The notes under the pieces were generated by a model. It saw only the letters and a program-made list of their open reading frames with translations, had not been told where the DNA came from and searched no databases. The position numbers and the translations under genes were made by a program. From assembly GCF_003115775.1 (NCBI RefSeq), contig NZ_QEES01000002.1, positions 1,984,001 to 2,048,000 of the forward strand: 64,000 nucleotides of DNA, read 5' to 3'. This document shows, in pieces, positions 1-64,000 of the stretch (position 1 is the first letter of the stretch; every line of letters begins with the position of its first letter). This DNA is from Cellulomonas sp. WB94. Its GTDB lineage: Bacteria > Actinomycetota > Actinomycetes > Actinomycetales > Cellulomonadaceae.

Positions 1-47
1 CGCGCGAGAAGGCCACGGAGGACTACATCTCGGGCCGCTTCGGCTGA
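1..47 (+). CDS. pstB: Phosphate ABC transporter ATPase PstB, C-terminal end only
   Basis: Only the last 14 codons are present, reading from base 3 to the TGA at 45-47. They encode REKATEDYISGRFG. The TEDYI(S/T)GR(F/Y)G ending is the typical C-terminus of PstB, the cytoplasmic ATPase of the high-affinity PstSCAB phosphate importer; E. coli PstB ends almost identically. No catalytic motif lies inside the window, so the call rests on this tail alone. The next gene is convergent, 6 bp away. Confidence 0.75.
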   Translation, partial: REKATEDYISGRFG

Positions 48-53
48 GCCCGG

Positions 54-545
54 TCAGCTCGCCTTCGGGGTCGGGACGAGCGTCGCGTACTCCGGCAGCG
101 TGCTGTCGAGCACCGGGACCGAGACGGTCAGGCTCCCGCCCGGGCCGGTCTCAACGGTCAGCGGGGTCACGCCACCGGGCGCGTTCGCCGTGGTGAAGGT
201 GAGGGCCTTGCCGGTGTCGCCGCCCAGCAGGACGGTCGAGGCGGCGTCGACCTTCACGGTCCCGACCGCGACGGTGCCCGACGTCAGGGTGACGGTGACC
301 GCGTCGGTGCCACGGTTCGTGAGGGCGCCCTGCAGGGCCCCGGGCGCGCCCTCGGCGCTCGCCAGGACGATGAGGTTCTCCGCGGTCACGTCGCCGAGCT
401 CCGCGCGGACGCCGTCCGACGCCGAGTACGCCTTGGCCGTGGTGATCTCGTTGGTCGCCGAGCAGCCGGACAGGGCCAGGCCGGCGAGGGCGACGACGCC
501 CGCTGCAGCGAGGCGGTGACGCAAGGACGAGCGGGCGCGGATCAC
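54..545 (-). CDS. Secreted lipoprotein of unknown function
   Basis: The product is 163 aa. It has a lipoprotein signal peptide: a basic N-terminus (RARSSLRHR), a hydrophobic core, and the lipobox LSGC at about residues 26-29, so the mature protein should be diacylglyceryl-anchored on the outer face of the membrane. The rest (Thr/Val/Gly-rich, no Cys) looks like a small beta-rich domain. GTG at 545 is chosen because GAGGAGA lies just upstream; an in-frame ATG at 596 would put non-signal sequence before the hydrophobic core. It is convergent with pstB, but nothing in the sequence ties it to phosphate uptake. No family was recognised. Confidence 0.75.
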   Translation of the reverse strand: MIRARSSLRHRLAAAGVVALAGLALSGCSATNEITTAKAYSASDGVRAELGDVTAENLIVLASAEGAPGALQGALTNRGTDAVTVTLTSGTVAVGTVKVDAASTVLLGGDTGKALTFTTANAPGGVTPLTVETGPGGSLTVSVPVLDSTLPEYATLVPTPKAS

Positions 546-569
546 GGGTTCTCCTCGTTCGCTGTGCCT

Positions 570-597
570 GGTCGGCACACATCGGTCGGCACACATC
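570..597. repeat. Perfect tandem duplication of 14 bp upstream of the lipoprotein gene
   Basis: GGTCGGCACACATC occurs twice head to tail (570-583 and 584-597), 25-52 bp upstream of the lipoprotein GTG. The position suits a pair of regulator sites or a slippage duplication; no binding protein can be named. Confidence 0.6.
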
Positions 598-776
598 TCT
601 CGCGAGCTGCCGGCAACACATTAGCGGTCAGAGGGTCCGATGCGCCTCGTCCGGGACCCTCCCGCGACGCCCCACCGGTGGGGCGAGCGGCGTCGCACCG
701 ACGGCGAAGAACTCGCTCGGCTGCCTCTGACCTGCACAAACGTTCTCGACGGGCCCCCGGGAGGCCCGCTGAAACG

Positions 777-785
777 TGATAGAAT
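777..785 (+). promoter_or_regulatory. Extended -10 promoter of carD
   Basis: TGATAGAAT is an extended -10 box (TGn followed by TAGAAT at 780-785). It would start transcription near 792, giving carD a leader of about 22 nt that contains the CGAAAGGGGA ribosome site. No good -35 is visible, as is common for extended -10 promoters. Confidence 0.55.
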
Positions 786-813
786 GGGCATCCGCGAAAG
801 GGGACACCCACAG

Positions 814-1296
814 ATGACTTTCACTGTAGGGGAGACGGTTGTCTACCCGCACCACGGTGCAGCATTGATCGAAGAGATCAAGACCCGAACGATCCGTGGC
901 GAGGAGAAGCTCTACCTGAAGCTCAAGGTGGCGCAGGGCGATCTGACGATCGAGGTCCCGGCGGAGAACGTCGATCTCGTCGGAGTGCGTGACGTCGTCG
1001 GCCAGGAAGGTCTCGACAAGGTGTTCGAGGTCCTGCGTGCGCCGTACACCGAGGAGCCGACCAACTGGTCTCGCCGGTACAAGGCGAACCTCGAGAAGCT
1101 GGCCTCGGGCGACGTCATCAAGGTTGCCGAGGTCGTCCGCGACCTCTCGCGTCGCGACGCCGACCGTGGGCTGTCTGCCGGCGAGAAGCGCATGCTCGCC
1201 AAGGCCCGTCAGATCCTCGTCTCGGAGCTCGCGCTCGCGGAGCACACCGAGGAGGAGAAGGCCGAGGCCATCCTCGACGAGGTCCTGGCGTCCTGA
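814..1296 (+). CDS. carD: RNA polymerase-binding transcription regulator CarD
   Basis: 160 aa. CarD binds the RNA polymerase beta subunit and stabilises the open complex at rRNA and housekeeping promoters; it is essential in mycobacteria. The N-terminal RNAP-interaction (Tudor-like) domain starts [15 protein letters not shown] and runs to about residue 60. The helical DNA-binding domain follows, with [15 protein letters not shown] and the conserved [16 protein letters not shown] segment. The length matches the family. ATG 814 is preferred over upstream in-frame starts because it has a ribosome site and begins exactly at the conserved domain. ispD follows 85 bp later, the usual actinobacterial order. 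Confidence 0.97.
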
Positions 1297-1381
1297 CGGC
1301 CGCCTGACCGCGTCCTGACGACCGTTCCCGTGCCGGGAGTGATCCCTGCGGCCGTGGCAGCGCTGTGACCAAGGCGGTGCT

Positions 1382-2173
1382 GTGACGGTCGTCGCGATCC
1401 TCACGTCTGCCGGGAGCGGTCGCCGGCTCGGTCACCTGCTGCCGAAGGCGCTCGTCGAGCTCGGCGGGGTGCCGCTCGTGGTGCATGCTGCGCGCGCTCT
1501 CGTCGGCTCCGGGCTCGTGGGGCTCGTCGTCGTGACGGCACCCCCGGAGCAGCTCGCGGAGTTCACCGCGGTGCTCGGCGCTGAGATCGACGGCGTCCCG
1601 GTGCGGGTGGTCGCCGGAGGATCGACCCGGCAGGCGTCTGTCGCTGCGGGCATCGCCGTCGTGCCGGACGGCGCGGAGGTCGTCCTGGTCCACGACGCCG
1701 CGCGTGCGCTCGTCCCGCCCGAGCTCGTCGTAGCCGTCGTCGAGGCCGTCCGCGCGGGACACCCCGCCGTCATCCCTGGGCTCGCGGTGACCGACACGAT
1801 CAAACGGGTCGACGCCCGGGGCGGCGTCGCCGAGACGGTCCCGCGCCACGCACTGCGGGCCGTCCAGACCCCCCAGGGGTTCGCGCCCGACGTGCTCGCC
1901 CGTGCCCATGCGGCCGGAGCCCACCTCGGTCTCGACGAGGCGTCCGCGGCGTCCGACGACGCCGGCCTCGCCGAGGCGATCGGCGTGAGGGTGTGGGTCG
2001 TCGACGGCCACGAGGACGCCTTCAAGATCACGACCCGGCGCGACCTCGCGGTGGCGCAGGTCGTCCTCGCGGAGCGCGCGAGGCTCGCCGGCCCGTCGGA
2101 CGCCGGAGCTGGTGCCGGTGCGGACGACAGCGCCCCCGACAGCGCCCTCGACAGCGCGGAGACGCAGCGATGA
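1382..2173 (+). CDS. ispD: 2-C-methyl-D-erythritol 4-phosphate cytidylyltransferase IspD
   Basis: 263 aa. It catalyses the third step of the MEP isoprenoid pathway, MEP + CTP to CDP-ME. Visible motifs are the nucleotide-binding loop [11 protein letters not shown] near the N-terminus (first Ala of the usual AAGxGxR replaced by Ser/Thr-type residues), the HDAAR motif in the middle (here HDAARALV, with Ala replacing the usual Pro) and VQTPQGF. An acidic, Ala-rich tail of about 25 residues follows the domain. Translation starts at GTG 1382. The stop overlaps the ispF start (ATGA), so the two are translationally coupled. Confidence 0.95.
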
Positions 2174-2661
2174 CAGCCCTGCCACGCACCGGTCTCGGTG
2201 TCGACGTGCACGCCTACGACCCCGACCCCGCGCCCGACGCCGTCCTGCACCTCGCCGGCCTCGCGTGGCCGGGCGAACGTCCGCTCGCGGGCCACTCCGA
2301 CGCCGACGTCGCCGCGCACGCCGCAGCCGACGCGCTGCTGTCGGCGGCCGCCCTCGGCGACCTCGGGTCGAACTTCGGGACGGCCGAGCCGCAGTGGAAG
2401 GGTGCATCAGGCACGGCGTTGCTCGCCGAGGCCGCGCGTCGGGTCCGGGCGGCCGGGTTCGAGATCGGCAACGTCGCGGTGCAGGTGATCGGCAACCGGC
2501 CCCGGCTGTCTCAGCGGCGCGCGGAGGCCGAGGCTGCGCTGTCCGCGGCCGCGGGTGCGCCGGTGAGCGTGTCGGCGACGACCACGGACGGGCTCGGACT
2601 GACGGGTCGCGGCGAGGGCATCGCCGCCGTGGCGACCGCGCTCGTCGCGTCCGTCGACTGA
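2170..2661 (+). CDS. ispF: 2-C-methyl-D-erythritol 2,4-cyclodiphosphate synthase IspF
   Basis: 163 aa, normal length. It converts CDP-ME 2-phosphate to MEcPP and releases CMP, two steps after IspD. The metal site is visible as DVH in [11 protein letters not shown], with the third ligand in LAGHSDADV. The substrate segment [16 protein letters not shown] and the C-terminal [18 protein letters not shown] are both present. ATG 2170 overlaps the ispD stop. The last 151 bp are overlapped on the other strand by the tail of the EamA gene. Confidence 0.96.
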
Positions 2662-3593
2662 CCCGCGGACCGACCCGCGGATCGACCCGACGCGCGACGC
2701 GACAGCGTCCCGGCCGGTCGGGCACCGAGCACGACGCCCGTCACGACGAGCGACCCGAGCGCGATCTCGACGAGCGGTGTCGGCTCGCGCAGCAGGAGCC
2801 ATGACGCCGCGATGCCGACGACCGGCACGAGCATCGAGAACGGCGCGACGACGCTCGACGGGTGCCGGGCCATGAGCGACGTCCACACCCCCGACCCGAC
2901 GACCGTCGCGATGACGACGGTGAACAGCAGCCCGCCGAGCGCGAGCGCGCCCTGACGCGTCCCCAGGGTCGTCAGCGACGTCCCGATCGCGTCGGGCCCC
3001 TCGACCGCGAGCGACAGGGCCAGCAGGGGGAGCGGCGGGACGACCGACATCCACAGCGTCAGGCGGAACGGCTCGGCCGCGCGGGCCTGCCGGTTGGCGA
3101 GGTTGCCGAACGCCCATCCGAGTCCGCCGCACAGTGTGAGCACGACGGGGAGCAGGGTGGCGCCGCCGCCGAGACCGGAGCGGTGGACGGCGATCCCGAC
3201 GAGCCCCAGCACGGCCAGGCCGATGCCTGCGGCCTGTGGGGCACGGAGCCGCTCATGCAGGAGGACCCCGCCGAGCAGCACGGTGAACGGCGCCGAGGAC
3301 TGCAGGACCAGCGACGCGAGCCCGGTCGGCATGCCGGTGGCCATGGCGAGGTACAGGAACACGAACTGCAGGACGCCGAATCCGAACCCGTAGCCGAGGA
3401 TCCAGCGCCACGGCACAGCCGGACGCCGGACGAGCAGCAGCGTCGGGACGGCGATGAGGCTGAAGCGCACGGCGACGAGGAAGAACGGCGGGAACTGCTC
3501 GAGCGACAGGTGGATCGCGGGGAAGTTCAGCCCCCAGCACAGTGCCACGAGGACGGCGAGGAGACGGTCGCGCAGCGGCATGGGAGCGAGCAT
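2511..3593 (-). CDS. EamA/RhaT-family drug/metabolite exporter with an unusual C-terminal tail
   Basis: 360 aa. DMT-superfamily inner-membrane transporter with ten predicted helices in two EamA repeats; the first starts [18 protein letters not shown]. Substrate unknown; relatives export amino acids, purines or toxic metabolites. After the last helix (about residue 285) comes a polar Ser/Ala/Arg tail of some 75 residues. The last 50 are read from the antisense of ispF, and the tail crosses a 12-bp tandem repeat, which suggests the original stop was lost. A start at 3581 (MPLRDR) is equally possible. It is divergent from the LysR gene, its likely regulator. Confidence 0.85.
2661..2696. repeat. 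Three 12-bp tandem units between ispF and the EamA core
   Basis: ACCCGCGGACCG (2661-2672), ACCCGCGGATCG (2673-2684) and ACCCGACGCGCG (2685-2696) follow directly on the ispF stop. On the minus strand they encode the Ser/Gly/Arg repeats of the EamA tail. Confidence 0.6.
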
Positions 3594-3640
3594 GCGCCCA
3601 ACCGATCGTTGAGCACCATCGAATCTTCCTGACAGGTCGT

Positions 3641-3655
3641 TGTAGCGTCGCTACA
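3641..3655. promoter_or_regulatory. Perfect palindrome over the LysR start: promoter and operator
   Basis: TGTAGCG-T-CGCTACA is a perfect inverted repeat with 7-bp arms. Its right arm touches the A of the lysR ATG. The -10-like TAGCGT (3643-3648) sits within it, 6 nt before the ATG, so the site may be both the -10 of a leaderless lysR mRNA and the autorepressor site. It also lies 48 bp from the divergent EamA start. Confidence 0.5.
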
Positions 3656-4602
3656 TGGACCCTGCTTCGCTCGAGACCCTGCGGGCTGTCGGCACGCACG
3701 GCGGGGTGACCGCTGCGGCAGCCGTCCTGCACCTGACGCCCTCGGCGGTGTCCCAGCAGCTCGCGCGGCTGCAGCGCGAGGTGGGTGTCGCGCTCACGGA
3801 ACGCGTCGGCCGCGGGCTGCGGCTCACCCCGGCCGGGCAGGCCCTCGCGGCTGCGGCGGTCGACGTCGCGGTGGCCCTGGAACGGGCCCGCGCGGCGACC
3901 GACGCCTACCTGGCCCGGCCCGAGGGTACGGTGCGCGTCAGCTCCTTCCAGAGCGCCGCGCAGATGTTCCTGCCAGGGCTCCTGACGCGCGTCGCGGCCC
4001 ACGGGGGGATCACCCTGGAGTGCACCGACGAGGACGTCGCGCAGGACGACTTCGCCGCGCTCACGGACCGCATGGACATCGTCGTCGCGCACCGCCCCGA
4101 CCGCAGCCACGACTGGGCCGCCGGTGGCGTGCCGGTGCACGTGGTGCCGCTGCTGCGCGAGCCCCTCGACGTGGCCGTCCCCGTCGGGCACCGCCTCGCG
4201 GGCCGCGTCGACCTGCGTCCCGAGGACCTCGTCGACGAGGGGTGGATCGCGGTGCGGGAGGGGTTCCCCGTCGCGACGGTGCTGGCAGCCGTCGCGACCC
4301 GGTCGGGCTCCGCCCCGCGCATCACGCACCGCATCAACGACTTCCACGTGGCGGAGGCCATGGTCGCCGCTGGTCACGGGATCGCGCTGCTGCCGCGGTA
4401 TACCTCGGGGCGCGAGCCGGGTGTGCGTCTCGTGCCGCTCGCGGGGGTGCGTGCGGGCCGGCGGATCGATGCGCTCGTGCGCGTCGACCGGGCCGAGCGG
4501 CTCGTCGTCCGGCACGTGCTCGCGGAGCTGACGGCGCTCGCCGCCGAGATCGACGGCCGGTCGCGCGAGCCCGGTGAAGCGTCGGTGCAGCCCGGCGGGT
4601 GA
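3655..4602 (+). CDS. LysR-family transcriptional regulator
   Basis: 315 aa. Residues 1-60 form the LysR winged helix-turn-helix: LETLRAVGTHGGVTAAA followed by the recognition helix SAVSQQLARLQ. Residues from about 85 form the two-lobed co-inducer domain (GTVRVSSFQSA onward). The length is typical. There is no ribosome site; TAGCGT 6 nt before the ATG suggests a leaderless mRNA. The divergent EamA exporter is its likely target, as in many LysR-exporter pairs. The inducer is unknown. Confidence 0.93.
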   Translation: MDPASLETLRAVGTHGGVTAAAAVLHLTPSAVSQQLARLQREVGVALTERVGRGLRLTPAGQALAAAAVDVAVALERARAATDAYLARPEGTVRVSSFQSAAQMFLPGLLTRVAAHGGITLECTDEDVAQDDFAALTDRMDIVVAHRPDRSHDWAAGGVPVHVVPLLREPLDVAVPVGHRLAGRVDLRPEDLVDEGWIAVREGFPVATVLAAVATRSGSAPRITHRINDFHVAEAMVAAGHGIALLPRYTSGREPGVRLVPLAGVRAGRRIDALVRVDRAERLVVRHVLAELTALAAEIDGRSREPGEASVQPGG

Positions 4603-4919
4603 CGTCTGCGGAAGGGGCTCGCGAGTCGGGCGGATGTCCGGTACCGTCCGGTTCCGTGACGACGGCGTACCAGACCCCGACAGGATCGGTGGAGCGAGTC
4701 AGGGAGCTCCCTCAGCGCACCCCGGCAGCCCCTCGGGTCCGTCTGCGGGTGCGCGTTCCGGCCGACGTCCTGTCGGCCGCGATGGGCGGGCTGGCGGCGC
4801 TCGACGAGACCGGCGGCACTCTGCTCAGCCAGGACGTCCTCGCTGCCGCACCGCCGCTGGCGCCCGGGATCGAGCTCCGCCGGGTCGCTGCGGCCGCCCG
4901 CCGCGCCACGCTCGACTGA
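4599..4919 (+). CDS. Small hypothetical protein
   Basis: 106 aa from the GTG that overlaps the LysR stop (GTGA), or 87 aa from GTG 4656. The shorter form has a TACCGT -10-like box at 4642-4647, 8 nt upstream, as in other leaderless genes here. The sequence is Ala/Arg/Pro-rich with no signal peptide, helix or motif I recognise (core RVRLRVRVPADVLSAAMGG). It fits between LysR and a convergent oxidoreductase, and codon bias suits coding, but it may be spurious. Confidence 0.4.
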   Translation: MTSAEGARESGGCPVPSGSVTTAYQTPTGSVERVRELPQRTPAAPRVRLRVRVPADVLSAAMGGLAALDETGGTLLSQDVLAAAPPLAPGIELRRVAAAARRATLD

Positions 4920-4924
4920 GGACG

Positions 4925-5866
4925 CTAGGGCAGGAGGACGAGCTTCCCGCGGGCGTGTCCCGCGATGCTGTCGCGGTGCGCCTCAGCCGCATCCTCGAGC
5001 GGGTAGGTGCGCGCGACCGCGACGATGAGCTGTCGGTCGGCCGCGAGCTCGACGAGCTGGGGGATCGCCGCCGCACGGATCGAGGTGCCGGGGTCGGCCC
5101 CTGGCCCGTTGCCGAGCAGCTGGATCCCCAGGCCGCCCGCCCGGCCGAAGCCGGCGATCGTCGCGATGCGTGAGCGGTCGGCGACGAGCTCGACCGAGAC
5201 ATTGAGCGACTCGTCGGTGCCCACCGTGTCGATCGCGACGGTCACGGGTCCGAGGGTGCCGGTCGCCTCGCGGACCCGGTCGGCGAGGCCCGGCCCGTAC
5301 GTCACGGGTACGGCGCCGAGCGCGCGCAGGTCGGTGTGGGCCGCCTCGCTCGCGGTCGCGACGACCTGGGCGCCGCGGAGGCGGGCGAGCTGGACGACGA
5401 ATCGCCCGACGCTGCCCGACGCGCCGTGCACGAGCACGACATCGCCTGCTCCGACCCCGGTCTCCTCCAGGGTGTGCCAGGCCGTGGCGCCGGTGAGCAG
5501 CAGGCCCGAGGCCTCGGCCCAGGAGACCTGCGCGGGCTTGGGCGAGAGGCGCGTCACGGGCACGAGGACGAGCTCGGCGTAGCCGCCGACGACCCCGGTC
5601 GCGATGACGTGGTCACCGACGGGGATGTCCTCGACATCGGGCCCGACGGCGAGCACGACCCCGGCGACCTCGAGCCCGAGCCGGATCGGCAGCCGCGCGG
5701 GGTCGGTCCCGAACAGCCCGCTGTAGAGCTTCCAGTCGATCTGGTTGACGCCCGCGGCGCGCACGTCGATGAGCACCTCGCCCGGACCGGGCTCGGGGAC
5801 CGTGACGTCGACGACGGACAGGACCTCGGGACCGCCGTACGCGGTCGCAACGACAGCTCGACTCAT
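4925..5866 (-). CDS. Zinc-independent MDR-family NADP-dependent oxidoreductase (quinone oxidoreductase-like)
   Basis: 313 aa. Medium-chain dehydrogenase/reductase: an N-terminal GroES-like domain (GPEVLSVVDVTVPEPGPGEV, AAGVNQIDWKLYSG) and a Rossmann domain with the cofactor loop VLVHGASGSVGRFV. The Cys/His ligands of zinc alcohol dehydrogenases are absent, as in quinone oxidoreductases and enoyl reductases, which use NADPH to reduce activated double bonds. Cytoplasmic; substrate unknown. It is convergent with the small gene upstream and is separated from the arabinoside operon by 81 bp. No ribosome site is obvious before ATG 5866. Confidence 0.9.
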   Translation of the reverse strand: MSRAVVATAYGGPEVLSVVDVTVPEPGPGEVLIDVRAAGVNQIDWKLYSGLFGTDPARLPIRLGLEVAGVVLAVGPDVEDIPVGDHVIATGVVGGYAELVLVPVTRLSPKPAQVSWAEASGLLLTGATAWHTLEETGVGAGDVVLVHGASGSVGRFVVQLARLRGAQVVATASEAAHTDLRALGAVPVTYGPGLADRVREATGTLGPVTVAIDTVGTDESLNVSVELVADRSRIATIAGFGRAGGLGIQLLGNGPGADPGTSIRAAAIPQLVELAADRQLIVAVARTYPLEDAAEAHRDSIAGHARGKLVLLP

Positions 5867-5947
5867 ACGGGCGTAACGCGCCGCCGCCGGGTCGTGTTCC
5901 AGCGGCTCCTGTTCCGGTACGTCGTGTCTCAGCGGCCGTGGTCCGGC

Positions 5948-7897
5948 TCAGGTCGACGGCAGCCAGACCCGCATCGTCGACGGACCGCGGTTGGCCCAGT
6001 CGTGGTACGCGATGAGCGGGGCCTCGACCAGGGCGGTCATCCGCCGGTCGCCGTCCGGGCCCGCGGCCTCGTACGGCCAGTCCGCCGATGCCGGGACGTC
6101 GACCTCGAACTGCGCGACCACGTGCCCGTCGACCTCCCGCACGGAGTCCAGCGACGTGAGCCGCACGTGCCCGACGTCGGCGTCCCGCATCACGCCGGCC
6201 CCGGCGAGGTCCACCGACTCCAGGCACAGCACCTCGGGGCCGCGCTCGACGGCGACGCACCCGCGCACCGCATCGATCCGCGGATCGGGGACCACGACGC
6301 GGGGCCCGACCGGCAGCTGGAGCTCGACGACGTCGCCGGCCGTGAACTTCCGGGTGACGCGCGCGGTGCCGGGGTCGACCGTCACCGGCGAGTCGTCATC
6401 GGGCGTGGTCAGGGTCGCGCCCGCGGCCCACCCCGGCACGCGCAGGCTCAGGGTCCAGGGCTCCTCGTGCGACGTGCGGACGACGACCCGGATCCGGCCG
6501 TCGTGCGGGTAGTCCGTCTCGACGTCGACGTCGAGGGCGCGGCCGTCGGGCAGGTGCGTGCGGATCTGGGCCGGCGCGTACTGGTGGACCTGCAGGCCGG
6601 TGTCGTCGACCGTCGCGACGTAGGCGGCCAGGCTCGCCAACGTCCGGGCGACGTTCGGCGGGCAGCACGAGACGGCGAACCAGGGCGCGCGCAGCGACGA
6701 GGTCGCGCGGGGCACCGCGACGTCGGTCGCGGGCACGGTCCCGGGTCGACGCTGGTGCAGCGTGTTCGTGTAGAAGAACGCCGTGCCCTCGTGCGCCGGG
6801 GAGGTTGCGACGACGTTGTACAAGGTGCGCTCGATGAGGTCGGCGTAGCGGGGCAGGGCCTGCGCGAGGAGCAGCCGCCACGAGAACATCACCGAGCCCA
6901 CGCTGGCGCACGTCTCGGAGTACGCGCGGTCCGGCGGCAGCTCCCAGTCGTCACCGAACGACTCGCCCGAGTGGTGGGCACCCTGGCCGCCCGTGATGTA
7001 CGTGCGGTGCGCGACGGTGTTCTCCCACTGCGTGGTGAGCGCGGCGAGCAGGTCGGCGTCGTCGGTCTCGATCGCGACGTCCACCGCGCCTGCCGCGAGG
7101 TAGTTGGCCCGCACGGCGTGGCCGTCCAGCACCGTGGCCTCGCGCACCGGGACGTCGTCCTGGTAGTACGAGCGACCGAGCTCGATGTCCGCGAGGGTGC
7201 CGGTGCCGCGCCGGGCGACGAACAGCGCGGCCTGGTCCACGTACCGCTGCTCGCCCGTCGCGCGACCCAGCTCGGCGAGCGCCGGCTCGATCTCAGGGTG
7301 ACCGCACACACGCTGCAGGCCGTCGGCGCCGAACGTCGCGCACACGTGGTCGGCGGCGCGCCGGGCGATGTCGACGAGGCCGTCGGTCGCGGCGGGGCGG
7401 GTGCGCAGCCGGGCGACGGCCGCCTGGAACATGTGTCCGAAGCAGTACAGCTCGTGACCCCACTCGAGGTCGCTGTACCGCGCGCGCTGTCCGGGCCGGC
7501 CGAACTGGGTGTTGAGGTACCCGTCGGGCTCCTGGGCCGCGGCGATCCGCGCGACGAGGCTCGTCAGCCGCGCTTCGACGTCGGCGTCGCCGGACCGCCC
7601 GACCTCCCAGGCCATCGCCTCGAGGAGCTTGTACACCTCGGAGTCGGAGAACTCCCGGCCCCCGCGGTGCTCGGCGACGGTGCCCGCCGCGGCGGCGTCG
7701 AAGTTGCCGATCCAGCCCTCGTGCTCCATCCAGTACTCGATGTGCGCGAGCGTGGCGCGGCCGTTGACGGCCTGCCTGCCCGCCCACACACCACCCGTGA
7801 TCCGGACCTCGTCGAGGCCGAGGGGGCGCAGCGCGCCGTGGGAGGGGACGACCGGGGTGGCGACCGCGTGGGTCGTGCTGGTGAGGTTCACGATCAT
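5948..7897 (-). CDS. Glycoside hydrolase family 127, probable beta-L-arabinofuranosidase
   Basis: 649 aa. GH127 enzymes release L-arabinose from beta-L-arabinofuranosides such as the arabino-oligosaccharides of plant extensins. The (alpha/alpha)6 barrel runs through the first 400 residues and beta-sandwiches follow. The zinc-thiolate site of the Bifidobacterium enzyme HypBA1 (Glu338, Cys340, Cys417, Cys418) is matched by Glu328 and Cys330 in YSETCAS and by Cys411-Cys412 in SCCPPNVA. There is no signal peptide, so it acts in the cytoplasm on imported sugar. Its ATG overlaps the stop of the permease gene (ATGA). It is the last gene of the operon. Confidence 0.92.
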   Translation of the reverse strand: MIVNLTSTTHAVATPVVPSHGALRPLGLDEVRITGGVWAGRQAVNGRATLAHIEYWMEHEGWIGNFDAAAAGTVAEHRGGREFSDSEVYKLLEAMAWEVGRSGDADVEARLTSLVARIAAAQEPDGYLNTQFGRPGQRARYSDLEWGHELYCFGHMFQAAVARLRTRPAATDGLVDIARRAADHVCATFGADGLQRVCGHPEIEPALAELGRATGEQRYVDQAALFVARRGTGTLADIELGRSYYQDDVPVREATVLDGHAVRANYLAAGAVDVAIETDDADLLAALTTQWENTVAHRTYITGGQGAHHSGESFGDDWELPPDRAYSETCASVGSVMFSWRLLLAQALPRYADLIERTLYNVVATSPAHEGTAFFYTNTLHQRRPGTVPATDVAVPRATSSLRAPWFAVSCCPPNVARTLASLAAYVATVDDTGLQVHQYAPAQIRTHLPDGRALDVDVETDYPHDGRIRVVVRTSHEEPWTLSLRVPGWAAGATLTTPDDDSPVTVDPGTARVTRKFTAGDVVELQLPVGPRVVVPDPRIDAVRGCVAVERGPEVLCLESVDLAGAGVMRDADVGHVRLTSLDSVREVDGHVVAQFEVDVPASADWPYEAAGPDGDRRMTALVEAPLIAYHDWANRGPSTMRVWLPST

Positions 7898-8790
7898 CCC
7901 TTGAGTGCGCCGGACATGAAGCCGCGCACGTAGTGCCGTTGGAGCAGGAGGAACAGCAGGATGCAGGGGAGCGCGAGGACGACGACGCCGGCCTCCGTCG
8001 CGCCGTAGTCGATGACGCCCTGGACCTGCACGCGCAGGTTGGAGACCGCGAGGGGCAGCGTCATCCGGTCGGAGTCGTTGATGAGGATCAGGGGAGCGAA
8101 GAAGTCGTTCCAGGCCGCGAGGAACGCGAACAGCCCGACGGTGATGAGCCCCGGGGTCACGGCCGGGAGCAGGACACGGCGCAGCGCCATGAACGACGAG
8201 CACCCGTCCACGAGCGCCGCCTCGTCGAGCTCGCGGGGGACGGACTCGAACGAGATCCGCATCATGAACGTCGAGAACGGCAGCTGGAACATCGTGAGCA
8301 CGAGCGAGACGCCGACCAGCGAGTTCTGCAGGCCGACCTTGTTCAGCAGCACGTACAGCGGGATCAGCAGCGTCGCGTACGGGACCATGAGGATCGCGAG
8401 CGTCAGCATGAACAGCAGGTTCTTGCCGGGGAACCGGAACCGGGCGAACGCGTAGCCGCCGAGCGTCGACACCGTGAGCGTGAGCAGCACGGTCAGCAGG
8501 GACATGAACGCCGAGTTCGCGAGGTACTGCCAGATCCCGGCCTGGTAGTGGGCCAAGGTGATGTAGTTGCCGAAGCCCCAGCCCTTCACCTGACCGGTCC
8601 CGGCGAGCGGCGAGACGGACGCCACGGCGGTCCAGACGAGCGGGAACAGGAAGATCACGGCGAGTCCGCCGGAGAACACCCAGAACGGCGTGCGCAGCGC
8701 GACTCCGGCCAGGGTCGTCGGGGGTGCACCGTGACGGACCGGCCGTCCCTCGTGGGGGAGCTCCAGCTGTGTGCGGGTGGCGATGGTCAT
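7894..8790 (-). CDS. Sugar ABC transporter permease (MalG type)
   Basis: 298 aa, six predicted membrane helices starting at about residue 37 (FWVFSGGLAVIFLFPLVW). The cytoplasmic EAA loop that docks the ATPase is EAALVDGCSSFMALRRVLLP. With the adjacent permease it forms the membrane channel of a CUT1-type carbohydrate importer. It lies 9 bp downstream of the first permease and overlaps GH127. The operon has no ATPase; the MsmK-type ATPase at 23118-24245 is a candidate. Confidence 0.94.
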   Translation of the reverse strand: MTIATRTQLELPHEGRPVRHGAPPTTLAGVALRTPFWVFSGGLAVIFLFPLVWTAVASVSPLAGTGQVKGWGFGNYITLAHYQAGIWQYLANSAFMSLLTVLLTLTVSTLGGYAFARFRFPGKNLLFMLTLAILMVPYATLLIPLYVLLNKVGLQNSLVGVSLVLTMFQLPFSTFMMRISFESVPRELDEAALVDGCSSFMALRRVLLPAVTPGLITVGLFAFLAAWNDFFAPLILINDSDRMTLPLAVSNLRVQVQGVIDYGATEAGVVVLALPCILLFLLLQRHYVRGFMSGALKG

Positions 8791-8799
8791 GAGTCCCCC

Positions 8800-9726
8800 T
8801 CAGCTCTCGTCCGACGTGCGGAACGCCCGCAGCTGAACGACGTTGATGACGACGAGCGCAAGGAGCACGATCACCGACAGCGACCCGGCGACGCCGAGGT
8901 CGTTCTGGCCCTGGAAGGCCATCGAGTAGATGAGCTGCACCACCGTGATGGTGCTGTTGTCCGGACCGCCCTTGGTCAGGATGTAGAACTGCTCGAACGC
9001 GAGCAGCGAGCCCGTGACGCACAGGATCGTGGTGAGGGCGAGCGTGGGCTTCAGCAGGGGGATCGTGATCCGCCGGAACGTGTCCCACCGGCCGGCGCCG
9101 TCCATGCGGGCCGCCTCGTACAGCTCGCTCGGGATGGCCTGGAGGCCGACGAGCATCAGGAGCATGTAGAAGCCCGCGTACCGCCAGACGATGAGGAACA
9201 GGGTCGAGAACAGGGCCGCGTCGGGCGACCCGAGGAACGTCAGCCCGAGCCTGCGCATCGTGGGGGCGAACGGGCCGGCGAGCGGGGAGTAGAGCACGTA
9301 GAACAGCAGCGACGCGGACGCCAGGCCGAGCGCGCTCGGCACGAGGAACGATGCGCGGAGCAGTCCCTTCCAGCGCGACGACTCCTGCACGAGCAGCGCG
9401 AGGCCGAGACCGAGCGCGATGAGGAGCACCGTCGCGAGCACCGTGTACTTCAGCGTGAAGGTGATCGACTCGGCGAAGAAGCGGTTCGAGACGGCCTTGC
9501 GGTAGTTGTCGGGGAAGTTGATCCCCTGGTCGCCCGAGAGCAGCGGCCACCTCGACGCGCTCATGCGGAGCACGAGCCCGAGGGGGAGGACGAAGAGCAG
9601 GAGCACGAAGAGCGCGGTGGGCCACGCGTAGGCCCAGCCACGGGCGGGCCTGCCGAACCGGCGGCGCGCCGACTGGCGGGTTCGGACGCGGGGGAGCTGG
9701 GGGACTGTCGCTGGCTGGGCGGACAT
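8800..9726 (-). CDS. Sugar ABC transporter permease (MalF type)
   Basis: 308 aa. MalF-like CUT1 permease with helices from about residue 33 (WPTALFVLLLFVLPLGL). The EAA loop reads YEAARMDGAGRWDTFRRITIP. ATG 9726 (MSAQPATV) is chosen because GAGAGG precedes it; the longer in-frame start at 9816 would begin inside the intergenic hairpin. It pairs with the MalG-type permease 9 bp downstream. It is separated from the binding-protein gene by 104 bp holding a strong hairpin, so less of it is probably made. Confidence 0.93.
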   Translation of the reverse strand: MSAQPATVPQLPRVRTRQSARRRFGRPARGWAYAWPTALFVLLLFVLPLGLVLRMSASRWPLLSGDQGINFPDNYRKAVSNRFFAESITFTLKYTVLATVLLIALGLGLALLVQESSRWKGLLRASFLVPSALGLASASLLFYVLYSPLAGPFAPTMRRLGLTFLGSPDAALFSTLFLIVWRYAGFYMLLMLVGLQAIPSELYEAARMDGAGRWDTFRRITIPLLKPTLALTTILCVTGSLLAFEQFYILTKGGPDNSTITVVQLIYSMAFQGQNDLGVAGSLSVIVLLALVVINVVQLRAFRTSDES

Positions 9727-9780
9727 CGGGGACCTCTCGGGCAGGGTCGGCGGGTGCCAGGTCGGTGTCGGGCCTCGGGC

Positions 9781-9820
9781 CCCGGTGCGTCGGTGGGTGG
9801 GCACCCACCGACGCACCGGG
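9781..9820 (-). terminator. Strong intra-operon hairpin between binding protein and permeases
   Basis: Perfect inverted repeat: CCCGGTGCGTCGGTGGGTG at 9781-9799 and its exact complement at 9802-9820, with 2 nt between. No T-run follows on the minus strand, so it is more likely a processing/stabilising or partial-termination hairpin than a full terminator. Confidence 0.75.
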
Positions 9821-9830
9821 AGCGGGAGAG

Positions 9831-11147
9831 CTACTGCCCGAGCACCGCGGTGATCTCGTCGTTGTCCTTGTCGACCGTCGTGCCGTCACCCAGCACCGCG
9901 TTGCGGATCAGGGTGAGCCACGGGCTGCTCGGCGCGTTGAACGCCTGCTGGAAGTTCAGCGCGACGGGGGTGTCGCCCTTGCCGGCGACCTCGTTGATGG
10001 TGACCAGGCGCGGGTCCTTCGCGGCGAACTCGTTGTTGGAGAAGTCGCTGCGCGAGACGACGTCGTTGTCCTTGGCGAGCACGCCGACCTGGGCCTCCTC
10101 GGACATCATCCACGAGAGGAAGTTCCACGCCTGCGGGGTGTTCTTCGAGTCCTTCGAGACGCCGATGCCGTCGCCGCCGACGAACGTCGAGGCGCCGCCG
10201 TCGGGCCCGGGGATGCCGGCGACGCCGACGTCGAAGCCCGTGGTGGAGGACAGCAGCGTGGCCGGGTAGAACATCAGGCCGACCTTGCCCTGGGTGAACC
10301 CGGCGGTCCAGGTCGGTCCGGACTCGTCCTTGGACGACGGCAGCACAGCCCCGGAGTCCCAGAGGTCCTTCCAGGTCGTGTAGACGCTCTTGGCGGTGTC
10401 GCTGTTGAGCAGCGACGACGTGCCGTCCTCGCTCATGACCTGGTCACCGGCGGCCCAGATGCTCGGGAACCAGGTGAAGACGAGGCAGCCGCCGCAGTTG
10501 AGGCCGGTCGCGGTGCCGTAGGTGTCGGGCTTGTTGAGCGCCTGGATCGCCTTGGCGTCCTTGGCGTACTCAGTGAGGCTCGCGGGGGCCTTCTCGGGGT
10601 CGAGCCCGGCCTCCTTGAACAGGTCCTTGTTCCAGAAGAGCATCGACAGGTCGAGCACGAACGGCAGGACGTGCTCCTTGCCGTCCAGCGTGCCGGCCGC
10701 GAGGTGGCCCTTGTTGATCGTGTCCTTGTAGCTCAAGCCGTCGATCTGCGTGGTCAGGTCCTGGAACAGGCCCTGCTGGACCCAGTTGGGCACGTAGACG
10801 ATGTCAGCGGCGAACAGGTCCGGGAGACCGGACGACCCGGCGGCCGCACCGACCTTGGCGACGTAGTCGTCGTTCGGGACGACGGTCAGCTTGACCTGGT
10901 TCTTGTGGCCGGCGTTGTAGGCCGCGACGAGCAGCTTGGCCTGCTTCTCGAGGGGTGCGCGGGTCCACAGGGTCAGGGACGTCCCGTCGTCCGTCCCGTC
11001 GGCGCCCGCCGTGACTGCGGCGCTGCCCGAGGCAGGGGTGCTGGGGGTGTTCGAGCTGCTGCACGCCCCCAGGGCGACCAGCAGGCCTGCCGTCACGACC
11101 CCGGCGGCCAGGCGCGTGCCCGCCGACCGGGAATGGATCATCCTCAT
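9831..11147 (-). CDS. Sugar-binding lipoprotein of an ABC transporter
   Basis: 438 aa. Type II signal peptide with lipobox LGAC at about residues 26-29 (VTAGLLVALGACSSS), so it is lipid-anchored outside the membrane. The mature part is a CUT1 solute-binding protein, from SLTLWTRAPLEKQAKLLV to the conserved PGPDGGASTFVGGDGIGVS region. It should bind arabino-oligosaccharides, judging from the GH127 gene in the same operon. ATG 11147 has GAGGAG upstream. It is the first gene of the operon, with a long leader carrying two LacI-type operators. Confidence 0.93.
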   Translation of the reverse strand: MRMIHSRSAGTRLAAGVVTAGLLVALGACSSSNTPSTPASGSAAVTAGADGTDDGTSLTLWTRAPLEKQAKLLVAAYNAGHKNQVKLTVVPNDDYVAKVGAAAGSSGLPDLFAADIVYVPNWVQQGLFQDLTTQIDGLSYKDTINKGHLAAGTLDGKEHVLPFVLDLSMLFWNKDLFKEAGLDPEKAPASLTEYAKDAKAIQALNKPDTYGTATGLNCGGCLVFTWFPSIWAAGDQVMSEDGTSSLLNSDTAKSVYTTWKDLWDSGAVLPSSKDESGPTWTAGFTQGKVGLMFYPATLLSSTTGFDVGVAGIPGPDGGASTFVGGDGIGVSKDSKNTPQAWNFLSWMMSEEAQVGVLAKDNDVVSRSDFSNNEFAAKDPRLVTINEVAGKGDTPVALNFQQAFNAPSSPWLTLIRNAVLGDGTTVDKDNDEITAVLGQ

Positions 11148-11207
11148 CGTGTCTCCTCGTGCTCATCGTTGAGCGGGTGCCGGGGGCGGCTCCGCGGTCG
11201 AACTTGC

Positions 11208-11219
11208 GAAAACCTTGTC
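11208..11219. promoter_or_regulatory. LacI-type operator, copy 1
   Basis: GAAAACCTTGTC is a near-palindrome (GAAAA-CC-TTTTC with one mismatch) lying 61 bp upstream of the binding-protein ATG, in its leader. It shares its core with operator 2, 123 bp away centre to centre; such spacing would allow repression by looping. Confidence 0.55.
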
Positions 11220-11330
11220 GAGGTCATCACTGCCCTCGGACGTGTCGTGCATCGTGCGGTGCGTTCTCTGCAGCTCTGCGACAGGCACGCGCGGCTCCTG
11301 CGCCGCGCACCGTGTCCCCGAAACCGAGCC

Positions 11331-11342
11331 GAAAAGGTTTTC
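11331..11342. promoter_or_regulatory. LacI-type operator, copy 2
   Basis: GAAAAGGTTTTC is a perfect palindrome with 5-bp arms and a 2-bp centre, flanked C/T. It covers the predicted transcription start of the arabinoside operon (about 11338) and lies 82 bp upstream of the lacI start. It is the probable main operator of the adjacent repressor. Confidence 0.65.
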
Positions 11343-11344
11343 TG

Positions 11345-11374
11345 AATGTAGTTCGGGCGTGGATGTGTCGTCAA
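11345..11374 (-). promoter_or_regulatory. Promoter of the arabinoside operon
   Basis: On the minus strand, -35 TTGACG (11374-11369) and -10 TACATT (11350-11345) are 18 bp apart. The start would fall at about 11338, inside operator 2, leaving a leader of about 190 nt before the binding-protein gene. Confidence 0.6.
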
Positions 11375-11423
11375 GGCCCTCGCCCAGTTACAGTTCGATC
11401 ACGACCGACGCGGGAGGTGCGGG

Positions 11424-12455
11424 GTGCAGGTGACAGGCGACCGGCACATGAACCGCGCCGTGACGCTGACCGACGTCGCCCGCCTGGCCGGGGTGTCCGT
11501 CGCGACGGCCTCCAAGGCGCTCAACGGACGCGACCAGGTCAAGGACTCGACGCGTGCGCGCGTCCAGGAGGCGGCGGCCCGCCTGTCGTTCAGCCCCAAC
11601 CGGCTCGCGCGCGGCCTGCTCGCCGGACGCAGCGGGACGGTCGGCCTGCTCACGAGCGACCTCGAGGGTCGGTTCGTCATCCCGATCCTGATGGGCGCCG
11701 AGGACGCGTTCGGCTCCGGCCAGGTCAACGTGTTCCTGTGCGACGCGCGCGGCGACGCGATCCGTGAGCGGTACCACCTGCGCGCTCTGCTCGGCCGACG
11801 CGTCGACGGGCTCATCGTCGTCGGGCGCCAGACCGACCCGCGCCCGTCGCTCGGCCGCGACATCGGCGTCCCCGTGGTCTACGCCTACGCACCGTCGGAC
11901 GACCCCGCCGACCTGTCCCTCGTCCCCGACAACGTCGGTGCCGGCCGGCTGGCCGCCGAGCACCTCCTCGCGTGCGGTCGGCGCAGGATCGGCCACATCA
12001 GCGGCGAGCACGCGTACGCCGCCGCACGGGACCGGGCCCAGGGCGCGAAGGAGCGGCTCGCGCAGGAGGGGCTCGAGCTGGTCGGCGACGTCATGTACGG
12101 CGAGTGGTCCGAACGGTGGGGTCGGGACGCGACCGCGATGCTGCTCGCCCAGCACCCCGAGGTCGACGCCATCCTGTGCGGCTCGGACCAGATCGCCCGC
12201 GGCGCGCTCGACACTGCCCGGGACCTGCACCGCACCGTGCCCGACGAGATCGCCGTCATGGGGTTCGACAACTGGGAGGTCCTCACGACGAACGCCCGCC
12301 CGGAGCTGACCAGCATCGACGCGAACCTGCAGCATCTCGGTCGCACCGCGGCGCAGCGGGTGTTCGCCGCGCTCGAGGGCATGGACATCGGCTCCGGGGA
12401 GCAGGCTCTGCCGGGTCGCCTCGTGATCCGGGGCTCGACCGTCGCCCGACGGTGA
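11424..12455 (+). CDS. LacI-family repressor, probable arabinoside regulator
   Basis: 343 aa. The N-terminal LacI helix-turn-helix reads VTLTDVARLAGVSVATASKALNG (residues about 13-35), with the hinge helix NRLARGLLAGRSGTVGL. A periplasmic-binding-protein-like effector domain follows to the end. Residue VATASKAL departs from the usual VATVSRAL but keeps the fold. GTG 11424 has GGGAGG upstream; ATG 11448 (MNRAV) is an alternative. It is divergent from the arabinoside operon, and two matching palindromes lie between them, so it most likely represses that operon and itself until sugar binds. Confidence 0.94.
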   Translation: MQVTGDRHMNRAVTLTDVARLAGVSVATASKALNGRDQVKDSTRARVQEAAARLSFSPNRLARGLLAGRSGTVGLLTSDLEGRFVIPILMGAEDAFGSGQVNVFLCDARGDAIRERYHLRALLGRRVDGLIVVGRQTDPRPSLGRDIGVPVVYAYAPSDDPADLSLVPDNVGAGRLAAEHLLACGRRRIGHISGEHAYAAARDRAQGAKERLAQEGLELVGDVMYGEWSERWGRDATAMLLAQHPEVDAILCGSDQIARGALDTARDLHRTVPDEIAVMGFDNWEVLTTNARPELTSIDANLQHLGRTAAQRVFAALEGMDIGSGEQALPGRLVIRGSTVARR

Positions 12456-12488
12456 CGGCCACGCACGTGACGGCCGTGCAGGAACGGC

Positions 12489-13835
12489 TCAGCGCACCGG
12501 GCCGAGCACCCGGTCGAGGTAGTCGTTGGTGAACACGCCCGTCGGGTCGGCCTCCGTGCGCACTCGCTGCACGTCGGCGAACCGGGGGTAGAGCTGCGCG
12601 AGCCGGTCGGCGTCCAGCCAGTGCAGCTTGCCCCAGTGCGGACGACCGTCGAAGCCGGCCATGATCCGCTCGACCGCGCGCAGGTAGCGCACGTAGGGCA
12701 GGCCGATGTACTGGTGCACCGCGACGTACGCGCTCTCGCGCTGGTACGCGGTCGACAGCCACACGTCGTCGGGCGCCGCGAACCGCACCTCGACGGGGAA
12801 CGGGATGCGCACGCCGGTCGCTGCGAGCCAGCGCTCGATCGCCGCCAGGGCCGGGCGGACGGCGTCGCGGGGGATCGCGTACTCCATCTCGCGGAAGCGC
12901 ACGCGCCGCGGTGAGGCGAAGACCTCGTACGACGGCGACGTGAAGGTCCGGGCCGAGAGCGCACGCGCAGCGATCGCGTTGACCCGCGGGGTCAGGCGGG
13001 GGACGGCGGCCGTCAGGTGGTTCGTCGCGGCGAAGACCGCGTTCGAGAGCAGCTCGTCGTCCACCCACGCGCGGACCGGGCCGAGGGGTTCGAGGTCGTC
13101 GTCGGGCACGCGGTTGTTGCGCTTGGTGAGCACCCGGCGGGTGTGCGGGAACCAGTAGAACTCGAAGTGGTCGTTGGCCTCGACGAGTCCGTCCGCGCCG
13201 GTCAGCCGCTCGAGGACGGCATCGAGCGCCGACGGCTCCTCGACGGCGCGCAGCCGGAACGCCGGCACGACGTCAAGAGTCACGGCGGCGAGGACGCCGA
13301 CGCTGCCGAGCCCGAGGCGCGCCACCTCGAACAGGTCGGGACGCTCGTCCGGCGAGGCCTCGACGACGTCACCCTGAGCGGTCACGACGCGCACGCCGAC
13401 GACCTGCGACGCGAGCCCGCCGAGCCGCACGCCCGTGCCGTGCGTGCCGGTGGAGATCGCGCCCGCAATGGTCTGCCGGTCGATGTCGCCGAGGTTGCGC
13501 ATCGCGAGCCCGCGGGCTGCGAGCGCCACGTTGAGGTCGGACAGGCGGGTCCCCGCCCCGACGGTGACGTGCGCGGTGCCGCCGGGTTGCGGCGTGACGC
13601 GCTCGATGCCGCTGATCGCGTCGAGGTGGACCTGCACGCCGTCGGTCACGGCGGCGCCCGTGAACGAGTGGCCGGCTCCGACGGCGCGCACCCGGAGGCC
13701 GTCGGCGCCCCGGACGGTCGCGGCGAGCTCGTCCAGGTCACGAGGGTGGGCGACGCGCGCCGGGGTGGCGGTCTCGGTCCGGGCCCAGTTGTGCCAGACG
13801 CCGGACGGGTTGCTGCTGCTCATGGTGGAGACCAT
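12489..13835 (-). CDS. FAD-linked sugar-1,4-lactone oxidase (D-arabinono-1,4-lactone oxidase type)
   Basis: 448 aa. VAO/PCMH-fold flavoenzyme: FAD-binding domain with VGAGHSFTGAAVTDGV (residues about 53-68; the His of GHS is the usual covalent flavin anchor) and GAISTGTHGTG. The C-terminal ALO domain includes RPHWGKLHWL, matching the family's HWxK motif. Such enzymes oxidise aldono-1,4-lactones or alditols at C1/C2, giving H2O2; the substrate is not set by sequence. ATG 13823 (MSSSNP) is an alternative start; neither has a clear ribosome site. It is divergent from the TetR operon and shares a palindrome with it. Confidence 0.88.
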   Translation of the reverse strand: MVSTMSSSNPSGVWHNWARTETATPARVAHPRDLDELAATVRGADGLRVRAVGAGHSFTGAAVTDGVQVHLDAISGIERVTPQPGGTAHVTVGAGTRLSDLNVALAARGLAMRNLGDIDRQTIAGAISTGTHGTGVRLGGLASQVVGVRVVTAQGDVVEASPDERPDLFEVARLGLGSVGVLAAVTLDVVPAFRLRAVEEPSALDAVLERLTGADGLVEANDHFEFYWFPHTRRVLTKRNNRVPDDDLEPLGPVRAWVDDELLSNAVFAATNHLTAAVPRLTPRVNAIAARALSARTFTSPSYEVFASPRRVRFREMEYAIPRDAVRPALAAIERWLAATGVRIPFPVEVRFAAPDDVWLSTAYQRESAYVAVHQYIGLPYVRYLRAVERIMAGFDGRPHWGKLHWLDADRLAQLYPRFADVQRVRTEADPTGVFTNDYLDRVLGPVR

Positions 13836-13854
13836 CGTTCTGGTCGGCCGTCCA

Positions 13855-13879
13855 AGTCAAGTGCTCAGATCTCTTGACT
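13855..13879. promoter_or_regulatory. 25-bp inverted repeat, probable TetR operator
   Basis: AGTCAAG-N11-CTTGACT has perfect 7-bp arms. It lies 20 bp before the lactone oxidase ATG and 97 bp before the TetR ATG. Each arm contains a -35-like TTGACT reading outward, so bound regulator would block both promoters. The -10 boxes are poor. Confidence 0.55.
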
Positions 13880-13975
13880 ACTGTCATGGGGCGGGATGAA
13901 ATTGACGCACAGGGCGTGCACGCGCTGTCGGGGCAGGTCCTCGGCCAGGCGTGGGTGCGGAGATGGGGGGGAACC

Positions 13976-14686
13976 ATGAGTCGGATGCCGGTCGCGGAAC
14001 GACGCGAACAGCTGATCGAGGCGGCGCTCCGCGTGGCATGCCGGGACGGCATCGACGCCGCCACCGTGCGTGCCGTGGCTGCCGAGGCAGGCGTGTCGCT
14101 CGGGGTGGTCCACTACTGCTTCCTCGACAAGGACGAGCTGCTGCGAGCCGTCGCCGCGGCCATCACCGAGCAGAACGTGGCGGGCATCGGCGACATCACC
14201 GACGCGACCGACCTGCGCAGCCTGCTCGAGGCGGCGGTCATGAACTACTGGGCCGGGATCATCTCGAACCGCGGCGCGCAGCTGCTCAGCTACGAGCTGA
14301 CCACGACCTCGCTGCGGCACTCCGAGATGGGCCGCGTCGCGATGGACCAGTACGACGGCGCCTGGAGCGCGCTCGAGGTCTTCCTCCAGCACATCGAGGA
14401 GGGCGCCGGCATCCGGTGGAAGGTTCCGCACCGCCAGCTCGCCCGGACCATCGTCGCGGTCGTCGACGGCTTCACCCTGGGGTGGCTCGTCGACGGCGAC
14501 GCCGAGGCCGGCAGGCAGGGCATGCTCGGCTTCGCCCGGTTCCTCGAGTCGCAGGCCGAGGCAGCACCGGGCGCCAGCGGCGACCACGCGAAGCACACCG
14601 GGCACGTCGGGCACGGCGGGCACGGCGAGGGCGAGTCTGCGCGGACCGTGCGGCACGTCGTCGAACATGCGACCCTGCCCGCGTGA
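13976..14686 (+). CDS. TetR-family regulator with a His-rich tail
   Basis: 236 aa. TetR N-domain: RREQLIEAALRVACRDGID, then the helix-turn-helix TVRAVAAEAGVSLGVVHYCFLDKDELL (residues about 26-50). The C-terminal helical ligand domain carries Trp and Leu pockets. After it comes an odd tail with seven His in about 20 residues (HAKHTGHVGHGGHG), which could bind metal. ATG 13976 follows GGGGGGAACC; the longer start at 13874 would lie in the operator. Its stop overlaps the MFS start (GTGA), so it heads a three-gene operon. Confidence 0.9.
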   Translation: MSRMPVAERREQLIEAALRVACRDGIDAATVRAVAAEAGVSLGVVHYCFLDKDELLRAVAAAITEQNVAGIGDITDATDLRSLLEAAVMNYWAGIISNRGAQLLSYELTTTSLRHSEMGRVAMDQYDGAWSALEVFLQHIEEGAGIRWKVPHRQLARTIVAVVDGFTLGWLVDGDAEAGRQGMLGFARFLESQAEAAPGASGDHAKHTGHVGHGGHGEGESARTVRHVVEHATLPA

Positions 14687-15948
14687 CCTTGCCGCACACC
14701 GCGCCGCACCCGGGTCACCTCACGTCGTCCCGCGACCGGCGCGCCCGGGTCGCGGTCGCGTCCGCGTTCGGCGCCCAGGGCCTCGCCTACGCCGGGCTGC
14801 TCTCGAGCCTGCCGGGCTTCAAGGACCGCTTCGGCATCGGTGACGACGCCGTCACGTTCGCGATCCTCGGGGTCGGCATCCTGGCCGCGGTCGGGACGAT
14901 CGTCGCCGAACGCGTCGCGCGTGGTGCGGGCGGCAGCAGGTCGGTGCTCGTCTCGGGCCTCGTCACGGTGGCGGTCGCCGTCGTCGTCATCGCGCTCGCG
15001 CCGCACGTCGCCTTCTTCTTCCTCGGCTTCGCGATCTACGGCCTCGGCCTGGGGCAGGTCGACGCCGGGACGAACATGCAGGCAGTGTCGCTGCAGCGCA
15101 CCTACGGGCGCAGCATCGTCACCGGGTTCTACGCCGCGTGGTCGGCGGCGGGCGTGCTCGGCGCGCTGTACGTGTCGGCCTACGCCCACTACGACGTCCC
15201 GCAGCAGGTCGCGCTGCCGGTGCTCGCGCTGGTCGTCCTGGCGGTCGCTGTCCTGGTCGTTCGGGCCGCCTGGCGCTCCCACGACGCCCCGTTCGAGGTG
15301 AGCGCCGAGGAGGCCCGCGCCGCCCGGGCGCTGCCCTGGTCCGGGATCCTGATCCTCGGCGCGGCCGTCGTCGCCTACTACGTCGTCGACACGGCGTCCT
15401 CGACGTGGGGGACGATCTACGTCGCTGACGTCCTCGATGCGGGGCACGACGTCGCCCCGTTCGGCTACGCCGCGTACGTCGGCACGACCCTCGTCTCGCG
15501 GCTCACCGGGGACTTCGCGGTGCGGCGCTGGGGCCGCGTCGCGGTCATCCGGGCGGCCGGGCTGCTCGGCACGGTCGGCCTGCTCGCCGTCGTGCTCGCG
15601 CAGTCGGCCGCCCTCGCGATCGCCGGTTTCGCGCTCACCGGGATCGGCCTGGGCGTCGTCGCGCCGCTCTGCTTCGCCGCGGCCGGGGCGCTGTCGCCCG
15701 CGCACGCCAACGCCGTGATCGCCCGGCTCAACAGCTTCAACTACCTCGGGGCGATCCTCGGTGGGGTGCTCGTCGGGGCCATCGCCTCGGGGTCGACGCT
15801 GCGGTTCGGGTTCGTCGTGCCACTCGTGCTCGCGGGCGTCATCATCCTGCTCGCCCCCGGATTCGCGGTCGGTCCGGGCCACGGTCCCGGCCCCGAGATC
15901 CTCGACGAGCCCGCCGATGTCGCCCCTCGCTCGGAGCCGGTCGAGTGA
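14683..15948 (+). CDS. MFS transporter
   Basis: 421 aa, twelve predicted membrane helices in two halves. The first starts RVAVASAFGAQGLAYAGLL; the motif-A region is partly degenerate. The second half begins after LPWSGILILGAAVVAYYVV. It resembles sugar/drug-type MFS permeases (FucP- or YbjJ-like); direction and substrate are unknown. It begins at GTG 14683 overlapping the TetR stop and ends overlapping the next gene (GTGA), so all three are coupled. Confidence 0.9.
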   Translation: MTLPHTAPHPGHLTSSRDRRARVAVASAFGAQGLAYAGLLSSLPGFKDRFGIGDDAVTFAILGVGILAAVGTIVAERVARGAGGSRSVLVSGLVTVAVAVVVIALAPHVAFFFLGFAIYGLGLGQVDAGTNMQAVSLQRTYGRSIVTGFYAAWSAAGVLGALYVSAYAHYDVPQQVALPVLALVVLAVAVLVVRAAWRSHDAPFEVSAEEARAARALPWSGILILGAAVVAYYVVDTASSTWGTIYVADVLDAGHDVAPFGYAAYVGTTLVSRLTGDFAVRRWGRVAVIRAAGLLGTVGLLAVVLAQSAALAIAGFALTGIGLGVVAPLCFAAAGALSPAHANAVIARLNSFNYLGAILGGVLVGAIASGSTLRFGFVVPLVLAGVIILLAPGFAVGPGHGPGPEILDEPADVAPRSEPVE

Positions 15949-17126
15949 GCACCCTGGGCCAACGCCTCGACGAGGCGACGCGCGGACTGCCCGCACCGCT
16001 CGCGGTCGTCGACCTCGACGCGCTCGACGCCAACGCGACCGACCTCGTCCGGCGCGCTTGCGGCGTCCCCATCCGGGTCGCGAGCAAGTCGGTCCGCGTC
16101 CGCCACGTCCTCGACGCCATGCTGGCGCGGCCGGGCTTCGCGGGGGTCATGGCGTTCTCGCTCCGCGAGGCGCTGTGGCTCGTCGAGCAGGGAGTCACCG
16201 ACGTGCTGGTCGGCTACCCCACGGTCGACACCGGTGCCCTGCACGACCTCGCCGCCGACGAGCGCGCGGCCCGCGCCATCACGCTGATGGTCGACGACGT
16301 CGCCCAGGTCGTCATCGCCCAGCGCGCCGCCGGTCCCGGGGCGCACCCGCTGCGCGTCTGCCTCGACGTCGACGCGTCCCTGCGCCTCGACCTCGGACCT
16401 CTCTCGACCCACATCGGCGTCCGCCGCTCACCCGTCCATACCCCGCAGCAGGCCGCCGACCTGGCCCGCGCGCTCGCGGACCGCGACGGCATCGACGTCC
16501 GCGGCGTCATGTTCTACGAGGCCCAGGTCGCCGGCCTGCCCGACTCCGGCCCGCTCATCCGTGCCGCCAAGCGCGCGTCCGTCGCCGACCTCGCCCGCCG
16601 CCGCTCCCGCGTGGTCGACGCCGTCCACCAGGTGCTCGGCCGCCAGCTCGAGCTCGTGAACTCCGGCGGCTCCGGCTCGATCGAGTCCAGTGCCGCGGAC
16701 CCCGTCGTCACCGAGGTCACCGCCGGCTCCGGCCTCTTCGTGCCCACCCTGTTCGACGGCTACCGGGCCTTCGCGCCGCGACCCGCCGCGTTCTTCGGGC
16801 TCGACGTCGTCCGCGTCCCCGCACCGGGCTACGCGACCGCGTTCGGCGGCGGGTACGTCGCGTCCGGACCGTCGAGCCGCTCGCGACTCCCCCGACCGGT
16901 CGAGCCCCACGGCCTCGCGCTCACGAGCCGCGAGGGTGCCGGCGAGGTGCAGACGCCCCTGCGCGGATCGGGTGCCGACAAGCTCGACGTCGGTGACCGC
17001 GTGTGGTTCCGGCACGCGAAGGCCGGGGAGGTCATGGAGCGGTTCGACGCGGTGCACCTCGTGCGGGGGACCGTCGTCGAGCGGACTGTGCCGACGTACC
17101 GCGGCGACGGGCGGACGTTCGGCTGA
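15945..17126 (+). CDS. PLP-dependent alanine racemase-fold enzyme (amino acid deaminase/aldolase family)
   Basis: 393 aa. Fold-type III PLP enzyme: an N-terminal Ala-racemase-like TIM barrel (LAVVDLDALDANATDLV) with the PLP lysine in VASKSVRVRHVL at about residue 47, and a C-terminal beta domain (D-Ser/D-Thr dehydratase-like) with GDRVWFRHAKAGEVMERF. The His/Cys zinc pair of D-serine dehydratases is only partly suggested by the terminal HAKAGE segment. Possible reactions are D-amino acid dehydration, aldol cleavage or racemisation. GTG 15945 overlaps the MFS stop. Co-transcription with a TetR and a permease suggests uptake and catabolism of a hydroxy-amino acid or related compound; this is inference. 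Confidence 0.85.
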   Translation: MSTLGQRLDEATRGLPAPLAVVDLDALDANATDLVRRACGVPIRVASKSVRVRHVLDAMLARPGFAGVMAFSLREALWLVEQGVTDVLVGYPTVDTGALHDLAADERAARAITLMVDDVAQVVIAQRAAGPGAHPLRVCLDVDASLRLDLGPLSTHIGVRRSPVHTPQQAADLARALADRDGIDVRGVMFYEAQVAGLPDSGPLIRAAKRASVADLARRRSRVVDAVHQVLGRQLELVNSGGSGSIESSAADPVVTEVTAGSGLFVPTLFDGYRAFAPRPAAFFGLDVVRVPAPGYATAFGGGYVASGPSSRSRLPRPVEPHGLALTSREGAGEVQTPLRGSGADKLDVGDRVWFRHAKAGEVMERFDAVHLVRGTVVERTVPTYRGDGRTFG

Positions 17127-17193
17127 GGCAGCGCTGCCGCTCCCTCCTCGCTTGCCGGTGACATCCGCTCGCCAGTTACGTTGCGACTTGAAG

Positions 17194-18573
17194 TTAGGAG
17201 TGCTGCTCCGCCGCGTCCTTGCTCGCGACCGCGACCGGAGCTGTTTCCACGGTGACCTCCGCCCGATCGAACAACTCGGTCGCGCTATCCCAGCCGTCCA
17301 CCACGCCCGACGTTTCGAGGATGATCTTGGCGAAATCGCCAGCACGATCCGGCTCTGCCATGCACGCACGGACCATCGTCAGCAATTGAAGCCCAGAGAT
17401 GAGGCAGTGATTGCGCTGCTCAGAGTATGGCATCATCTGAGCCGGAAAACTCAGTTCCGTTCGCTTGTCTAGCGGCAATTCCCGCCATGCGTTCACAACT
17501 AGAACGCCCTTGGCGGGTCGACCTTCGGCCATTTCCGCCGAGACCCACTTCTCCAACTGTGCCGCGTGCTTCTCGGATGCGCTCTTCGCTACCCCTTTAA
17601 CCTCAACGACGACTGCGTTCTCCTCCCAGCTGCCGCGCAGATCACTTCTGCCTACGTCACGTCTCTCCACATCGAATCCTAGAACGGCGAAAGCCTTTTC
17701 AACCTGACGCTCCAGCGCTGCTCCTGTGCCTGTGACTAACAACTTCCATTGGTCATCGGCGGCTTGGTCCGCTCTGAGCGCTTCTAGCTCTTCCTCAATC
17801 AGGGCTGCCGCAACTTCAGCTTCGGCCTTGCGCCCAGCACGCTGCACCTCGGATTCGAAAAGGAAGTCGTGGGCCCAATCCGGTTGACTCGCGTCGGGGC
17901 TCCCTGTTAGGCCTCGGATCCACTCCAGCAGAGCGGCATGGTGCTTCACCAAATTCTCTTCGGATGGCAAGAGGTCTGGCAGTAGGATCAGCAGCCCGTC
18001 AGATGCGGATCGCAAGAGTGCTCCCACGACTTTTTTCGTTCCTCGCACGTAGAACAACGGATGCATTTCATCGACGAGATCAGTTATCACAGCGCGATAA
18101 GACCATGATTCGCGAGTCGCCTTAAGAAGGGCCGTCGCCAATTCGTTCGCCGCAACGATCGATTCGCCGGAACCCAGTTCTAGCCTGAGCGGCAGCGGGG
18201 CCGCGTGCCAGAGATCGACCATCGCGACAATACGCGTTGTTTGGCGATTTCTGCCGGTGCCCGAATATCGGCGTTCGCCCGTGTCTGCGAAAACCTTGAC
18301 GTCGCTAGGAGTGAATATCGCGAGCGTTCGACCCAATTGAACGAACTCGATGAATTCTATCCTCCGTCGTTCCAGGTCTCGGCGGAGTGCGGCGGAGTCT
18401 GAGGGGCTGAGCGAGGGGTAGCCTTCGAATTCCGAGTACGTCTCGTATGTATCCCTTGTGTTCTGCGGGTCCCAGACTACAAGGTCGTAATCAAAAAGTG
18501 AGACGTCCGACCGGAACTCGGTTGAGTTCTCGTCGGGAAGCCCAAGTTCGCAGTCAAGGCTCAGGATGCGCAT
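17194..18573 (-). CDS. Orphan protein with a C-terminal PD-(D/E)xK nuclease-like domain, probably acquired
   Basis: 459 aa, not recognised over its full length. Residues 1-60 look like a small alpha/beta sensor-like start (LFDYDLVVWDPQNTRDTYE). Residues 60-220 are mixed; 235-270 are a charged helical linker; 275-365 resemble the restriction endonuclease-like fold: helix ERQVEKAFAVLGF with Glu288/Glu292, Asp311 in RSDLRG, then the strand VVVEVKG with Glu324-x-Lys326, and a helix and strand after it. Base use is much less GC-rich than its neighbours (many AAT, ATA, TTC/TTT and AGT codons), which suggests transfer. ATG 18573 follows GGCAGGATGGGG. A defence or DNA-processing role is possible but unproven. 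Confidence 0.8.
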   Translation of the reverse strand: MRILSLDCELGLPDENSTEFRSDVSLFDYDLVVWDPQNTRDTYETYSEFEGYPSLSPSDSAALRRDLERRRIEFIEFVQLGRTLAIFTPSDVKVFADTGERRYSGTGRNRQTTRIVAMVDLWHAAPLPLRLELGSGESIVAANELATALLKATRESWSYRAVITDLVDEMHPLFYVRGTKKVVGALLRSASDGLLILLPDLLPSEENLVKHHAALLEWIRGLTGSPDASQPDWAHDFLFESEVQRAGRKAEAEVAAALIEEELEALRADQAADDQWKLLVTGTGAALERQVEKAFAVLGFDVERRDVGRSDLRGSWEENAVVVEVKGVAKSASEKHAAQLEKWVSAEMAEGRPAKGVLVVNAWRELPLDKRTELSFPAQMMPYSEQRNHCLISGLQLLTMVRACMAEPDRAGDFAKIILETSGVVDGWDSATELFDRAEVTVETAPVAVASKDAAEQHS

Positions 18574-18650
18574 AGCCCCATCCTGCCGGTCCAGGCGGCC
18601 CGCGGCAGGCGTGTTGGCAACTTGTCGGGTTGCCGACCCAGGTCCAGCCG

Positions 18651-18950
18651 CTACAGCCCCAGCCCGCCAAGGACCACCGTCGTCTGGCTCGTGAACTCGC
18701 CCGTCAGCTTCGGCAGCGCCCGCCCGATCGCCGCGCGCGTCTCGGCCAGCTGCAGCGAGGCGTCGTGGTGTGCGGCGCTGTCCCAGACCTCCGTGACCCA
18801 GATGAGGTCGTCGTCGGTGGTCGAGGCGCCGACGATGTACGAGAGGCAGCCGGCCTCGCGCAGGCCGGCGCTGGCGGAGAGCAGGATCGCCACGACGTCG
18901 TCCCGGTGCCCGGGCGTCGTTCTCATCGATCCGATGTATCCGTACGGCAC
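18651..18950 (-). CDS. ABM-domain monooxygenase-like small protein
   Basis: 99 aa. Antibiotic biosynthesis monooxygenase (dimeric ferredoxin-like) fold: GYIGSMRTTPGHRDDVVAIL as first strand and helix, then LSYIVGASTTDDDLIWVTEVWDSAAHHDAS, a signature segment of the family. Relatives include cofactor-free monooxygenases (YgiN/quinol type) and many uncharacterised housekeeping proteins. GTG 18950 is chosen because GAGGAGAAGCC precedes it at normal spacing. It is transcribed alone, upstream of cysS on the opposite strand. Confidence 0.88.
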   Translation of the reverse strand: MPYGYIGSMRTTPGHRDDVVAILLSASAGLREAGCLSYIVGASTTDDDLIWVTEVWDSAAHHDASLQLAETRAAIGRALPKLTGEFTSQTTVVLGGLGL

Positions 18951-19101
18951 GGCTTCTCCTCGGTGGCGCTTCGGGGATGGGTTCACGGCACATGGTGGAC
19001 GACACGTCCGACACGAATGCGCAGACCGCGCCGCAGGGCCGCCGTCGGGCACGAACCCGCAGGCGGCGGGGCGAGACCGTAGACCCCGGTAACCTGGGGG
19101 C

Positions 19102-20559
19102 GTGAGCCTGCGCCTATATGACACTGCGACGCGTGAGGTGCGCGATTTTGAGCCCGTAGTGGCAGGCGAGGTCGGCATCTACCTCTGCGGCGCGACCGTG
19201 CAGGCACCCCCGCACATCGGGCACGTGCGCTCCGGTGTGGCGTTCGACGTGCTCGTGCGGTGGCTGCAGCGCAGCGGGTACCGCGTCACGATGGTCCGCA
19301 ACGTCACCGACATCGACGACAAGATCCTCGCGAAGTCCGCCGCCGCCGGTCAGGTGTGGTGGGCGTGGGCGATGGAGAACGAGCGGGCGTTCACGGCCGC
19401 GTACGACGCGCTCGGCGTCCTGCCGCCGACGTACGAGCCGCGCGCGACGGGTCACGTGCCCGCGATGGTCGACCTCATGGAGCGGCTCGTCGCGAGCGGG
19501 CACGCGTATGTCGCGGGCGAGGGCGACGTGTACTTCGACGTGCGCTCGTACCCCGACTATGGCTCGCTGACGAACCAGCGCCTCGAGGACATGGTCCCGG
19601 CGCCGGACGGCGCGCCCGCCGACGACGACGGCGACCTGGTCGCCAAGCACGACCCGCGCGACTTCGCGCTGTGGAAGTCGGCGAAGCCCGGCGAGCCCAC
19701 GACCGCCTCGTGGCCGACGCCGTTCGGGCGTGGACGGCCCGGCTGGCACCTCGAGTGCTCCGCGATGGCGCAGCGCTACCTGGGTGACACGTTCGACATC
19801 CACGGCGGCGGCCTGGACCTGCGGTTCCCGCACCACGAGAACGAGCAGGCGCAGTCGCGCGCGGCCGGTTACCCGTTCGCGCAGTATTGGCTGCACAACG
19901 GCTGGGTCACCCTGGGCGGCTCGAAGATGAGCAAGTCGCTCGGCAACGGGCTGCTCGTGAGCGTCATCCTCGAGAGTGCCCGCCCGGCCGTGCTGCGCTA
20001 CGCGCTGACCGCCGTGCAGTACCGCTCGATGCTCGAGTGGACCCCGGACACCCTGGCCGAGGCCGAGGCGACGTGGAACCGGCTCGCCGGCTTCGTCGAG
20101 CGCGCCACCGAGCGGGTCGGGGTCGTGGACGACGACGAGATCGCACGCACGGCCCTGCCCGACGCGTTCATCCGGGCGCTCGACGACGACCTGAACGTGC
20201 CCGCTGGCCTCGCCGTCGTGCACGAGCACCTGCGCGCCGGCAACACGGCCCTCGCGGACCGGGACCTCACCGAGGCCCGGGCCGCGCTGGTGGCCGTCCG
20301 GGGCATGCTCGACGTGCTCGGTCTCGACCCGGCCGGCCCGCAGTGGGGCGGTACCGGAGCCGACGCCCGCTACGCAGTCGCGCTCGAGCAGGTCGTCCAG
20401 GCCGAGCTCACCGCCCGTGCGGAGGCTCGCGCAGCGCGCGACTTCGCCACGTCCGACGCGATCCGGGACCGGCTCGCCGCCGCCGGCATCGTCGTCGAGG
20501 ACTCCGCGACCGGCGCCCGCTGGTCGCTCGCAGCACATCGCACCGAGGACGAGGACTGA
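19102..20559 (+). CDS. cysS: Cysteinyl-tRNA synthetase
   Basis: 485 aa. Class I synthetase that charges tRNA-Cys. The HIGH signature is HIGH in [15 protein letters not shown], with zinc ligand Cys29; further zinc ligands lie in [10 protein letters not shown] and [11 protein letters not shown]. The KMSKS loop is [10 protein letters not shown]. The C-terminal DALR-type domain follows. The [13 protein letters not shown] form separates it from its mycothiol paralogue MshC. GTG 19102 has TAACCT (19090-19095) just 6 nt upstream and no ribosome site, so the mRNA is probably leaderless. Its stop overlaps rlmB. Confidence 0.97.
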
Positions 20560-21629
20560 TGACAGGGAACTCGCAACGACGGGGCGCCACCCGCAAGCCG
20601 GGATCGAAGAAGGGCCCCACCGGTGGTACCGGTGGCAAGGGACGCCAGGCGCTCGAAGGCCGCGGCCCGACCCCCAAGGCTGAAGAGCGTCCGTACCACG
20701 TCGCCGCCAAGCGCAAGCTCGCCAACGAGAAGGCCGCGGCCACGTCCGGTGGCCGCGTGAGCGGACCGACGCGTCGGACGGGCGCGCCCACAGGACGCGT
20801 GCCGGGTGCCGGTGCCCCGCGCAGCGCCTCGCGTGGCGCGGCGGGGACCCGCGGCGGCAAGGGTGTCAGCGCGACGCACGAGATCGTGTCCGGTCGGAAC
20901 TCGGTGGTCGAGGCGCTCCGCGCCGGGATCCCCGTCACGACCGTCTACATCGCGACGCGCATCGAGGCCGACGACCGCACCCGGGAGATCTTGCAGGCCG
21001 TCGTCGGCCGCGGGTACCCGCTGCTCGAGGTCTCCAAGCCCGAGCTCGACCGTCTCACCGACGGCTCGGTGCACCAGGGCGTGGCGATCCAGGTGCCGCC
21101 GTACGAGTACCGCGACTCCGACGACCTGCTCGACGCCGCCGCTGCGTCCGGGCGCCCGCCGCTGATCGTCGCGCTCGACGGCGTGACCGACCCGCGCAAC
21201 CTCGGGGCCGTGCTGCGGTCCTCGGGCGCGTTCGGCGTGCACGGCGTCGTCGTCCCCGAGCGTCGCTCGGCCGGCGTGACCGCCGCCGCCTGGAAGGTCT
21301 CGGCCGGCGCCGCGGCGCGTGTGCCCGTGGCCCGCGTGACCAACCTCGTGCGGGCGCTCCAGGCATACCGCGAGGCGGGGTGCTACATCGTCGGGCTCGA
21401 CGGCGGCGGCGACACCCCCATCGGGGACCTGCCGTACGCCGGAGACCCGCTGGTCCTCGTCGTCGGCTCCGAGGGCAAGGGCCTGTCGCGGCTCGTCCGG
21501 GAGAACTGCGACGCGATCGCGTCCATCCCGATCAGTGCGGCGATGGAGTCCCTCAACGCCGGGGTGGCCGCGGGGATCGCCCTGTACGAGGTCGCTCGCC
21601 AGCGCACGGTCTCGGCCGCTCAGGCCTGA
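20559..21629 (+). CDS. rlmB: 23S rRNA (guanosine-2'-O)-methyltransferase RlmB
   Basis: 356 aa. SpoU/TrmH (SPOUT) family, methylating G2251-equivalent of 23S rRNA. About 105 N-terminal residues are a Gly/Lys/Arg-rich, probably disordered extension common in actinobacteria. The substrate-binding domain starts HEIVSGRNSVVEALRAG. The knotted methylase has the three motifs NLGAVLRSSGAFG, VLVVGSEGKGLS and IPISAAMESLNAGVA. ATG 20559 shares its A with the cysS stop (TGATG), so translation is coupled. Confidence 0.96.
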   Translation: MTGNSQRRGATRKPGSKKGPTGGTGGKGRQALEGRGPTPKAEERPYHVAAKRKLANEKAAATSGGRVSGPTRRTGAPTGRVPGAGAPRSASRGAAGTRGGKGVSATHEIVSGRNSVVEALRAGIPVTTVYIATRIEADDRTREILQAVVGRGYPLLEVSKPELDRLTDGSVHQGVAIQVPPYEYRDSDDLLDAAAASGRPPLIVALDGVTDPRNLGAVLRSSGAFGVHGVVVPERRSAGVTAAAWKVSAGAAARVPVARVTNLVRALQAYREAGCYIVGLDGGGDTPIGDLPYAGDPLVLVVGSEGKGLSRLVRENCDAIASIPISAAMESLNAGVAAGIALYEVARQRTVSAAQA

Positions 21630-21657
21630 CCTTCGCCCGCCTGACAGCTTGCCTGAC

Positions 21658-21689
21658 GCGCCCGGTCCGACTCACGTCGGGCCGGGCGC
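21658..21689. terminator. Bidirectional terminator hairpin
   Basis: GCGCCCGG (21658-21665) pairs with CCGGGCGC (21682-21689), and the inner CCGAC pairs with GTCGG around a TCAC loop: about 14 bp of stem. It lies between the convergent rlmB and DUF4032 genes. Confidence 0.7.
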
Positions 21690-21692
21690 TCG

Positions 21693-22970
21693 TCAGTCCG
21701 CCCGGACCACCGGGATCATGTCGGTGTCCTCGCGCAGGTCAGCGGCGGAGATCCCGAGGATCGCCTGCTCGTCGGGCCGGTGCGGGAGGATGTGCTTCAC
21801 GTAGCTCTTGACTGCCTCTTCCATCGGCACGTCGCGCCCCTGCTGCTGCGACAGGAACCAGCGGTGGTCGAGCAGCTCGTGGAACACCTGGGCTTGCTCG
21901 AGCTTGCCGCGCAGGTGGCGCGGCACGGCCCGGACGGCCGGCTCGAAGACGCCGGTGAGCCAGTCGTGGGCGACGAACGGCTCGTCCTCGTTCTGGCGGT
22001 CCGTGGCCGCACGGAACGCGTCGAGGTCGTTGAGCAGGCGCCGCGCCTGGTTCTCCTCGACGTCCAGGCCCGTGAGGCGCATGAGGCGACGGGAGTGGTG
22101 GCCGGCGTCCACGACCTTCGGCTGGATCCGGACGGTCGTGCCGTCCACGTCCGTCGTGATGTCGAGCTCGCCGACGTCGAAGCCCAGGTCGTTGAGGCGC
22201 TCGATGCGCTTCTGGACGCGCCAGGACTCGCCGCGACCGAACGACTCGGCATCCGTGAGCGCCGCCCACAGCTCGCTGTACCGCTCGACGAGCATCCCAC
22301 CGATCGCGACCGCGTCGGTGTCCTCGTCGAGGAACTCGCCCGCCTGCAGGTCCATGAGCTCGCCGATGATGTTGACCCGGGCGATCTCGAGGTCGTAGCC
22401 GCGCTGGCCGTCCGTGAGCGAGTCGTGCAGGTCGCCCGTCTCGGCGTCGACGAGGTACGCGGCGAACGTCTCGGCGTCGCGCCGGAACAGGGTGTTCGAC
22501 AGGGACACGTCACCCCAGTAGAAGCCGATGAGGTGCAGCCGCACGAGCAGCACCGCGAGAGCGTCGATCAGGCGCGTGGCCGTGTCGGGCTGCAGCGACT
22601 GGCTGAACAGCGCGCGGTACGGCAGCGAGAACTGCAGGTGCTCGGTGATGAGCACGGCCTCGAGCGGCTCGCCGTTCGGGTCCGAGCGCCCCGTGATGAC
22701 TCCGACGGGCTCGACGCTCGGGACGTCGATGCGGCTCAGGGAGCGCAGCAGCTCGTACTCGCGGTACGCGACCTCCTCGCCGATCTCCTTGACCGCGATG
22801 ACGCGGCCGGACAGGCGGGCGAAGCGCACGATGTGGCGCGAGATGCCGCGCGGGAGGGCGGCCAGGTTCGCTGCGGGCCAGTCCTCGAGGGGGATGTGCC
22901 ACGGCAGGTCGAGCAGGGCCGGGTCGGGCGCCGCCGTCGTGATCTGCAGCCGCTGGGAACGGGGACTCAT
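21693..22970 (-). CDS. DUF4032 / kinase-like protein
   Basis: 425 aa. The N-terminal half resembles lipopolysaccharide-kinase/RIO-like folds: the Lys of VIAVKEIGEEVAYREY, then HLIGFYWGDVSLSNTLF as a catalytic-loop equivalent (the Asp of WGDVSLSN) and LVDAETGDL like a DFG region. The C-terminal half (from about residue 220) matches the actinobacterial DUF4032 region, with DHRWFLSQQQGRDVP near the end. Cytoplasmic; the phosphate acceptor, if any, is unknown. ATG 22970 (MSPRSQRL) is preferred over upstream starts because conservation begins there. Convergent with rlmB. Confidence 0.85.
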   Translation of the reverse strand: MSPRSQRLQITTAAPDPALLDLPWHIPLEDWPAANLAALPRGISRHIVRFARLSGRVIAVKEIGEEVAYREYELLRSLSRIDVPSVEPVGVITGRSDPNGEPLEAVLITEHLQFSLPYRALFSQSLQPDTATRLIDALAVLLVRLHLIGFYWGDVSLSNTLFRRDAETFAAYLVDAETGDLHDSLTDGQRGYDLEIARVNIIGELMDLQAGEFLDEDTDAVAIGGMLVERYSELWAALTDAESFGRGESWRVQKRIERLNDLGFDVGELDITTDVDGTTVRIQPKVVDAGHHSRRLMRLTGLDVEENQARRLLNDLDAFRAATDRQNEDEPFVAHDWLTGVFEPAVRAVPRHLRGKLEQAQVFHELLDHRWFLSQQQGRDVPMEEAVKSYVKHILPHRPDEQAILGISAADLREDTDMIPVVRAD

Positions 22971-23063
22971 GGGAACGATTCTCTCAGAGAGACCTGACAT
23001 CGCGACGACACGGTCCACACCGACGACGCGATCCGCGCCACCGTCACCGAACCCGAGAATGCC

Positions 23064-23101
23064 GACGGGGCGGGCCCGGCATGTGCCGGACCCGCCCCGT
23101 C
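23064..23101. terminator. Terminator hairpin downstream of the ABC ATPase gene
   Basis: GACGGGGCGGG (23064-23074) pairs with CCCGCCCCGTC (23091-23101); inside, CCGGCA pairs with TGCCGG around TG, with one C-A mismatch: 17 pairs in all. No T-run. Confidence 0.7.
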
Positions 23102-23117
23102 GTCGTGCGTGAGCTTG

Positions 23118-24245
<1,128 letters not shown>

Positions 24246-24305
24246 GATGAAAATCCCTCCACCGGCAGGTACGTGCCGGACGATCCGTAGTGAGAGGTGC
24301 CAGAA

Positions 24306-24321
24306 GTGTCGCCGCTGACAC
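24306..24321. promoter_or_regulatory. Inverted repeat upstream of the ABC ATPase gene
   Basis: GTGTC-N6-GACAC, 61 bp before the ATPase start codon, is a candidate repressor site. A second repeat, GTCCTGGAC (24375-24383) with GTCCAGGAC (24412-24420), lies farther upstream and may instead end the propeller-gene transcript. Both are guesses from symmetry. Confidence 0.35.
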
Positions 24322-24447
24322 GGAACGAGGGTTGGACATCGTGTGTGCTGCCACGCACGGCGTCGTCGCCCTCGGTCCTGGACCAATCCTGCCATACCGC
24401 GCCCCCGGCGCGTCCAGGACTTCCTGCGGGACCTGCGTCGGTCCAGG

Positions 24448-25956
24448 TCAGCCGAGCACGAAGGTCTCGCGGCCGTCTTCGGTGGCCCCGATGAGCTGGC
24501 GACCGAACGGCCACACGAAGGTGACGGAGGGCGGGAGCGGCGCCTCCCAGAGGCGTCGCCCGTCGTCGGTCGCGAACGCCACGAGCCTGTCCGGATCGGT
24601 GGGGGACGTCTCCGATGCCAGGATCGAGCGGCCGTCGGTGGCCACCGAGCTGTCGGGGCCCGAGGTGAGCGGCACGACCCACAGCGTCTCGCCGCTCCTC
24701 GCGTCGATGGCGTACAGGTGGCCCCCCGAGGTACGCACGTAGAGCCGCCCGTCGAGCAGGAGGGAGCTGGCGCTGACCGAGACGTCGCTCGACCACGCAA
24801 CCTTCCCGGTCGTCATGTCCCAGGCGACGAGCCGGTCGCTCATGGTGAACAGCAGGTCCGGGGCCGAGCCGTCGTCCACCTGCAGTGGCACCGGCAGCTG
24901 GTCGTACGCCGCGCCCAACGACCCGTCGCCCATGACGATGCGCATGGTCCGGGAGATCGACGTGGACGATCCGTAGTCGACGACGGCGATCTGATCTCCC
25001 CGCAGGATCTCCACCCCGGTGCGATGACCGGGGCCCACGTGGTTGACCACGTCGCCGGTCGACGAGAGGACCCAGACTTCGCCCCCCGACGCGGTGACGG
25101 CGATGTGGTCGCACACGACGGCAACGTCCAGGCCCGACGCGTCCTGCGACCAGGCGTCCGGCAGTGCAGGGGCCAGCGGGTCGGACGACTCGAACCGCCA
25201 GCTCTCGTCGCCGCTGAGCGGGTCCTGCCCGACGACGACGAGATGGCCGGCGTCGCTCCGCGAGGCCACCACGGCGAGCCCGTCGAGCAGGCTCAACGAC
25301 AGGGCTGACGAGAGCGGCTCGCTGTGCTGCGCCACCTTCTCGCCGGTCGACGGCTCGAGCACGACGAGGCGCGCGAACGTCGCGGGGACGGGGGTCACGG
25401 TTCCGTCGGCGTTGTCCAGGCGCGCGGCGTCGGAGACCAGGCAGACGACCTGCGGCGACTCCGCATCGTCGTCGACCGAGCATGCAGGTGCACTGTGCAC
25501 ACCCCTCGGCCGCACCGGGGGGATCGCGACGCTCAGGACCGTCGACCACACCACCTCGCCTGTCCGCGTGCGGACTGCACGGGCTCCGCGAGTGCCTTCG
25601 TCGTCGATGTACGCCCCGATGCTCAGGTCACGGAAGGCTCCGCCTGCCAGGGAGTAGACCGTCAACCAGTCCGTCGTGGACCAGAGGACGCCGATCGACG
25701 CGTCCACCGGTGCGAGCACCCCGGGGACCGCCGCAAGTCGGGCGAGGTTGGCGCGCTCGCGTGCGTCGATCACCCCTTGGGCGCCCAGGAGGGCGACGGC
25801 GATGGTCGTGGTGACCCCGAGCGTCCAGTACCTCCGCCGTCCCCGCCGGCCGGTGGCCGCAGGGGCGATCGGCGCGCCGGGGGCGCTCGCGTCCGGCCCC
25901 GCACCCTCGCCCGGCTCGTCCGGCAGCTCGACTGGCTGCATGACCTCGCGGCCCAT
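24448..25956 (-). CDS. Membrane-anchored PQQ-type beta-propeller protein, paralogue 1
   Basis: 502 aa. A cytoplasmic stub begins MGREVMQPVEL; a single helix (about residues 40-57, WTLGVTTTIAVALLGAQGV) anchors it, and an extracytoplasmic beta-propeller follows. PQQ-like blade motifs are LVAWDMTTGKVAWSS, YAIDARSGETLW and VAFATDDGRRLWEAPLP. A Cys pair (SAPACSVDD...VVCLVSD) may form a disulfide. PQQ ligand residues of true dehydrogenases are not evident, so it is probably a binding or sensing propeller. It is the closest relative of paralogue 2, sharing PGVLAPVDASI and GEVVWST. All four end in LG. Own leaderless promoter 6 nt before the ATG. Confidence 0.85.
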   Translation of the reverse strand: MGREVMQPVELPDEPGEGAGPDASAPGAPIAPAATGRRGRRRYWTLGVTTTIAVALLGAQGVIDARERANLARLAAVPGVLAPVDASIGVLWSTTDWLTVYSLAGGAFRDLSIGAYIDDEGTRGARAVRTRTGEVVWSTVLSVAIPPVRPRGVHSAPACSVDDDAESPQVVCLVSDAARLDNADGTVTPVPATFARLVVLEPSTGEKVAQHSEPLSSALSLSLLDGLAVVASRSDAGHLVVVGQDPLSGDESWRFESSDPLAPALPDAWSQDASGLDVAVVCDHIAVTASGGEVWVLSSTGDVVNHVGPGHRTGVEILRGDQIAVVDYGSSTSISRTMRIVMGDGSLGAAYDQLPVPLQVDDGSAPDLLFTMSDRLVAWDMTTGKVAWSSDVSVSASSLLLDGRLYVRTSGGHLYAIDARSGETLWVVPLTSGPDSSVATDGRSILASETSPTDPDRLVAFATDDGRRLWEAPLPPSVTFVWPFGRQLIGATEDGRETFVLG

Positions 25957-25962
25957 ACCTGC

Positions 25963-25968
25963 AACCTA
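25963..25968 (-). promoter_or_regulatory. Leaderless -10 box of propeller paralogue 1
   Basis: TAGGTT on the minus strand, 6 nt before ATG 25956. Confidence 0.55.
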
Positions 25969-25997
25969 CGACTTCGCCCGGTTCCGGCAAGGCGGTT

Positions 25998-27524
25998 TCA
26001 GCCGAGCACGACGGCCGGGCCGCCGCCGTCGGGCGTCCCGATGAGGTGACGGCCGAGCTGCCACACGTTGGTGATCGAGTCCGGGAGCGGCGCCTCCCAG
26101 ACGCGGTGACCGTCGACGGGCGCGAGTGCGACGAGCGTGCGGCTGCCTGTCGCCAGCGTCTCCGGCGCCAGGATCGACCGACCGTCGGTGTAGACCGGGT
26201 TGCCCGTGAGTCCGCCGAGCGAGACCTCCCACAGGGTCGCGCCGGTCGCTGCGTCGAGCGCGAGCACGTGCCCGCCCGAGCTCCTGGCGTACAGCCGGCC
26301 GTCGAGCAGGACGGCGGTCGTGTCGGCCGCGACGCTGCTGGCCCACGCGATGTCCCACGTCGTCATGTCCCACGCGACGAGCCGGTCGCTCGAGGTGAAC
26401 AGCAGGTTCGGCACCGAGCCGTCGTCCACCGACAGGGTGATGGGCTGCTGGTCGGCCGCGATGCCCATCGACGCGTCGCGACCGACGATCCGCATGGATC
26501 GCCCGGTCGGCGTGGACGTGTCGTAGTCGACGACACCGATCAGGCCCGCCCGCAGGACCTCGAGCCCGGTGCGGCTCCCGGCGGGCTCCTGATCGATCAC
26601 GTCACCCGCACTTGAGAGCACCCAGACCTCGCCGCCTGACGCGGTGACCGCGACCTGGTCGGCCACGACGCCGAGCGTGAAGCCCGACGGGTCCTGCGAC
26701 CAGGCGTTCGGCAGCGCAGGGGCCAGCGGCAAGGGCGACTCGAACCGCCACTGCTCGTCGCCCGTGCGCGGGTCCTCACCGACGACGACGAGGTGGCCGG
26801 TGCTGCTCCGCGAGGCCACGATCGCGACCCCGTCGAGCACGGCCACCCACGCGGCCGACGACGCCGGCTCGTCGTGCTGTGCGAGCACCTCGCCGGTCAC
26901 CGGGTCGAGGACGACGAGCCGCGCGAACGTCGCGGCCACGGCAGTCGGGACTCCGTCGGCGCTGCCCAGGACCGCGCCGTCGGACACGAGGCAGACGACC
27001 TGGGGCGTCGGGGGTCGCGCGTCGAGCGTGCAGGACGGCCAGGTCCCCGAGGTCCCCGCCTGCGCGGCAGGGTCCGCGGCGCTCAGCAGCGTCGACCACA
27101 CGACCTCGCCCTTCCGCGGGCGGATCGCCCGGACCGTGCGGTCGCCGGTCTCGTCGAGGTACCCCCCGATCATCACGTCGCCGAAGGGCACGCCGGTCAG
27201 GGCGCTGAACGTGGACCAGTCGCTCGACGACCAGAGGGTGTGGATCGACGCGTCCACCGGTGCGAGGACCCCGGGGATCGACGCGACATGAGCGGCGCGG
27301 GCGCGCTCGCGGGCGTCGAGCACCACCTGGGTTCCGACGAGTCCGACGACGACGGTCGCGGCGACCGCGACTGCCCAGCGACGGCGCCGCATCCACCGGC
27401 GGGCGGCGGCAGGGTCGGTCGTCGTGCCCGAGCCGGTCGTCGTGCCTGCGTCAGGAGTGTCCGCGTCGGCCGCGGCGCCGGAGTCGTCCGACAGCTCGAC
27501 CTGCTGCATCGCCTCGCGCCCCAT
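25998..27524 (-). CDS. Membrane-anchored PQQ-type beta-propeller protein, paralogue 2
   Basis: 508 aa. Same plan as paralogue 1: MGREAMQQVELSDD start, helix at about residues 51-68 (WAVAVAATVVVGLVGTQVV), then the propeller outside. Blade motifs include LVAWDMTTWDIAWASS, LALDAATGATLWEVSL and VALAPVDGHRVWEAPLP; the Cys pair WPSCTLDA/VVCLVSD is kept. Paralogue 1 is so close across the whole length that the pair looks like the most recent duplication. The 41-bp spacer to paralogue 1 is itself similar to the other spacers, so the duplicated unit included the promoter. Confidence 0.85.
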   Translation of the reverse strand: MGREAMQQVELSDDSGAAADADTPDAGTTTGSGTTTDPAAARRWMRRRRWAVAVAATVVVGLVGTQVVLDARERARAAHVASIPGVLAPVDASIHTLWSSSDWSTFSALTGVPFGDVMIGGYLDETGDRTVRAIRPRKGEVVWSTLLSAADPAAQAGTSGTWPSCTLDARPPTPQVVCLVSDGAVLGSADGVPTAVAATFARLVVLDPVTGEVLAQHDEPASSAAWVAVLDGVAIVASRSSTGHLVVVGEDPRTGDEQWRFESPLPLAPALPNAWSQDPSGFTLGVVADQVAVTASGGEVWVLSSAGDVIDQEPAGSRTGLEVLRAGLIGVVDYDTSTPTGRSMRIVGRDASMGIAADQQPITLSVDDGSVPNLLFTSSDRLVAWDMTTWDIAWASSVAADTTAVLLDGRLYARSSGGHVLALDAATGATLWEVSLGGLTGNPVYTDGRSILAPETLATGSRTLVALAPVDGHRVWEAPLPDSITNVWQLGRHLIGTPDGGGPAVVLG

Positions 27525-27530
27525 GCTGGA

Positions 27531-27536
27531 AACCTA
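27531..27536 (-). promoter_or_regulatory. Leaderless -10 box of propeller paralogue 2
   Basis: TAGGTT on the minus strand, 6 nt before ATG 27524. Confidence 0.55.
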
Positions 27537-27564
27537 GGGCCTCGGGCGGTACCGGCATGCGGGT

Positions 27565-29013
27565 TCAGCCCAGCGCCACCATCTCCAGTCCCGACTTCGT
27601 GTACCGGGTGCCGAACGCTCGCCCGTGCACCTCCTGGAGGTTGTCGACGTGCGCCGGCAGGGCGGCCTCCCACAGCCGTCGTCCGTCGGCGACGTCGAAC
27701 GCCACGAGGTGCGACGCAGGGACGCGCTCGACGACCACGAGCACGCGACCGTCCGTCAGCGCGACGGCGAGGCTGGACTTGAGCTGCGCCGGTGAGGTCC
27801 AGAGCACCGCGCCGGTCGCGGCGTCGAGCGCGACGACCGAGTCGTGGGTGGCGGAGTAGAGGGTGTCGTCGAGCAGGAGGACCGTGCGACCCGTGTCGGC
27901 GCCGCTGCTCCACCGGCGGTGGCCCGTCGCGGCGTCCCACGCGATGAGCGGTGCGCCGTCCGTGAAGACGAGGCCCGGGGCGCTGCCGTCGTCGACCGCG
28001 AGGTTCACGGGCTCGCCGTCGAACGTCTGCCCGTCCCGACCGTCGACGAGCAGGGTCGTCCGGGCGCCGATCGGGCCCTCCGCGGTCCGCAGCGCGGGCA
28101 GGCCGACGCGCGCCAGCTCGAACCATGTCGATCCACCGTTGCCGGGCAGCTCGCGCTGCAGCACGCCATCGGGGGACAGGAGCCACAGCTTCTGCGACCA
28201 CGAGCCGACGATGATGCCGACACCGACACCGACGCCGGCCACGTCGAGACCGAGGCGCTCACCCGCGCGGGCCTCGAGCGGCGCCGGCGTCGTGAACGTC
28301 CACCGGACCTCGCCCGTGCGCGGCTCGGTCCCCGTCACGACGCCGTGCCCGTCATCGCCGACCCAGGCGACGACGACGAGGTCCTTCTCGACGGCGAGCG
28401 TGGACGACGGCGGGGTCGCGCGCTCGGCGATCAACGACCCGGTCCGGGGGTCTACGACGACGACCCGTGCCCGCTGAGGCGCCGACGACGTGGGGGCGAT
28501 CGTGCCGGTCAGGGGCGCGTACTCGTCCAGGACGAGGCACACCACGACGCCCTGGGCCGACACGCACTCCGGAGGGCGGGCGGCATCGGCGGGAGTCGTG
28601 GGATCGGCGCTGCTGACCGGGAGCGACCAAGCCGTGGCACCGGTCTGCGCGGAGAGCGCCTCGACCGCCTGGCTCCCGTCGGCGTCGAGCCGACCACCGA
28701 TGAATCGGTCGGCCAGGAGCACGCCGCCGGTCACCGCGCTGCTCGCACCGGCGTCGGACCGCCACAGCTCGTGGATCGACGCGCTGAGCTCTCGCACGAC
28801 GCCCGGCAGGGCGCGGTCCCCGCTGAGCCTGGCGCGCTCGCGCGCGTCGAAGACCGTCTGGGTGACGGCGAGCCCGCCGAGCAGGACGGCGACAGCTCCC
28901 GCCGCGAGCGGCCACGAACGGCGCAGGCGCGCCTGGGCCACAGCCAGGTTCGAGGTGGGGAGCTCCTCGCGCTCGTCCATCTCGACGTCGTGCATGTCCT
29001 CATGCCGCGCCAT
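27565..29013 (-). CDS. Membrane-anchored PQQ-type beta-propeller protein, paralogue 3
   Basis: 482 aa. MARHEDMHDVEMDE aligns with the MGREVMQPVEL start of the first two, which is why ATG 29013 is chosen. The helix is at about residues 34-52 (WPLAAGAVAVLLGGLAVTQTV). Blade motifs are IAWDAATGHRRWSSG, VALDAATGAVLWTSP and VAFDVADGRRLWEAALP. The region after the helix, FDARERARLSGDRALPGVVRELSASIHELW, matches the same segment of the others but is more diverged. Spacer to paralogue 2 is 40 bp. Confidence 0.83.
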   Translation of the reverse strand: MARHEDMHDVEMDEREELPTSNLAVAQARLRRSWPLAAGAVAVLLGGLAVTQTVFDARERARLSGDRALPGVVRELSASIHELWRSDAGASSAVTGGVLLADRFIGGRLDADGSQAVEALSAQTGATAWSLPVSSADPTTPADAARPPECVSAQGVVVCLVLDEYAPLTGTIAPTSSAPQRARVVVVDPRTGSLIAERATPPSSTLAVEKDLVVVAWVGDDGHGVVTGTEPRTGEVRWTFTTPAPLEARAGERLGLDVAGVGVGVGIIVGSWSQKLWLLSPDGVLQRELPGNGGSTWFELARVGLPALRTAEGPIGARTTLLVDGRDGQTFDGEPVNLAVDDGSAPGLVFTDGAPLIAWDAATGHRRWSSGADTGRTVLLLDDTLYSATHDSVVALDAATGAVLWTSPAQLKSSLAVALTDGRVLVVVERVPASHLVAFDVADGRRLWEAALPAHVDNLQEVHGRAFGTRYTKSGLEMVALG

Positions 29014-29020
29014 AGTCCGC

Positions 29021-29026
29021 AACCTA
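29021..29026 (-). promoter_or_regulatory. Leaderless -10 box of propeller paralogue 3
   Basis: TAGGTT on the minus strand, 7 nt before ATG 29013. Confidence 0.55.
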
Positions 29027-29050
29027 CGCGGGCACCGGGCGGTGCGCCGG

Positions 29051-30544
29051 TCAGCCGAGCGCGCTGACCGCGTCCCCGTGGAAGTACGAGCGCTGCAGGG
29101 CGACGATCCGGCCGCCGACCACCGTGAGGTCGGTGGTGTCCTCCGGGAGCATGCTGGCCCACATCCGCGCGCCGTCGGTCGGGTCGAACGCCACGAGGCG
29201 CCGGGTCGCCGCGGTCTCGAGCAGGAACACGGCACGACCGTCGCTCACGACCGTCGGGAGGTGGCTGCTGCCTGCGGTCATCAGGACGCGCTTCTGCCAC
29301 AGGAGCGCGCCGCTGGTCGCGTCCAGCGCGCGCAGCCCGATCTCGGTGGACTGGTACAGCCGAGCGTCGAGCAGCACGACGTTACCCACGGCGCTCGACA
29401 CCGGGACGGACCAGCGCTCCTCGCCGGTCGCGGCGTCCCACGCGGTCAGCTGCGAGCCGCCGGTGAACACCAGGCCGGGCGCTGTGCCGTCGTCGACGGT
29501 GGGGGTGACGACGTCGCCGCGGATGGCCGGGCCGGCGGTCGACACACCGTCGCCCGCGAGCACGGTCAGGTTCGGGCTGCTCGCCCCGGACCACGTCTGC
29601 AGGGCGACGACGCCGGCGCGGGGAGAGACGAGGGCTGCCCCGGCGACGTCGGTGACCTCGCGCTCGAGGGTGCCGTCCGACGACAGCAGCCACGCGGCGC
29701 CCTGCTCCGACCCGACCAGGACGTGCCCGTCGAGAGCGCTCAGGAGCACGTGGGGCGGCCGGTCGGCGGTGGCCGGCAGGGCCTGCGGGGTCGTGAACGA
29801 CCAGCGGGCCTCGCCCGTGGCGGGGTCGGTCGCGGTGAGGATGCCGAGCCCGTCGGACGTGACCTCGGCGACGTAGGCGACGCCGGCGTCGACCGCGAGC
29901 ACCGACGACGGCGCCGCGGGCCGCTCGGCGGTGACCGCGCCCGTCGCGGGGTCGACGACGACGATCCGGGCGCTGCTGGGTTCAGGGGACGTCGAGGAGG
30001 CGCCGGCGTCCGGCGTCACGTAGCCCGACAGGACGAGGCACACGAGGGTGGGGGAGTCCGAGGCGGTGCCGGTCGGACCGGCGAGGCCGCACGTCGCGGG
30101 GGGGAGCGGGTCCCCGGTCGCGGCGGGCTCGGGCGCGGCCAGCACCGTCGACCAGGTCGTCGCTCCGGTCTCGGGGTCGACCGCCTCGATCGTCCGGGTG
30201 CCGTCTGCAGCGACGCCAGCACCGACCCACGAGCCGTCGACGACCAGCGCGCCCTGCACGAGCTCGACGCTGCCCGGCAGGTCGCGGTGCCACTTCTCGG
30301 TCACCGACGCGTCGGTCGTCCGCGCCACGCCCGGCAGCGCCTGGATGCGGCTGAGGTGGCTGCGATCGCGCGTCGCGAGCGTGGCCTGGGTGACAGCGAG
30401 CACGGCGACCACCCCGACGGCCACCGGCCACCAGCGCCGCGCCCGTCCGGCGAGCCCCGCCCGACCGCTGCCCGAGGGCGGCACAGCGGACGATCCGTCG
30501 TCGTCGTGACGCACGACGTCCCGTAGCCCGCCCTGCAGTGTCAT
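29051..30544 (-). CDS. Membrane-anchored PQQ-type beta-propeller protein, paralogue 4
   Basis: 497 aa. Starts MTLQGGLRDVVRHDDD; helix at about residues 36-54 (WWPVAVGVVAVLAVTQATL), propeller outside. Blade motifs are LTAWDAATGEERWSVPV, RALDATSGALLWQK and VAFDPTDGARMWASMLP; the Cys pair is PPATCGLAG/VCLVLSG. It is the most diverged of the four and lies nearest otsB (21 bp). Read-through from otsAB is possible, yet it also has its own -10 box before the ATG. Confidence 0.84.
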   Translation of the reverse strand: MTLQGGLRDVVRHDDDGSSAVPPSGSGRAGLAGRARRWWPVAVGVVAVLAVTQATLATRDRSHLSRIQALPGVARTTDASVTEKWHRDLPGSVELVQGALVVDGSWVGAGVAADGTRTIEAVDPETGATTWSTVLAAPEPAATGDPLPPATCGLAGPTGTASDSPTLVCLVLSGYVTPDAGASSTSPEPSSARIVVVDPATGAVTAERPAAPSSVLAVDAGVAYVAEVTSDGLGILTATDPATGEARWSFTTPQALPATADRPPHVLLSALDGHVLVGSEQGAAWLLSSDGTLEREVTDVAGAALVSPRAGVVALQTWSGASSPNLTVLAGDGVSTAGPAIRGDVVTPTVDDGTAPGLVFTGGSQLTAWDAATGEERWSVPVSSAVGNVVLLDARLYQSTEIGLRALDATSGALLWQKRVLMTAGSSHLPTVVSDGRAVFLLETAATRRLVAFDPTDGARMWASMLPEDTTDLTVVGGRIVALQRSYFHGDAVSALG

Positions 30545-30551
30545 GGGATGA

Positions 30552-30557
30552 AATCTA
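30552..30557 (-). promoter_or_regulatory. Leaderless -10 box of propeller paralogue 4
   Basis: TAGATT on the minus strand, 7 nt before ATG 30544, within the 21-bp gap after otsB. Confidence 0.5.
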
Positions 30558-30565
30558 CCCGTTGG

Positions 30566-31402
30566 TCAGGAGGGCGTCGCCCCGGCGAGGGCACCCACGA
30601 GGGCCGTGAGCGCCTCGACCACGTCGTCCGGGCCGTGGACCCGGTACTGCGCGATCGTCTCGCCCGCGCCGACCTTGACGGTCACGTCGGCGGGTCCGAG
30701 GGCGGCGAACGCGTGCTCGTCGGTCACGTCGTCGCCGACGTACAGGACGACCCGCGCTCCGAGCTCGTTGCGCAGCGCGGTCACGGCGTCGCCCTTGCTC
30801 GCATGGAGCACCGAGATCTCCACGACGTCCTTGCCGTGCAGCACGTTCGTGCCGAGCCGGGCACCGACCTCGAGCGCCTCGGCCTCCGCGAGCTCGGCCA
30901 CGTCGTCGGGCGCGAGCCGCGTGTGCACGACGACGGCCGTGGGCTTCGTCTCGACCCACACACCGTCCCGGCCGCGCGCGACGGCGGCCACCTCGGCGCC
31001 CAGCGACGCGAGGCGGTCCGCCACGTCGTCGTCGAGCTGCACGACGTCACGGTCGAGCCCGAACGCCGTGACGCGGGCCCGCTCCGCACCGTGGCTGCCG
31101 ATCAGGAACGTGCCGACCGGTGCCTGCGCGAGCGTGTGCAGGTCGCCGAGCGCCCGCCCGGACACCAGCGCGACGTGCACCCGCGCTGCGGCCGGCAGCG
31201 CGACGAGAGCGGTGAGGGCGGTCGCCGCGCCGGGCAGGGCCCGCGACGCCGACGGGTCGTCGACCAGCGGTGCGAGGGTCCCGTCGAAGTCGAGCGCGAC
31301 GAGCAGGGGCCGGCGCGCGGTGTCGGCAGCGAGCTCGCGGAGCCCCGCTGCCACCGCACCGACGTCGGACCCGGCGCCCACGCCGGTTCGCCGCTCAGCC
31401 AT
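30566..31402 (-). CDS. otsB: Trehalose-6-phosphate phosphatase
   Basis: 278 aa. HAD-superfamily enzyme that releases phosphate from trehalose 6-phosphate, the second step of trehalose synthesis. Motif I is LDFDGTLAPLV with the nucleophile Asp; motif II is VSGRALGDL; the Lys of ASKGDAV and motif III YVGDDVTDEHAF are present. The GSHGAE segment is typical of OtsB. Its start overlaps the otsA stop by 8 nt, so the two are coupled. Trehalose serves as an osmolyte, and in related organisms feeds cell-envelope glycolipids. Confidence 0.95.
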   Translation of the reverse strand: MAERRTGVGAGSDVGAVAAGLRELAADTARRPLLVALDFDGTLAPLVDDPSASRALPGAATALTALVALPAAARVHVALVSGRALGDLHTLAQAPVGTFLIGSHGAERARVTAFGLDRDVVQLDDDVADRLASLGAEVAAVARGRDGVWVETKPTAVVVHTRLAPDDVAELAEAEALEVGARLGTNVLHGKDVVEISVLHASKGDAVTALRNELGARVVLYVGDDVTDEHAFAALGPADVTVKVGAGETIAQYRVHGPDDVVEALTALVGALAGATPS

Positions 31403-32828
31403 GGGTGGTCCGAGCCGGGACGGCGGTGAGGACCGCGAGGAAGGTCTCCGACCACAGGGCCACGTCGTTCGTCAGGACCCGGCGGCGCAGGCGGCGCATC
31501 CGCTTGCGGGCCTCGCGCGGCTCGAGGTGCGCCGCATACGTGATCGCGTCCTTGAGGCCCGCGATGTCGTGCGGGTTGACCAGGATCGCGCCGGTCAGCT
31601 CGTCGGCGGCGCCCGTGAACTCGCTCAGCACGAGCGCGCCACGGTCGTCCGAACGCGCCGCGACGTACTCCTTGGCCACGAGGTTCATGCCGTCACGCAG
31701 CGCGGTGACGAGCATGACGTCGGCCGCGAGGTACAGCGCGGCCATCTCCTCGGGTGGGTACGCGTGGTGCATGTAGTGGACGGCCGGCTGACCGAAGTTG
31801 CTGTGCTCCCCGTTGATCCGGCCGACCGCCATGTCGACGTCGTCCCGGAGCTGCTGGTAGGCGCCCACGTTCTCGCGGCTCGGGCTCGCCACCTGCACGA
31901 GGGTCGTGTCGGGGACCGTCAGGCGACCGTCGTCGAGCAGCTCGCCGTAGGCCTTGAGCCGGTGCCGGATCCCCTTGGTGTAGTCGAGCCGGTCCACGCC
32001 CAGCATGAGGACCTTCGGGTCGCCGAGCTCCTTGCGGATGTCCTTCGCGCGCTGCTGCACCTCGGGGGTGCGGGCGAGGGCGTCGAACTTCTTGGAGTCG
32101 ATCGAGATCGGGAACGCCGCCGCGCGCACGTGCCTCGGGGAGTGGCCGTGCTTGCCCGGCATCGTGATGACCTGGCCGCGCGTCGTGAGCTCCGTCAGAC
32201 GGCGCACGACGCGCACGAAGTTCGCGGCGTCTGCGGCGCGCTGGAACCCGATGAGGTCGGCGCCGAGCAGACCCTCGACGACCTGGCGACGCCACGGAAG
32301 CTGCGCGAAGAGCTCGAGCGGCGGGAACGGGATGTGCAGGAAGAACCCGACGCGCAGGTCGGGGCGCAGCTCGCGCAGCATCGCCGGCACGAGCTGGAGC
32401 TGGTAGTCGTGCACCCAGACCGTCGCACCCTGCGCTGCCTGCGCGGCGGCCGCCTCGGCGAACCGGCGGTTGACCCGCCGGTACGACTCCCACCACAGCC
32501 GGTGGAACGCGGGCGACGCGATCACGTCGTGGTAGAGCGGCCAGAGCGAGTCGTTGGCGAAACCCTCGTAGTAGTCGGCGACCTCGGCCTCGGAGAGGGG
32601 GACCGGCACGAGCCGCATGTCGTCGACGTCGAACGGCTCGAACTCCGCGTCAGGAGCGCCGCACCAGCCGAGCCACGCGCCGTCGGCCTCCTTCATCACC
32701 GGCTCGAGCGCCGTGACGAGCCCCCCTGGCGACCGGACCCAGCTCGGCTGACCGTCGGGGTCGATCGACACGTCGAAAGGCAGTCGATTCGAGACGACGA
32801 CAAGTCCGTAACCGGCAGATGGCACCAA
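31395..32828 (-). CDS. otsA: Trehalose-6-phosphate synthase
   Basis: 477 aa. GT20 glycosyltransferase with GT-B fold, joining UDP-glucose (or GDP/ADP-glucose) and glucose 6-phosphate. It starts LVVVSNRLPF; the donor-site loop SPGGLVTALEPV, the WVHDYQLQLVPAML segment, GVDRLDYTKGI and the C-terminal REGMN-equivalent LRDGMNLVAKEYVA are all present. GTG 32828 is chosen: AAGGAG lies 10 nt upstream. Divergent from the Ser/Thr kinase gene, with 115 bp between. Confidence 0.95.
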   Translation of the reverse strand: MVPSAGYGLVVVSNRLPFDVSIDPDGQPSWVRSPGGLVTALEPVMKEADGAWLGWCGAPDAEFEPFDVDDMRLVPVPLSEAEVADYYEGFANDSLWPLYHDVIASPAFHRLWWESYRRVNRRFAEAAAAQAAQGATVWVHDYQLQLVPAMLRELRPDLRVGFFLHIPFPPLELFAQLPWRRQVVEGLLGADLIGFQRAADAANFVRVVRRLTELTTRGQVITMPGKHGHSPRHVRAAAFPISIDSKKFDALARTPEVQQRAKDIRKELGDPKVLMLGVDRLDYTKGIRHRLKAYGELLDDGRLTVPDTTLVQVASPSRENVGAYQQLRDDVDMAVGRINGEHSNFGQPAVHYMHHAYPPEEMAALYLAADVMLVTALRDGMNLVAKEYVAARSDDRGALVLSEFTGAADELTGAILVNPHDIAGLKDAITYAAHLEPREARKRMRRLRRRVLTNDVALWSETFLAVLTAVPARTTHG

Positions 32829-32943
32829 ACATCAGCTCCTTGGGGTTTTGTCGACCATACCGTGACCTTCCCGTGGCCGCCCGTCCCCGCCCGTGCCAGC
32901 GCGGCACCCAGCAATGAGGCCCGGCCGCGGATACGTTTCGCCC

Positions 32944-34650
32944 ATGGAGCGCATCGGCCTGGAACCCGGGTCAGAGATCGGCGGCTACACGATCGTCGCG
33001 CCCCTCGGCTCGGGGGGCATGGGGACCGTCTACCGCGCGCTCGATGGTGGCGGCTCACCGGTCGCGCTCAAGCTGCTGCACCCGCACGTCGGGGCCGACC
33101 CGGTCGCCAGGGACAGGTTGCGCCGCGAGGTGCTCGCGCTCCAACGTCTGCACCACCCGGGCGTCGCGGCCGTGCTCGACGCGGAGGCCGACTCGACCGA
33201 GGCGTTCCTCGTGACCGAGCTTGTCGCGGGCGACGACCTCGAGGACCTCGTGCGCCGGCACGGACCACTCGACGCCCACGCGCTGCACGAGCTCGCTGCC
33301 GGGCTGCACGACGCCCTGACCGCGGTCCACGAGGCGGGCGTCGTGCACCGCGACCTCAAGCCAGCCAACGTGCTCGTCACCGACTCCGGACCGGTGCTCA
33401 TCGACTTCGGGATCGCGCAGGCGGCGGACGACGCGCGGGTCACCTCGACCGGCCTCGTCGTCGGCACTCCGGGCTACCTCGCCCCCGAGCTGCTCGACGA
33501 CGCCGAGCCGACCGCGCACACCGACTGGTGGGGCTGGGCCGCGCTGCTCGCGTTCGCCGCGACCGGCCGCGCACCGTTCGGGCTGCGCCCGCTCGAGCAG
33601 GTGCTCGCCCGCGCGCGCGCTGGGCAGCCCGACCTCGACGGCCTCGGGCCGATCACGACGCGGGCCCTGCGGGGTGCGCTCGCGCCCGCGGCACGTGACC
33701 GGCTCTCGCCGTCGGAGGTCGTCGCTGCCCTGGGGGACGCCGCGAGGTACGGCGACGAGCCCGTGGACGACGACTCGGCCCAGGACTCCGTCGGCACGAC
33801 GGTGCTCCACGGCGGCCCGACCGGCGCTGCCGGCGCGACGACGGTTGTCGGCGGCGCGGCCGCCACCGCGCTGATCGCGAACGACGGCGCGACGCGCGCG
33901 TTCGCGGCAGGCGCTGCGGGGGCGGCGGGCACCGCGATGGACGACGGCGCGGAGCTGGACGACGCGGACGCCGCGTCGGACGACTGGGTCGCCGACGAGC
34001 TCGGACCCGACGACTCCGACGTCGAGGGGTCGGGGTACGAGCGGCCGCCCGCGCGTCGACGCTGGGGCACGTTGCTGTCCCTTGCGCTGGTCGCGGTTGC
34101 CGCAGCAGCGCTGTACCCCGGGTACACGCTCATCGTCGTCGGCGTGCTGCTCCTCGTCGTGCGGACCGTCGGGCGGACCGTCGAGTCGATGCACGCGCGC
34201 CGCGAACGGGTCGGCGTACGGCGGTCGGACCCCGCCCGGGCTGTCGTGCTCACGCCGTGGCACCTGGTGCGATCCGTCCTGGGCCTCGTGCCGTCGATCG
34301 TCGTGGGCGCGAGCCTCGTCGTGATCGTCCTCGGCGTGCTGTGGTGGATGCTCGGCAGCGGCTACTGGGTGCTCGGCGGCTCGACATCGGGCCGGCAGCC
34401 GGAGGGCTGGCAGGCGTCCGTGGTCGTGGCAGGGGCGTTCCTGCTCGGACTGGTGGCGACCTGGTGGGGCCCGCTCGCGGCGATGACCCGGACCGGCGCC
34501 CGCCGGGTGCTCGCCGTCGTCGCACCCGGTCGGGCGGGTGCGCTCGTGGTCGTCCTGCTCGCGCTCGCAGGCACGGCCGTCCTGGTCGCGCAGGTGGTCC
34601 ACGGGACCGCGATCGTGTGGGACCCGCTGCCCGAGCCGATCCTGCCCTGA
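32944..34650 (+). CDS. Ser/Thr protein kinase with a multi-helix membrane tail
   Basis: 568 aa. Hanks-type kinase, residues about 15-270: GSGGMGTVYRA glycine loop, VALKLL (Lys43), HRDLKPANVL (Asp137), DFGIA (Asp154) and GTPGYLAPE. An Ala/Asp-rich linker of about 100 residues follows, then roughly five hydrophobic helices from residue 378 on (LLSLALVAVAAAALYPGYTL first). No PASTA repeats or other extracellular sensor domain are present. TACGTT at 32932-32937 lies 6 nt before the ATG, so the mRNA is probably leaderless. It is divergent from otsA; a regulatory link is possible but unsupported. Confidence 0.93.
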   Translation: MERIGLEPGSEIGGYTIVAPLGSGGMGTVYRALDGGGSPVALKLLHPHVGADPVARDRLRREVLALQRLHHPGVAAVLDAEADSTEAFLVTELVAGDDLEDLVRRHGPLDAHALHELAAGLHDALTAVHEAGVVHRDLKPANVLVTDSGPVLIDFGIAQAADDARVTSTGLVVGTPGYLAPELLDDAEPTAHTDWWGWAALLAFAATGRAPFGLRPLEQVLARARAGQPDLDGLGPITTRALRGALAPAARDRLSPSEVVAALGDAARYGDEPVDDDSAQDSVGTTVLHGGPTGAAGATTVVGGAAATALIANDGATRAFAAGAAGAAGTAMDDGAELDDADAASDDWVADELGPDDSDVEGSGYERPPARRRWGTLLSLALVAVAAAALYPGYTLIVVGVLLLVVRTVGRTVESMHARRERVGVRRSDPARAVVLTPWHLVRSVLGLVPSIVVGASLVVIVLGVLWWMLGSGYWVLGGSTSGRQPEGWQASVVVAGAFLLGLVATWWGPLAAMTRTGARRVLAVVAPGRAGALVVVLLALAGTAVLVAQVVHGTAIVWDPLPEPILP

Positions 34651-34702
34651 ACCCCGGCCGAACAGTCGGCCGGTCGACAGGCCGACCCCTTACCCTGGGC
34701 CC

Positions 34703-35218
34703 ATGACCGCATCCCGGCCCCGTGCCCGGGTCGGCGTGCCCACGCGGCGCGCGGGCCTGGTCGTCGCGTCGGTCGCCGCGATCGCGGTCCTTGGTTCGCT
34801 GGCTCTGCCCGGTCGGATCGCCCTCCATCAGTGCGTGAGCGCCGACGGCGCACTCGGCCCGCTCGGGCTGCGACTGGCCCTGCTGCGCAGCGCCGCCGAC
34901 TGCCCTGACGGCACCGTCGCGTTCACCCCGCTCGCGCGGGGTGGCGTCGTCGTGCTGCTCAGCGTCGCGGTGCCGGTCCTGCTGTTCCACCTGGCCCTCG
35001 GCGCCGGCGGTCTCGGGATCGGTGCCGTGCTGGTCCGCGCCCTGCGGTCTGCCGCCCGGGTCCTCGCTGCTGCGCTGCCGAGGGTCCCGCGCGCCGCGGT
35101 GGCCGTCGTCGGGCAGGTCACGCGGTTCGTCGTCACCGTCGAGGTGCGCTCCCTGCGCACGATCGCTGCCGTCCTGGCCGCCCACCCGCACCGCGGCCCG
35201 CCCGTCCTGCCCGCCTGA
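34703..35218 (+). CDS. Small membrane protein of unknown function
   Basis: 171 aa. Two predicted helices (VASVAAIAVLGSLALPG near residue 20 and GGVVVLLSVAVPVLLFHLALG near residue 85) enclose an extracytoplasmic loop with two Cys (ALHQCVSADG, SAADCPDG) that could form a disulfide; the Arg-rich tail is cytoplasmic. No family recognised. TACCCT at 34691-34696 is 6 nt before the ATG, giving a leaderless start. The DsbA-like gene follows 46 bp later, and the paired Cys make a functional link conceivable. Confidence 0.75.
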   Translation: MTASRPRARVGVPTRRAGLVVASVAAIAVLGSLALPGRIALHQCVSADGALGPLGLRLALLRSAADCPDGTVAFTPLARGGVVVLLSVAVPVLLFHLALGAGGLGIGAVLVRALRSAARVLAAALPRVPRAAVAVVGQVTRFVVTVEVRSLRTIAAVLAAHPHRGPPVLPA

Positions 35219-35264
35219 ACGCCCGCTCCACCTCCACCCCGAAATTTCAGACGGAAGCAGAACC

Positions 35265-36119
35265 ATGCCCAGCAACGATCCACGTCCCAGCAAGGCCGAG
35301 CGTCGCGACGAGGCCCGGGTCAAGGCCATCCAGATGCGCGAGCAGCAGAAGCAGCGCGAGAAGCGCAACCGGATCATCGCGATCAGCGGGCTCGTCGCCG
35401 CAGTCGTGGTGCTCGTCGTCGTCGTCGCGCTCATCCTGGGCCAGACGAAGGGCACCACCGCCGGCGCTGCCGCGTACACGGGCGACGCCGTCAAGCTCGC
35501 CGACGTCGCCAAGCCCTCGACCGCCTCCGACAGCGGTGCCATCCCGGTCGGCGCCACCGGCACGGCGGGCGAGAAGGCGGCCACCGGCGACGTCGTCGTC
35601 TCGGTCTACCTCGACTACATGTGCCCGTACTGCCACCAGTTCGAGACCGCCAACGACGCCGAGCTCGCCACGCTGCGGGCCGCGGGCGGCGTGGTCGTCG
35701 AGTACCACCCGATCTCGATCCTCGACCGGCTGTCGTCGGGCACCGAGTACTCGACCCGGGCGTCGAACGCCGCCGCCGTCGTCGCCGACCAGGCGCCCGA
35801 CAAGTTCACGGCCTTCAACTCCGCGCTGTTCGCCAACCAGCCGGCCGAGAACTCGAAGGGCCTGTCCGACGATGAGATCGCGAAGCTCGCGCTGACCGCC
35901 GGTGTGCCCCAGACGGTCGTCGACCAGTTCACGACGAACGTCCCCGACAAGGCCTGGCGCACGTTCGCCCCGTACGTCTCGGCGCTGACGGCTCAGGCCA
36001 GCGTGGACCTGGGCGACTCCTACGGGACGCCGACCGTCCTGATCAACGGCACCGCGTTCAAGGGCGACCTGTACTCGGCCGGTCCGCTCACCGAGGCGAT
36101 CGTCGCCGCGAAGGGCTGA
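35265..36119 (+). CDS. Membrane-anchored DsbA/thioredoxin-like thiol oxidoreductase
   Basis: 284 aa. A charged cytoplasmic stretch (residues 1-35) leads to one helix (36-59, IIAISGLVAAVVVLVVVVALIL). Outside is a DsbA-type thioredoxin fold with the active site C-P-Y-C (Cys120-Cys123) in YLDYMCPYCHQFE and the cis-Pro loop SYGTPTVLING. This is the BdbD/DsbA form typical of actinobacteria, which makes disulfides in exported proteins. Start ATG 35265. A strong hairpin terminator follows. Confidence 0.94.
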   Translation: MPSNDPRPSKAERRDEARVKAIQMREQQKQREKRNRIIAISGLVAAVVVLVVVVALILGQTKGTTAGAAAYTGDAVKLADVAKPSTASDSGAIPVGATGTAGEKAATGDVVVSVYLDYMCPYCHQFETANDAELATLRAAGGVVVEYHPISILDRLSSGTEYSTRASNAAAVVADQAPDKFTAFNSALFANQPAENSKGLSDDEIAKLALTAGVPQTVVDQFTTNVPDKAWRTFAPYVSALTAQASVDLGDSYGTPTVLINGTAFKGDLYSAGPLTEAIVAAKG

Positions 36120-36134
36120 TCGCGCGGTACCTCC

Positions 36135-36177
36135 GGGGCCGCCGGGCCGGACGCACACCGTCCGGCACGGCGGCCCC
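36135..36177 (+). terminator. Terminator hairpin after the DsbA-like gene
   Basis: GGGGCCGCC (36135-36143) pairs with GGCGGCCCC (36169-36177); within it CCGGACG (36147-36153) pairs with CGTCCGG (36159-36165) around CACAC. Confidence 0.75.
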
Positions 36178-36223
36178 GGCGTACCGGCTTCGGTACGCTT
36201 GCGCGGTACCCCTCGGGGTGCGC

Positions 36224-36297
36224 GCCTCCTTAGCTCAGCTGGCCAGAGCAACGCACTTGTAATGCGTAGGTCATCGGTTCGAATCCGATAGGAGGCT
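36224..36297 (+). tRNA. tRNA-Thr, anticodon UGU
   Basis: Complete cloverleaf. Acceptor stem GCCTCCT/AGGAGGC (36224-36230 with 36290-36296) plus discriminator T36297; D arm GCTC/GAGC; anticodon stem ACGCA/TGCGT with loop CTTGTAA, so anticodon TGT at 36258-36260; T arm ATCGG-TTCGAAT-CCGAT. CCA is not encoded. Confidence 0.95.
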
Positions 36298-36303
36298 CTG
36301 CTC

Positions 36304-36630
36304 TTACTCGGCGATGCGCTCCGTCAGCGCTCGCCACAGGACGGTGCCCTCGATCCAGTCCTGGGCGGATGCGCCCTCGATCCGGTCCGCGGCCACGTCG
36401 AGCTCGGCGGCGAGCGTCGCGGCGAGTCCGTCCGTGCGGGCCGCGGCAGCCGCGGCGCGGTAGAAGCCGACCCGCTCGGCCGCGTACGTGGCGGCGAACC
36501 GCTCGAGCATGCCGCGCGCTCCCAGGGCGGCACCGGGCGTGAGGTCCTCGACGGCGATCTCCCGGCCCTTGATGTCCCGCCACACCCGCCCGTCGAAGCC
36601 CCAGGGCGCCGGACGCATCACGAAGGTCAT
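36304..36630 (-). CDS. Small hypothetical protein coupled to a response regulator
   Basis: 108 aa. Starts MTFVMRPAPWGF; WRDIKGREIAVEDLTPG then an Ala-rich helical region (ARGMLERFAATYAAERVGFYRAA). No membrane segment or known motif. Its ATG overlaps the stop of the response regulator gene (ATGA), so the two are made together; it may modulate that regulator. It converges on tRNA-Thr, 6 bp away. Confidence 0.65.
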   Translation of the reverse strand: MTFVMRPAPWGFDGRVWRDIKGREIAVEDLTPGAALGARGMLERFAATYAAERVGFYRAAAAAARTDGLAATLAAELDVAADRIEGASAQDWIEGTVLWRALTERIAE

Positions 36631-37295
36631 GACCGGCCGGTCTCCTCGAGCAGACGCAGCGCGGCGCTGACGCGGGGGTTGCGGGTCGGATCGGTGTCGA
36701 TCTCGAGCGTGCCGTAGATCGCGTTGATGTGGTTCTGCACGGACTTCTCGGTGATCCCGAGAGCCTCGCCGATGCCCGCGTTCGAGCGGCCCTGCGCGAG
36801 GAGCCGCAGCACCGCGTACTGCCGGTCGGTGAGCCGGGCGACGGCGGTCCCCGCGCGCGGCTTCTTGCGGTCGATGAGGGCCGAGTCGAGCGTCGTCTTG
36901 CCGGCCGCCGAGGCGCGCACCGCGGCCACGAGCGTGTCGGTGCTGGTCGAGGACGTCTTGGACAGGTAGCTCCAGCCGTTGCGCACGTCCGGCGGCAGGT
37001 CGAGCAGGAGGTCCATGGAGTCCTGCGCGGACAGCAGGAGGATGCCCAGCCCGGGCTGCTTGCGCCGCAGGATCACACCGAGGGCGATGCCGTTGCCGTC
37101 GGGAAGGTCGATGTCGAGGATCGCGACGTCGACGGCCCCGGGCGTCATGCGCTGCTCGGCCTCGCGGGCCGTGCCGACCGCCGCCACGACCTTGATGCCC
37201 TCCACGTTCGCGAGCGTGAACTCGAGCATCGAACGGAAGAGAGGCTGGTCCTCGACGATGCCGAGCCGGATGGGGTCGTGCGCCTGCGTAGTCAT
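36627..37295 (-). CDS. NarL/FixJ-family response regulator
   Basis: 222 aa. Receiver domain (residues 9-130) with acidic pair Glu15-Asp16 and phospho-acceptor Asp61 in AILDIDLPDG; Lys in YLSKTSS. LuxR-type helix-turn-helix from about residue 152: LTDRQYAVLRLLAQGRSNAGI then GITEKSVQNHINAIY. It is divergent from the histidine kinase gene that follows, its expected partner; that kinase is frameshifted here. ATG 37295. Confidence 0.92.
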   Translation of the reverse strand: MTTQAHDPIRLGIVEDQPLFRSMLEFTLANVEGIKVVAAVGTAREAEQRMTPGAVDVAILDIDLPDGNGIALGVILRRKQPGLGILLLSAQDSMDLLLDLPPDVRNGWSYLSKTSSTSTDTLVAAVRASAAGKTTLDSALIDRKKPRAGTAVARLTDRQYAVLRLLAQGRSNAGIGEALGITEKSVQNHINAIYGTLEIDTDPTRNPRVSAALRLLEETGRS

Positions 37296-37372
37296 CGTGC
37301 CCCAGTATCGTCGTGCGCGACGTCACGAGCGCGATCCCGCGCCGTGGGGACACCGATGAGGACTGGACGACC

Positions 37373-38526
37373 ATGCCTGCCCCGAGGACAGCCGAGCAGT
37401 CAGCCCAGCGCGACGACCTCAGGGCGCTCCTGGCCGCGACGGGCGGCGTCCTCGGTCTGCTCGCGGTGGGTGCGGCGCTCCTCGTGTCCGCGGCGTACAA
37501 GTACGCCCCCGCGGGCGTGGGCGGCGGGTCGTTCGGCGGTCGTCTCGCAGCGAACACGATCTGCGTCCTGGTCATGCTCGCCGCCCTGCGCTGGAGCAGG
37601 GTCGCGACCACCCACAGCTTCTGGGAGATGGTCTACGGGATCGCGGTCGCCTCGATGTATGCGGCGACCGCGCGCGTCATGGCCCAGTCCGCGTTCCACG
37701 TCTACGACGTGACGATCAGGACGACCCAGCTCGTCGAGCTGTCGGCCGGCCTCATCGCGGCGGTCGCGGGCGGGATGGCGGGGGCGGCGGCCATGGTGTC
37801 GCAGCGGCGGCTCCGCAAGGGCATCGAGGCGGGAGCCGCGGCAAAGGTTCGGATCGAGCTCGCGCTGCGGGCCCTGGAGGACGAGGAGGTCCGGGTCCGC
37901 CGCGAGGTCGCCGAGGGCCTGCACGGCAGCCTCCAGCAGAGGCTCGTGCTCATCGTGGCGCGGCTCGACCGCGCGATCGAGTCGTTCGACTCGGGGTTCG
38001 GCACCGACGCCGACGTGCTCGCGCTGCGTGAGGTGCGCGAGCAGATCGAGGACGTGCGGGAGGGCGACGTGCGCGAGACCAGCCGCATGCTCTACCCGGA
38101 GAGCCTCGAGATCGGCATGGTGCCGGCGGTGCGGTCGCTGCTCGCGCGGATGCCCCCGACATCGCGACGCGCATGGTGGTGTCCGACGACGTGCGCAGCC
38201 TCGACGACCCGGTCTCGCCGCAGCTGACCCAGAGCGAGCGGCTGCTCGCGGTCCGGGTCGTCGAGGAGGCGGTGACCAACGCGCTGCGCCACGGCGGCGC
38301 GCACTCGCTGCGCGTGGCGATCGATCTCGACGTGGACTGCCTCGCCGTCGCGGTGGTCGACGACGGGTCGGGATTCGATGCGCCGACCGTCGGCCCACGC
38401 TCCGGGACGAAGCGCCTCCAGGAGCGACTGGTGCTCATCGGCGGACGGCTGAATGTCTCATCTGTCCCGGGTGAGGGGACGCGCGTGGAGGCGCGCGTCC
38501 CGATCTCGACCATGTACGACGCCTGA
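37373..38526 (+). pseudogene. Histidine kinase (NarL-partner, HisKA_3 type), split by a one-base frameshift
   Basis: The first frame (37373 to 38227) encodes four or so membrane helices and the HisKA_3 dimerisation domain with phospho-acceptor His184 in AEGLHGSLQQRL. It should continue into HATPase_c, but that domain (EAVTNALRHGGAHSLRV, VVDDGSGFD, GGRLNVSSVPGEGTRVEA) is in another frame, ending at 38526. The frames join at a run of five C (38153-38157): one added C gives a smooth LLARMPPDIATRMVVSDD. The product would be about 385 aa. It is a real inactivation, a sequencing error in the homopolymer, or phase-variable slippage. ATG 37373 is the likely start; 37313 is an alternative. Confidence 0.85.
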
Positions 38527-38561
38527 CGCGCCAGTCACACCCTCGGCATGAACCTGTCATA

Positions 38562-38577
38562 CGTGATGTTCATCACG
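38562..38577. promoter_or_regulatory. 16-bp palindrome after the histidine kinase gene
   Basis: CGTGATG-TT-CATCACG, perfect 7-bp arms, 36 bp after the kinase stop. It could be an operator for the cluster or a short hairpin terminator. Confidence 0.45.
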
Positions 38578-38653
38578 ATGGTCGCGCTTCCACGACCGAA
38601 CGAGCGGGTTCGCCAGCGGCTGTGAAACGGCTGTGGACACGCTCCTGCGCTGT

Positions 38654-38699
38654 CCGATGCATGCCGATACGTGCCGATTGTCCGGGGTGAAACAATCGG
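38654..38699. promoter_or_regulatory. Helically phased CCGAT repeats with an inverted copy
   Basis: CCGAT starts at 38654, 38664 and 38674, exactly one helical turn apart. The third is extended to CCGATTGT and is mirrored by ACAATCGG at 38692-38699 after a 10-bp spacer. This looks like a multi-site regulator platform 41 bp upstream of the -35 box. Confidence 0.55.
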
Positions 38700-38739
38700 A
38701 CCATTCCGGCACCGCAGGTGGCTGCACCCAGGGCAGACG

Positions 38740-38767
38740 TGGACATCTGTTCAGAACTTTCTAGGGT
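38740..38767 (+). promoter_or_regulatory. Promoter of the SipW-like cluster
   Basis: -35 TGGACA (38740-38745) and -10 TAGGGT (38762-38767), 16 bp apart. The start would be near 38774, about 80 nt upstream of the first gene. Confidence 0.5.
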
Positions 38768-38855
38768 TCCAGTTGTCCAGCAGCGAGGTCGCTCTTTGGA
38801 CGGGTTTCGGCCACTCGCCGACTCCCACCAGAACCAGTCTCCGGGAGCAATCGGA

Positions 38856-39272
38856 ATGTCGAAGTCCACGAACCGTCGCAAGTCCATCGCCATCGCGCTC
38901 GCCGTCCTCGGCGTCGCCGGTCTGTCGCTTGCGTCCGCCGCGCAGCTGAACCTGACCGGGAGCAACACGGTCCAGTCCGGCACCCTCGCCCTGACCGCGG
39001 ACTGCCAGACGACGACCATCCCGGTGACGTTCTCGGCTCCGGCACGCACGGGCGCAACCTTCGGGTCGGACACGGTCACCCTCAGCAAGATCGACGCCGC
39101 ATGCGCGGACGGCAAGCACAAGTACAAGGTCGCGCTTCTCGGCGACCTCAACGCAGTCATTCTTGATGGCGTGGAGACCTCGCTTGCCTCGGGTGCGACG
39201 TCGATCTCGATCCCGCTCTCGGCCGGCCAGGACAACGCCATCAAGACCGTCGCGCTCACGATCTACAGCTGA
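38856..39272 (+). CDS. Small exported protein, likely SipW-type signal peptidase substrate (1)
   Basis: 138 aa. Signal peptide: NRRKS, a hydrophobic core (IAIALAVLGVAGLSLAS) and probable cleavage at ASA-AQL near residue 28. The mature part (about 110 aa) is Thr/Ser/Val-rich with two Cys (TADCQTTT, DAACADGK). Its module VTLSKIDAACADGKHKYKVAL is shared with the two other exported proteins of the cluster. It resembles the small surface proteins that accompany SipW-like peptidases (TasA/camelysin-type cassettes) in Gram-positives; no known name. ATG 38856 has GGGAGC upstream. The peptidase gene follows 43 bp later. Confidence 0.8.
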   Translation: MSKSTNRRKSIAIALAVLGVAGLSLASAAQLNLTGSNTVQSGTLALTADCQTTTIPVTFSAPARTGATFGSDTVTLSKIDAACADGKHKYKVALLGDLNAVILDGVETSLASGATSISIPLSAGQDNAIKTVALTIYS

Positions 39273-39315
39273 ACCGCGCTCACGGACTGACTGAGGTCGG
39301 ATCATCGAGCGACGC

Positions 39316-39999
39316 ATGCACCTTCGAGCCGGCGCGGCCACCCCGCGCCGGCTCGTTGGCATCGTCGCGTCCGTCCTGCTGTACACCCTCGCGGGGGTCG
39401 CGGCCTTCCTCCTCTGGCCGACGAGCCTCGGCGGCTGCACGACCCTGACGATCGTCTCGGGCCACTCGATGGAGCCGACGTACTACACCGGCGACCTGGT
39501 CGTCGCGCGGTGCGCCACGGCGGTGGTGGGCGACGTGATCGTCTACCAGCCCAAGGAGCTCGGCGGCGCGCGCATCATCCACCGCATCACGGGTGGCGAC
39601 GCGACGACCGGCTGGGTCATGCAGGGCGACAACAACGCCGCTGCGGACCCGTTCAACCCTGCCGGCTCCGAGGTCCTCGGGGTCGCCAAGGTCTACCTGC
39701 CGAAGGTCGGCCTGGTCGCCCGCGGCCTGACCAGCCCGTTCGTCTGGGTCTCCTTCATCCTGATCGCGATCGGCCTGTTTGTCTGGCCTCGCCAAGAGGA
39801 GAGCGACGACGACGCGTCGACCGCCGACCAGGCGACGGCGGGCTCGGTGCTCGACGCGGTCGGCACCGACCTCAGCGCAGACGCGCTGAGCCCCTCTCAG
39901 ACTGAGCCCGCGCGCGACGAGGGTGCCGCCACCGTGCCGTCCTGGGTCCCGGACTCCGTGCCCGACTCGGTCCACGCGCCCGTGATGGAGCCCCGATGA
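39316..39999 (+). CDS. SipW-like signal peptidase I (Ser-His type)
   Basis: 227 aa. S26B (ER/archaeal-type) signal peptidase. An N-terminal helix (LVGIVASVLLYTLAGVAAFLLW), then the catalytic Ser51 in VSGHSMEPTYYTGD and His89 in GARIIHRITGG in place of the usual Lys; box E is MQGDNNAAADP. A second helix near residue 140 (PFVWVSFILIAIGLFVW) precedes an acidic tail. B. subtilis SipW, which has this Ser-His arrangement, processes TasA and TapA. It sits between two genes for small exported proteins and overlaps the second (ATGA), so they are its expected substrates. Confidence 0.9.
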   Translation: MHLRAGAATPRRLVGIVASVLLYTLAGVAAFLLWPTSLGGCTTLTIVSGHSMEPTYYTGDLVVARCATAVVGDVIVYQPKELGGARIIHRITGGDATTGWVMQGDNNAAADPFNPAGSEVLGVAKVYLPKVGLVARGLTSPFVWVSFILIAIGLFVWPRQEESDDDASTADQATAGSVLDAVGTDLSADALSPSQTEPARDEGAATVPSWVPDSVPDSVHAPVMEPR

Positions 40000-40823
40000 A
40001 GCGGGCCCTGGGCGCCTGCGCGCTGATCCTCGCGGTGGCGTTGTCCTTCATGACTCCGGCCAGTGCCGCGAAGCTGGTCATGACCGGCGGTCAGCACCCC
40101 TCGGCGTTCTCCAGCGCGCGCTGCGACGACGCCGTGGCGGCGACGACGCCGGCCACGACGACCACCACCAACGTCATGCAGCTGTCCGGCATCGCCGTGG
40201 CGTGCGCTGGCCTGCCGATCGCCGTTCAGCTGTACGACTCGGCAACCACGGCGACCCTCACCGGCGCCGCGACGGTGCCTGCGGCGGGAGGCTCGGTCCA
40301 GCTTGCGCTGTCCGGGCCCTACACCCCTGCTGCCACGGCCGTGATCTCCGTGACGATTGCGTCGTGGCCCATCCCCACAACGTGGAGCTATACCGCGGCG
40401 GCGGTGGCGCCCGGCTGCGTCGTGCTCAACGGTGGTGGCAACACCAACAACGGCAAGTCGTGCTCGTTGACGTTCGGTGGCAACACGGACACCTCCGGAA
40501 CCTCGTGGAAGCTCAAGATCACGGTGTCGACCACTGAGAAGAACCCGGTGACCTGGCAGGCGACGGTGAACTTCGCAGACCTCGCCAGATTCCCCTTCCT
40601 GGCGCGATACGTCGGGGAGTCCTCCGGTGGCGCGACCTTCGCACCTCTGCCGAGCGGCTTCTGCTCGAGCAGCACGCGCCTCGTGACGTTCACCGGTGTG
40701 GCGAGCAGCGGTACTGCGACCGTGGTCGGGGCCGATGGCGCGCAGGTCGCAGTCACTCAGACGATCGAATTCGTGGGGAACAACACCGGGCAGATCACCA
40801 ACCCGGTCTACATCTGCCCCTGA
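39996..40823 (+). CDS. Exported protein, likely SipW-type signal peptidase substrate (2)
   Basis: 275 aa. Signal peptide MKRALGACALILAVALSF with probable cleavage ASA-AKL near residue 24. The mature protein is Thr/Ser/Gly-rich with at least five Cys and few charged residues, as in secreted beta-rich surface proteins. The first half carries the shared module (MQLSGIAVACAGLPIAVQLYD); the second (from about residue 130, CVVLNGGGNTNNGKSC) is unlike its neighbours, with a further Cys pair (GFCSSS, VYICP). Start ATG 39996 overlaps the peptidase stop. A terminator hairpin follows. Confidence 0.78.
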   Translation: MKRALGACALILAVALSFMTPASAAKLVMTGGQHPSAFSSARCDDAVAATTPATTTTTNVMQLSGIAVACAGLPIAVQLYDSATTATLTGAATVPAAGGSVQLALSGPYTPAATAVISVTIASWPIPTTWSYTAAAVAPGCVVLNGGGNTNNGKSCSLTFGGNTDTSGTSWKLKITVSTTEKNPVTWQATVNFADLARFPFLARYVGESSGGATFAPLPSGFCSSSTRLVTFTGVASSGTATVVGADGAQVAVTQTIEFVGNNTGQITNPVYICP

Positions 40824-41236
40824 CTCGTCGGTCCGGGCGACCTGCTCGCCCGGCGTCCTCAAAGTCCCGGTCGACCTCGCGCCCGTGCAGACACGCGACG
40901 CGCGCCTGACTCTGGGCGCGTTCTGACGGGTCCCGTGACCAACTCTCATCGATCTTGGCTCGGGTGGGTGTTTTCCCCCTATTGCCGCCAAAGTCATCCC
41001 CTTCGTCGCGCCTATCCCGTATCCGGCGTCGGCTCCGACGGCTCGAGCGGCCTGTCTCTGCGCCCGTCGCCCACCCCCGAAAAGCGTGGGAGCGCAGCCT
41101 CTCCGGCGACTTCGCCCATGTGTCCGGCCGTGGGGCTTTATTTCATCCAGCGTGACCTGACTCACTGGTGGCTTGGGTGTTTCCACCTACGTATGGTCGT
41201 GAGCAAGGGAACGACTTGCGGTGAAGGAGGTGCGCG
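40824..41236. other. Intergenic region with terminator and two similar promoter-like elements
   Basis: 413 bp. After the terminator hairpin I see no convincing gene; a 101-codon frame has poor composition and no ribosome site. Two related elements, GGGTGTTTTCCCCCTATTG (40966-40984) and GGGTGTTTCCACCTACGTA (from 41175), share GGGTGTTT and CCTA, 209 bp apart. Confidence 0.55.
40833..40853 (+). terminator. Terminator hairpin after the SipW-like operon
   Basis: CCGGGCGA (40833-40840) and TCGCCCGG (40846-40853) around CCTGC, 10 nt after the stop. Confidence 0.65.
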
Positions 41237-41635
41237 ATGAGCACAGCGACAAGCTCGAAGCGGCGGAGCAACCGACGCTGGTGGGCCAGCGCCTTCCTCG
41301 CCGTCGCGGCCGCTGGTGCCTTCGCCTCGTCGAGTGCCGCGCAGGCAGGCGAGCTGTCGTCCGCCTCCGCGTGCCCGGCCTCCCAGATCTCGGTGAGCTA
41401 CGAGGTCGGTATCGACTCGACCCTGGGCGCGTACGCCGTCACCGGGATCCGGGTCACCGGCTACCCGACCCAGTGCGCGGGTCAGCGCGTCGCAGTGACG
41501 GTGCACGACGCCGCTGGCGCGGCACTCGGCACCGCGACCGGCGAGCTGAGGACCGACTCGGTGCTCGCGATGACGGCGACCACGCCCGTCGACGCCGCGC
41601 AGGCCGACCGGCTCACGATCGCCCCCGCCGTCTGA
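41237..41635 (+). CDS. Small exported protein, likely SipW-type signal peptidase substrate (3)
   Basis: 132 aa. Signal peptide with basic N-region (SSKRRSNRRWW) and core ASAFLAVAAAGAFASSSA, cleaved near SSA-AQA at about residue 35. The mature part has two Cys (SACPASQ and PTQCAGQ) and the module AVTGIRVTG..QCAGQRVAVTVHD shared with the two other exported proteins. It has the strongest ribosome site in the window (AAGGAGGT, 5 nt before the ATG), so high expression is likely. It is separated from the operon by a terminator and 413 bp and must have its own promoter. Confidence 0.75.
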   Translation: MSTATSSKRRSNRRWWASAFLAVAAAGAFASSSAAQAGELSSASACPASQISVSYEVGIDSTLGAYAVTGIRVTGYPTQCAGQRVAVTVHDAAGAALGTATGELRTDSVLAMTATTPVDAAQADRLTIAPAV

Positions 41636-41690
41636 CCGTCGCTCGTCCGCCCCTGTCCCTCGACGGACCGGGACGCACCTGCGTCCGGGC

Positions 41691-42506
41691 TCACTCGACC
41701 GGTGCGAGCTCCGGCCGCTTGGCAACGCGGGTCGCCCCGGACGACTGACCACGCAGCCGACGGGTCGCCCACGGGTACACGTCGTCGCGCACCCACCGGG
41801 CGTCGTCCCGCAGCTGCCGGATCCGCGGGACCGGGGGCAGGGGGGTGAGCGGGTCGTCCCACCCGGAGTCGTCGGGCGCCAGGCCCATACCCACCAGTGC
41901 CGCCTGTGCCACCCGCGCGTGCCCATCGGTCGTGAGGTGGATGCGGTCCGGGGCCCACATGCGCCAGTCCCGCAGCGAGCGCATGCCCCAGAGGTCCAGC
42001 ACGTACGCACCGTGTCGGCGGGCGATCGACCAGATGTGCGTGTTGAAGATGCCCACGCGTCCACGCGTCGCCCGGATGAGCGGGCTGTCCGCGGAGTCCA
42101 TGCCGGTACCGAGGAGCACGTCGATGCCCGCCCGGCGGAGGCGCACCACGGCTGCCTCGAGGTCGCGGGCCAGCCGGTCGGCGTCCACCGACGGCCGCAG
42201 CACGTCGTTGCCTCCGCCGATGAGGCTCACGAGGTCAGGGTCGAGCGCGAGCGCCGCGGGCAGCTGCTCGGCGATGATCGGGCGCAGCAGCCTGCCGCGG
42301 ATCGCGAGGTTCGCGTAGGCGAGGGGCTCGGCGCCCGCGGCGGTCCGGCGCTCGGACAGATGGCCGGCGAGCTGGTCGGCCCAGCCACGGCACTGCCCGT
42401 CCGCGTCAGGCACGTCCCACAGGCCCTCGGTGAACGAGTCGCCGATCGCGACGAACCGGCTCCAGCGGGGTGCCGACGCGACGGCGTCGGGGATCGGTGT
42501 GGTCAC
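41691..42506 (-). CDS. SGNH/GDSL-family hydrolase
   Basis: 271 aa. Block I FVAIGDSFTEGLWD with the nucleophile Ser; Gly block in YANLAIRGRLL; block III SLIGGGNDVL (Asn); block V APDRIHLTTDGHARV with catalytic Asp and His. No signal peptide, so probably a cytoplasmic esterase or lipase acting on a small acyl ester. The C-terminal 50 residues are basic and not part of the fold. Translation starts at GTG 42506. Only 39 bp separate it from the upstream ung gene, so read-through is possible. Confidence 0.92.
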   Translation of the reverse strand: MTTPIPDAVASAPRWSRFVAIGDSFTEGLWDVPDADGQCRGWADQLAGHLSERRTAAGAEPLAYANLAIRGRLLRPIIAEQLPAALALDPDLVSLIGGGNDVLRPSVDADRLARDLEAAVVRLRRAGIDVLLGTGMDSADSPLIRATRGRVGIFNTHIWSIARRHGAYVLDLWGMRSLRDWRMWAPDRIHLTTDGHARVAQAALVGMGLAPDDSGWDDPLTPLPPVPRIRQLRDDARWVRDDVYPWATRRLRGQSSGATRVAKRPELAPVE

Positions 42507-42545
42507 GGGGACATTCTGCGCGAACTCGGCAGGCGCGTCACCGGC

Positions 42546-43223
42546 TCAGGGCAGGGACCAGTCGACCGGTGCGGCTCCCTGCGCCACGAGCAGGGCGTTG
42601 ACCTGTGAGAACGGTCGCGAGCCGAAGAACCCGCGATGGGCCGACAGCGGGCTCGGGTGCACGCTCGCGACGATCGGCGTCGAACCCAGTGCGGGCGCGA
42701 GGGTCTGCGCGTCGCGGCCCCACAGCACCGCCACGAGCGGTCCGCCGCGCTCGACGAGGGCCGCGATGGCGCGGTCGGTGACGGCCTCCCAGCCCTTGCC
42801 GCGGTGCGACGCCGGAGCACCCGGGCGAACGGTCAGGACTCTGTTGAGGAGCATCACGCCCTGGTCGGACCACGGCGTGAGGTCGCCCGAGCTGGGCCGT
42901 GGTGCGCCGACGTCCGACACCAGCTCCGTGACGATGTTCGCGAGCGACCGCGGCAGCGGGCTGACGTCCGCCTGGACCGAGAAGGACAGCCCCATCGCGT
43001 GCCCCGGGGTCGGGTACGGGTCCTGCCCGACGACGAGGACCCGCACGTCGGCCAGCGGACGCGCGAACGCCCGCAGGATCGCGTCGCCGGCCGGCAGGTA
43101 CCCGTGACCGGCGGCGACCTCGGCACGCAGGAACTCCCCGGCTGCCCGGAGAGCGGGCTCGACCGGGGCGAGCGCGACGGCCCAGTCGGGGGCCACGAGG
43201 TCGGTGAGAGGTCGGTTCGTCAC
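42546..43223 (-). CDS. ung: Uracil-DNA glycosylase
   Basis: 225 aa, family 1. It excises uracil from DNA, starting base-excision repair. Active-site water-activating Asp in [17 protein letters not shown]; the uracil-recognition Asn in LLNRVLTV; the Leu/His loop [21 protein letters not shown] 43223 (VTNRPL) is chosen because TACCCT (43235-43230) lies 6 nt upstream, giving a leaderless start, and conservation begins there. A 22-bp palindrome lies 79 bp upstream, between ung and the DUF3263 gene. Confidence 0.95.
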
Positions 43224-43301
43224 CCCGCGAGGGTAGCGACGACGGCGGTCCCGGCGTGTCGTTCGCGTGTCGTGCGCGACCGGGTGAACCGTGGAGGGCA
43301 A

Positions 43302-43323
43302 GGAATGACACCCGTGTCATTCC
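43302..43323. promoter_or_regulatory. 22-bp perfect palindrome between ung and DUF3263
   Basis: GGAATGACAC-CC-GTGTCATTCC, perfect 10-bp arms with a 2-bp centre, 94 bp upstream of the DUF3263 ATG. No long loop and no T-run, so a dimeric regulator site is more likely than a terminator. Confidence 0.6.
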
Positions 43324-43416
43324 CGCCTACGATGACGTGAGCGCGGTAGGGGCAGGTGCCCGGCACGGATCGTTGCTCAGCGCGGACAGGTCAGGCACGG
43401 AAGGTCAGGAGCCACG

Positions 43417-43719
43417 ATGGAGACCGCGACAGCGGAACGGGTCGGCAGCGTCGTCGCCGAGCACGCGGGTGAGCTGACCGAGCGTGACCAGCAGGTCCTG
43501 GCGTTCGAGCGGCAGTGGTGGAAGTACGCCGGCGCCAAGGAGCAGGCCATCCGCGAGCTCTTCGACATGTCGGCCACCCGGTACTACCAGGTGCTCAACG
43601 CCCTCATCGACTCGCCCGCCGCGCTCGCCCACGACCCCATGCTCGTCAAGCGGCTGCGCCGCATGCGCTCGACCCGGCAGCGCGCCCGCTCGGCCCGCCG
43701 GCTCGGCGCGGAAGCCTGA
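43417..43719 (+). CDS. DUF3263 helix-turn-helix protein
   Basis: 100 aa. Matches the actinobacterial DUF3263 family: LTERDQQVLAFERQWWKYAGAKEQAI, then a sigma-region-4-like helix-turn-helix, RELFDMSATRYYQVLNALI, and a basic tail (RLRRMRSTRQRARSARR). Likely a small DNA-binding protein of unknown target. ATG 43417 has AGGAG upstream. The gene pair with the LytR_C protein downstream (71 bp) is common in actinobacteria. Confidence 0.88.
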   Translation: METATAERVGSVVAEHAGELTERDQQVLAFERQWWKYAGAKEQAIRELFDMSATRYYQVLNALIDSPAALAHDPMLVKRLRRMRSTRQRARSARRLGAEA

Positions 43720-43790
43720 CCTGCGTCGCGACGCGCGCCCTGCGACACGTGCGGTCACAGTTCACGGCTTGACCGGATAGCCTGTCCGCC

Positions 43791-44411
43791 GTGAGCAAGG
43801 CCAGCTACCCGTACCCACCAGACGAGTTCGACGCCGCTGACGACCACGACGGTCCTCGCGGCGTGCACCGCTCACCCCGCACCACGTGGTCCAAGGTGTG
43901 GCCGTTCCTCGTCGTCCTCGTCGTCTTCCCCGCGCTCGCCTACGGGCTCGTCACCTGGATCTCGAACTCCGACACCGGGCTCGGCGGCGCCATCTCGGGC
44001 CTCGGTGCAACAGGCACGACCGAGCCGACCGACACCGCCACCGACGCGGCGACCGGCACCGCCACCGACACGGCACCGCCCGCTGACACCGCCACGAGCG
44101 AGGCGCCCGTCGCGCCGCCTGCTGCGACACCGGACCTGACCTCGCCCGTCGTGGTGCTCAACGCAGCGAACGTCTCGGGTCTGGCTGCGAGCCAGACGAA
44201 GAAGCTCGAGGCCGGCGGGTTCACCAAGGTCACCGCCTCGAACGGAACCGGCACCGGCGTGAAGGCGACCACCGTCTTCTACGCGACCGAGGATCAGAAG
44301 GTCACGGCCGACGCCGTCGCGCAGCTGCTCGGCATCTCGACCGTCGAGCTGTCGACCACGCGAGCGAAGGACGGCATCACTATCGTCCTGATGCCCGGCT
44401 TCAAGGGCTGA
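43791..44411 (+). CDS. LytR_C-domain membrane protein
   Basis: 206 aa. Cytoplasmic N-terminus, one helix (about residues 38-58, VWPFLVVLVVFPALAYGLV), an extended Thr/Pro/Ala linker (residues 80-115) and the LytR/CpsA/Psr C-terminal domain (VVVLNAANVSGLAASQTKKLEAGGFTKV). In full LCP proteins this domain follows the glycopolymer transferase; alone it may bind cell-wall material. GTG 43791 is preceded by TAGCCT (43778-43783) at 7 nt: a leaderless start. Confidence 0.88.
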   Translation: MSKASYPYPPDEFDAADDHDGPRGVHRSPRTTWSKVWPFLVVLVVFPALAYGLVTWISNSDTGLGGAISGLGATGTTEPTDTATDAATGTATDTAPPADTATSEAPVAPPAATPDLTSPVVVLNAANVSGLAASQTKKLEAGGFTKVTASNGTGTGVKATTVFYATEDQKVTADAVAQLLGISTVELSTTRAKDGITIVLMPGFKG

Positions 44412-44461
44412 CCGACGCGCGGGGCCGCCGTTCGGCCCGACCGCGTGCGGGCGGTGACCCG

Positions 44462-45934
44462 GTGAGCCGAGCGCGGTCGACGGAGGTCGACGCGGTCGTC
44501 GTCGGAAGTGGTCCCGGTGGCCTGGCTGCCGCCGTGACGCTCGCCCGCGCGGGGCTGAGCGTCCAGGTCGTCGAGGCGCAGGACACGATCGGCGGCGGGT
44601 CTCGCACGCTCGACCTCGGCCTCGCGGACGGCGTCCTGCACGACGTGTGCTCAGCCGTGCACCCCCTCGCCGTTGCGTCCCCGTTCCTCCAGTCGTTCGA
44701 CCTCGAGGCGCGCGGTGTCGAGATGCTGGCCGCGGAGGCCGCGTACGCGCAGCCGCTCGACGGCGGGCGCGCCGCGGTGGCCTACCGGTCCATCGAGCGC
44801 ACGGCCGACGCGCTCGGCCCGGACGGCCCGGCCTGGCGCCGCCTCCTCGGGCCGCTCTCGACGCACCCCGACGGTCTCGTCGACGTCGCCCTGGGCGATC
44901 GCCGGAGCATGCCCCGCGACCTGGGGACCGCCGTCCGCTTCGGGCTCGGGGTGCTCGAGCAGGGCAGCGTCGCGTGGGGCGCGCGGTTCCGGACCGAGGA
45001 GGCCGCCGCTCTGCTCACCGGGGTCGCCGCGCACGCGATCGCACCGATGCCGTCGCTCACGGCCGCCGGTGCCGCTGTGATGCTCGCGGCGCTCGCCCAC
45101 GGGCCGGGCTGGCCGATCCCGCGGGGCGGCAGCCAGTCGATCGTGGACGCCCTCGCGGCCGACCTACGTGCGCACGGCGGCTCGATCGTGACGGGCACCG
45201 AGGTGCACGACCTCGACGAGCTGCCGCGCGCCCAGGCCTACCTGTTCGACACGACCCCGCGAACCCTCGTCCGCGTGCTGGGTCGGCGCCTGCCTGGACG
45301 CGCTGCCCGGTCGTTCGCCCGGTTCCCTGCCGGCAACGCCGCCGCGAAGGTCGACTTCGTGCTCTCGGGTCCCGTGCCGTGGACCCGCCCCGAGGTCGGG
45401 CTCGCGGGCACCGTCCATGTCGGGGGCAGCCGCGCGCAGATGGCCGCCGCGGAGGCCGCGGTGGCGGCCGGACGGCACGCCGAGCACCCGATGGTCCTGC
45501 TGAGCGATCCGACGACGGCCGATGCGACCCGGTTCGGCGCGGGCGGCCTGCGCCCGTTGTGGACCTACGCGCACGTCCCGAACGGGTCGACGCTCGACCT
45601 GACAGACGCCGTGACGCGGCAGGTCGAGCGGTTCGCGCCGGGCTTCCGGGACGTCGTCGTCGCCGCGCGGTGCGTCCCCGCCGCGCAGATGAGCGAGCAC
45701 AACGCCAACTACGCGGGCGGCGACATCGCCGGGGGTGCGGTGTCGCTGTACCGGATGTTCGCCCGCCCACGCCCGGTCTGGGACCCGTTCGACGGTGGGC
45801 TGCCGGGCGTCTACCTGTGCTCCGCCTCGGTGCCGCCGGGTCCGGGCGTGCACGGGCTCGGTGGCTGGTACGCGGCGACGCGCGCGCTGCGGTCGAGGTT
45901 CGGGATCACCCAGCCGCCGTCCCTCGCTCCCTGA
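44462..45934 (+). CDS. FAD-dependent oxidoreductase, phytoene desaturase-like (CrtI/NDO type)
   Basis: 490 aa. N-terminal ADP-binding fold VDAVVVGSGPGGLAAAVTLARAG with the following acid VVEAQDTIGGGSRT, and a C-terminal motif in LPGVYLCSASVPPGPGVHGLGGWYAA, as in CrtI-like proteins. Probably a cytosolic or peripheral desaturase/dehydrogenase of an isoprenoid or lipid substrate; no other carotenoid genes adjoin. GTG 44462. Confidence 0.88.
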   Translation: MSRARSTEVDAVVVGSGPGGLAAAVTLARAGLSVQVVEAQDTIGGGSRTLDLGLADGVLHDVCSAVHPLAVASPFLQSFDLEARGVEMLAAEAAYAQPLDGGRAAVAYRSIERTADALGPDGPAWRRLLGPLSTHPDGLVDVALGDRRSMPRDLGTAVRFGLGVLEQGSVAWGARFRTEEAAALLTGVAAHAIAPMPSLTAAGAAVMLAALAHGPGWPIPRGGSQSIVDALAADLRAHGGSIVTGTEVHDLDELPRAQAYLFDTTPRTLVRVLGRRLPGRAARSFARFPAGNAAAKVDFVLSGPVPWTRPEVGLAGTVHVGGSRAQMAAAEAAVAAGRHAEHPMVLLSDPTTADATRFGAGGLRPLWTYAHVPNGSTLDLTDAVTRQVERFAPGFRDVVVAARCVPAAQMSEHNANYAGGDIAGGAVSLYRMFARPRPVWDPFDGGLPGVYLCSASVPPGPGVHGLGGWYAATRALRSRFGITQPPSLAP

Positions 45935-46046
45935 CGTCGCGCAGGCGCGTGCGCCCCGGCGGGTGGCGGGCCATCTGCCATGCGCGAACACCCCGGTTCC
46001 GATCAGCGTGAACACGCCGGTCGGGCCCCGCGGGACAGGTGAGCCG

Positions 46047-46073
46047 CTTGCACTCTCCTGGGGTGAGTGCTAA
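46047..46073 (+). promoter_or_regulatory. CIRCE element 1 of groEL
   Basis: CTTGCACTC-N9-GAGTGCTAA, the HrcA operator (16 of 18 arm positions match consensus). It includes the likely -35 TTGCAC (46048-46053); TAACCA 17 bp on could be the -10. Confidence 0.85.
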
Positions 46074-46081
46074 CCATGGTC

Positions 46082-46108
46082 TTAGCACTCTCCGGTGGAG
46101 AGTGACAG
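46082..46108 (+). promoter_or_regulatory. CIRCE element 2 of groEL, degenerate right arm
   Basis: TTAGCACTC-N9-GAGTGACAG: the left arm is perfect consensus, the right matches 6 of 9. It lies 8 bp after CIRCE 1 and about 115 bp before the groEL ATG. Confidence 0.75.
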
Positions 46109-46122
46109 AATCAACCGGTTGA

Positions 46123-47862
<1,740 letters not shown>

Positions 47863-47912
47863 TCCGCTGAGGTAACCCCGCAGCCTCGGCTGCACTGCAC
47901 GACGATCGACAG

Positions 47913-47952
47913 AACGACGGGCCGGTCACCGCGAGGTGACCGGCCCGTCGTT
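47913..47952. terminator. Strong terminator after groEL
   Basis: An 18-bp perfect stem (47913-47930 with 47935-47952), starting AACGACGGGCC, closed by a GCGA tetraloop (GNRA). Confidence 0.85.
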
Positions 47953-47980
47953 CGTTCGTGGCGGCGGGGGCTGCCAACCC

Positions 47981-48060
47981 GCCAGATGCTGAGCCCGTCC
48001 GGTGTCGGACCTGTCTGGTGCCCACACCATCAGATGCTTAGTCCGTCAGGTGCCGGGTCG
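47981..48060. repeat. Five degenerate 16-bp tandem repeats
   Basis: Units start at 47981, 47997, 48013, 48029 and 48045, each close to (G/A)(T/C)CNG(G/A)TGC followed by a variable half. Units 1 and 4 are the most alike (GCCAGATGCTGAGCCC, ATCAGATGCTTAGTCC). The last unit overlaps the end of the DUF4031 gene. Confidence 0.6.
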
Positions 48061-48324
48061 GCTGCGGTCGCGGCGTCGGACCCGCAGTCCGGACGCGCGA
48101 AGCCGGCGGATGAGCTCGTGCGCGCCGACCGGCACAGCGCCGAGGGCGACGAGCTCCGCGTGCAGGCTGTCGGGCACGTCGTAGTGGTCGCGGTCGAACC
48201 CGCGTGCCGGGATCCCGGCGCGGGCGGCGAACGCATGGAGCTCGTCGAGCGACTCGTCGCTCACGAGGTGCGCCCACAGTCGCCCGTGCCGGGGCCACAT
48301 CGGCGGATCGACCAGCACCGTCAT
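48046..48324 (-). CDS. DUF4031 protein
   Basis: 92 aa. Matches DUF4031 end to end: VLVDPPMWPRHGRLWAHLVSDESLDELHAFAARAGI, then FDRDHYDVP. The aromatic/acidic pattern is strongly conserved, but the function is unknown. Cytoplasmic. ATG 48324 has TAGATT (48336-48331) 6 nt upstream, suggesting a leaderless mRNA. The last residues are encoded within the 16-bp repeat array. Confidence 0.9.
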   Translation of the reverse strand: MTVLVDPPMWPRHGRLWAHLVSDESLDELHAFAARAGIPARGFDRDHYDVPDSLHAELVALGAVPVGAHELIRRLRASGLRVRRRDRSRPGT

Positions 48325-48388
48325 GGACTGAATCTACGGTGCTGGAGATCGACGGTGCCCGGATCGATCGGGCCGCACGCCGGGCGGG

Positions 48389-48679
48389 TCAGCGCATGAA
48401 CAGCCGCGACGCCTGGGACTCGGCGTCCGCGTAGGTGCGCGCGGCCGTGTGCAGGGCTGTCGTGATGTGGTCGAGGGCCTGCTCGACGCGGGCCTGGGTC
48501 GCTGACCACTCGGTCATGACGCCGGTGAACGCAGTGGCCGCGCCACCGCGCCAGGTGCTCTGCAGCTCGTTCAGCTGCCGCTGCAGCGCCGCGACCTCAG
48601 CACGCACTGCTGCGGTACGTGCCTGGACGGCTGCGGCTGCCTGCGCGACCTGCGCGCTGTCGACCTCGAACTTGCTCAT
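48389..48679 (-). CDS. WXG100-family (ESAT-6-like) protein
   Basis: 96 aa. Two-helix hairpin with the W-x-G turn in LQSTWRGGAATAF near the middle; the C-terminal helix includes TYADAESQASRL, near the YxxxD/E secretion signal. WXG100 proteins leave by type VII secretion as dimers. No T7SS ATPase or partner gene is in the window, so its route is unknown. ATG 48679 has GGAGGTCACCC. Confidence 0.92.
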   Translation of the reverse strand: MSKFEVDSAQVAQAAAAVQARTAAVRAEVAALQRQLNELQSTWRGGAATAFTGVMTEWSATQARVEQALDHITTALHTAARTYADAESQASRLFMR

Positions 48680-48722
48680 GGGTGACCTCCTCGTCTCGTG
48701 GGAGCACGGACGCTACGGAGGT

Positions 48723-48755
48723 CCGCCTGCGCGCGACGTCGTCGGGCGCAGGCGG
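48723..48755 (-). terminator. Hairpin between the HD-domain and WXG100 genes
   Basis: CCGCCTGCGC (48723-48732) pairs with GCGCAGGCGG (48746-48755) around 13 nt; probably ends the HD-gene transcript. Confidence 0.6.
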
Positions 48756-48770
48756 CGTGTGCAGGCTCGC

Positions 48771-49535
48771 TCAGCCGGCGACTGTGGGCGGCTCGACGGC
48801 GGGCGCCGCGGACTCCGCGGGTCCACCGGCGTTGACCGAGACGGCCTCGATGGCGCTGAGCTCCTTCTCGAGGCGCTGCAGCTCCGCCGACAGGTTCTGC
48901 CGTGCGGGCTCCTCCCAGGCCGCTCCGAGCGGGCTCACGAACAGGCTGGGCCGCGCGATGAGCTTGCGCAGGATCCGCAGGCGGGCGCGCAGGTAGTGCT
49001 CGACGGGCAGGTGCTCGTACTCCGCGCGGATGTCGTGCAGGTAGACCTTGTACCGCTGCGGGTCGGCCGCGAGCATCGCCAGGTCGGCGTCGCACAGGAC
49101 GGCGCAGTCGAAGTCGGTCGGGTTCGCGGTGTGCCGGGCGAGTGCGTTCACCAGGGCGTGCACGCGCGCCGCACGAGCCTCGGGCACGCCGAGGGCGAGC
49201 AGGTCGGTGCGGGCGAGCAGCGCGCTCGCGACCTCGTCCTCCCCGCCGCGGTTCGCGTAGGCGGCGATGTCGGCCGCGTCGAAGATCGCACCGTGGTACC
49301 AGGCCGCGAGCCGGACGAGGTCGGGCTCGTGGGTCTCCTCGGCGAGCTCGTCGACGCGGGCCAGGACATCGACGAGGTGTCGCAGGTTGTGGTACCTCCG
49401 GCCGGGCGACGACCACTTCTCGATGAGCTTCTCGCCGACTGCCTTGATGTCGGCCTTCTCCGCTGTCGCCCCGGCGCCGACGGCGCTCCGGACGAACGCA
49501 GCGAGCAACCACTGTGGTGCTTCGTGGACGTCCAT
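48771..49535 (-). CDS. HD-domain metal-dependent phosphohydrolase-like protein
   Basis: 254 aa. Metal ligands are visible: His in RRYHNLRHL, the His-Gly pair replacing HD in AAWYHGAIFD, and Asp in VLCDADLAML. The HD motif itself is degenerate (YHGAIFD), as in the predicted-hydrolase branch of the family. Cytoplasmic; probable nucleotide or phosphate-ester hydrolase. ATG 49535 (MDVHEAP) follows AGAGGG; an upstream start at 49577 is less likely. Confidence 0.85.
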   Translation of the reverse strand: MDVHEAPQWLLAAFVRSAVGAGATAEKADIKAVGEKLIEKWSSPGRRYHNLRHLVDVLARVDELAEETHEPDLVRLAAWYHGAIFDAADIAAYANRGGEDEVASALLARTDLLALGVPEARAARVHALVNALARHTANPTDFDCAVLCDADLAMLAADPQRYKVYLHDIRAEYEHLPVEHYLRARLRILRKLIARPSLFVSPLGAAWEEPARQNLSAELQRLEKELSAIEAVSVNAGGPAESAAPAVEPPTVAG

Positions 49536-49594
49536 GAACCACCCTCTGTGAACGATCTGCTTTCTGAGCCGAGCCATCGTAGTAGCCGGCAGGC

Positions 49595-51217
49595 TCAGGC
49601 GGCACCCGGAGAGGTCGCTTCCGGTCCAGCAGGTGGACTTCCCGGCCCGACGACGGGCAGCGTCACGCGGACGGTCGTGCCGCCACCGGGGGTCTGCTCG
49701 ATGTCGACATCACCGTGGTGGGCCCCGACGATGGCCGCGACGATCGCCATGCCGAGCCCTGCGCCACCGCCCGTCCCCTGCCCCGCGGCGTTCCGGCTGC
49801 GGCTGGCATCGACCCGGTAGAAGCGTTCGAAGACGCGCGCGGCGTGCTCGGGGTCGATGCCCGGGCCGTGGTCGCGGACCTCGAGGACCGCCGCGTCGCC
49901 GCGGCTCCCGAGCGCGATCTCGACCGGGGTGCCCGCGGGGGTGTGGGCGACGACGTTGCCGACGAGGTTCGACAGCACCTGCCGGAGCATCCGCTCGTCG
50001 CCGACGACCGTGCACGAGCGCAGCCCGGCCGTCCCGTCGATCGGCTGGATCTTCAGTGGGCGGTCGGGGTCGAGCGCGTGCAGGTCGCTGATCGAGTCGG
50101 CCGCCAGCACCGCGAGGTCGACGTGGTCGGACCGCAGCGGGCGCCGCTCGTCGAGGCGCGCGAGCGCGAGCAGGTCCTCGACGAGGCCGCCCATGCGGGT
50201 CGCGGACTGCTCGATGCGGCGCATGGTGTCGTCGACCTGGTCACGCTCGGTGAGCGCTCCCATCCGGTACAGCTCGCCGTACCCGCGGATCGCGGCAAGC
50301 GGCGTCCGCAGCTCGTGGGAGGCGTCCGCGACGAACCGGCGCATCCGGCCCTCCGAGGCCGTGCGGGCGTCGAACGCCTGCTCGATCTGGGTGAGCATGC
50401 CGTTCAGCGCCTCGCCGAGCCGGCCGACCTCCGTCGACGGCGGTGCCGCGGGCACGCGGCGGGTCATGTCGCCCGCGGCGATCGCTGCGGCCGTGACCTC
50501 GATCTCCCGCAGGGGCCGCAGCGAGCGGCGCACGGCCCAGCTGCCGGCGAGCGCGCCGATGATGATGATGACCGCACCGCTCGACACGAGCACCCGGACG
50601 ATCCGCTCGACGGTCTGGTGGATGCCGCCGAGCGGAAGCCCGACCGTGACCGTGCCGGTGTAGAGGCCACCGACGCCGAGGGGGTACGCCACGACACGCC
50701 AGGACGAGTCCGAGCGCGTGCTCGGGACGGTGAACGGTTCGCCGCCCAGCGCGTCGGCCTGGTCGGCCGTGAGGGTCGGCAGCTGCGGCTCGCCGGACTC
50801 CTGGTAGGTCACGCTGCGACCGCAGTCCTGGACGGTGTCGGTGGCGTCCTGACCGCTGACTGCCGCGAACCGGAAGATCACCGTGTAGTCGCTGGGCAAC
50901 AGCGAGCTGCCGCCCTGGTTGCAGCCGTTGCGCAGCAGCGCGTCGAGCTGCCGGTCCGCGAGGCTGAACGCCTCGGTCTTGAGCTGGCTGTCGACCCGGC
51001 CGACGAGGTAGCGCTGCAGCAGCGTGGTCGTCGTCGCACCCGCGACCAGCAGGCCGACCGTGAGCAGCACCGTGATGATGCCCACGAGCCGGGCCAGCAG
51101 CGGGACCCGCGCCCAACGCGCGCGGACCCGGACCACGGGTTGCGCGAACCGCGAGCCGCCCACGCGCGGCAGCCGGAGCCGTCGTGTGCGCCCGACGGGC
51201 ACGTCGGGACCGCTCAT
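49595..51217 (-). CDS. Two-component sensor histidine kinase (OmpR-partner type)
   Basis: 540 aa. Helix 1 at about residues 42-62 (LLARLVGIITVLLTVGLLVAG), an extracytoplasmic sensor of about 150 residues with two Cys (RNGCNQGG, VQDCGRS) that may bridge, helix 2 (VLVSSGAVIIIIGALAGSW), HAMP, HisKA with FVADASHELRTPLAAIRG, and HATPase with NLVGNVVAHTP, DHGPGI and GAGLGMAIV. Its ATG overlaps the stop of the response regulator. The signal is unknown. Confidence 0.95.
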   Translation of the reverse strand: MSGPDVPVGRTRRLRLPRVGGSRFAQPVVRVRARWARVPLLARLVGIITVLLTVGLLVAGATTTTLLQRYLVGRVDSQLKTEAFSLADRQLDALLRNGCNQGGSSLLPSDYTVIFRFAAVSGQDATDTVQDCGRSVTYQESGEPQLPTLTADQADALGGEPFTVPSTRSDSSWRVVAYPLGVGGLYTGTVTVGLPLGGIHQTVERIVRVLVSSGAVIIIIGALAGSWAVRRSLRPLREIEVTAAAIAAGDMTRRVPAAPPSTEVGRLGEALNGMLTQIEQAFDARTASEGRMRRFVADASHELRTPLAAIRGYGELYRMGALTERDQVDDTMRRIEQSATRMGGLVEDLLALARLDERRPLRSDHVDLAVLAADSISDLHALDPDRPLKIQPIDGTAGLRSCTVVGDERMLRQVLSNLVGNVVAHTPAGTPVEIALGSRGDAAVLEVRDHGPGIDPEHAARVFERFYRVDASRSRNAAGQGTGGGAGLGMAIVAAIVGAHHGDVDIEQTPGGGTTVRVTLPVVGPGSPPAGPEATSPGAA

Positions 51218-51948
51218 GAACCGCTGGGGAGCCGCAGCAGGTAGCCGACCCCACGCTTCGTCTGGATGAGCGGGACGACGCGCGTCCCGTCCGGACCGTC
51301 GACCTGGTCGATCTTGCGACGCAGGTACGAGATGTAGGACTCGACGATGTTCGCGTCGCCGCCCCAGTCGTACTGCCAGACGTGATCGAGGATCTGGGTC
51401 TTGGACAGCACCCGGCCGGGGTTGAGCAGGAGGTAGCGCAGCAGCTTGAACTCGGTGGGGGACAGCTCGACGACCTGGCCGGCCCGGCGCACCTCGTGGG
51501 AGTCCTCGTCGAGCTCGAGGTCGGCGTAGGACAGCACGCTCCCGGGGTCGATCTCGGCGGGGTTCGTGCGCCGCAGGACGGCCCGGATGCGCGCCACGAC
51601 CTCCTCGAGGCTGAACGGCTTCGTCACGTAGTCGTCGCCGCCGACCGTCAGACCCTGGACCTTGTCCGCGGTGTCGTCGCGCGCCGTCAGGAACAGGACG
51701 GGCACGTGCTGACCCTTCTCGCGCAGCCGACGCGTGACGGTGAACCCGTCCATGTCGGGGAGCATGACGTCGAGCACGAGCAGGTCGGGCTCGTGCTGCC
51801 GGGCCAGACGCAGCGCGCTTGCGCCGTCGGCGGCGGCGAACACCTCGAATCCCGCGAAGCGCAGGGACGTCGCGAGGAGTTCGCGGATGTTGGGCTCGTC
51901 GTCGACGACAAGGAGCCGGGCCTCGGGCACGCCGGACGGTCCATTCAT
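51214..51948 (-). CDS. OmpR-family response regulator
   Basis: 244 aa. Receiver with VVDDEPN, phospho-acceptor Asp60 in LLVLDVMLPDMDGF and the Lys of VTKPFSLEE; winged-helix DNA-binding domain from about residue 145 (VVELSPTEFKLLRYLLL, DANIVESYISYLRRKID, RGVGYLLR). It is coupled to the downstream kinase by an ATGA overlap. The region upstream of ATG 51948 has a partial -10 (CAGAAT) 6 nt away. Confidence 0.96.
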   Translation of the reverse strand: MNGPSGVPEARLLVVDDEPNIRELLATSLRFAGFEVFAAADGASALRLARQHEPDLLVLDVMLPDMDGFTVTRRLREKGQHVPVLFLTARDDTADKVQGLTVGGDDYVTKPFSLEEVVARIRAVLRRTNPAEIDPGSVLSYADLELDEDSHEVRRAGQVVELSPTEFKLLRYLLLNPGRVLSKTQILDHVWQYDWGGDANIVESYISYLRRKIDQVDGPDGTRVVPLIQTKRGVGYLLRLPSGS

Positions 51949-52027
51949 GCACCCATTCTGCCCATCAACCCTGAGAGCTGCCTGGGTGCACGCTGCATGA
52001 TCGCCCGGCGTCGGCCCGACGCGGTGG

Positions 52028-52756
52028 CTAGAGGGACGGCGCGGTGCCCTTCTTCAGGGCCGCGAGCCGCGCCTCGACCTCGAGGTTGGCACCCGAGCGG
52101 TCCAGCTCCTCGAACTGCGCGTCGATCGAGGACGCCGCGAGCTCCTGCTCGCCCGCGACCCGGGCCTCCTCGCGCCGCACCTTGTCCTCGAAGCGGGAGA
52201 TCTCACTCGTCGGGTCGAGGACGTTGATCGAGCCCAGCGCGTCGTGCAGCTGGGACTGGGCCTGGGCGTTCTTCTGGCGGGCGACGAGCGAGTCGCGCTT
52301 GGTCTTGAGCTCCTCGAGCTTGACCTTGGACGACGACAGCCCAGCCTTGAGCTTCTCGACGACGTCGGACTGCGACGCGATGAGCGGCTCGGCGGTCGTG
52401 GCCTCGTCCTCCGCAGCGATCTGCTTGCCGAGCGCGACCTTGGCGAGGTTGTCGAACTTGTCGGCGCCCGTGACGTCACCCGAGGCGCGCAGCTCGTCGG
52501 CCTTCGCCGAGGCGGCCGCGGCCTTCTGGCCCCAGCTGCTTGCCGCCGACACGTCGTCCGCGTGGTCCTGCTGCGCGAGCCGGAGGTTGCCGATCGTCTG
52601 GGCGACCGCGTCCTCGGCCTCCGCGATGTTGTTGGTGTAGTCGCGGATGAGCTGGTCGATGAGCTTGGCGGGGTCCTCCGCGCGGTCGAGCAGGGAGTTG
52701 ATGTTCGCCTTGGCGAGCTGGGTGATGCGACCCAGGATCGTCTGCTTCTCGGTCAT
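52028..52756 (-). CDS. PspA/IM30 (Vipp1) family protein
   Basis: 242 aa, almost wholly alpha-helical coiled coil: ILGRITQLAKANINSLLDRAEDPAKLIDQLIRDY at the start, then heptad-like Ala/Glu/Lys helices to the end. PspA proteins form ESCRT-III-like membrane-stabilising assemblies under envelope stress. No helix-turn-helix partner is nearby. ATG 52756 follows GAGGACG. It lies 134 bp downstream of the TPM-domain gene, a pairing frequent in actinobacteria. Confidence 0.95.
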   Translation of the reverse strand: MTEKQTILGRITQLAKANINSLLDRAEDPAKLIDQLIRDYTNNIAEAEDAVAQTIGNLRLAQQDHADDVSAASSWGQKAAAASAKADELRASGDVTGADKFDNLAKVALGKQIAAEDEATTAEPLIASQSDVVEKLKAGLSSSKVKLEELKTKRDSLVARQKNAQAQSQLHDALGSINVLDPTSEISRFEDKVRREEARVAGEQELAASSIDAQFEELDRSGANLEVEARLAALKKGTAPSL

Positions 52757-52890
52757 CGTGCGTCCTCTCGTCGGGCGTACCGCCTGCTCGGTCGTCGAAC
52801 GGACGGCTCGTGCTCCAGGGATGTCTTACCAGGTCGGGGCCCTGCGTGGGGCCCGTCGTGCGACGCTGCGTGATACGACTGCCGGTCCTC

Positions 52891-55017
52891 TCAGAAGCGG
52901 CCGCCCCCGCCCCGGCCGCCGCGCGACCCGCCGCCGAACCCGCCGCCGCCGCCCCGGCCGCTGCGCCCCCCGCCGCCGAACCCGCCGCCGCCGAAGCCCC
53001 CTCCGCGGAAGCCCCCGCCGCCGCGCAGCAGCTGGTCGATGAGGATGCCGCCGAGGATCAGCCCGGCCGACGAGCCGCCGCCACGGGGCGGTCCGCCGAA
53101 CCCGCCGGGGCCGGAGCTGCGCTGCTCGTCCTCCCACCGCTGCACGTCCGCCTGCGCCAGCTGGCTCGCCTGCTCCGCGAGGCTCCCCGCCTGCTGGACC
53201 TGCGCGAGCGCGGCCACCGGGTCGGCCGGGAGCGTCACCTGCGCCTGCTGCGCGAGTCGCGCGGCCTCGGACAGCCGGGTGCGCGCCTCCGGCCCGACGG
53301 CGCCGCGCCGCGTCTCGATGTAGTCGGAGATCCCCCTGATCTGCGAGGTCACGCGACCCAGCAGGTCGGTGGCCTGGGCCTGGGCGCGCGCGCTCTGCTC
53401 GGCGTGCTCACGGAACGGGGCGAGGGTCGCGTCGAGCCGCGCCTCCGCGTCGCGCAGCGCGCTCAGAGCAGCGAGCGGGTCTCCGCCGGTCCGGGCCTGC
53501 TGGGCCGAGCTGACCGCCTGGCGGCCCGCGTCGGTCGCGGCGGACACGGCTGGCTCGGTGGGTGCGAGACGCGCGGCGTCCGCGAAGTCGCCGCTGATCG
53601 ACGCGATCGCCGCCTCGAGATCCGCCCCGGCACGCGCGAGCTGCGCACCCGCACGGTCGATGGCGTCGAGCAAGGTCGCGGCCTGCGCGATGCCGGCCTC
53701 CGCGGCGCGCGCGGCGGCAACAGCGGCGGCCTTGTCGCCGCCGCCGAGCGCGGTGCGGCCGTGCGCGATCTGCTCGCGGGCCCCGGCGAGCAGCGACTCG
53801 GCGTGGTCGGGGTTGGCGCTCACGGACGCGAGGGCGGCCGGGGGGTACGTCGCCGCCAGGCCGGCGAGCGTCGTCCGAGCGGGTGCGACGCGCGCGGCGA
53901 TCTCACCGGCGCGCCGCTCGTCGCCCGCGAGCACCTCGGGCGCGCGCGCCTGCAGGTCGCGCAGCTTCTCGAACTCCTCCGAGTGTGCGTCGAGGGATGC
54001 GGAGACCGCGGCGCACGTGTCGACGATCGCGAGCATCATCCGGCGCGCCTCGGGCTCGGACTCGGGCGTGCTGTCGTCGAGCTCCTGGCGCAGCCGGAAC
54101 GCCGCGGAGACCTGGGTCTTGGCCTCGGCGAGCGCCGCACTGAACTGGGTCGTGGCCTCGAGGCCGAACTGGGCCTGCGCGAAGCCGAGCTCCTGCTCGG
54201 ACGACGTGATCGCGTCGTCGATCGCGACGAGGGCGGAGCTCGCGCGCGTGTTCAGCTGCGCCGTGGGCAGCGCATCGAGGCCGTCGGGGCGTCCGCGCCG
54301 CGCAGAATCGGGCGCCGCCACGACGCCCGCGCCGGCGCGCCGACGGGTCATCGCCCAGATGACGAGGCCACCGAACACGACGACGAGGAAGACCACGAGC
54401 ACGACGAGCAGGCCCGAGGTCGACGAGCTGCTGGGCGCCGACGAACCGCCGCCGGTCGTCGACCCACCCGTGCCCGAGCCGCCCGTGCCAGTGCCGCTTG
54501 CGGCTGCGAGCAGGCCGTCCGCCGCGGCGATGACGGCGCCCGACCAGTCCTCTGCGCTGAGCCGCGGCTCGATGAGGTCGGTCCGCAGGTTCCGGATCTG
54601 GGCGTCGGTCAGCTGGGACTGGTCCGCGACCGACAGCCCGTAGCTCCGCTCGGTGACCGCCACGGCCAGCAGCACGTCCTCGGTGCCGAGGCCGGACGCG
54701 ATCGCCGTGTCGTCCGCCCAGGACGAGCCGGACGCCCCCGAGAAGTCGTCGACGAACACGACGTACAGGTCGTAGACCGAGCCGTTCTTCAGGGCGTCGA
54801 GGTGGGTCGTGACCTCCGCCGTGGACGAGCCGAGCGCGCCCACCTGGTCGGTGATCCGGTCGTTGACATGGAACGGGGCGACCGCCGGGACCAGCGCGAC
54901 GGCGGGGACCGCGAGCGCGCCGACCACGCCCAGGACGCTCAGTGCGGCGACGGCGCCGAGCAGCCGGGCCGCCCTGCGGGAACGGGTGCGGCACAGGGCG
55001 AGCAGTCGTCGGGTCAC
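52891..55017 (-). CDS. TPM-domain secreted/membrane protein with Gly-rich tail
   Basis: 708 aa. Signal peptide or anchor near residues 15-38 (LLGAVAALSVLGVVGALAVPAVAL), TPM (phosphatase-like) domain at about 40-170 (VNDRITDQVGAL, LYVVFVDDF, SYGLSVADQSQLTD), a Gly/Ser linker, a helix (SGLLVVLVVFLVVVFGGLVIW), a long Ala-rich coiled-coil region (270-640) and a Gly/Arg/Phe tail (GGGFGGGSRGGRGGGGRF). TPM domains are linked to photosystem repair in plants and to envelope stress in bacteria. GTG 55017 follows AAGGATC. Likely works with PspA downstream. Confidence 0.87.
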   Translation of the reverse strand: MTRRLLALCRTRSRRAARLLGAVAALSVLGVVGALAVPAVALVPAVAPFHVNDRITDQVGALGSSTAEVTTHLDALKNGSVYDLYVVFVDDFSGASGSSWADDTAIASGLGTEDVLLAVAVTERSYGLSVADQSQLTDAQIRNLRTDLIEPRLSAEDWSGAVIAAADGLLAAASGTGTGGSGTGGSTTGGGSSAPSSSSTSGLLVVLVVFLVVVFGGLVIWAMTRRRAGAGVVAAPDSARRGRPDGLDALPTAQLNTRASSALVAIDDAITSSEQELGFAQAQFGLEATTQFSAALAEAKTQVSAAFRLRQELDDSTPESEPEARRMMLAIVDTCAAVSASLDAHSEEFEKLRDLQARAPEVLAGDERRAGEIAARVAPARTTLAGLAATYPPAALASVSANPDHAESLLAGAREQIAHGRTALGGGDKAAAVAAARAAEAGIAQAATLLDAIDRAGAQLARAGADLEAAIASISGDFADAARLAPTEPAVSAATDAGRQAVSSAQQARTGGDPLAALSALRDAEARLDATLAPFREHAEQSARAQAQATDLLGRVTSQIRGISDYIETRRGAVGPEARTRLSEAARLAQQAQVTLPADPVAALAQVQQAGSLAEQASQLAQADVQRWEDEQRSSGPGGFGGPPRGGGSSAGLILGGILIDQLLRGGGGFRGGGFGGGGFGGGGRSGRGGGGGFGGGSRGGRGGGGRF

Positions 55018-55137
55018 GGTCCGATCCTTGACCCCTCCGGCCGTCGGTGCAACGGACCCGATGTCCGCCCGGCGCGAAGTGCGCGCCCACGACCTGCAGG
55101 TTTCGGGCTCCTCGGTACCTCGGAGTACCGTCTCCGC

Positions 55138-55917
55138 GTGACCTTTGAGACTTCCCCCGTGCCCGCCACCCCGGGCCCTCGCGTCGTGACCGTCGTCCAG
55201 CAGGACGCCAACGTCCCGCTGGACATGTTCGAGGAGTGGCTGGACGGGGTCGAGCTCCGCACGATCCACACGTATGCGGGCGAGGAGGTCCCGGTCGACC
55301 CGACCGAGGTCGGCGACGGCCTCATCGTGCTCGGCGGGGAGATGAGCGCGGTGGACGACGTCGTCGCGCCCTGGCTGCCCGCGACGCGCAACCTGCTGGC
55401 CGCGGCGTCCGCGTCCGGTGTGCCGACGCTCGCGATCTGTCTCGGCGCGCAGATGTTAGCGCTCGCCCGCGGGGGGCGGCTGCAGGTCGCGGCGCCTCCC
55501 GGGATCGAGGCCGGCGTCATCGACGTGCAGTGGCGTCCCGAGGCGGTCGGCGACGTGCTGCTCGGCGGGCTGCTCGACCTGACGGTCGCCGAGGAGCGGC
55601 GCAGCACCCCGATGCCGAGCATGCACGCGGACGCGGTCGTCGACCTGCCGCGCGGTGCGACCTGGCTCGCGTCGTCGGCGATGTACCCGTACCAGGCGTT
55701 CCGGATCGGGTCGGCCTGGGGCGTTCAGTTCCACCCCGAGGCGGGCACCGAGCTGCTCGCGACATGGGCGGACGGGGACGACACCGTCGACACGGCCGAG
55801 GTCCGCGACGCGTACGCGAGCCGTGCCGACCAGCTCGGGGACGCGGGGCGCCGGATCGCGCAGGCGTTCGTGGACCTGGTCAATGAGAGCGCGGTCACTG
55901 GCGCGGCGCTCGTCTGA
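55138..55917 (+). CDS. Class I glutamine amidotransferase
   Basis: 259 aa. GATase-1 fold: GGEMSAVDDVVAPWL oxyanion region, nucleophile Cys in LAICLGAQMLALA, and catalytic His and Glu in WGVQFHPEAG. It stands alone, so it probably makes ammonia for, or hydrolyses, an unknown acceptor (GMP-synthase-like or YvdE/PuuD-type). GTG 55138 has TACCGT (55126-55131) 6 nt upstream: a leaderless start. An inverted repeat CGGTAC-N6-GTACCG (55113-55130) overlaps that -10. Confidence 0.9.
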   Translation: MTFETSPVPATPGPRVVTVVQQDANVPLDMFEEWLDGVELRTIHTYAGEEVPVDPTEVGDGLIVLGGEMSAVDDVVAPWLPATRNLLAAASASGVPTLAICLGAQMLALARGGRLQVAAPPGIEAGVIDVQWRPEAVGDVLLGGLLDLTVAEERRSTPMPSMHADAVVDLPRGATWLASSAMYPYQAFRIGSAWGVQFHPEAGTELLATWADGDDTVDTAEVRDAYASRADQLGDAGRRIAQAFVDLVNESAVTGAALV

Positions 55918-55992
55918 GCGTCCAGCCCGAGCCGGGCAGCCGTCGCGGCGACCCCTGCGGCCCCGCCCGCCGGCCCCGCCCGCCCGGCTCGC

Positions 55993-57672
55993 TCAGTCGG
56001 TGACGAGGTCCTCGGCGTCGACGATCGTGTACGCGTAGCCCTGCTCCGCGAGGAACCGCTGGCGGTGCGCCGCGAAGTCCTGGTCGACCGTGTCCCGCGC
56101 GACCACCGCGTAGAAGTGCGCCGTCCGGCCGTCGCCCTTGGGCCGCAGGAGCCGACCGAGGCGCTGCGCCTCCTCCTGGCGTGACCCGAACGACCCCGAC
56201 ACCTGGATCGCGACCGAGGCCTCCGGCAGGTCGATCGAGAAGTTCGCGACCTTGCTCACGACGAGCTTGGTGATCTCGCCGGTCCGGAACGCGTCGTACA
56301 GCCGCTGACGCTCGGGGACCGTCGTCGACCCCGTGATGAGGTCGGCGTTCAGGTGGGCGGCGAGCTCCTCGAGCTGGTCGATGTACTGCCCGATGACCAG
56401 GGTCGGCTCGCCCTCGTGCTTCGCGACGAGCTGCTCGACGACGTGATTCTTGCCCGGTGCCGTCGCCGCGAGCCGGTAGCGGTCCTCGGGCTCGGCGGTC
56501 GCGTAGATCATGCGGTCCCGCTCGGGCATCGTGAGGCGGACCTCGACGCAGTCGGCCGGCGCGATGTAGCCCTGGGCCTCGATGTCCTTCCAGGGGGCGT
56601 CGAACCGCTTGGGGCCGATGAGGCTGAACACCTCGTCCTCACGACCGTCCTCGCGCACGAGCGTCGCGGTCAGGCCGAGCCGGCGCCGGGCCTGCAGGTC
56701 GGCGGTCATGCGGAAGATCGGCGCGGGCAGCAGGTGGACCTCGTCGTAGATGACCAGGCCCCAGTCGCGGGCGTCGAGCAGCTCGAGGTGCGTGTAGACG
56801 CCCTTCCGCTTGGTCGTCATCACCTGGTACGTCGCGATCGTGACCGGACGGACCTCCTTGCGGGCACCCGAGTACTCGCCGATCTCGTCGTCGGTCAGCG
56901 ATGTCCGCTTGAGCAGCTCGTCGCGCCACTGCCGCGCGCTCACGGTGTTGGTGACGAGGATGAGCGTCGTCGTCTGCGATCGGGCCATCGCCCCCGCGCC
57001 CACGAGCGTCTTGCCGGCGCCGCAGGGCAGCACGATGACGCCCGAGCCGCCGTGCCAGAAGCCCTCGATCGCCTGGTTCTGGTACGGGCGCAGGTCCCAG
57101 GGGCGCGGCTCGCCGTCCTTGTCGGGGTTCGAGGCGCCCGCGGTGTCGAGCGAGATCGCGTGGGCCTCTCCGTCGACGTAGCCCGCGAGGTCCTCGGCGG
57201 GCCAGCCGAGCTTGAGCAGCACCTGCTTGAGGTGGCCGCGCTCGCTCGGGTGCACGATCACGTCGGTGTCGTCGAGGCGCGCACCGAGCAGGCCGGCGCT
57301 GCGCTTGGACCGCATGACCTCCATGAGGACGGCCTTGTCGAGCGCGTGCAGGACCAGCCCGTGCACCGGGTCCTGGACGAGCTGCAGGCGCCCGTACCGC
57401 GACATCGTCTCGGCGATGTCGATGAGGAGCGCGTGCGGGACGGGGTACCGCGAGTGCTCGAGCAGCACGCTGACGACCTGCTCGGCGTCGTGGCCCGCGG
57501 CGCGCGCGTTCCACAGCCCCAGCGGGGTCAGCCGATAGGTGTGGACGTGCTCGGGGGCCCGTTCGAGCTCGGCGAACGGCGCGATCGCGCGCCGGCAGGC
57601 CTCCGCCTGGTCGTGGTCGACCTCGAGCAGGAGCGTCTTGTCGCTCTGCACGATCAGCGGGCCGTCAGTCAT
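55993..57672 (-). CDS. XPB-like DNA repair helicase (ERCC3 family)
   Basis: 559 aa. Superfamily 2 helicase: N-terminal damage-recognition domain, Walker A LPCGAGKTLVG, DEVH in VIYDEVHLLPAP, motif III LTATLVRED, thumb-like insert and motif VI QEEAQRLGRLLRPKGDG. Archaeal and bacterial XPB enzymes unwind DNA around lesions. ATG 57672 has GAGGAG upstream and overlaps the end of the large partner gene by 8 nt, so the two are coupled. Confidence 0.96.
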   Translation of the reverse strand: MTDGPLIVQSDKTLLLEVDHDQAEACRRAIAPFAELERAPEHVHTYRLTPLGLWNARAAGHDAEQVVSVLLEHSRYPVPHALLIDIAETMSRYGRLQLVQDPVHGLVLHALDKAVLMEVMRSKRSAGLLGARLDDTDVIVHPSERGHLKQVLLKLGWPAEDLAGYVDGEAHAISLDTAGASNPDKDGEPRPWDLRPYQNQAIEGFWHGGSGVIVLPCGAGKTLVGAGAMARSQTTTLILVTNTVSARQWRDELLKRTSLTDDEIGEYSGARKEVRPVTIATYQVMTTKRKGVYTHLELLDARDWGLVIYDEVHLLPAPIFRMTADLQARRRLGLTATLVREDGREDEVFSLIGPKRFDAPWKDIEAQGYIAPADCVEVRLTMPERDRMIYATAEPEDRYRLAATAPGKNHVVEQLVAKHEGEPTLVIGQYIDQLEELAAHLNADLITGSTTVPERQRLYDAFRTGEITKLVVSKVANFSIDLPEASVAIQVSGSFGSRQEEAQRLGRLLRPKGDGRTAHFYAVVARDTVDQDFAAHRQRFLAEQGYAYTIVDAEDLVTD

Positions 57673-60370
57673 GCGTCTCCTCGGTGGGGTCCAGCGGGTC
57701 CGGCTCGACCCGGGCGACGGACGCGATGCGGTGCACCGCGACGGTCAGCTCGGAGTCACGCGCGGGGTCGAGCGCTCGCAGTCGCCCGGCCTCGAGCCGG
57801 AGCGGACGTACGCGCCGTCGCTGCGGGACACCATGGGCGTCCACGAGCTCGAGCCACACGTCAGTGCGGTCCTCGACGGCCTCGCGTAGCAGTCCCAACG
57901 CCGCGACGGGGTCTGCTGTTCCGCCGGACGTCGGGGAGGTCGAGCGGCGTGCGGGTGCGCGGTGGCCGGCGCCGCCGCCGGAGCCCCCACCAGCGGTCCG
58001 TGCGCGGCCGTCGACGGGCGCGGCCACGTCACGGCCCGCGTCGTCGCCGCCGGCTCCCGAGCCGATGGCGTCCCCGGCGGCCGCACCGGTGCGGGCTGCC
58101 CGGGCGGCAGTCGCGGCGGCGTCGGCCTCGTCCGCCCGGGTGCGTGCGGCGACCCGGTGCGCCTCACGGTCGGCGAGCTGCGCCTCCAGGTCCGCCTGCT
58201 GCGCGAGCTCGGCCCGCCGCAGCTCGGGGACGAGGGCGGCGACCCGTGCTGCGCGGGCGACAGCGCTCTGGGCCGCGTCGTCGGGCGGCGTGACGAGGCC
58301 CCGCCGCGGCCGGCGCGTGACGCGGCGGATCACCCGCTCGGCGTGCACGATCTGCCCGTCCGGGCCCTCGGCGACGGGGGCGAGCCCGCGCTCCCGCAGG
58401 GCCGCGAGCAGCTCGCGGGTCGAGACCTGGGCAGCCAGGACGGTCGGGGCCAGGCGCACGAGGCCGAGGGCCGCGAGCCGGGGGTCCTCGACGAGGCCCG
58501 CGAGGAGCGCAGGGTCCTCGGCACGCACGTAGCTCGACGCGGCGCCGGCCCGCAGCCGGCCGTGCCTGCGCGCGGCGTCCCGCACGAGGTAGTCGAGCGG
58601 CTGGGGGATGCCGCCCCGGGAGTGCGCGGCCAGGTCGGCGAGCAGCTCGTCGGCGGTCGTCCCGGCGTCGAGCGCCGCGCGCACGCTCTCGGGCGTGAAC
58701 CGGACGGTCAGGGCGCCGCCGCGGGACTCGACCCGGGCGGCGCGCTCGATGAGCGCCTCGAGCTCGGGGGAGGGGCGGCCCGGGACGACCCCGGTGAGGT
58801 CGCCCTGCAGCAGGATCTCGTCGACCGCGTCCGCGAGCCCCGCGCGCAGCGCCGCGGCCACGTCGTCCGCATCCGGCTGCGCGTGCGCCCCCACGGCAGC
58901 GGAGGTCGCCGGGCGTGCCCGCCGGCCGGTCCGAGAGCTCGCGGTCGTGGCGATCTCGTCGAGCGGACGCAGGTCCGGGAGCAGCGCGCGACCCGCAGGG
59001 GACAGTGCACCCGCGGCCACGACCCCGAGGAACCCGGCCTCGTGGAGCGTCGCCGCGACCGCCGCGGCCGGCGGGAGGGCGCGCGGTGTCCGCCAGGCGA
59101 GCTGCTCGCTGACCTGCGCGACCGTGAGCGCTGCTCCCGGCTCGGCGTCTGCGAGCACGCCGAGCACCGACGCGCGCAGGCGGGGTGCCCACGGCCGGGT
59201 CAGCTCGGGGTCGAGCGCGGCCCGCACGGTCCCGCGGTCGTCCCGGGTGCCGACCATCCAGGCGGTCCGGGTCGTCGTGAGCCACGTCCGGGCGAGCAGC
59301 GCCCACCGGACGGACAGCTCGGCCGTCAGCCAGTCGTCCACCGCGAGCGTCGGCGCGAACGACGGGACCTCCTCGCGGTCGTCGGCCACGAGGCCCGCGG
59401 CGCCGGCGAGCTCGACGACGAACGCCGTGTCGGCCTCCTCCGTCTCGAGCTGCGCTGCGAGCTTGCGCAGCTCACGCACACCCAGCCCGCCCGTCCGCAG
59501 GACCGGAGCCGGCTCGATCTCCCAGGTCCGCACGAGCGAGGCGACGAGCCGGACCGTGCGCTGCGCGGCCATGGCGGACTCGCCGGCGACGAGCTCGAGC
59601 GGGTGGCGCACGTCGGCCGGGGCCGCGGGCGGTCGGTGCAGCTCGGCGTGCGTCCGGCCCGAACGCAGCGTCAGCGCGACCTCACGCGGGAGCAGCACGT
59701 GGCGGGAGTCGCCGGGGATCAGCAGCCCGTGCGTCAGGAGCCACTGCACGGCGTCCCGCGCGGGGGTGCGCGGCGCGGGCAGCAGGCCGACCGGCGGACC
59801 CCACATGAGCGCGTCGAGGACCTGACGGGCGCCGGGAGGAGCGTCGGCGAGGGCGTCGTCCAGAACGAGCGGTGCGGGCTGGGCCGGGGTGGCCCCGGAG
59901 CCTCGCGCGGCCGACGCCGGTCCGCCCGCGACGGTGCCGACCGGCGGGAGCCCGGCGGGATACGGACCGAGCAGCTCGGCGAGACCGGGTGCGGCGAGCA
60001 GCCCCCGGCCCGCGGTGGAGCCGGTGACCGGCTCGTCGTCCAGCCGCACGAGCAGGAGGCTGACCGCGCGAGCGAGCGCGGCGTCGACGAGCTCGCGGTC
60101 GGCGTCCGAGCTGGCTCCGACCGCCCGAGCGACGCTGTCGGCCGTGAGCGGGACGTCGTCGTCGTGCAGCGCGACCACCGCCTCGACGACCTGCAGCACG
60201 ACCGCGTCCACGCTGCCGAGCGCGCGCTCGAGGCTCGCCCGGCTGGTGGCCCGCGCCGCGAGCGAGGACAGCGTGGAAGGTGACGGGGAGGCCAGGTCAG
60301 GGCGGCGCAGCAGCAGCGCGACGAGCTCGTCGTCGCTGCGACTGCGCAGGTCCTCGCTGAAAGTGGCCAT
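57665..60370 (-). CDS. Large helicase-associated protein, XPB partner
   Basis: 901 aa. Matches the actinobacterial helicase-associated (helicase C-terminal domain-like) proteins that precede XPB: repeated winged-helix modules early (DDELVALLLRRPDLA, LTADSVARAVGAS), a middle Ala/Leu-rich helical region, and a C-terminal stretch before the acidic end (VTRRPRRGLVTPPDD). No Walker motifs. Probably a scaffold or DNA-binding subunit. ATG 60370 has TATCGT (60383-60378) 7 nt upstream, so the mRNA is leaderless. Divergent from the cold-shock gene. Confidence 0.88.
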   Translation of the reverse strand: MATFSEDLRSRSDDELVALLLRRPDLASPSPSTLSSLAARATSRASLERALGSVDAVVLQVVEAVVALHDDDVPLTADSVARAVGASSDADRELVDAALARAVSLLLVRLDDEPVTGSTAGRGLLAAPGLAELLGPYPAGLPPVGTVAGGPASAARGSGATPAQPAPLVLDDALADAPPGARQVLDALMWGPPVGLLPAPRTPARDAVQWLLTHGLLIPGDSRHVLLPREVALTLRSGRTHAELHRPPAAPADVRHPLELVAGESAMAAQRTVRLVASLVRTWEIEPAPVLRTGGLGVRELRKLAAQLETEEADTAFVVELAGAAGLVADDREEVPSFAPTLAVDDWLTAELSVRWALLARTWLTTTRTAWMVGTRDDRGTVRAALDPELTRPWAPRLRASVLGVLADAEPGAALTVAQVSEQLAWRTPRALPPAAAVAATLHEAGFLGVVAAGALSPAGRALLPDLRPLDEIATTASSRTGRRARPATSAAVGAHAQPDADDVAAALRAGLADAVDEILLQGDLTGVVPGRPSPELEALIERAARVESRGGALTVRFTPESVRAALDAGTTADELLADLAAHSRGGIPQPLDYLVRDAARRHGRLRAGAASSYVRAEDPALLAGLVEDPRLAALGLVRLAPTVLAAQVSTRELLAALRERGLAPVAEGPDGQIVHAERVIRRVTRRPRRGLVTPPDDAAQSAVARAARVAALVPELRRAELAQQADLEAQLADREAHRVAARTRADEADAAATAARAARTGAAAGDAIGSGAGGDDAGRDVAAPVDGRARTAGGGSGGGAGHRAPARRSTSPTSGGTADPVAALGLLREAVEDRTDVWLELVDAHGVPQRRRVRPLRLEAGRLRALDPARDSELTVAVHRIASVARVEPDPLDPTEETHD

Positions 60371-60440
60371 CCGCACAACGATACGTGCGCGGGGTGGCGG
60401 GTCGGGACCGCGCGCGACCACGCGGAGCACCCGCGCCGGG

Positions 60441-60446
60441 TAGCCT
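60441..60446 (+). promoter_or_regulatory. -10 box of the cold-shock gene
   Basis: TAGCCT at 60441-60446 gives a start near 60453 and a leader of about 45 nt before GTG 60497. Confidence 0.45.
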
Positions 60447-60496
60447 TGACTGGTACGACGTGCACCGTCACATCCATCGACACATCTGGGGTTGCA

Positions 60497-60880
60497 GTGC
60501 CCACCGGCAAGGTCAAGTGGTTCGACACCGAGCGCGGCTTCGGATTCATCGCCAGCGACGAGGGTGACGAGGTGTTCCTGCATGCGTCCGCGCTGCCGGC
60601 CGGAGCAGCCCCGCCGAAGCCCGGCGCGAAGGTCGAGTTCGGCGTCGCCGACGGTCGCCGCGGTCCGCAGGCCCTGGCCGTCAAGATCCTCGACCCGGTC
60701 CCGTCGGTCGCGAAGGCTGCGCGAAAGCCGGCCGACGACATGGTGATCATCGTCGAGGACCTCATCAAGGTGCTCGACAAGGTCGGCAACGACCTGCGCC
60801 GCGGCCGCTACCCGGAGAAGGCCCAGGGCGAGAAGTACGCGTCGCTCCTGCGCGCTGTCGCCGAGAGCTTCGAGGCGTGA
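60497..60880 (+). CDS. Cold-shock domain protein with C-terminal extension
   Basis: 127 aa. The first 65 residues are a cold-shock domain with RNP1 KGFGFI-type ERGFGFIAS and RNP2-type EVFLHASAL. The remaining 60, MVIIVEDLIKVLDKVGNDLRRGRYPE, form a helical extension typical of an actinobacterial Csp subgroup. It binds single-stranded RNA/DNA. GTG 60497 begins VPTGKVKWFD, the family's usual start. Its stop overlaps the DUF3027 start (GTGA). Confidence 0.94.
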   Translation: MPTGKVKWFDTERGFGFIASDEGDEVFLHASALPAGAAPPKPGAKVEFGVADGRRGPQALAVKILDPVPSVAKAARKPADDMVIIVEDLIKVLDKVGNDLRRGRYPEKAQGEKYASLLRAVAESFEA

Positions 60881-61956
60881 GCGTGGCAGCCGCGACGAAG
60901 GACGCCGTCCTCACCTCCGCCGTCGACCTCGCGCGTCAGTTCGCGGTCGAGCTCGCCGAGCACCCGTCCGACGTCGGGGAGTACCTCGGCGCGGTCGCCG
61001 ACGGCGAACGGCTCGTCTCGCACCGGTTCGCGTGCGCCGCGACCGGCTACCAGGGCTGGCAGTGGACCGTCACTGTCGCTCGCGTCCCGCGCGGTCGCAT
61101 CGCCACGGTGTGCGAGGCCGTGCTGCTCCCCGGGGACGGCGCGATCCTCGCGCCCGAGTGGCTCCCGTGGTCCGAGCGGCTGCGTCCCGGCGACATCGGT
61201 CCGGGCGACGTCGTGCCGTTCCGCGCCGACGACCCGCGCCTCGAGCCGGGCTGGACGCCCACCGGGGACGACGAGCTGGACTCCGTGGCGATCGAGGAGC
61301 TCGCGCTCGCACGGGTCCGCATCCTGTCGCGCGACGGCCGCGACGCCGCCGCCACGCGCTGGTACACCGGCTCGCAGGGGCCGACGTCGGCCGGTGCGCT
61401 TGCGGCCGCCGACGCCTGCATGAGCTGCGGGTTCCTCGTCCCGCTGCAGGGGGCGCTCGGGACCGTCTTCGGCGTGTGCGCCAACGAGTGGTCGCCCGAC
61501 GACGGTCGCGTCGTGAGCCTCGACCACGGCTGCGGCGCCCACTCCGAGACCGACACCGAGCCGCACGCGAGCGACTGGCCCGAGTCGAGCGCCGCGATCG
61601 ACGACCTCGACATCGAGCTGGTGTCGCTCGGGTCGCCCGCGAACGCTGTCCCGGCCGAGGATGCAGCGGCCGGCGACGTCGCCGTCGTCGAGGCGCCCGT
61701 GGACGAGGCGCCCGTGGCGGAGGCTCTTGCTGACGAGGTGCCCGTCGTCGAGGCACCCGTGGAGGACGTTCCTGTTGGTGAGGCGCCTGCTGATGAGGTG
61801 CCCGCCGTCGAGGCACCTGTGGACGACGTGCCCGTGGACGACGTGCCCGTCGATGAGGCTCCTGCTGACGAGGCTTCTGCTGACGAGGCCTCTGCGGACG
61901 AGGCCCCGGCAGCTGACGCGCCGACCGACGACGAGTCGGCCGGGACGAGCCAGTAG
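60877..61956 (+). CDS. DUF3027 protein with acidic repeat tail
   Basis: 359 aa. DUF3027 occupies about residues 1-245: EHPSDVGEYLGAV, TGYQGWQWTVTVARVPR, LPWSERLRPGDIGPGD, and a Cys cluster (DACMSCGFL, VFGVCANE, DHGCGAHSE) that could bind zinc. The last 110 residues are an acidic low-complexity tail of near-pentapeptides such as VEAPV-DEAPV-DDVPV-DEAPA. GTG 60877 overlaps the cold-shock stop; the pair is conserved in actinobacteria. Function unknown. Confidence 0.9.
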   Translation: MSVAAATKDAVLTSAVDLARQFAVELAEHPSDVGEYLGAVADGERLVSHRFACAATGYQGWQWTVTVARVPRGRIATVCEAVLLPGDGAILAPEWLPWSERLRPGDIGPGDVVPFRADDPRLEPGWTPTGDDELDSVAIEELALARVRILSRDGRDAAATRWYTGSQGPTSAGALAAADACMSCGFLVPLQGALGTVFGVCANEWSPDDGRVVSLDHGCGAHSETDTEPHASDWPESSAAIDDLDIELVSLGSPANAVPAEDAAAGDVAVVEAPVDEAPVAEALADEVPVVEAPVEDVPVGEAPADEVPAVEAPVDDVPVDDVPVDEAPADEASADEASADEAPAADAPTDDESAGTSQ

Positions 61957-61958
61957 CC

Positions 61959-64000
61959 ATGACCCGTGACGCCTTCGGGACGGCGGCTCTTCGAGCGGCC
62001 GTCCTGGGGGCGTGGCGTGCCTCGCCCGCCCGGCTGCGCGAGGACGCCAACACCGAGGAGGACCATGCTCGCGGGTACTACCGCGACCGGGTGCTCGTCG
62101 AGCTGGCCCAGAACGCCGCGGACGCGGCCACCCGTGCCGGCGTGCCCGGACGGCTGCTGCTGAGGCTCGCGTCGACACCTGACGGCGAGGTGCTCATCGC
62201 GGCCAACACCGGCGAACCCCTCGACGACGCGGGGGTCGCGTCCCTCGCGTCGATGCGTGCGTCGGCCAAGCGCGACGACGGACCAGCCACGCCCGGGATC
62301 AGCACGCCCCACGGCCACGCCGGCCTGGGGGTCGTCGGACGGTTCGGGGTCGGGTTCGCGGCCGTGCGGGCAGTGGCGGACGAGGTGTCCGTGCTCTCGA
62401 CGTCGGGCGGGGTGCGGTTCTCCCTCGCCGACACCCAGGAGATGCTCGCCCGGGCGTCCGAGGAGAGTCCCGCCCTGGCCGACGAGGTGCGCCGACGCGA
62501 CGGTTCGCTGCCCGCGCTTCGCCTGCCGCTGCCTGCCGAGGGCACACCGCCGACGGGCTACGACACGGCCGTCGTCCTCGAGCTGCGCGACGAGGTCGCC
62601 GCCGACGAGGTGCGGACGCTGCTCGCCCAAGTCGGTGACCCGATGCTGCTCGCACTGCCCGGTCTCGTGGAGATCGTGGTCGAGGACGACACGGCCGAGC
62701 TCCCGGTCCGGCGCGTCGCGGACGTCGCCGAGCGCTGGCGCATCGCCTCCGCGCACGGCGAGCTCGACCTGGCGCTGCTCGCGGACCGACCCGTCGAGGA
62801 GCGGGGTTCGCGCGCCTGGCGCGTGACCTGGGCCGTCCCGCGCGCCGCCGACGGCTCGGCCGGCCGGGCCGTGAGCCCCGACGACTACTGGTCGGCCGCG
62901 TCCAACGACCCGGCGCACGCACCGCGGGCCTCCTGGCAACGCGTCGTGCACGCGCCGACCCCGACCGACGAGCCGTGCAGCGTGCCCGCCCTGCTCGTCG
63001 CGACCCTGCCGCTCGACCCGACGCGGCGGCACGTGGCCGCCGGCTCCCTCACCGACGCCGTCCTCGACCATGCGGCCCGCGTGTACGCACGGCTCGCCGT
63101 CTCGGTCGCGGTGGACGGCGGCGACCCGCTCGACCTCGTGCCCACGGGGCTGCCGGCCGGCGCGCTCGACGGTGCGCTGCGCGAGCGGATCGTGGAACGC
63201 CTCGCGTGCACCGCGCTCCTCGCCCCGGCCGCGCCGACCCCCGAGCGCGAGCCCGGTCGGGCGGACGCGGAGAACCCGGTCTTCCGCACCGGGACCGGCG
63301 CGTTCGACCCGGCGAACCCCCTGCCGGACGACGAGTCGGACGGAGCGGGTCGGATCGACGTGTCCGGCGCCGCGGAGATCGGCCAGGTCGACCCCGACTC
63401 GCTCGTCGAGCCGCGGCGCGCGGTCGCCGTCGTCGGGGCCATCGGACGCGATCCCGTGGCGGTCGGTGCCCTCGCTCTGCGCGCGTCGGGCCTCGTGCGG
63501 CTCGCGCCCGGGACCGAGGCGGCCGCGCGCACCCTCGGCGTCGAGCTGCGCGAGCTGGCCGACCTTGTCGAAGAGCTCCCCGCGATGCACTCCGGGCCGC
63601 CCGAGGAGTGGCGTGACCTGTACGCCGCGCTCGAGCCCGCGGCGACCGACGCGTCGGTGCGCGAGGCCCTGGGGTCGCTGCCCGTGCCGCTCGCAGACGG
63701 GCGGATGGTCCGGGGACCGCGCGGCCTGGTGCAGCTGCCCGCCGAGGATGTCGACGCCGCACAGAGTGACGCCGATGGGAGCGACTCCGATGGTCGCGCC
63801 ACCGATCGTGACGGCACCGAGCCCGGCCCGGACGCGTCGGCGGCCGGCGGCTGGACGGGCACCGGCGTCCTGGACGTCCTGGCGCGGTGGGGACTGCGTG
63901 TCGTGCACCCCGCGGCCCAGCACCCGCTGCTCACCCAGCTCGGTGCCGAGGAGGTCGACGCGGCCGGGCTCCTGCGGCACGCGGCCGTGCGCCAGGCGGT
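61959..64000 (+). CDS. Sacsin-type N-terminal ATPase domain protein, 3' truncated by the window
   Basis: 680 codons, open to the end of the window. The GHKL/Hsp90-like ATPase region is N-terminal: ELAQNAADAATRAG (N-box Asn with the Mg ligand), AANTGEPLDDAGV (Asp-x-Gly-like), and GLGVVGRFGVGFAAV. Beyond residue 250 the sequence is not like Hsp90; it resembles large actinobacterial sacsin N-terminal ATPase-like proteins. Probably chaperone-like or a DNA/RNA-linked ATPase. ATG 61959 lies 2 bp after the DUF3027 stop. Confidence 0.85.
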   Translation, partial: MTRDAFGTAALRAAVLGAWRASPARLREDANTEEDHARGYYRDRVLVELAQNAADAATRAGVPGRLLLRLASTPDGEVLIAANTGEPLDDAGVASLASMRASAKRDDGPATPGISTPHGHAGLGVVGRFGVGFAAVRAVADEVSVLSTSGGVRFSLADTQEMLARASEESPALADEVRRRDGSLPALRLPLPAEGTPPTGYDTAVVLELRDEVAADEVRTLLAQVGDPMLLALPGLVEIVVEDDTAELPVRRVADVAERWRIASAHGELDLALLADRPVEERGSRAWRVTWAVPRAADGSAGRAVSPDDYWSAASNDPAHAPRASWQRVVHAPTPTDEPCSVPALLVATLPLDPTRRHVAAGSLTDAVLDHAARVYARLAVSVAVDGGDPLDLVPTGLPAGALDGALRERIVERLACTALLAPAAPTPEREPGRADAENPVFRTGTGAFDPANPLPDDESDGAGRIDVSGAAEIGQVDPDSLVEPRRAVAVVGAIGRDPVAVGALALRASGLVRLAPGTEAAARTLGVELRELADLVEELPAMHSGPPEEWRDLYAALEPAATDASVREALGSLPVPLADGRMVRGPRGLVQLPAEDVDAAQSDADGSDSDGRATDRDGTEPGPDASAAGGWTGTGVLDVLARWGLRVVHPAAQHPLLTQLGAEEVDAAGLLRHAAVRQA

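What the first reader, a model, noticed from the sequence alone, without database searches (positions are those of the whole stretch)
38856..41635. SipW-like peptidase with three exported proteins sharing a new-looking module
A Ser51-His89 signal peptidase lies between, and overlaps, genes for small exported proteins; a third lies downstream with a near-perfect ribosome site. All three substrates have a Cys after the signal peptide and then a shared pattern: I followed by 3-8 residues, Cys-Ala-(Gly/Asp), and a V-x-L/V-x-D/G strand (SKIDAACADGKHKYKVAL, SGIAVACAGLPIAVQLYD, TQCAGQRVAVTVHD). This resembles TasA/TapA/SipW fibre cassettes but with different substrates. A surface fibre or coat is plausible (inference).
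Basis: partly seen in the sequence, partly recalled or inferred. Interest (0 to 1): 0.75.

Follow-up and report, generated by a model that had tools for sequence, protein, structure and literature searches.

The report
Dedicated peptidase with hypervariable surface subunits
A soil actinobacterium carries a conserved mini-operon in which a dedicated signal-cutting enzyme sits between the genes of related exported proteins that look like building blocks of a surface fibre, and these building blocks change far faster than the genes around them.

Summary
A SipW-type Ser-His signal peptidase (Sip) lies between paralogous small exported proteins A and B; C follows. A, B and C share one uncatalogued module (mature-only profile comparisons 95.6-98.5% probability; shuffled controls at most 0.52%). 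They match no Pfam or NCBIfam family and not the TasA/CalY family. The link to the peptidase is strong: A lies directly upstream of 68 of 68 Sip genes called at named loci, and 33 of 34 genomes with an A match in the order and class samples have Sip in the locus. These Sips fall on one side of a single tree branch. Five genomes fuse Sip to B. The mature N-terminus (A/S-Q-L-N-L/V) is highly conserved but left without structure at low confidence in the model of A, as expected for a donor strand. A and B diverge faster than their flanks in 21 of 21 close pairs. Best reading: Sip-dependent assembly of a variable, disulfide-stabilised surface fibre or coat, working like TapA-SipW-TasA with unrelated subunits. 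Polymerisation is inferred, not shown.

The parts
38856..39272 (+). A: exported module protein, 138 aa, proposed main subunit
   Evidence: ORF and coding score; directly upstream of 68 of 68 Sip genes called; no Pfam/NCBIfam family
38856..38939 (+). A signal peptide, 28 aa, ending A-S-A (placed by eye)
   Evidence: sequence; aligned family start
38940..38954 (+). AQLNL: conserved mature N-terminus of A, proposed donor strand
   Evidence: one of the two most conserved five-residue windows of mature A, 3.21 against a mean of 2.09; residues 1-14 without strands and at low confidence in the model
39003..39005 (+). A Cys50, first Cys of the module pair
   Evidence: two mature Cys in 64 of 68 A proteins
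39102..39104 (+). A Cys83, second Cys of the module pair
39316..39999 (+). Sip: SipW-type (TIGR02228) signal peptidase, 227 aa
   Evidence: TIGR02228 above cut-off; peptidase branch specific to module loci
39466..39468 (+). Sip Ser51, nucleophile
   Evidence: invariant in 25 aligned peptidases
39580..39582 (+). Sip His89, general base position
   Evidence: invariant in 25 aligned peptidases
39996..39999 (+). ATGA overlap of Sip stop and B start
   Evidence: sequence; same -4 spacing in 37 of 66 Sip-downstream gene pairs
39996..40823 (+). B: exported two-domain protein, 275 aa, proposed tip, anchor or starter subunit
   Evidence: module protein directly downstream of 66 of 68 Sip genes; one of the other two is a Sip-B fusion
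40068..40364 (+). B N-terminal module, homologous to A and C
   Evidence: hhalign 97.8% and 95.6%
40377..40820 (+). B second beta domain; of another type in some relatives (ricin-B lectin in 2 of 38 aligned B proteins)
   Evidence: model strands 104-249; Pfam
41237..41635 (+). C: exported module protein, 132 aa, accessory subunit
   Evidence: hhalign with A 98.5%; found in 34 of 66 named loci
36627..37295 (-). LuxR-type response regulator, candidate regulator
   Evidence: Pfam Response_reg and GerE
37373..38227 (+). histidine kinase, N-terminal part; frame lost before the ATPase domain
   Evidence: kinase homologue directly upstream of A at 43 of 68 Sip genes; HATPase_c only in another frame, 38173-38523
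35265..36119 (+). DsbA-like thioredoxin, possible disulfide former (may be synteny only)
   Evidence: PF13462 and PF01323; homologue found in 58 of 120 fetched loci, some contigs fetched twice

Best explanation
The cassette makes a secreted, disulfide-stabilised surface fibre or coat. A (many copies) and B (few copies, with a variable second domain) go through Sec. The dedicated SipW-type peptidase between them cuts both just before a conserved short N-terminal strand (A/S-x-L-x-L/V). That strand is not used by the subunit's own module and, once freed, can complete the sheet of the next subunit (donor-strand assembly, as in TasA/TapA). B, translated in overlap with or fused to Sip, is made beside the peptidase and serves as starter, tip or anchor; its second domain, a lectin in some relatives, is the variable contact surface. 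C is an accessory subunit. Shown by sequence: shared module, peptidase branch tied to it, gene order, fusion, conserved Cys pairs, conserved N-terminus, rapid A/B turnover. Inferred: cleavage by Sip, disulfide formation, donor-strand exchange, fibre formation, surface display, and which subunit is major.
For: Module homology with controls. A upstream of Sip 68/68, module downstream 66/68. Genomes with an A match that have Sip in the locus: order sample 24/24; class sample 9/10 besides the own genome. Class sample of TIGR02228 matches: 29 of 48 came as new loci and were examined; 4 have the module within 1.5 kb, and these 4 have the 4 best Sip-subfamily scores. Tree: module Sips on one side of a branch, 92/83 support, 1 change against a shuffled mean of 19.8. 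Sip-B fusions in L138, L205, L207, L208, L209: C-terminal part matches the B profile at E 7e-38 to 3e-23. Conserved N-terminus without structure in the A model. Two mature Cys in 64/68 A and 35/35 C; six in 51/56 B. Sortase-like tails on the downstream module protein in L211 and L213, and on a gene near Sip in L285. Ricin-B lectin domain in 2 of 38 B. A and B below flank identity in 21/21 locus-disjoint pairs. TasA/TapA precedent: PMC9674648 and PMC10151520, passages.
Against: No experiment; no complex could be predicted (two structure jobs, monomers only). Foldseek finds no significant PDB match: best for A is Cj0090, E 9e-3, TM 0.44; none at E <= 0.001 for A or B. Low confidence at a chain end is common and is not proof of a donor strand; the C-terminal strand of A (VALTI) is just as conserved, and in B the N-terminus is only the seventh best window. 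The cleavage sites look like ordinary A-x-A sites with Gln or Lys at P2', so the housekeeping peptidase might also cut them (inference). G435 has a module gene with no Sip in 10 kb, and G567 a second module gene without Sip in 13 kb; C occurs without Sip in G038. In L104, L114 and L115 second copies of A lack both Cys. I saw no clear N-terminal motif in C.
Confidence: 0.5

Rival explanations
1. Dedicated export of non-polymerising surface adhesins or lectins: Sip matures a set of Ig-like monomers that stick to the wall or to polysaccharide; no fibre forms.
For: B second domains vary and include ricin-B lectins; sortase-like tails in some cassettes would anchor single proteins; fast change of A and B fits surface exposure without polymers.
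Against: Does not explain the conserved N-terminus directly after the cut that the A model leaves without structure, the special peptidase, or the constant A-Sip-B layout.
Confidence: 0.27
2. A, B and C are highly diverged true members of the TasA/CalY family.
For: Same gene logic; the same genome has two SipW-type loci with PF12389 proteins; all-beta models.
Against: No PF12389 or TIGR04088 match for the window's A, B or C; none in 27 A scanned with NCBIfam or 66 A and 38 B scanned with Pfam. Profile comparison with 11 TasA-like proteins gives 0.10%, 0.13% and 0.24% for mature A, B and C; full-length A gives 24% over only 14 columns (an earlier run, held one misframed row, gave 2.4%, and its 12 columns lay in the signal peptide). 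A, B and C find each other at over 95%.
Confidence: 0.08
3. Secreted antagonism or signalling cassette: A and B are diffusible antimicrobial or recognition proteins under diversifying selection, Sip their maturation enzyme.
For: Hypervariable between relatives; replacement that includes Sip in L106/L119 and L116/L126.
Against: Pfam shows no toxin domain in the window's A, B or C (neighbours elsewhere were not scanned systematically); the module scaffold and N-terminus are conserved; wall-anchor-like tails in relatives.
Confidence: 0.08
4. Chance neighbourhood: a general peptidase beside unrelated secreted genes.
For: The neighbourhood of DsbA-like gene, regulators, cassette, GDSL and UDG is itself syntenic in the family.
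Against: The A-Sip link persists in other families and orders and beside other genes, with fusions and a matching peptidase branch.
Confidence: 0.02

Closest known systems
tapA-sipW-tasA operon of Bacillus subtilis (donor-strand fibre; PMC9674648 and PMC10151520, passages read)
   Same: SipW-type peptidase encoded between its exported beta-rich substrates; overlapping stop/start of a substrate gene and the peptidase gene; mature N-termini of two subunits resemble each other; minor subunit TapA with disulfides and an Ig fold.
   Different: Subunits not homologous by sequence; here all subunits share one module with a Cys pair; B carries a variable second domain; Sip-B fusions; two-component genes beside it; hypervariable between relatives.
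CalY/camelysin (PF12389) with SipW, Bacillus cereus (PMC13082335: abstract and outline seen)
   Same: Peptidase-linked fibre proteins; two loci of this kind exist elsewhere in this same genome.
   Different: A, B and C do not match PF12389.
Sortase-assembled pili of actinobacteria (recalled)
   Same: Ig-like exported subunits; two relatives of this cassette carry L-x-x-T-G tails on a module protein.
   Different: No sortase motif in A, B or C of the window (A ends LTIYS, B YICP, C APAV). I did not search for a sortase gene.
Cj0090 of Campylobacter jejuni (PDB 4gio)
   Same: Best Foldseek match of A (probability 0.98, TM 0.44).
   Different: E-value 9e-3 and 16% identity, not significant; different setting.

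Membership tests
SipW/archaeal-type signal peptidase I (TIGR02228) | profile score above the curated cut-off | tested here: met
   52.5 against 51.85 bits; 53.3 in the genome search
SipW/archaeal-type signal peptidase I (TIGR02228) | Ser-His pair (His where bacterial SPase I has Lys; recalled) | tested here: met
   S51 and H89 invariant in 25; HR in 68 of 68, GxSM in 65 of 68, the other 3 being gene calls that start after the Ser
Bacillus SipW equivalog (NF046067) | score above cut-off 190 | tested here: not met
   25.1 bits
TasA/CalY family (PF12389) | profile match | tested here: not met
   none for A, B, C, for 66 A or 38 B; hhalign of mature profiles 0.10-0.24%, full-length A 24% over 14 columns
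SipW-cognate signal class (TIGR04088) | profile match of the N-terminal region | tested here: not met
   none for A, B, C or 27 A; L102's TasA-like protein gives a sub-cut-off hit
TasA-like donor-strand fibre (works like) | conserved mature N-terminal strand not used in the subunit's own fold | tested here: inconclusive
   conserved; without strands and at low confidence in the A and B models; no complex modelled
TasA-like donor-strand fibre (works like) | filaments formed | not testable with these tools
   needs microscopy or biochemistry
tapA-sipW-tasA type operon | dedicated peptidase gene co-located with its substrates across species | tested here: met
   68/68 upstream, 66/68 downstream; that they are its substrates is inferred
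Sortase pilus | LPxTG-type sorting signal on subunits | tested here: not met
   absent from window A, B, C (sequence); among module proteins of the scanned loci only in L211 and L213

The most novel reading that the evidence does not exclude
A second, independent family of Gram-positive donor-strand fibres, spread over several families of actinobacteria, built from Ig-like modules with a disulfide and unrelated to TasA, with a co-evolved peptidase that can be fused to its starter subunit, and kept as an exchangeable, hypervariable surface cassette.
Probability: 0.35. Interest if true: 0.82.

Novelty: new variant of a known kind. Interest (0 to 1): 0.63.

Why it matters
SipW-type peptidases were found in 34 of 98 sampled class members, and what they are for outside Bacillus seems little studied: judged from listings, my literature searches found no paper on these substrates. 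Here is a whole peptidase branch with its own uncatalogued subunit family. If it makes fibres, donor-strand assembly would work with unrelated subunits behind the same type of peptidase, and Cellulomonas and kin would have a variable surface structure that could govern adhesion to plant polymers, phage contact or kin recognition. The Sip-B fusions make peptidase-substrate coupling directly testable.

Tried and rejected
Lipoprotein reading of the Cys: rejected, it lies well past the cut. TasA/CalY membership: rejected. Chance similarity of the module: rejected by reversed and column-shuffled controls. Reading the DsbA-like gene as part of the cassette: left open; it is present in G038, which has C but no A-Sip-B (L098), and no homologue was found at the five Arthrobacter loci, so it may be synteny. 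PDB searches by sequence: nothing significant. Foldseek on the PDB and viral libraries: nothing significant. Plasmid search with Sip: no match. Promoter scan: none found; one terminator-like site at 41115-41134, no more than shuffles give. Module tree: A, B and C separate roughly (5 changes, the least possible is 2), but with 104 columns and badly cut C rows it is weak.

Weak points of my counts: gene calls come from my own codon-usage caller, trained on this window; for the low-GC loci plain ORFs were used. B-type neighbours in the divergence test may not always be orthologous. The 66 named loci were fetched with Sip peptide patterns, so they favour the near subfamily. In the careful tree I dropped two gappy rows (L268, L270) and relabelled L278 as module after finding a weak module-like neighbour (E 3.6e-5); the quick tree with all 75 rows and the old label needed 2 changes. 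In the first TasA comparison one of 12 rows was misframed; repeated without it. A genome-wide search with PF12389 lists no match in the own genome at E <= 0.001, whereas the direct scan of the two proteins passes the gathering score; I rely on the latter.
Full report
What is there. The window lies in a high-GC actinobacterium (72.5% G+C); its nearest named match by the peptidase is Cellulomonas sp. KJC.2, a metagenome-assembled genome (76% identity). Four + strand genes follow one another: A (38856-39272), Sip (39316-39999), B (39996-40823) and C (41237-41635). Upstream are a histidine kinase and a divergent LuxR-type response regulator, downstream a GDSL hydrolase on the other strand. Sip is a SipW-type peptidase by TIGR02228. 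The genome has five matches to that family, three over the cut-off. The other two over the cut-off sit beside TasA/CalY-like proteins (PF12389 above the gathering score by direct scan; the genome-wide search at E <= 0.001 did not list them). So one genome holds two ordinary SipW loci and this different one.

The shared module. A, B and C hit no Pfam or NCBIfam family beyond chance; neither do 27 A homologues (NCBIfam) or 66 A homologues (Pfam; one weak unrelated hit). Profiles of mature sequences only, signal peptides cut away, find each other at 98.5% (A-C), 97.8% (A-B) and 95.6% (C-B) over 86-101 columns with both cysteines in register. Forty column shuffles and a reversal per pair never passed 0.52%. 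Eleven TasA-like proteins from relatives and this genome, aligned the same way, give 0.10% with mature A, 0.24% with mature C and 0.13% with mature B; full-length A gives 24% over 14 columns. The cysteine pair is kept: two mature cysteines in 64 of 68 A and 35 of 35 C, six in 51 of 56 B. Three of the four A without cysteines belong to second cassette copies, the fourth is a truncated call.

Link to the peptidase. In the family sample of 101 genomes, A matches in 23, B in 18 and C in 23. Gene calling around them shows Sip in the locus in 22 of 23 for A and 17 of 18 for B, the exception (G022) being a contig edge. For C it is 19 of 23, with two contig edges and two without Sip, G038 and the weak match G064. 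In the order sample (297 genomes) 24 have an A match and all 24 have Sip beside it. In the class sample (296) 11 match including the own genome; 9 of the other 10 have Sip in the locus and G435 has not; one of the nine, G567, also has a second module gene without Sip. From the peptidase side, 66 named loci were fetched. Of 68 Sip genes called there, 68 have A directly upstream and 66 a module protein directly downstream; the other two are a locus end (L129) and a Sip-B fusion (L138). In two loci, L158 and L159, the contig ends at Sip and no Sip gene was called. The Sip-downstream gene spacing is -4 in 37 of 66. Five genomes encode Sip and B as one frame: L138 (Actinotalea solisilvae), L205, L207, L208 and L209; their C-terminal parts match the B profile at E 7e-38 to 3e-23.

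Is it any SipW, or a special one? A class sample of 98 genomes gave 48 matches to TIGR02228 in 34 genomes, of which 29 came as new loci. Of these 29, 4 have the module within 1.5 kb, and these four have the best scores to the cassette Sip profile (E at most 2e-25; the others 4e-20 or worse). In a 73-row tree the module-associated peptidases form one side of one branch (support 92/83; 1 change against a shuffled mean of 19.8; row choices are told under Tried and rejected). Many cassette Sips share a Cys pair (59 of 68 at named loci) that the two paralogues in this genome lack.

Structure. AlphaFold2 with 66 family sequences gives mature A at pLDDT 84.4, pTM 0.74: an all-beta domain with the first 14 residues without strands and at low confidence. 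B (38 sequences) gives pLDDT 83.1, pTM 0.61: a similar strand order in its first 100 residues, then a second beta domain. Placing the strands by hand on the profile alignment, A 45-49, 61-67, 73-75, 88-92 and 103-109 fall on B 34-42, 50-56, 63-69, 75-85 and 92-97. The unstructured start of A holds one of its two most conserved five-residue windows, AQLNL (3.21; the other is the last strand, VALTI, 3.22; mean 2.09), directly after the predicted cut; B keeps A-x-L-x-L/V there (2.73, seventh best window; mean 1.84). In TasA the donor strand is residues 28-38 near the mature N-terminus, and TapA's N-terminus resembles it (PMC9674648, passages). TapA is an Ig-like, disulfide-bearing protein whose gene overlaps sipW (PMC10151520, passages). 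That parallel is the ground for the mechanism; it is inference. Foldseek found no significant solved relative.

What the other subunits suggest. B's second domain varies. In L143 and L151 it is a ricin-type lectin (2 of 38 scanned). In L211 and L213 the module protein after Sip ends in a sortase-like tail. In three small genomes of 46-48% G+C, collagen-repeat proteins with a weak module-like end stand near Sip (E 8e-5 to 7e-6 for the module). These fit a modular surface structure with exchangeable tips, stalks and anchors.

Fast turnover. Against the sibling L103 nine neighbours are 81-96% identical and C 93%, but Sip is 78%, A 57% and B 38%. A's signal peptide is nearly unchanged (77 of 84 nt) and synonymous distances are raised too (Sip 0.45, A 0.49, B 1.2; neighbours and C 0.18-0.41), which points to replacement by recombination as well as selection. 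Across 21 locus-disjoint pairs with flank identity of at least 75%, A and B are below the flank median in 21 of 21. Sip's catalytic core mostly keeps pace, but in L106/L119 and L116/L126 (flanks 95% and 93%) it falls to 63% and 67%, as if the whole A-Sip-B unit had been swapped. A and Sip identities correlate after removing the flank effect (partial Spearman 0.63, 203 non-independent pairs).

Verdict. A real, widespread cassette with a peptidase branch of its own and an uncatalogued subunit family; it works like TapA-SipW-TasA in layout and probably in principle, but is not a member of the TasA family. Fibre formation is the best explanation (0.5), non-polymerising adhesins the main rival (0.27). 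I found no published account: searches, judged from titles and starts of abstracts, showed no paper on these proteins; most subscription papers are not held.

Noticed in passing
37373-38526: The histidine kinase loses its frame before the ATPase domain (HATPase_c hit only in another frame, 38173-38523); sibling L103 has one 384-aa frame. Sequencing error or a broken gene; not mended.
   Followed up: partly
L101 6043-7245 and L102 6247-7708 (same genome): Two further SipW-type peptidases, each beside a TasA/CalY-like (PF12389) protein, so three SipW-type loci in one genome.
   Followed up: partly
G091:C204:7142-7483 (in L103/L076, between B and C): A B-like stretch with one stop inside, apparently a remnant second B copy; possibly raw material for cassette change.
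   Followed up: no
L205, L207, L208, L209, L138: Signal peptidase and B substrate fused into one 458-488 aa frame in at least two lineages.
   Followed up: partly
L240, L241, L243: Collagen-repeat proteins with a weak module-like end near a SipW-type peptidase in 1.4-1.5 Mb genomes.
   Followed up: partly
L104, L114, L115 (second cassettes): Second cassette copies whose A has no cysteines.
   Followed up: no
L106/L119 and L116/L126: Close relatives with 93-95% flanks but very different A-Sip-B, as if the unit were swapped by recombination.
   Followed up: partly
34703-36119; L200 3374-4670: A DsbA-like gene lies near the cassette in 58 of 120 fetched loci, with a MauE/DoxX-type gene beside it in L200; possibly the disulfide machinery, possibly synteny.
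   Followed up: partly
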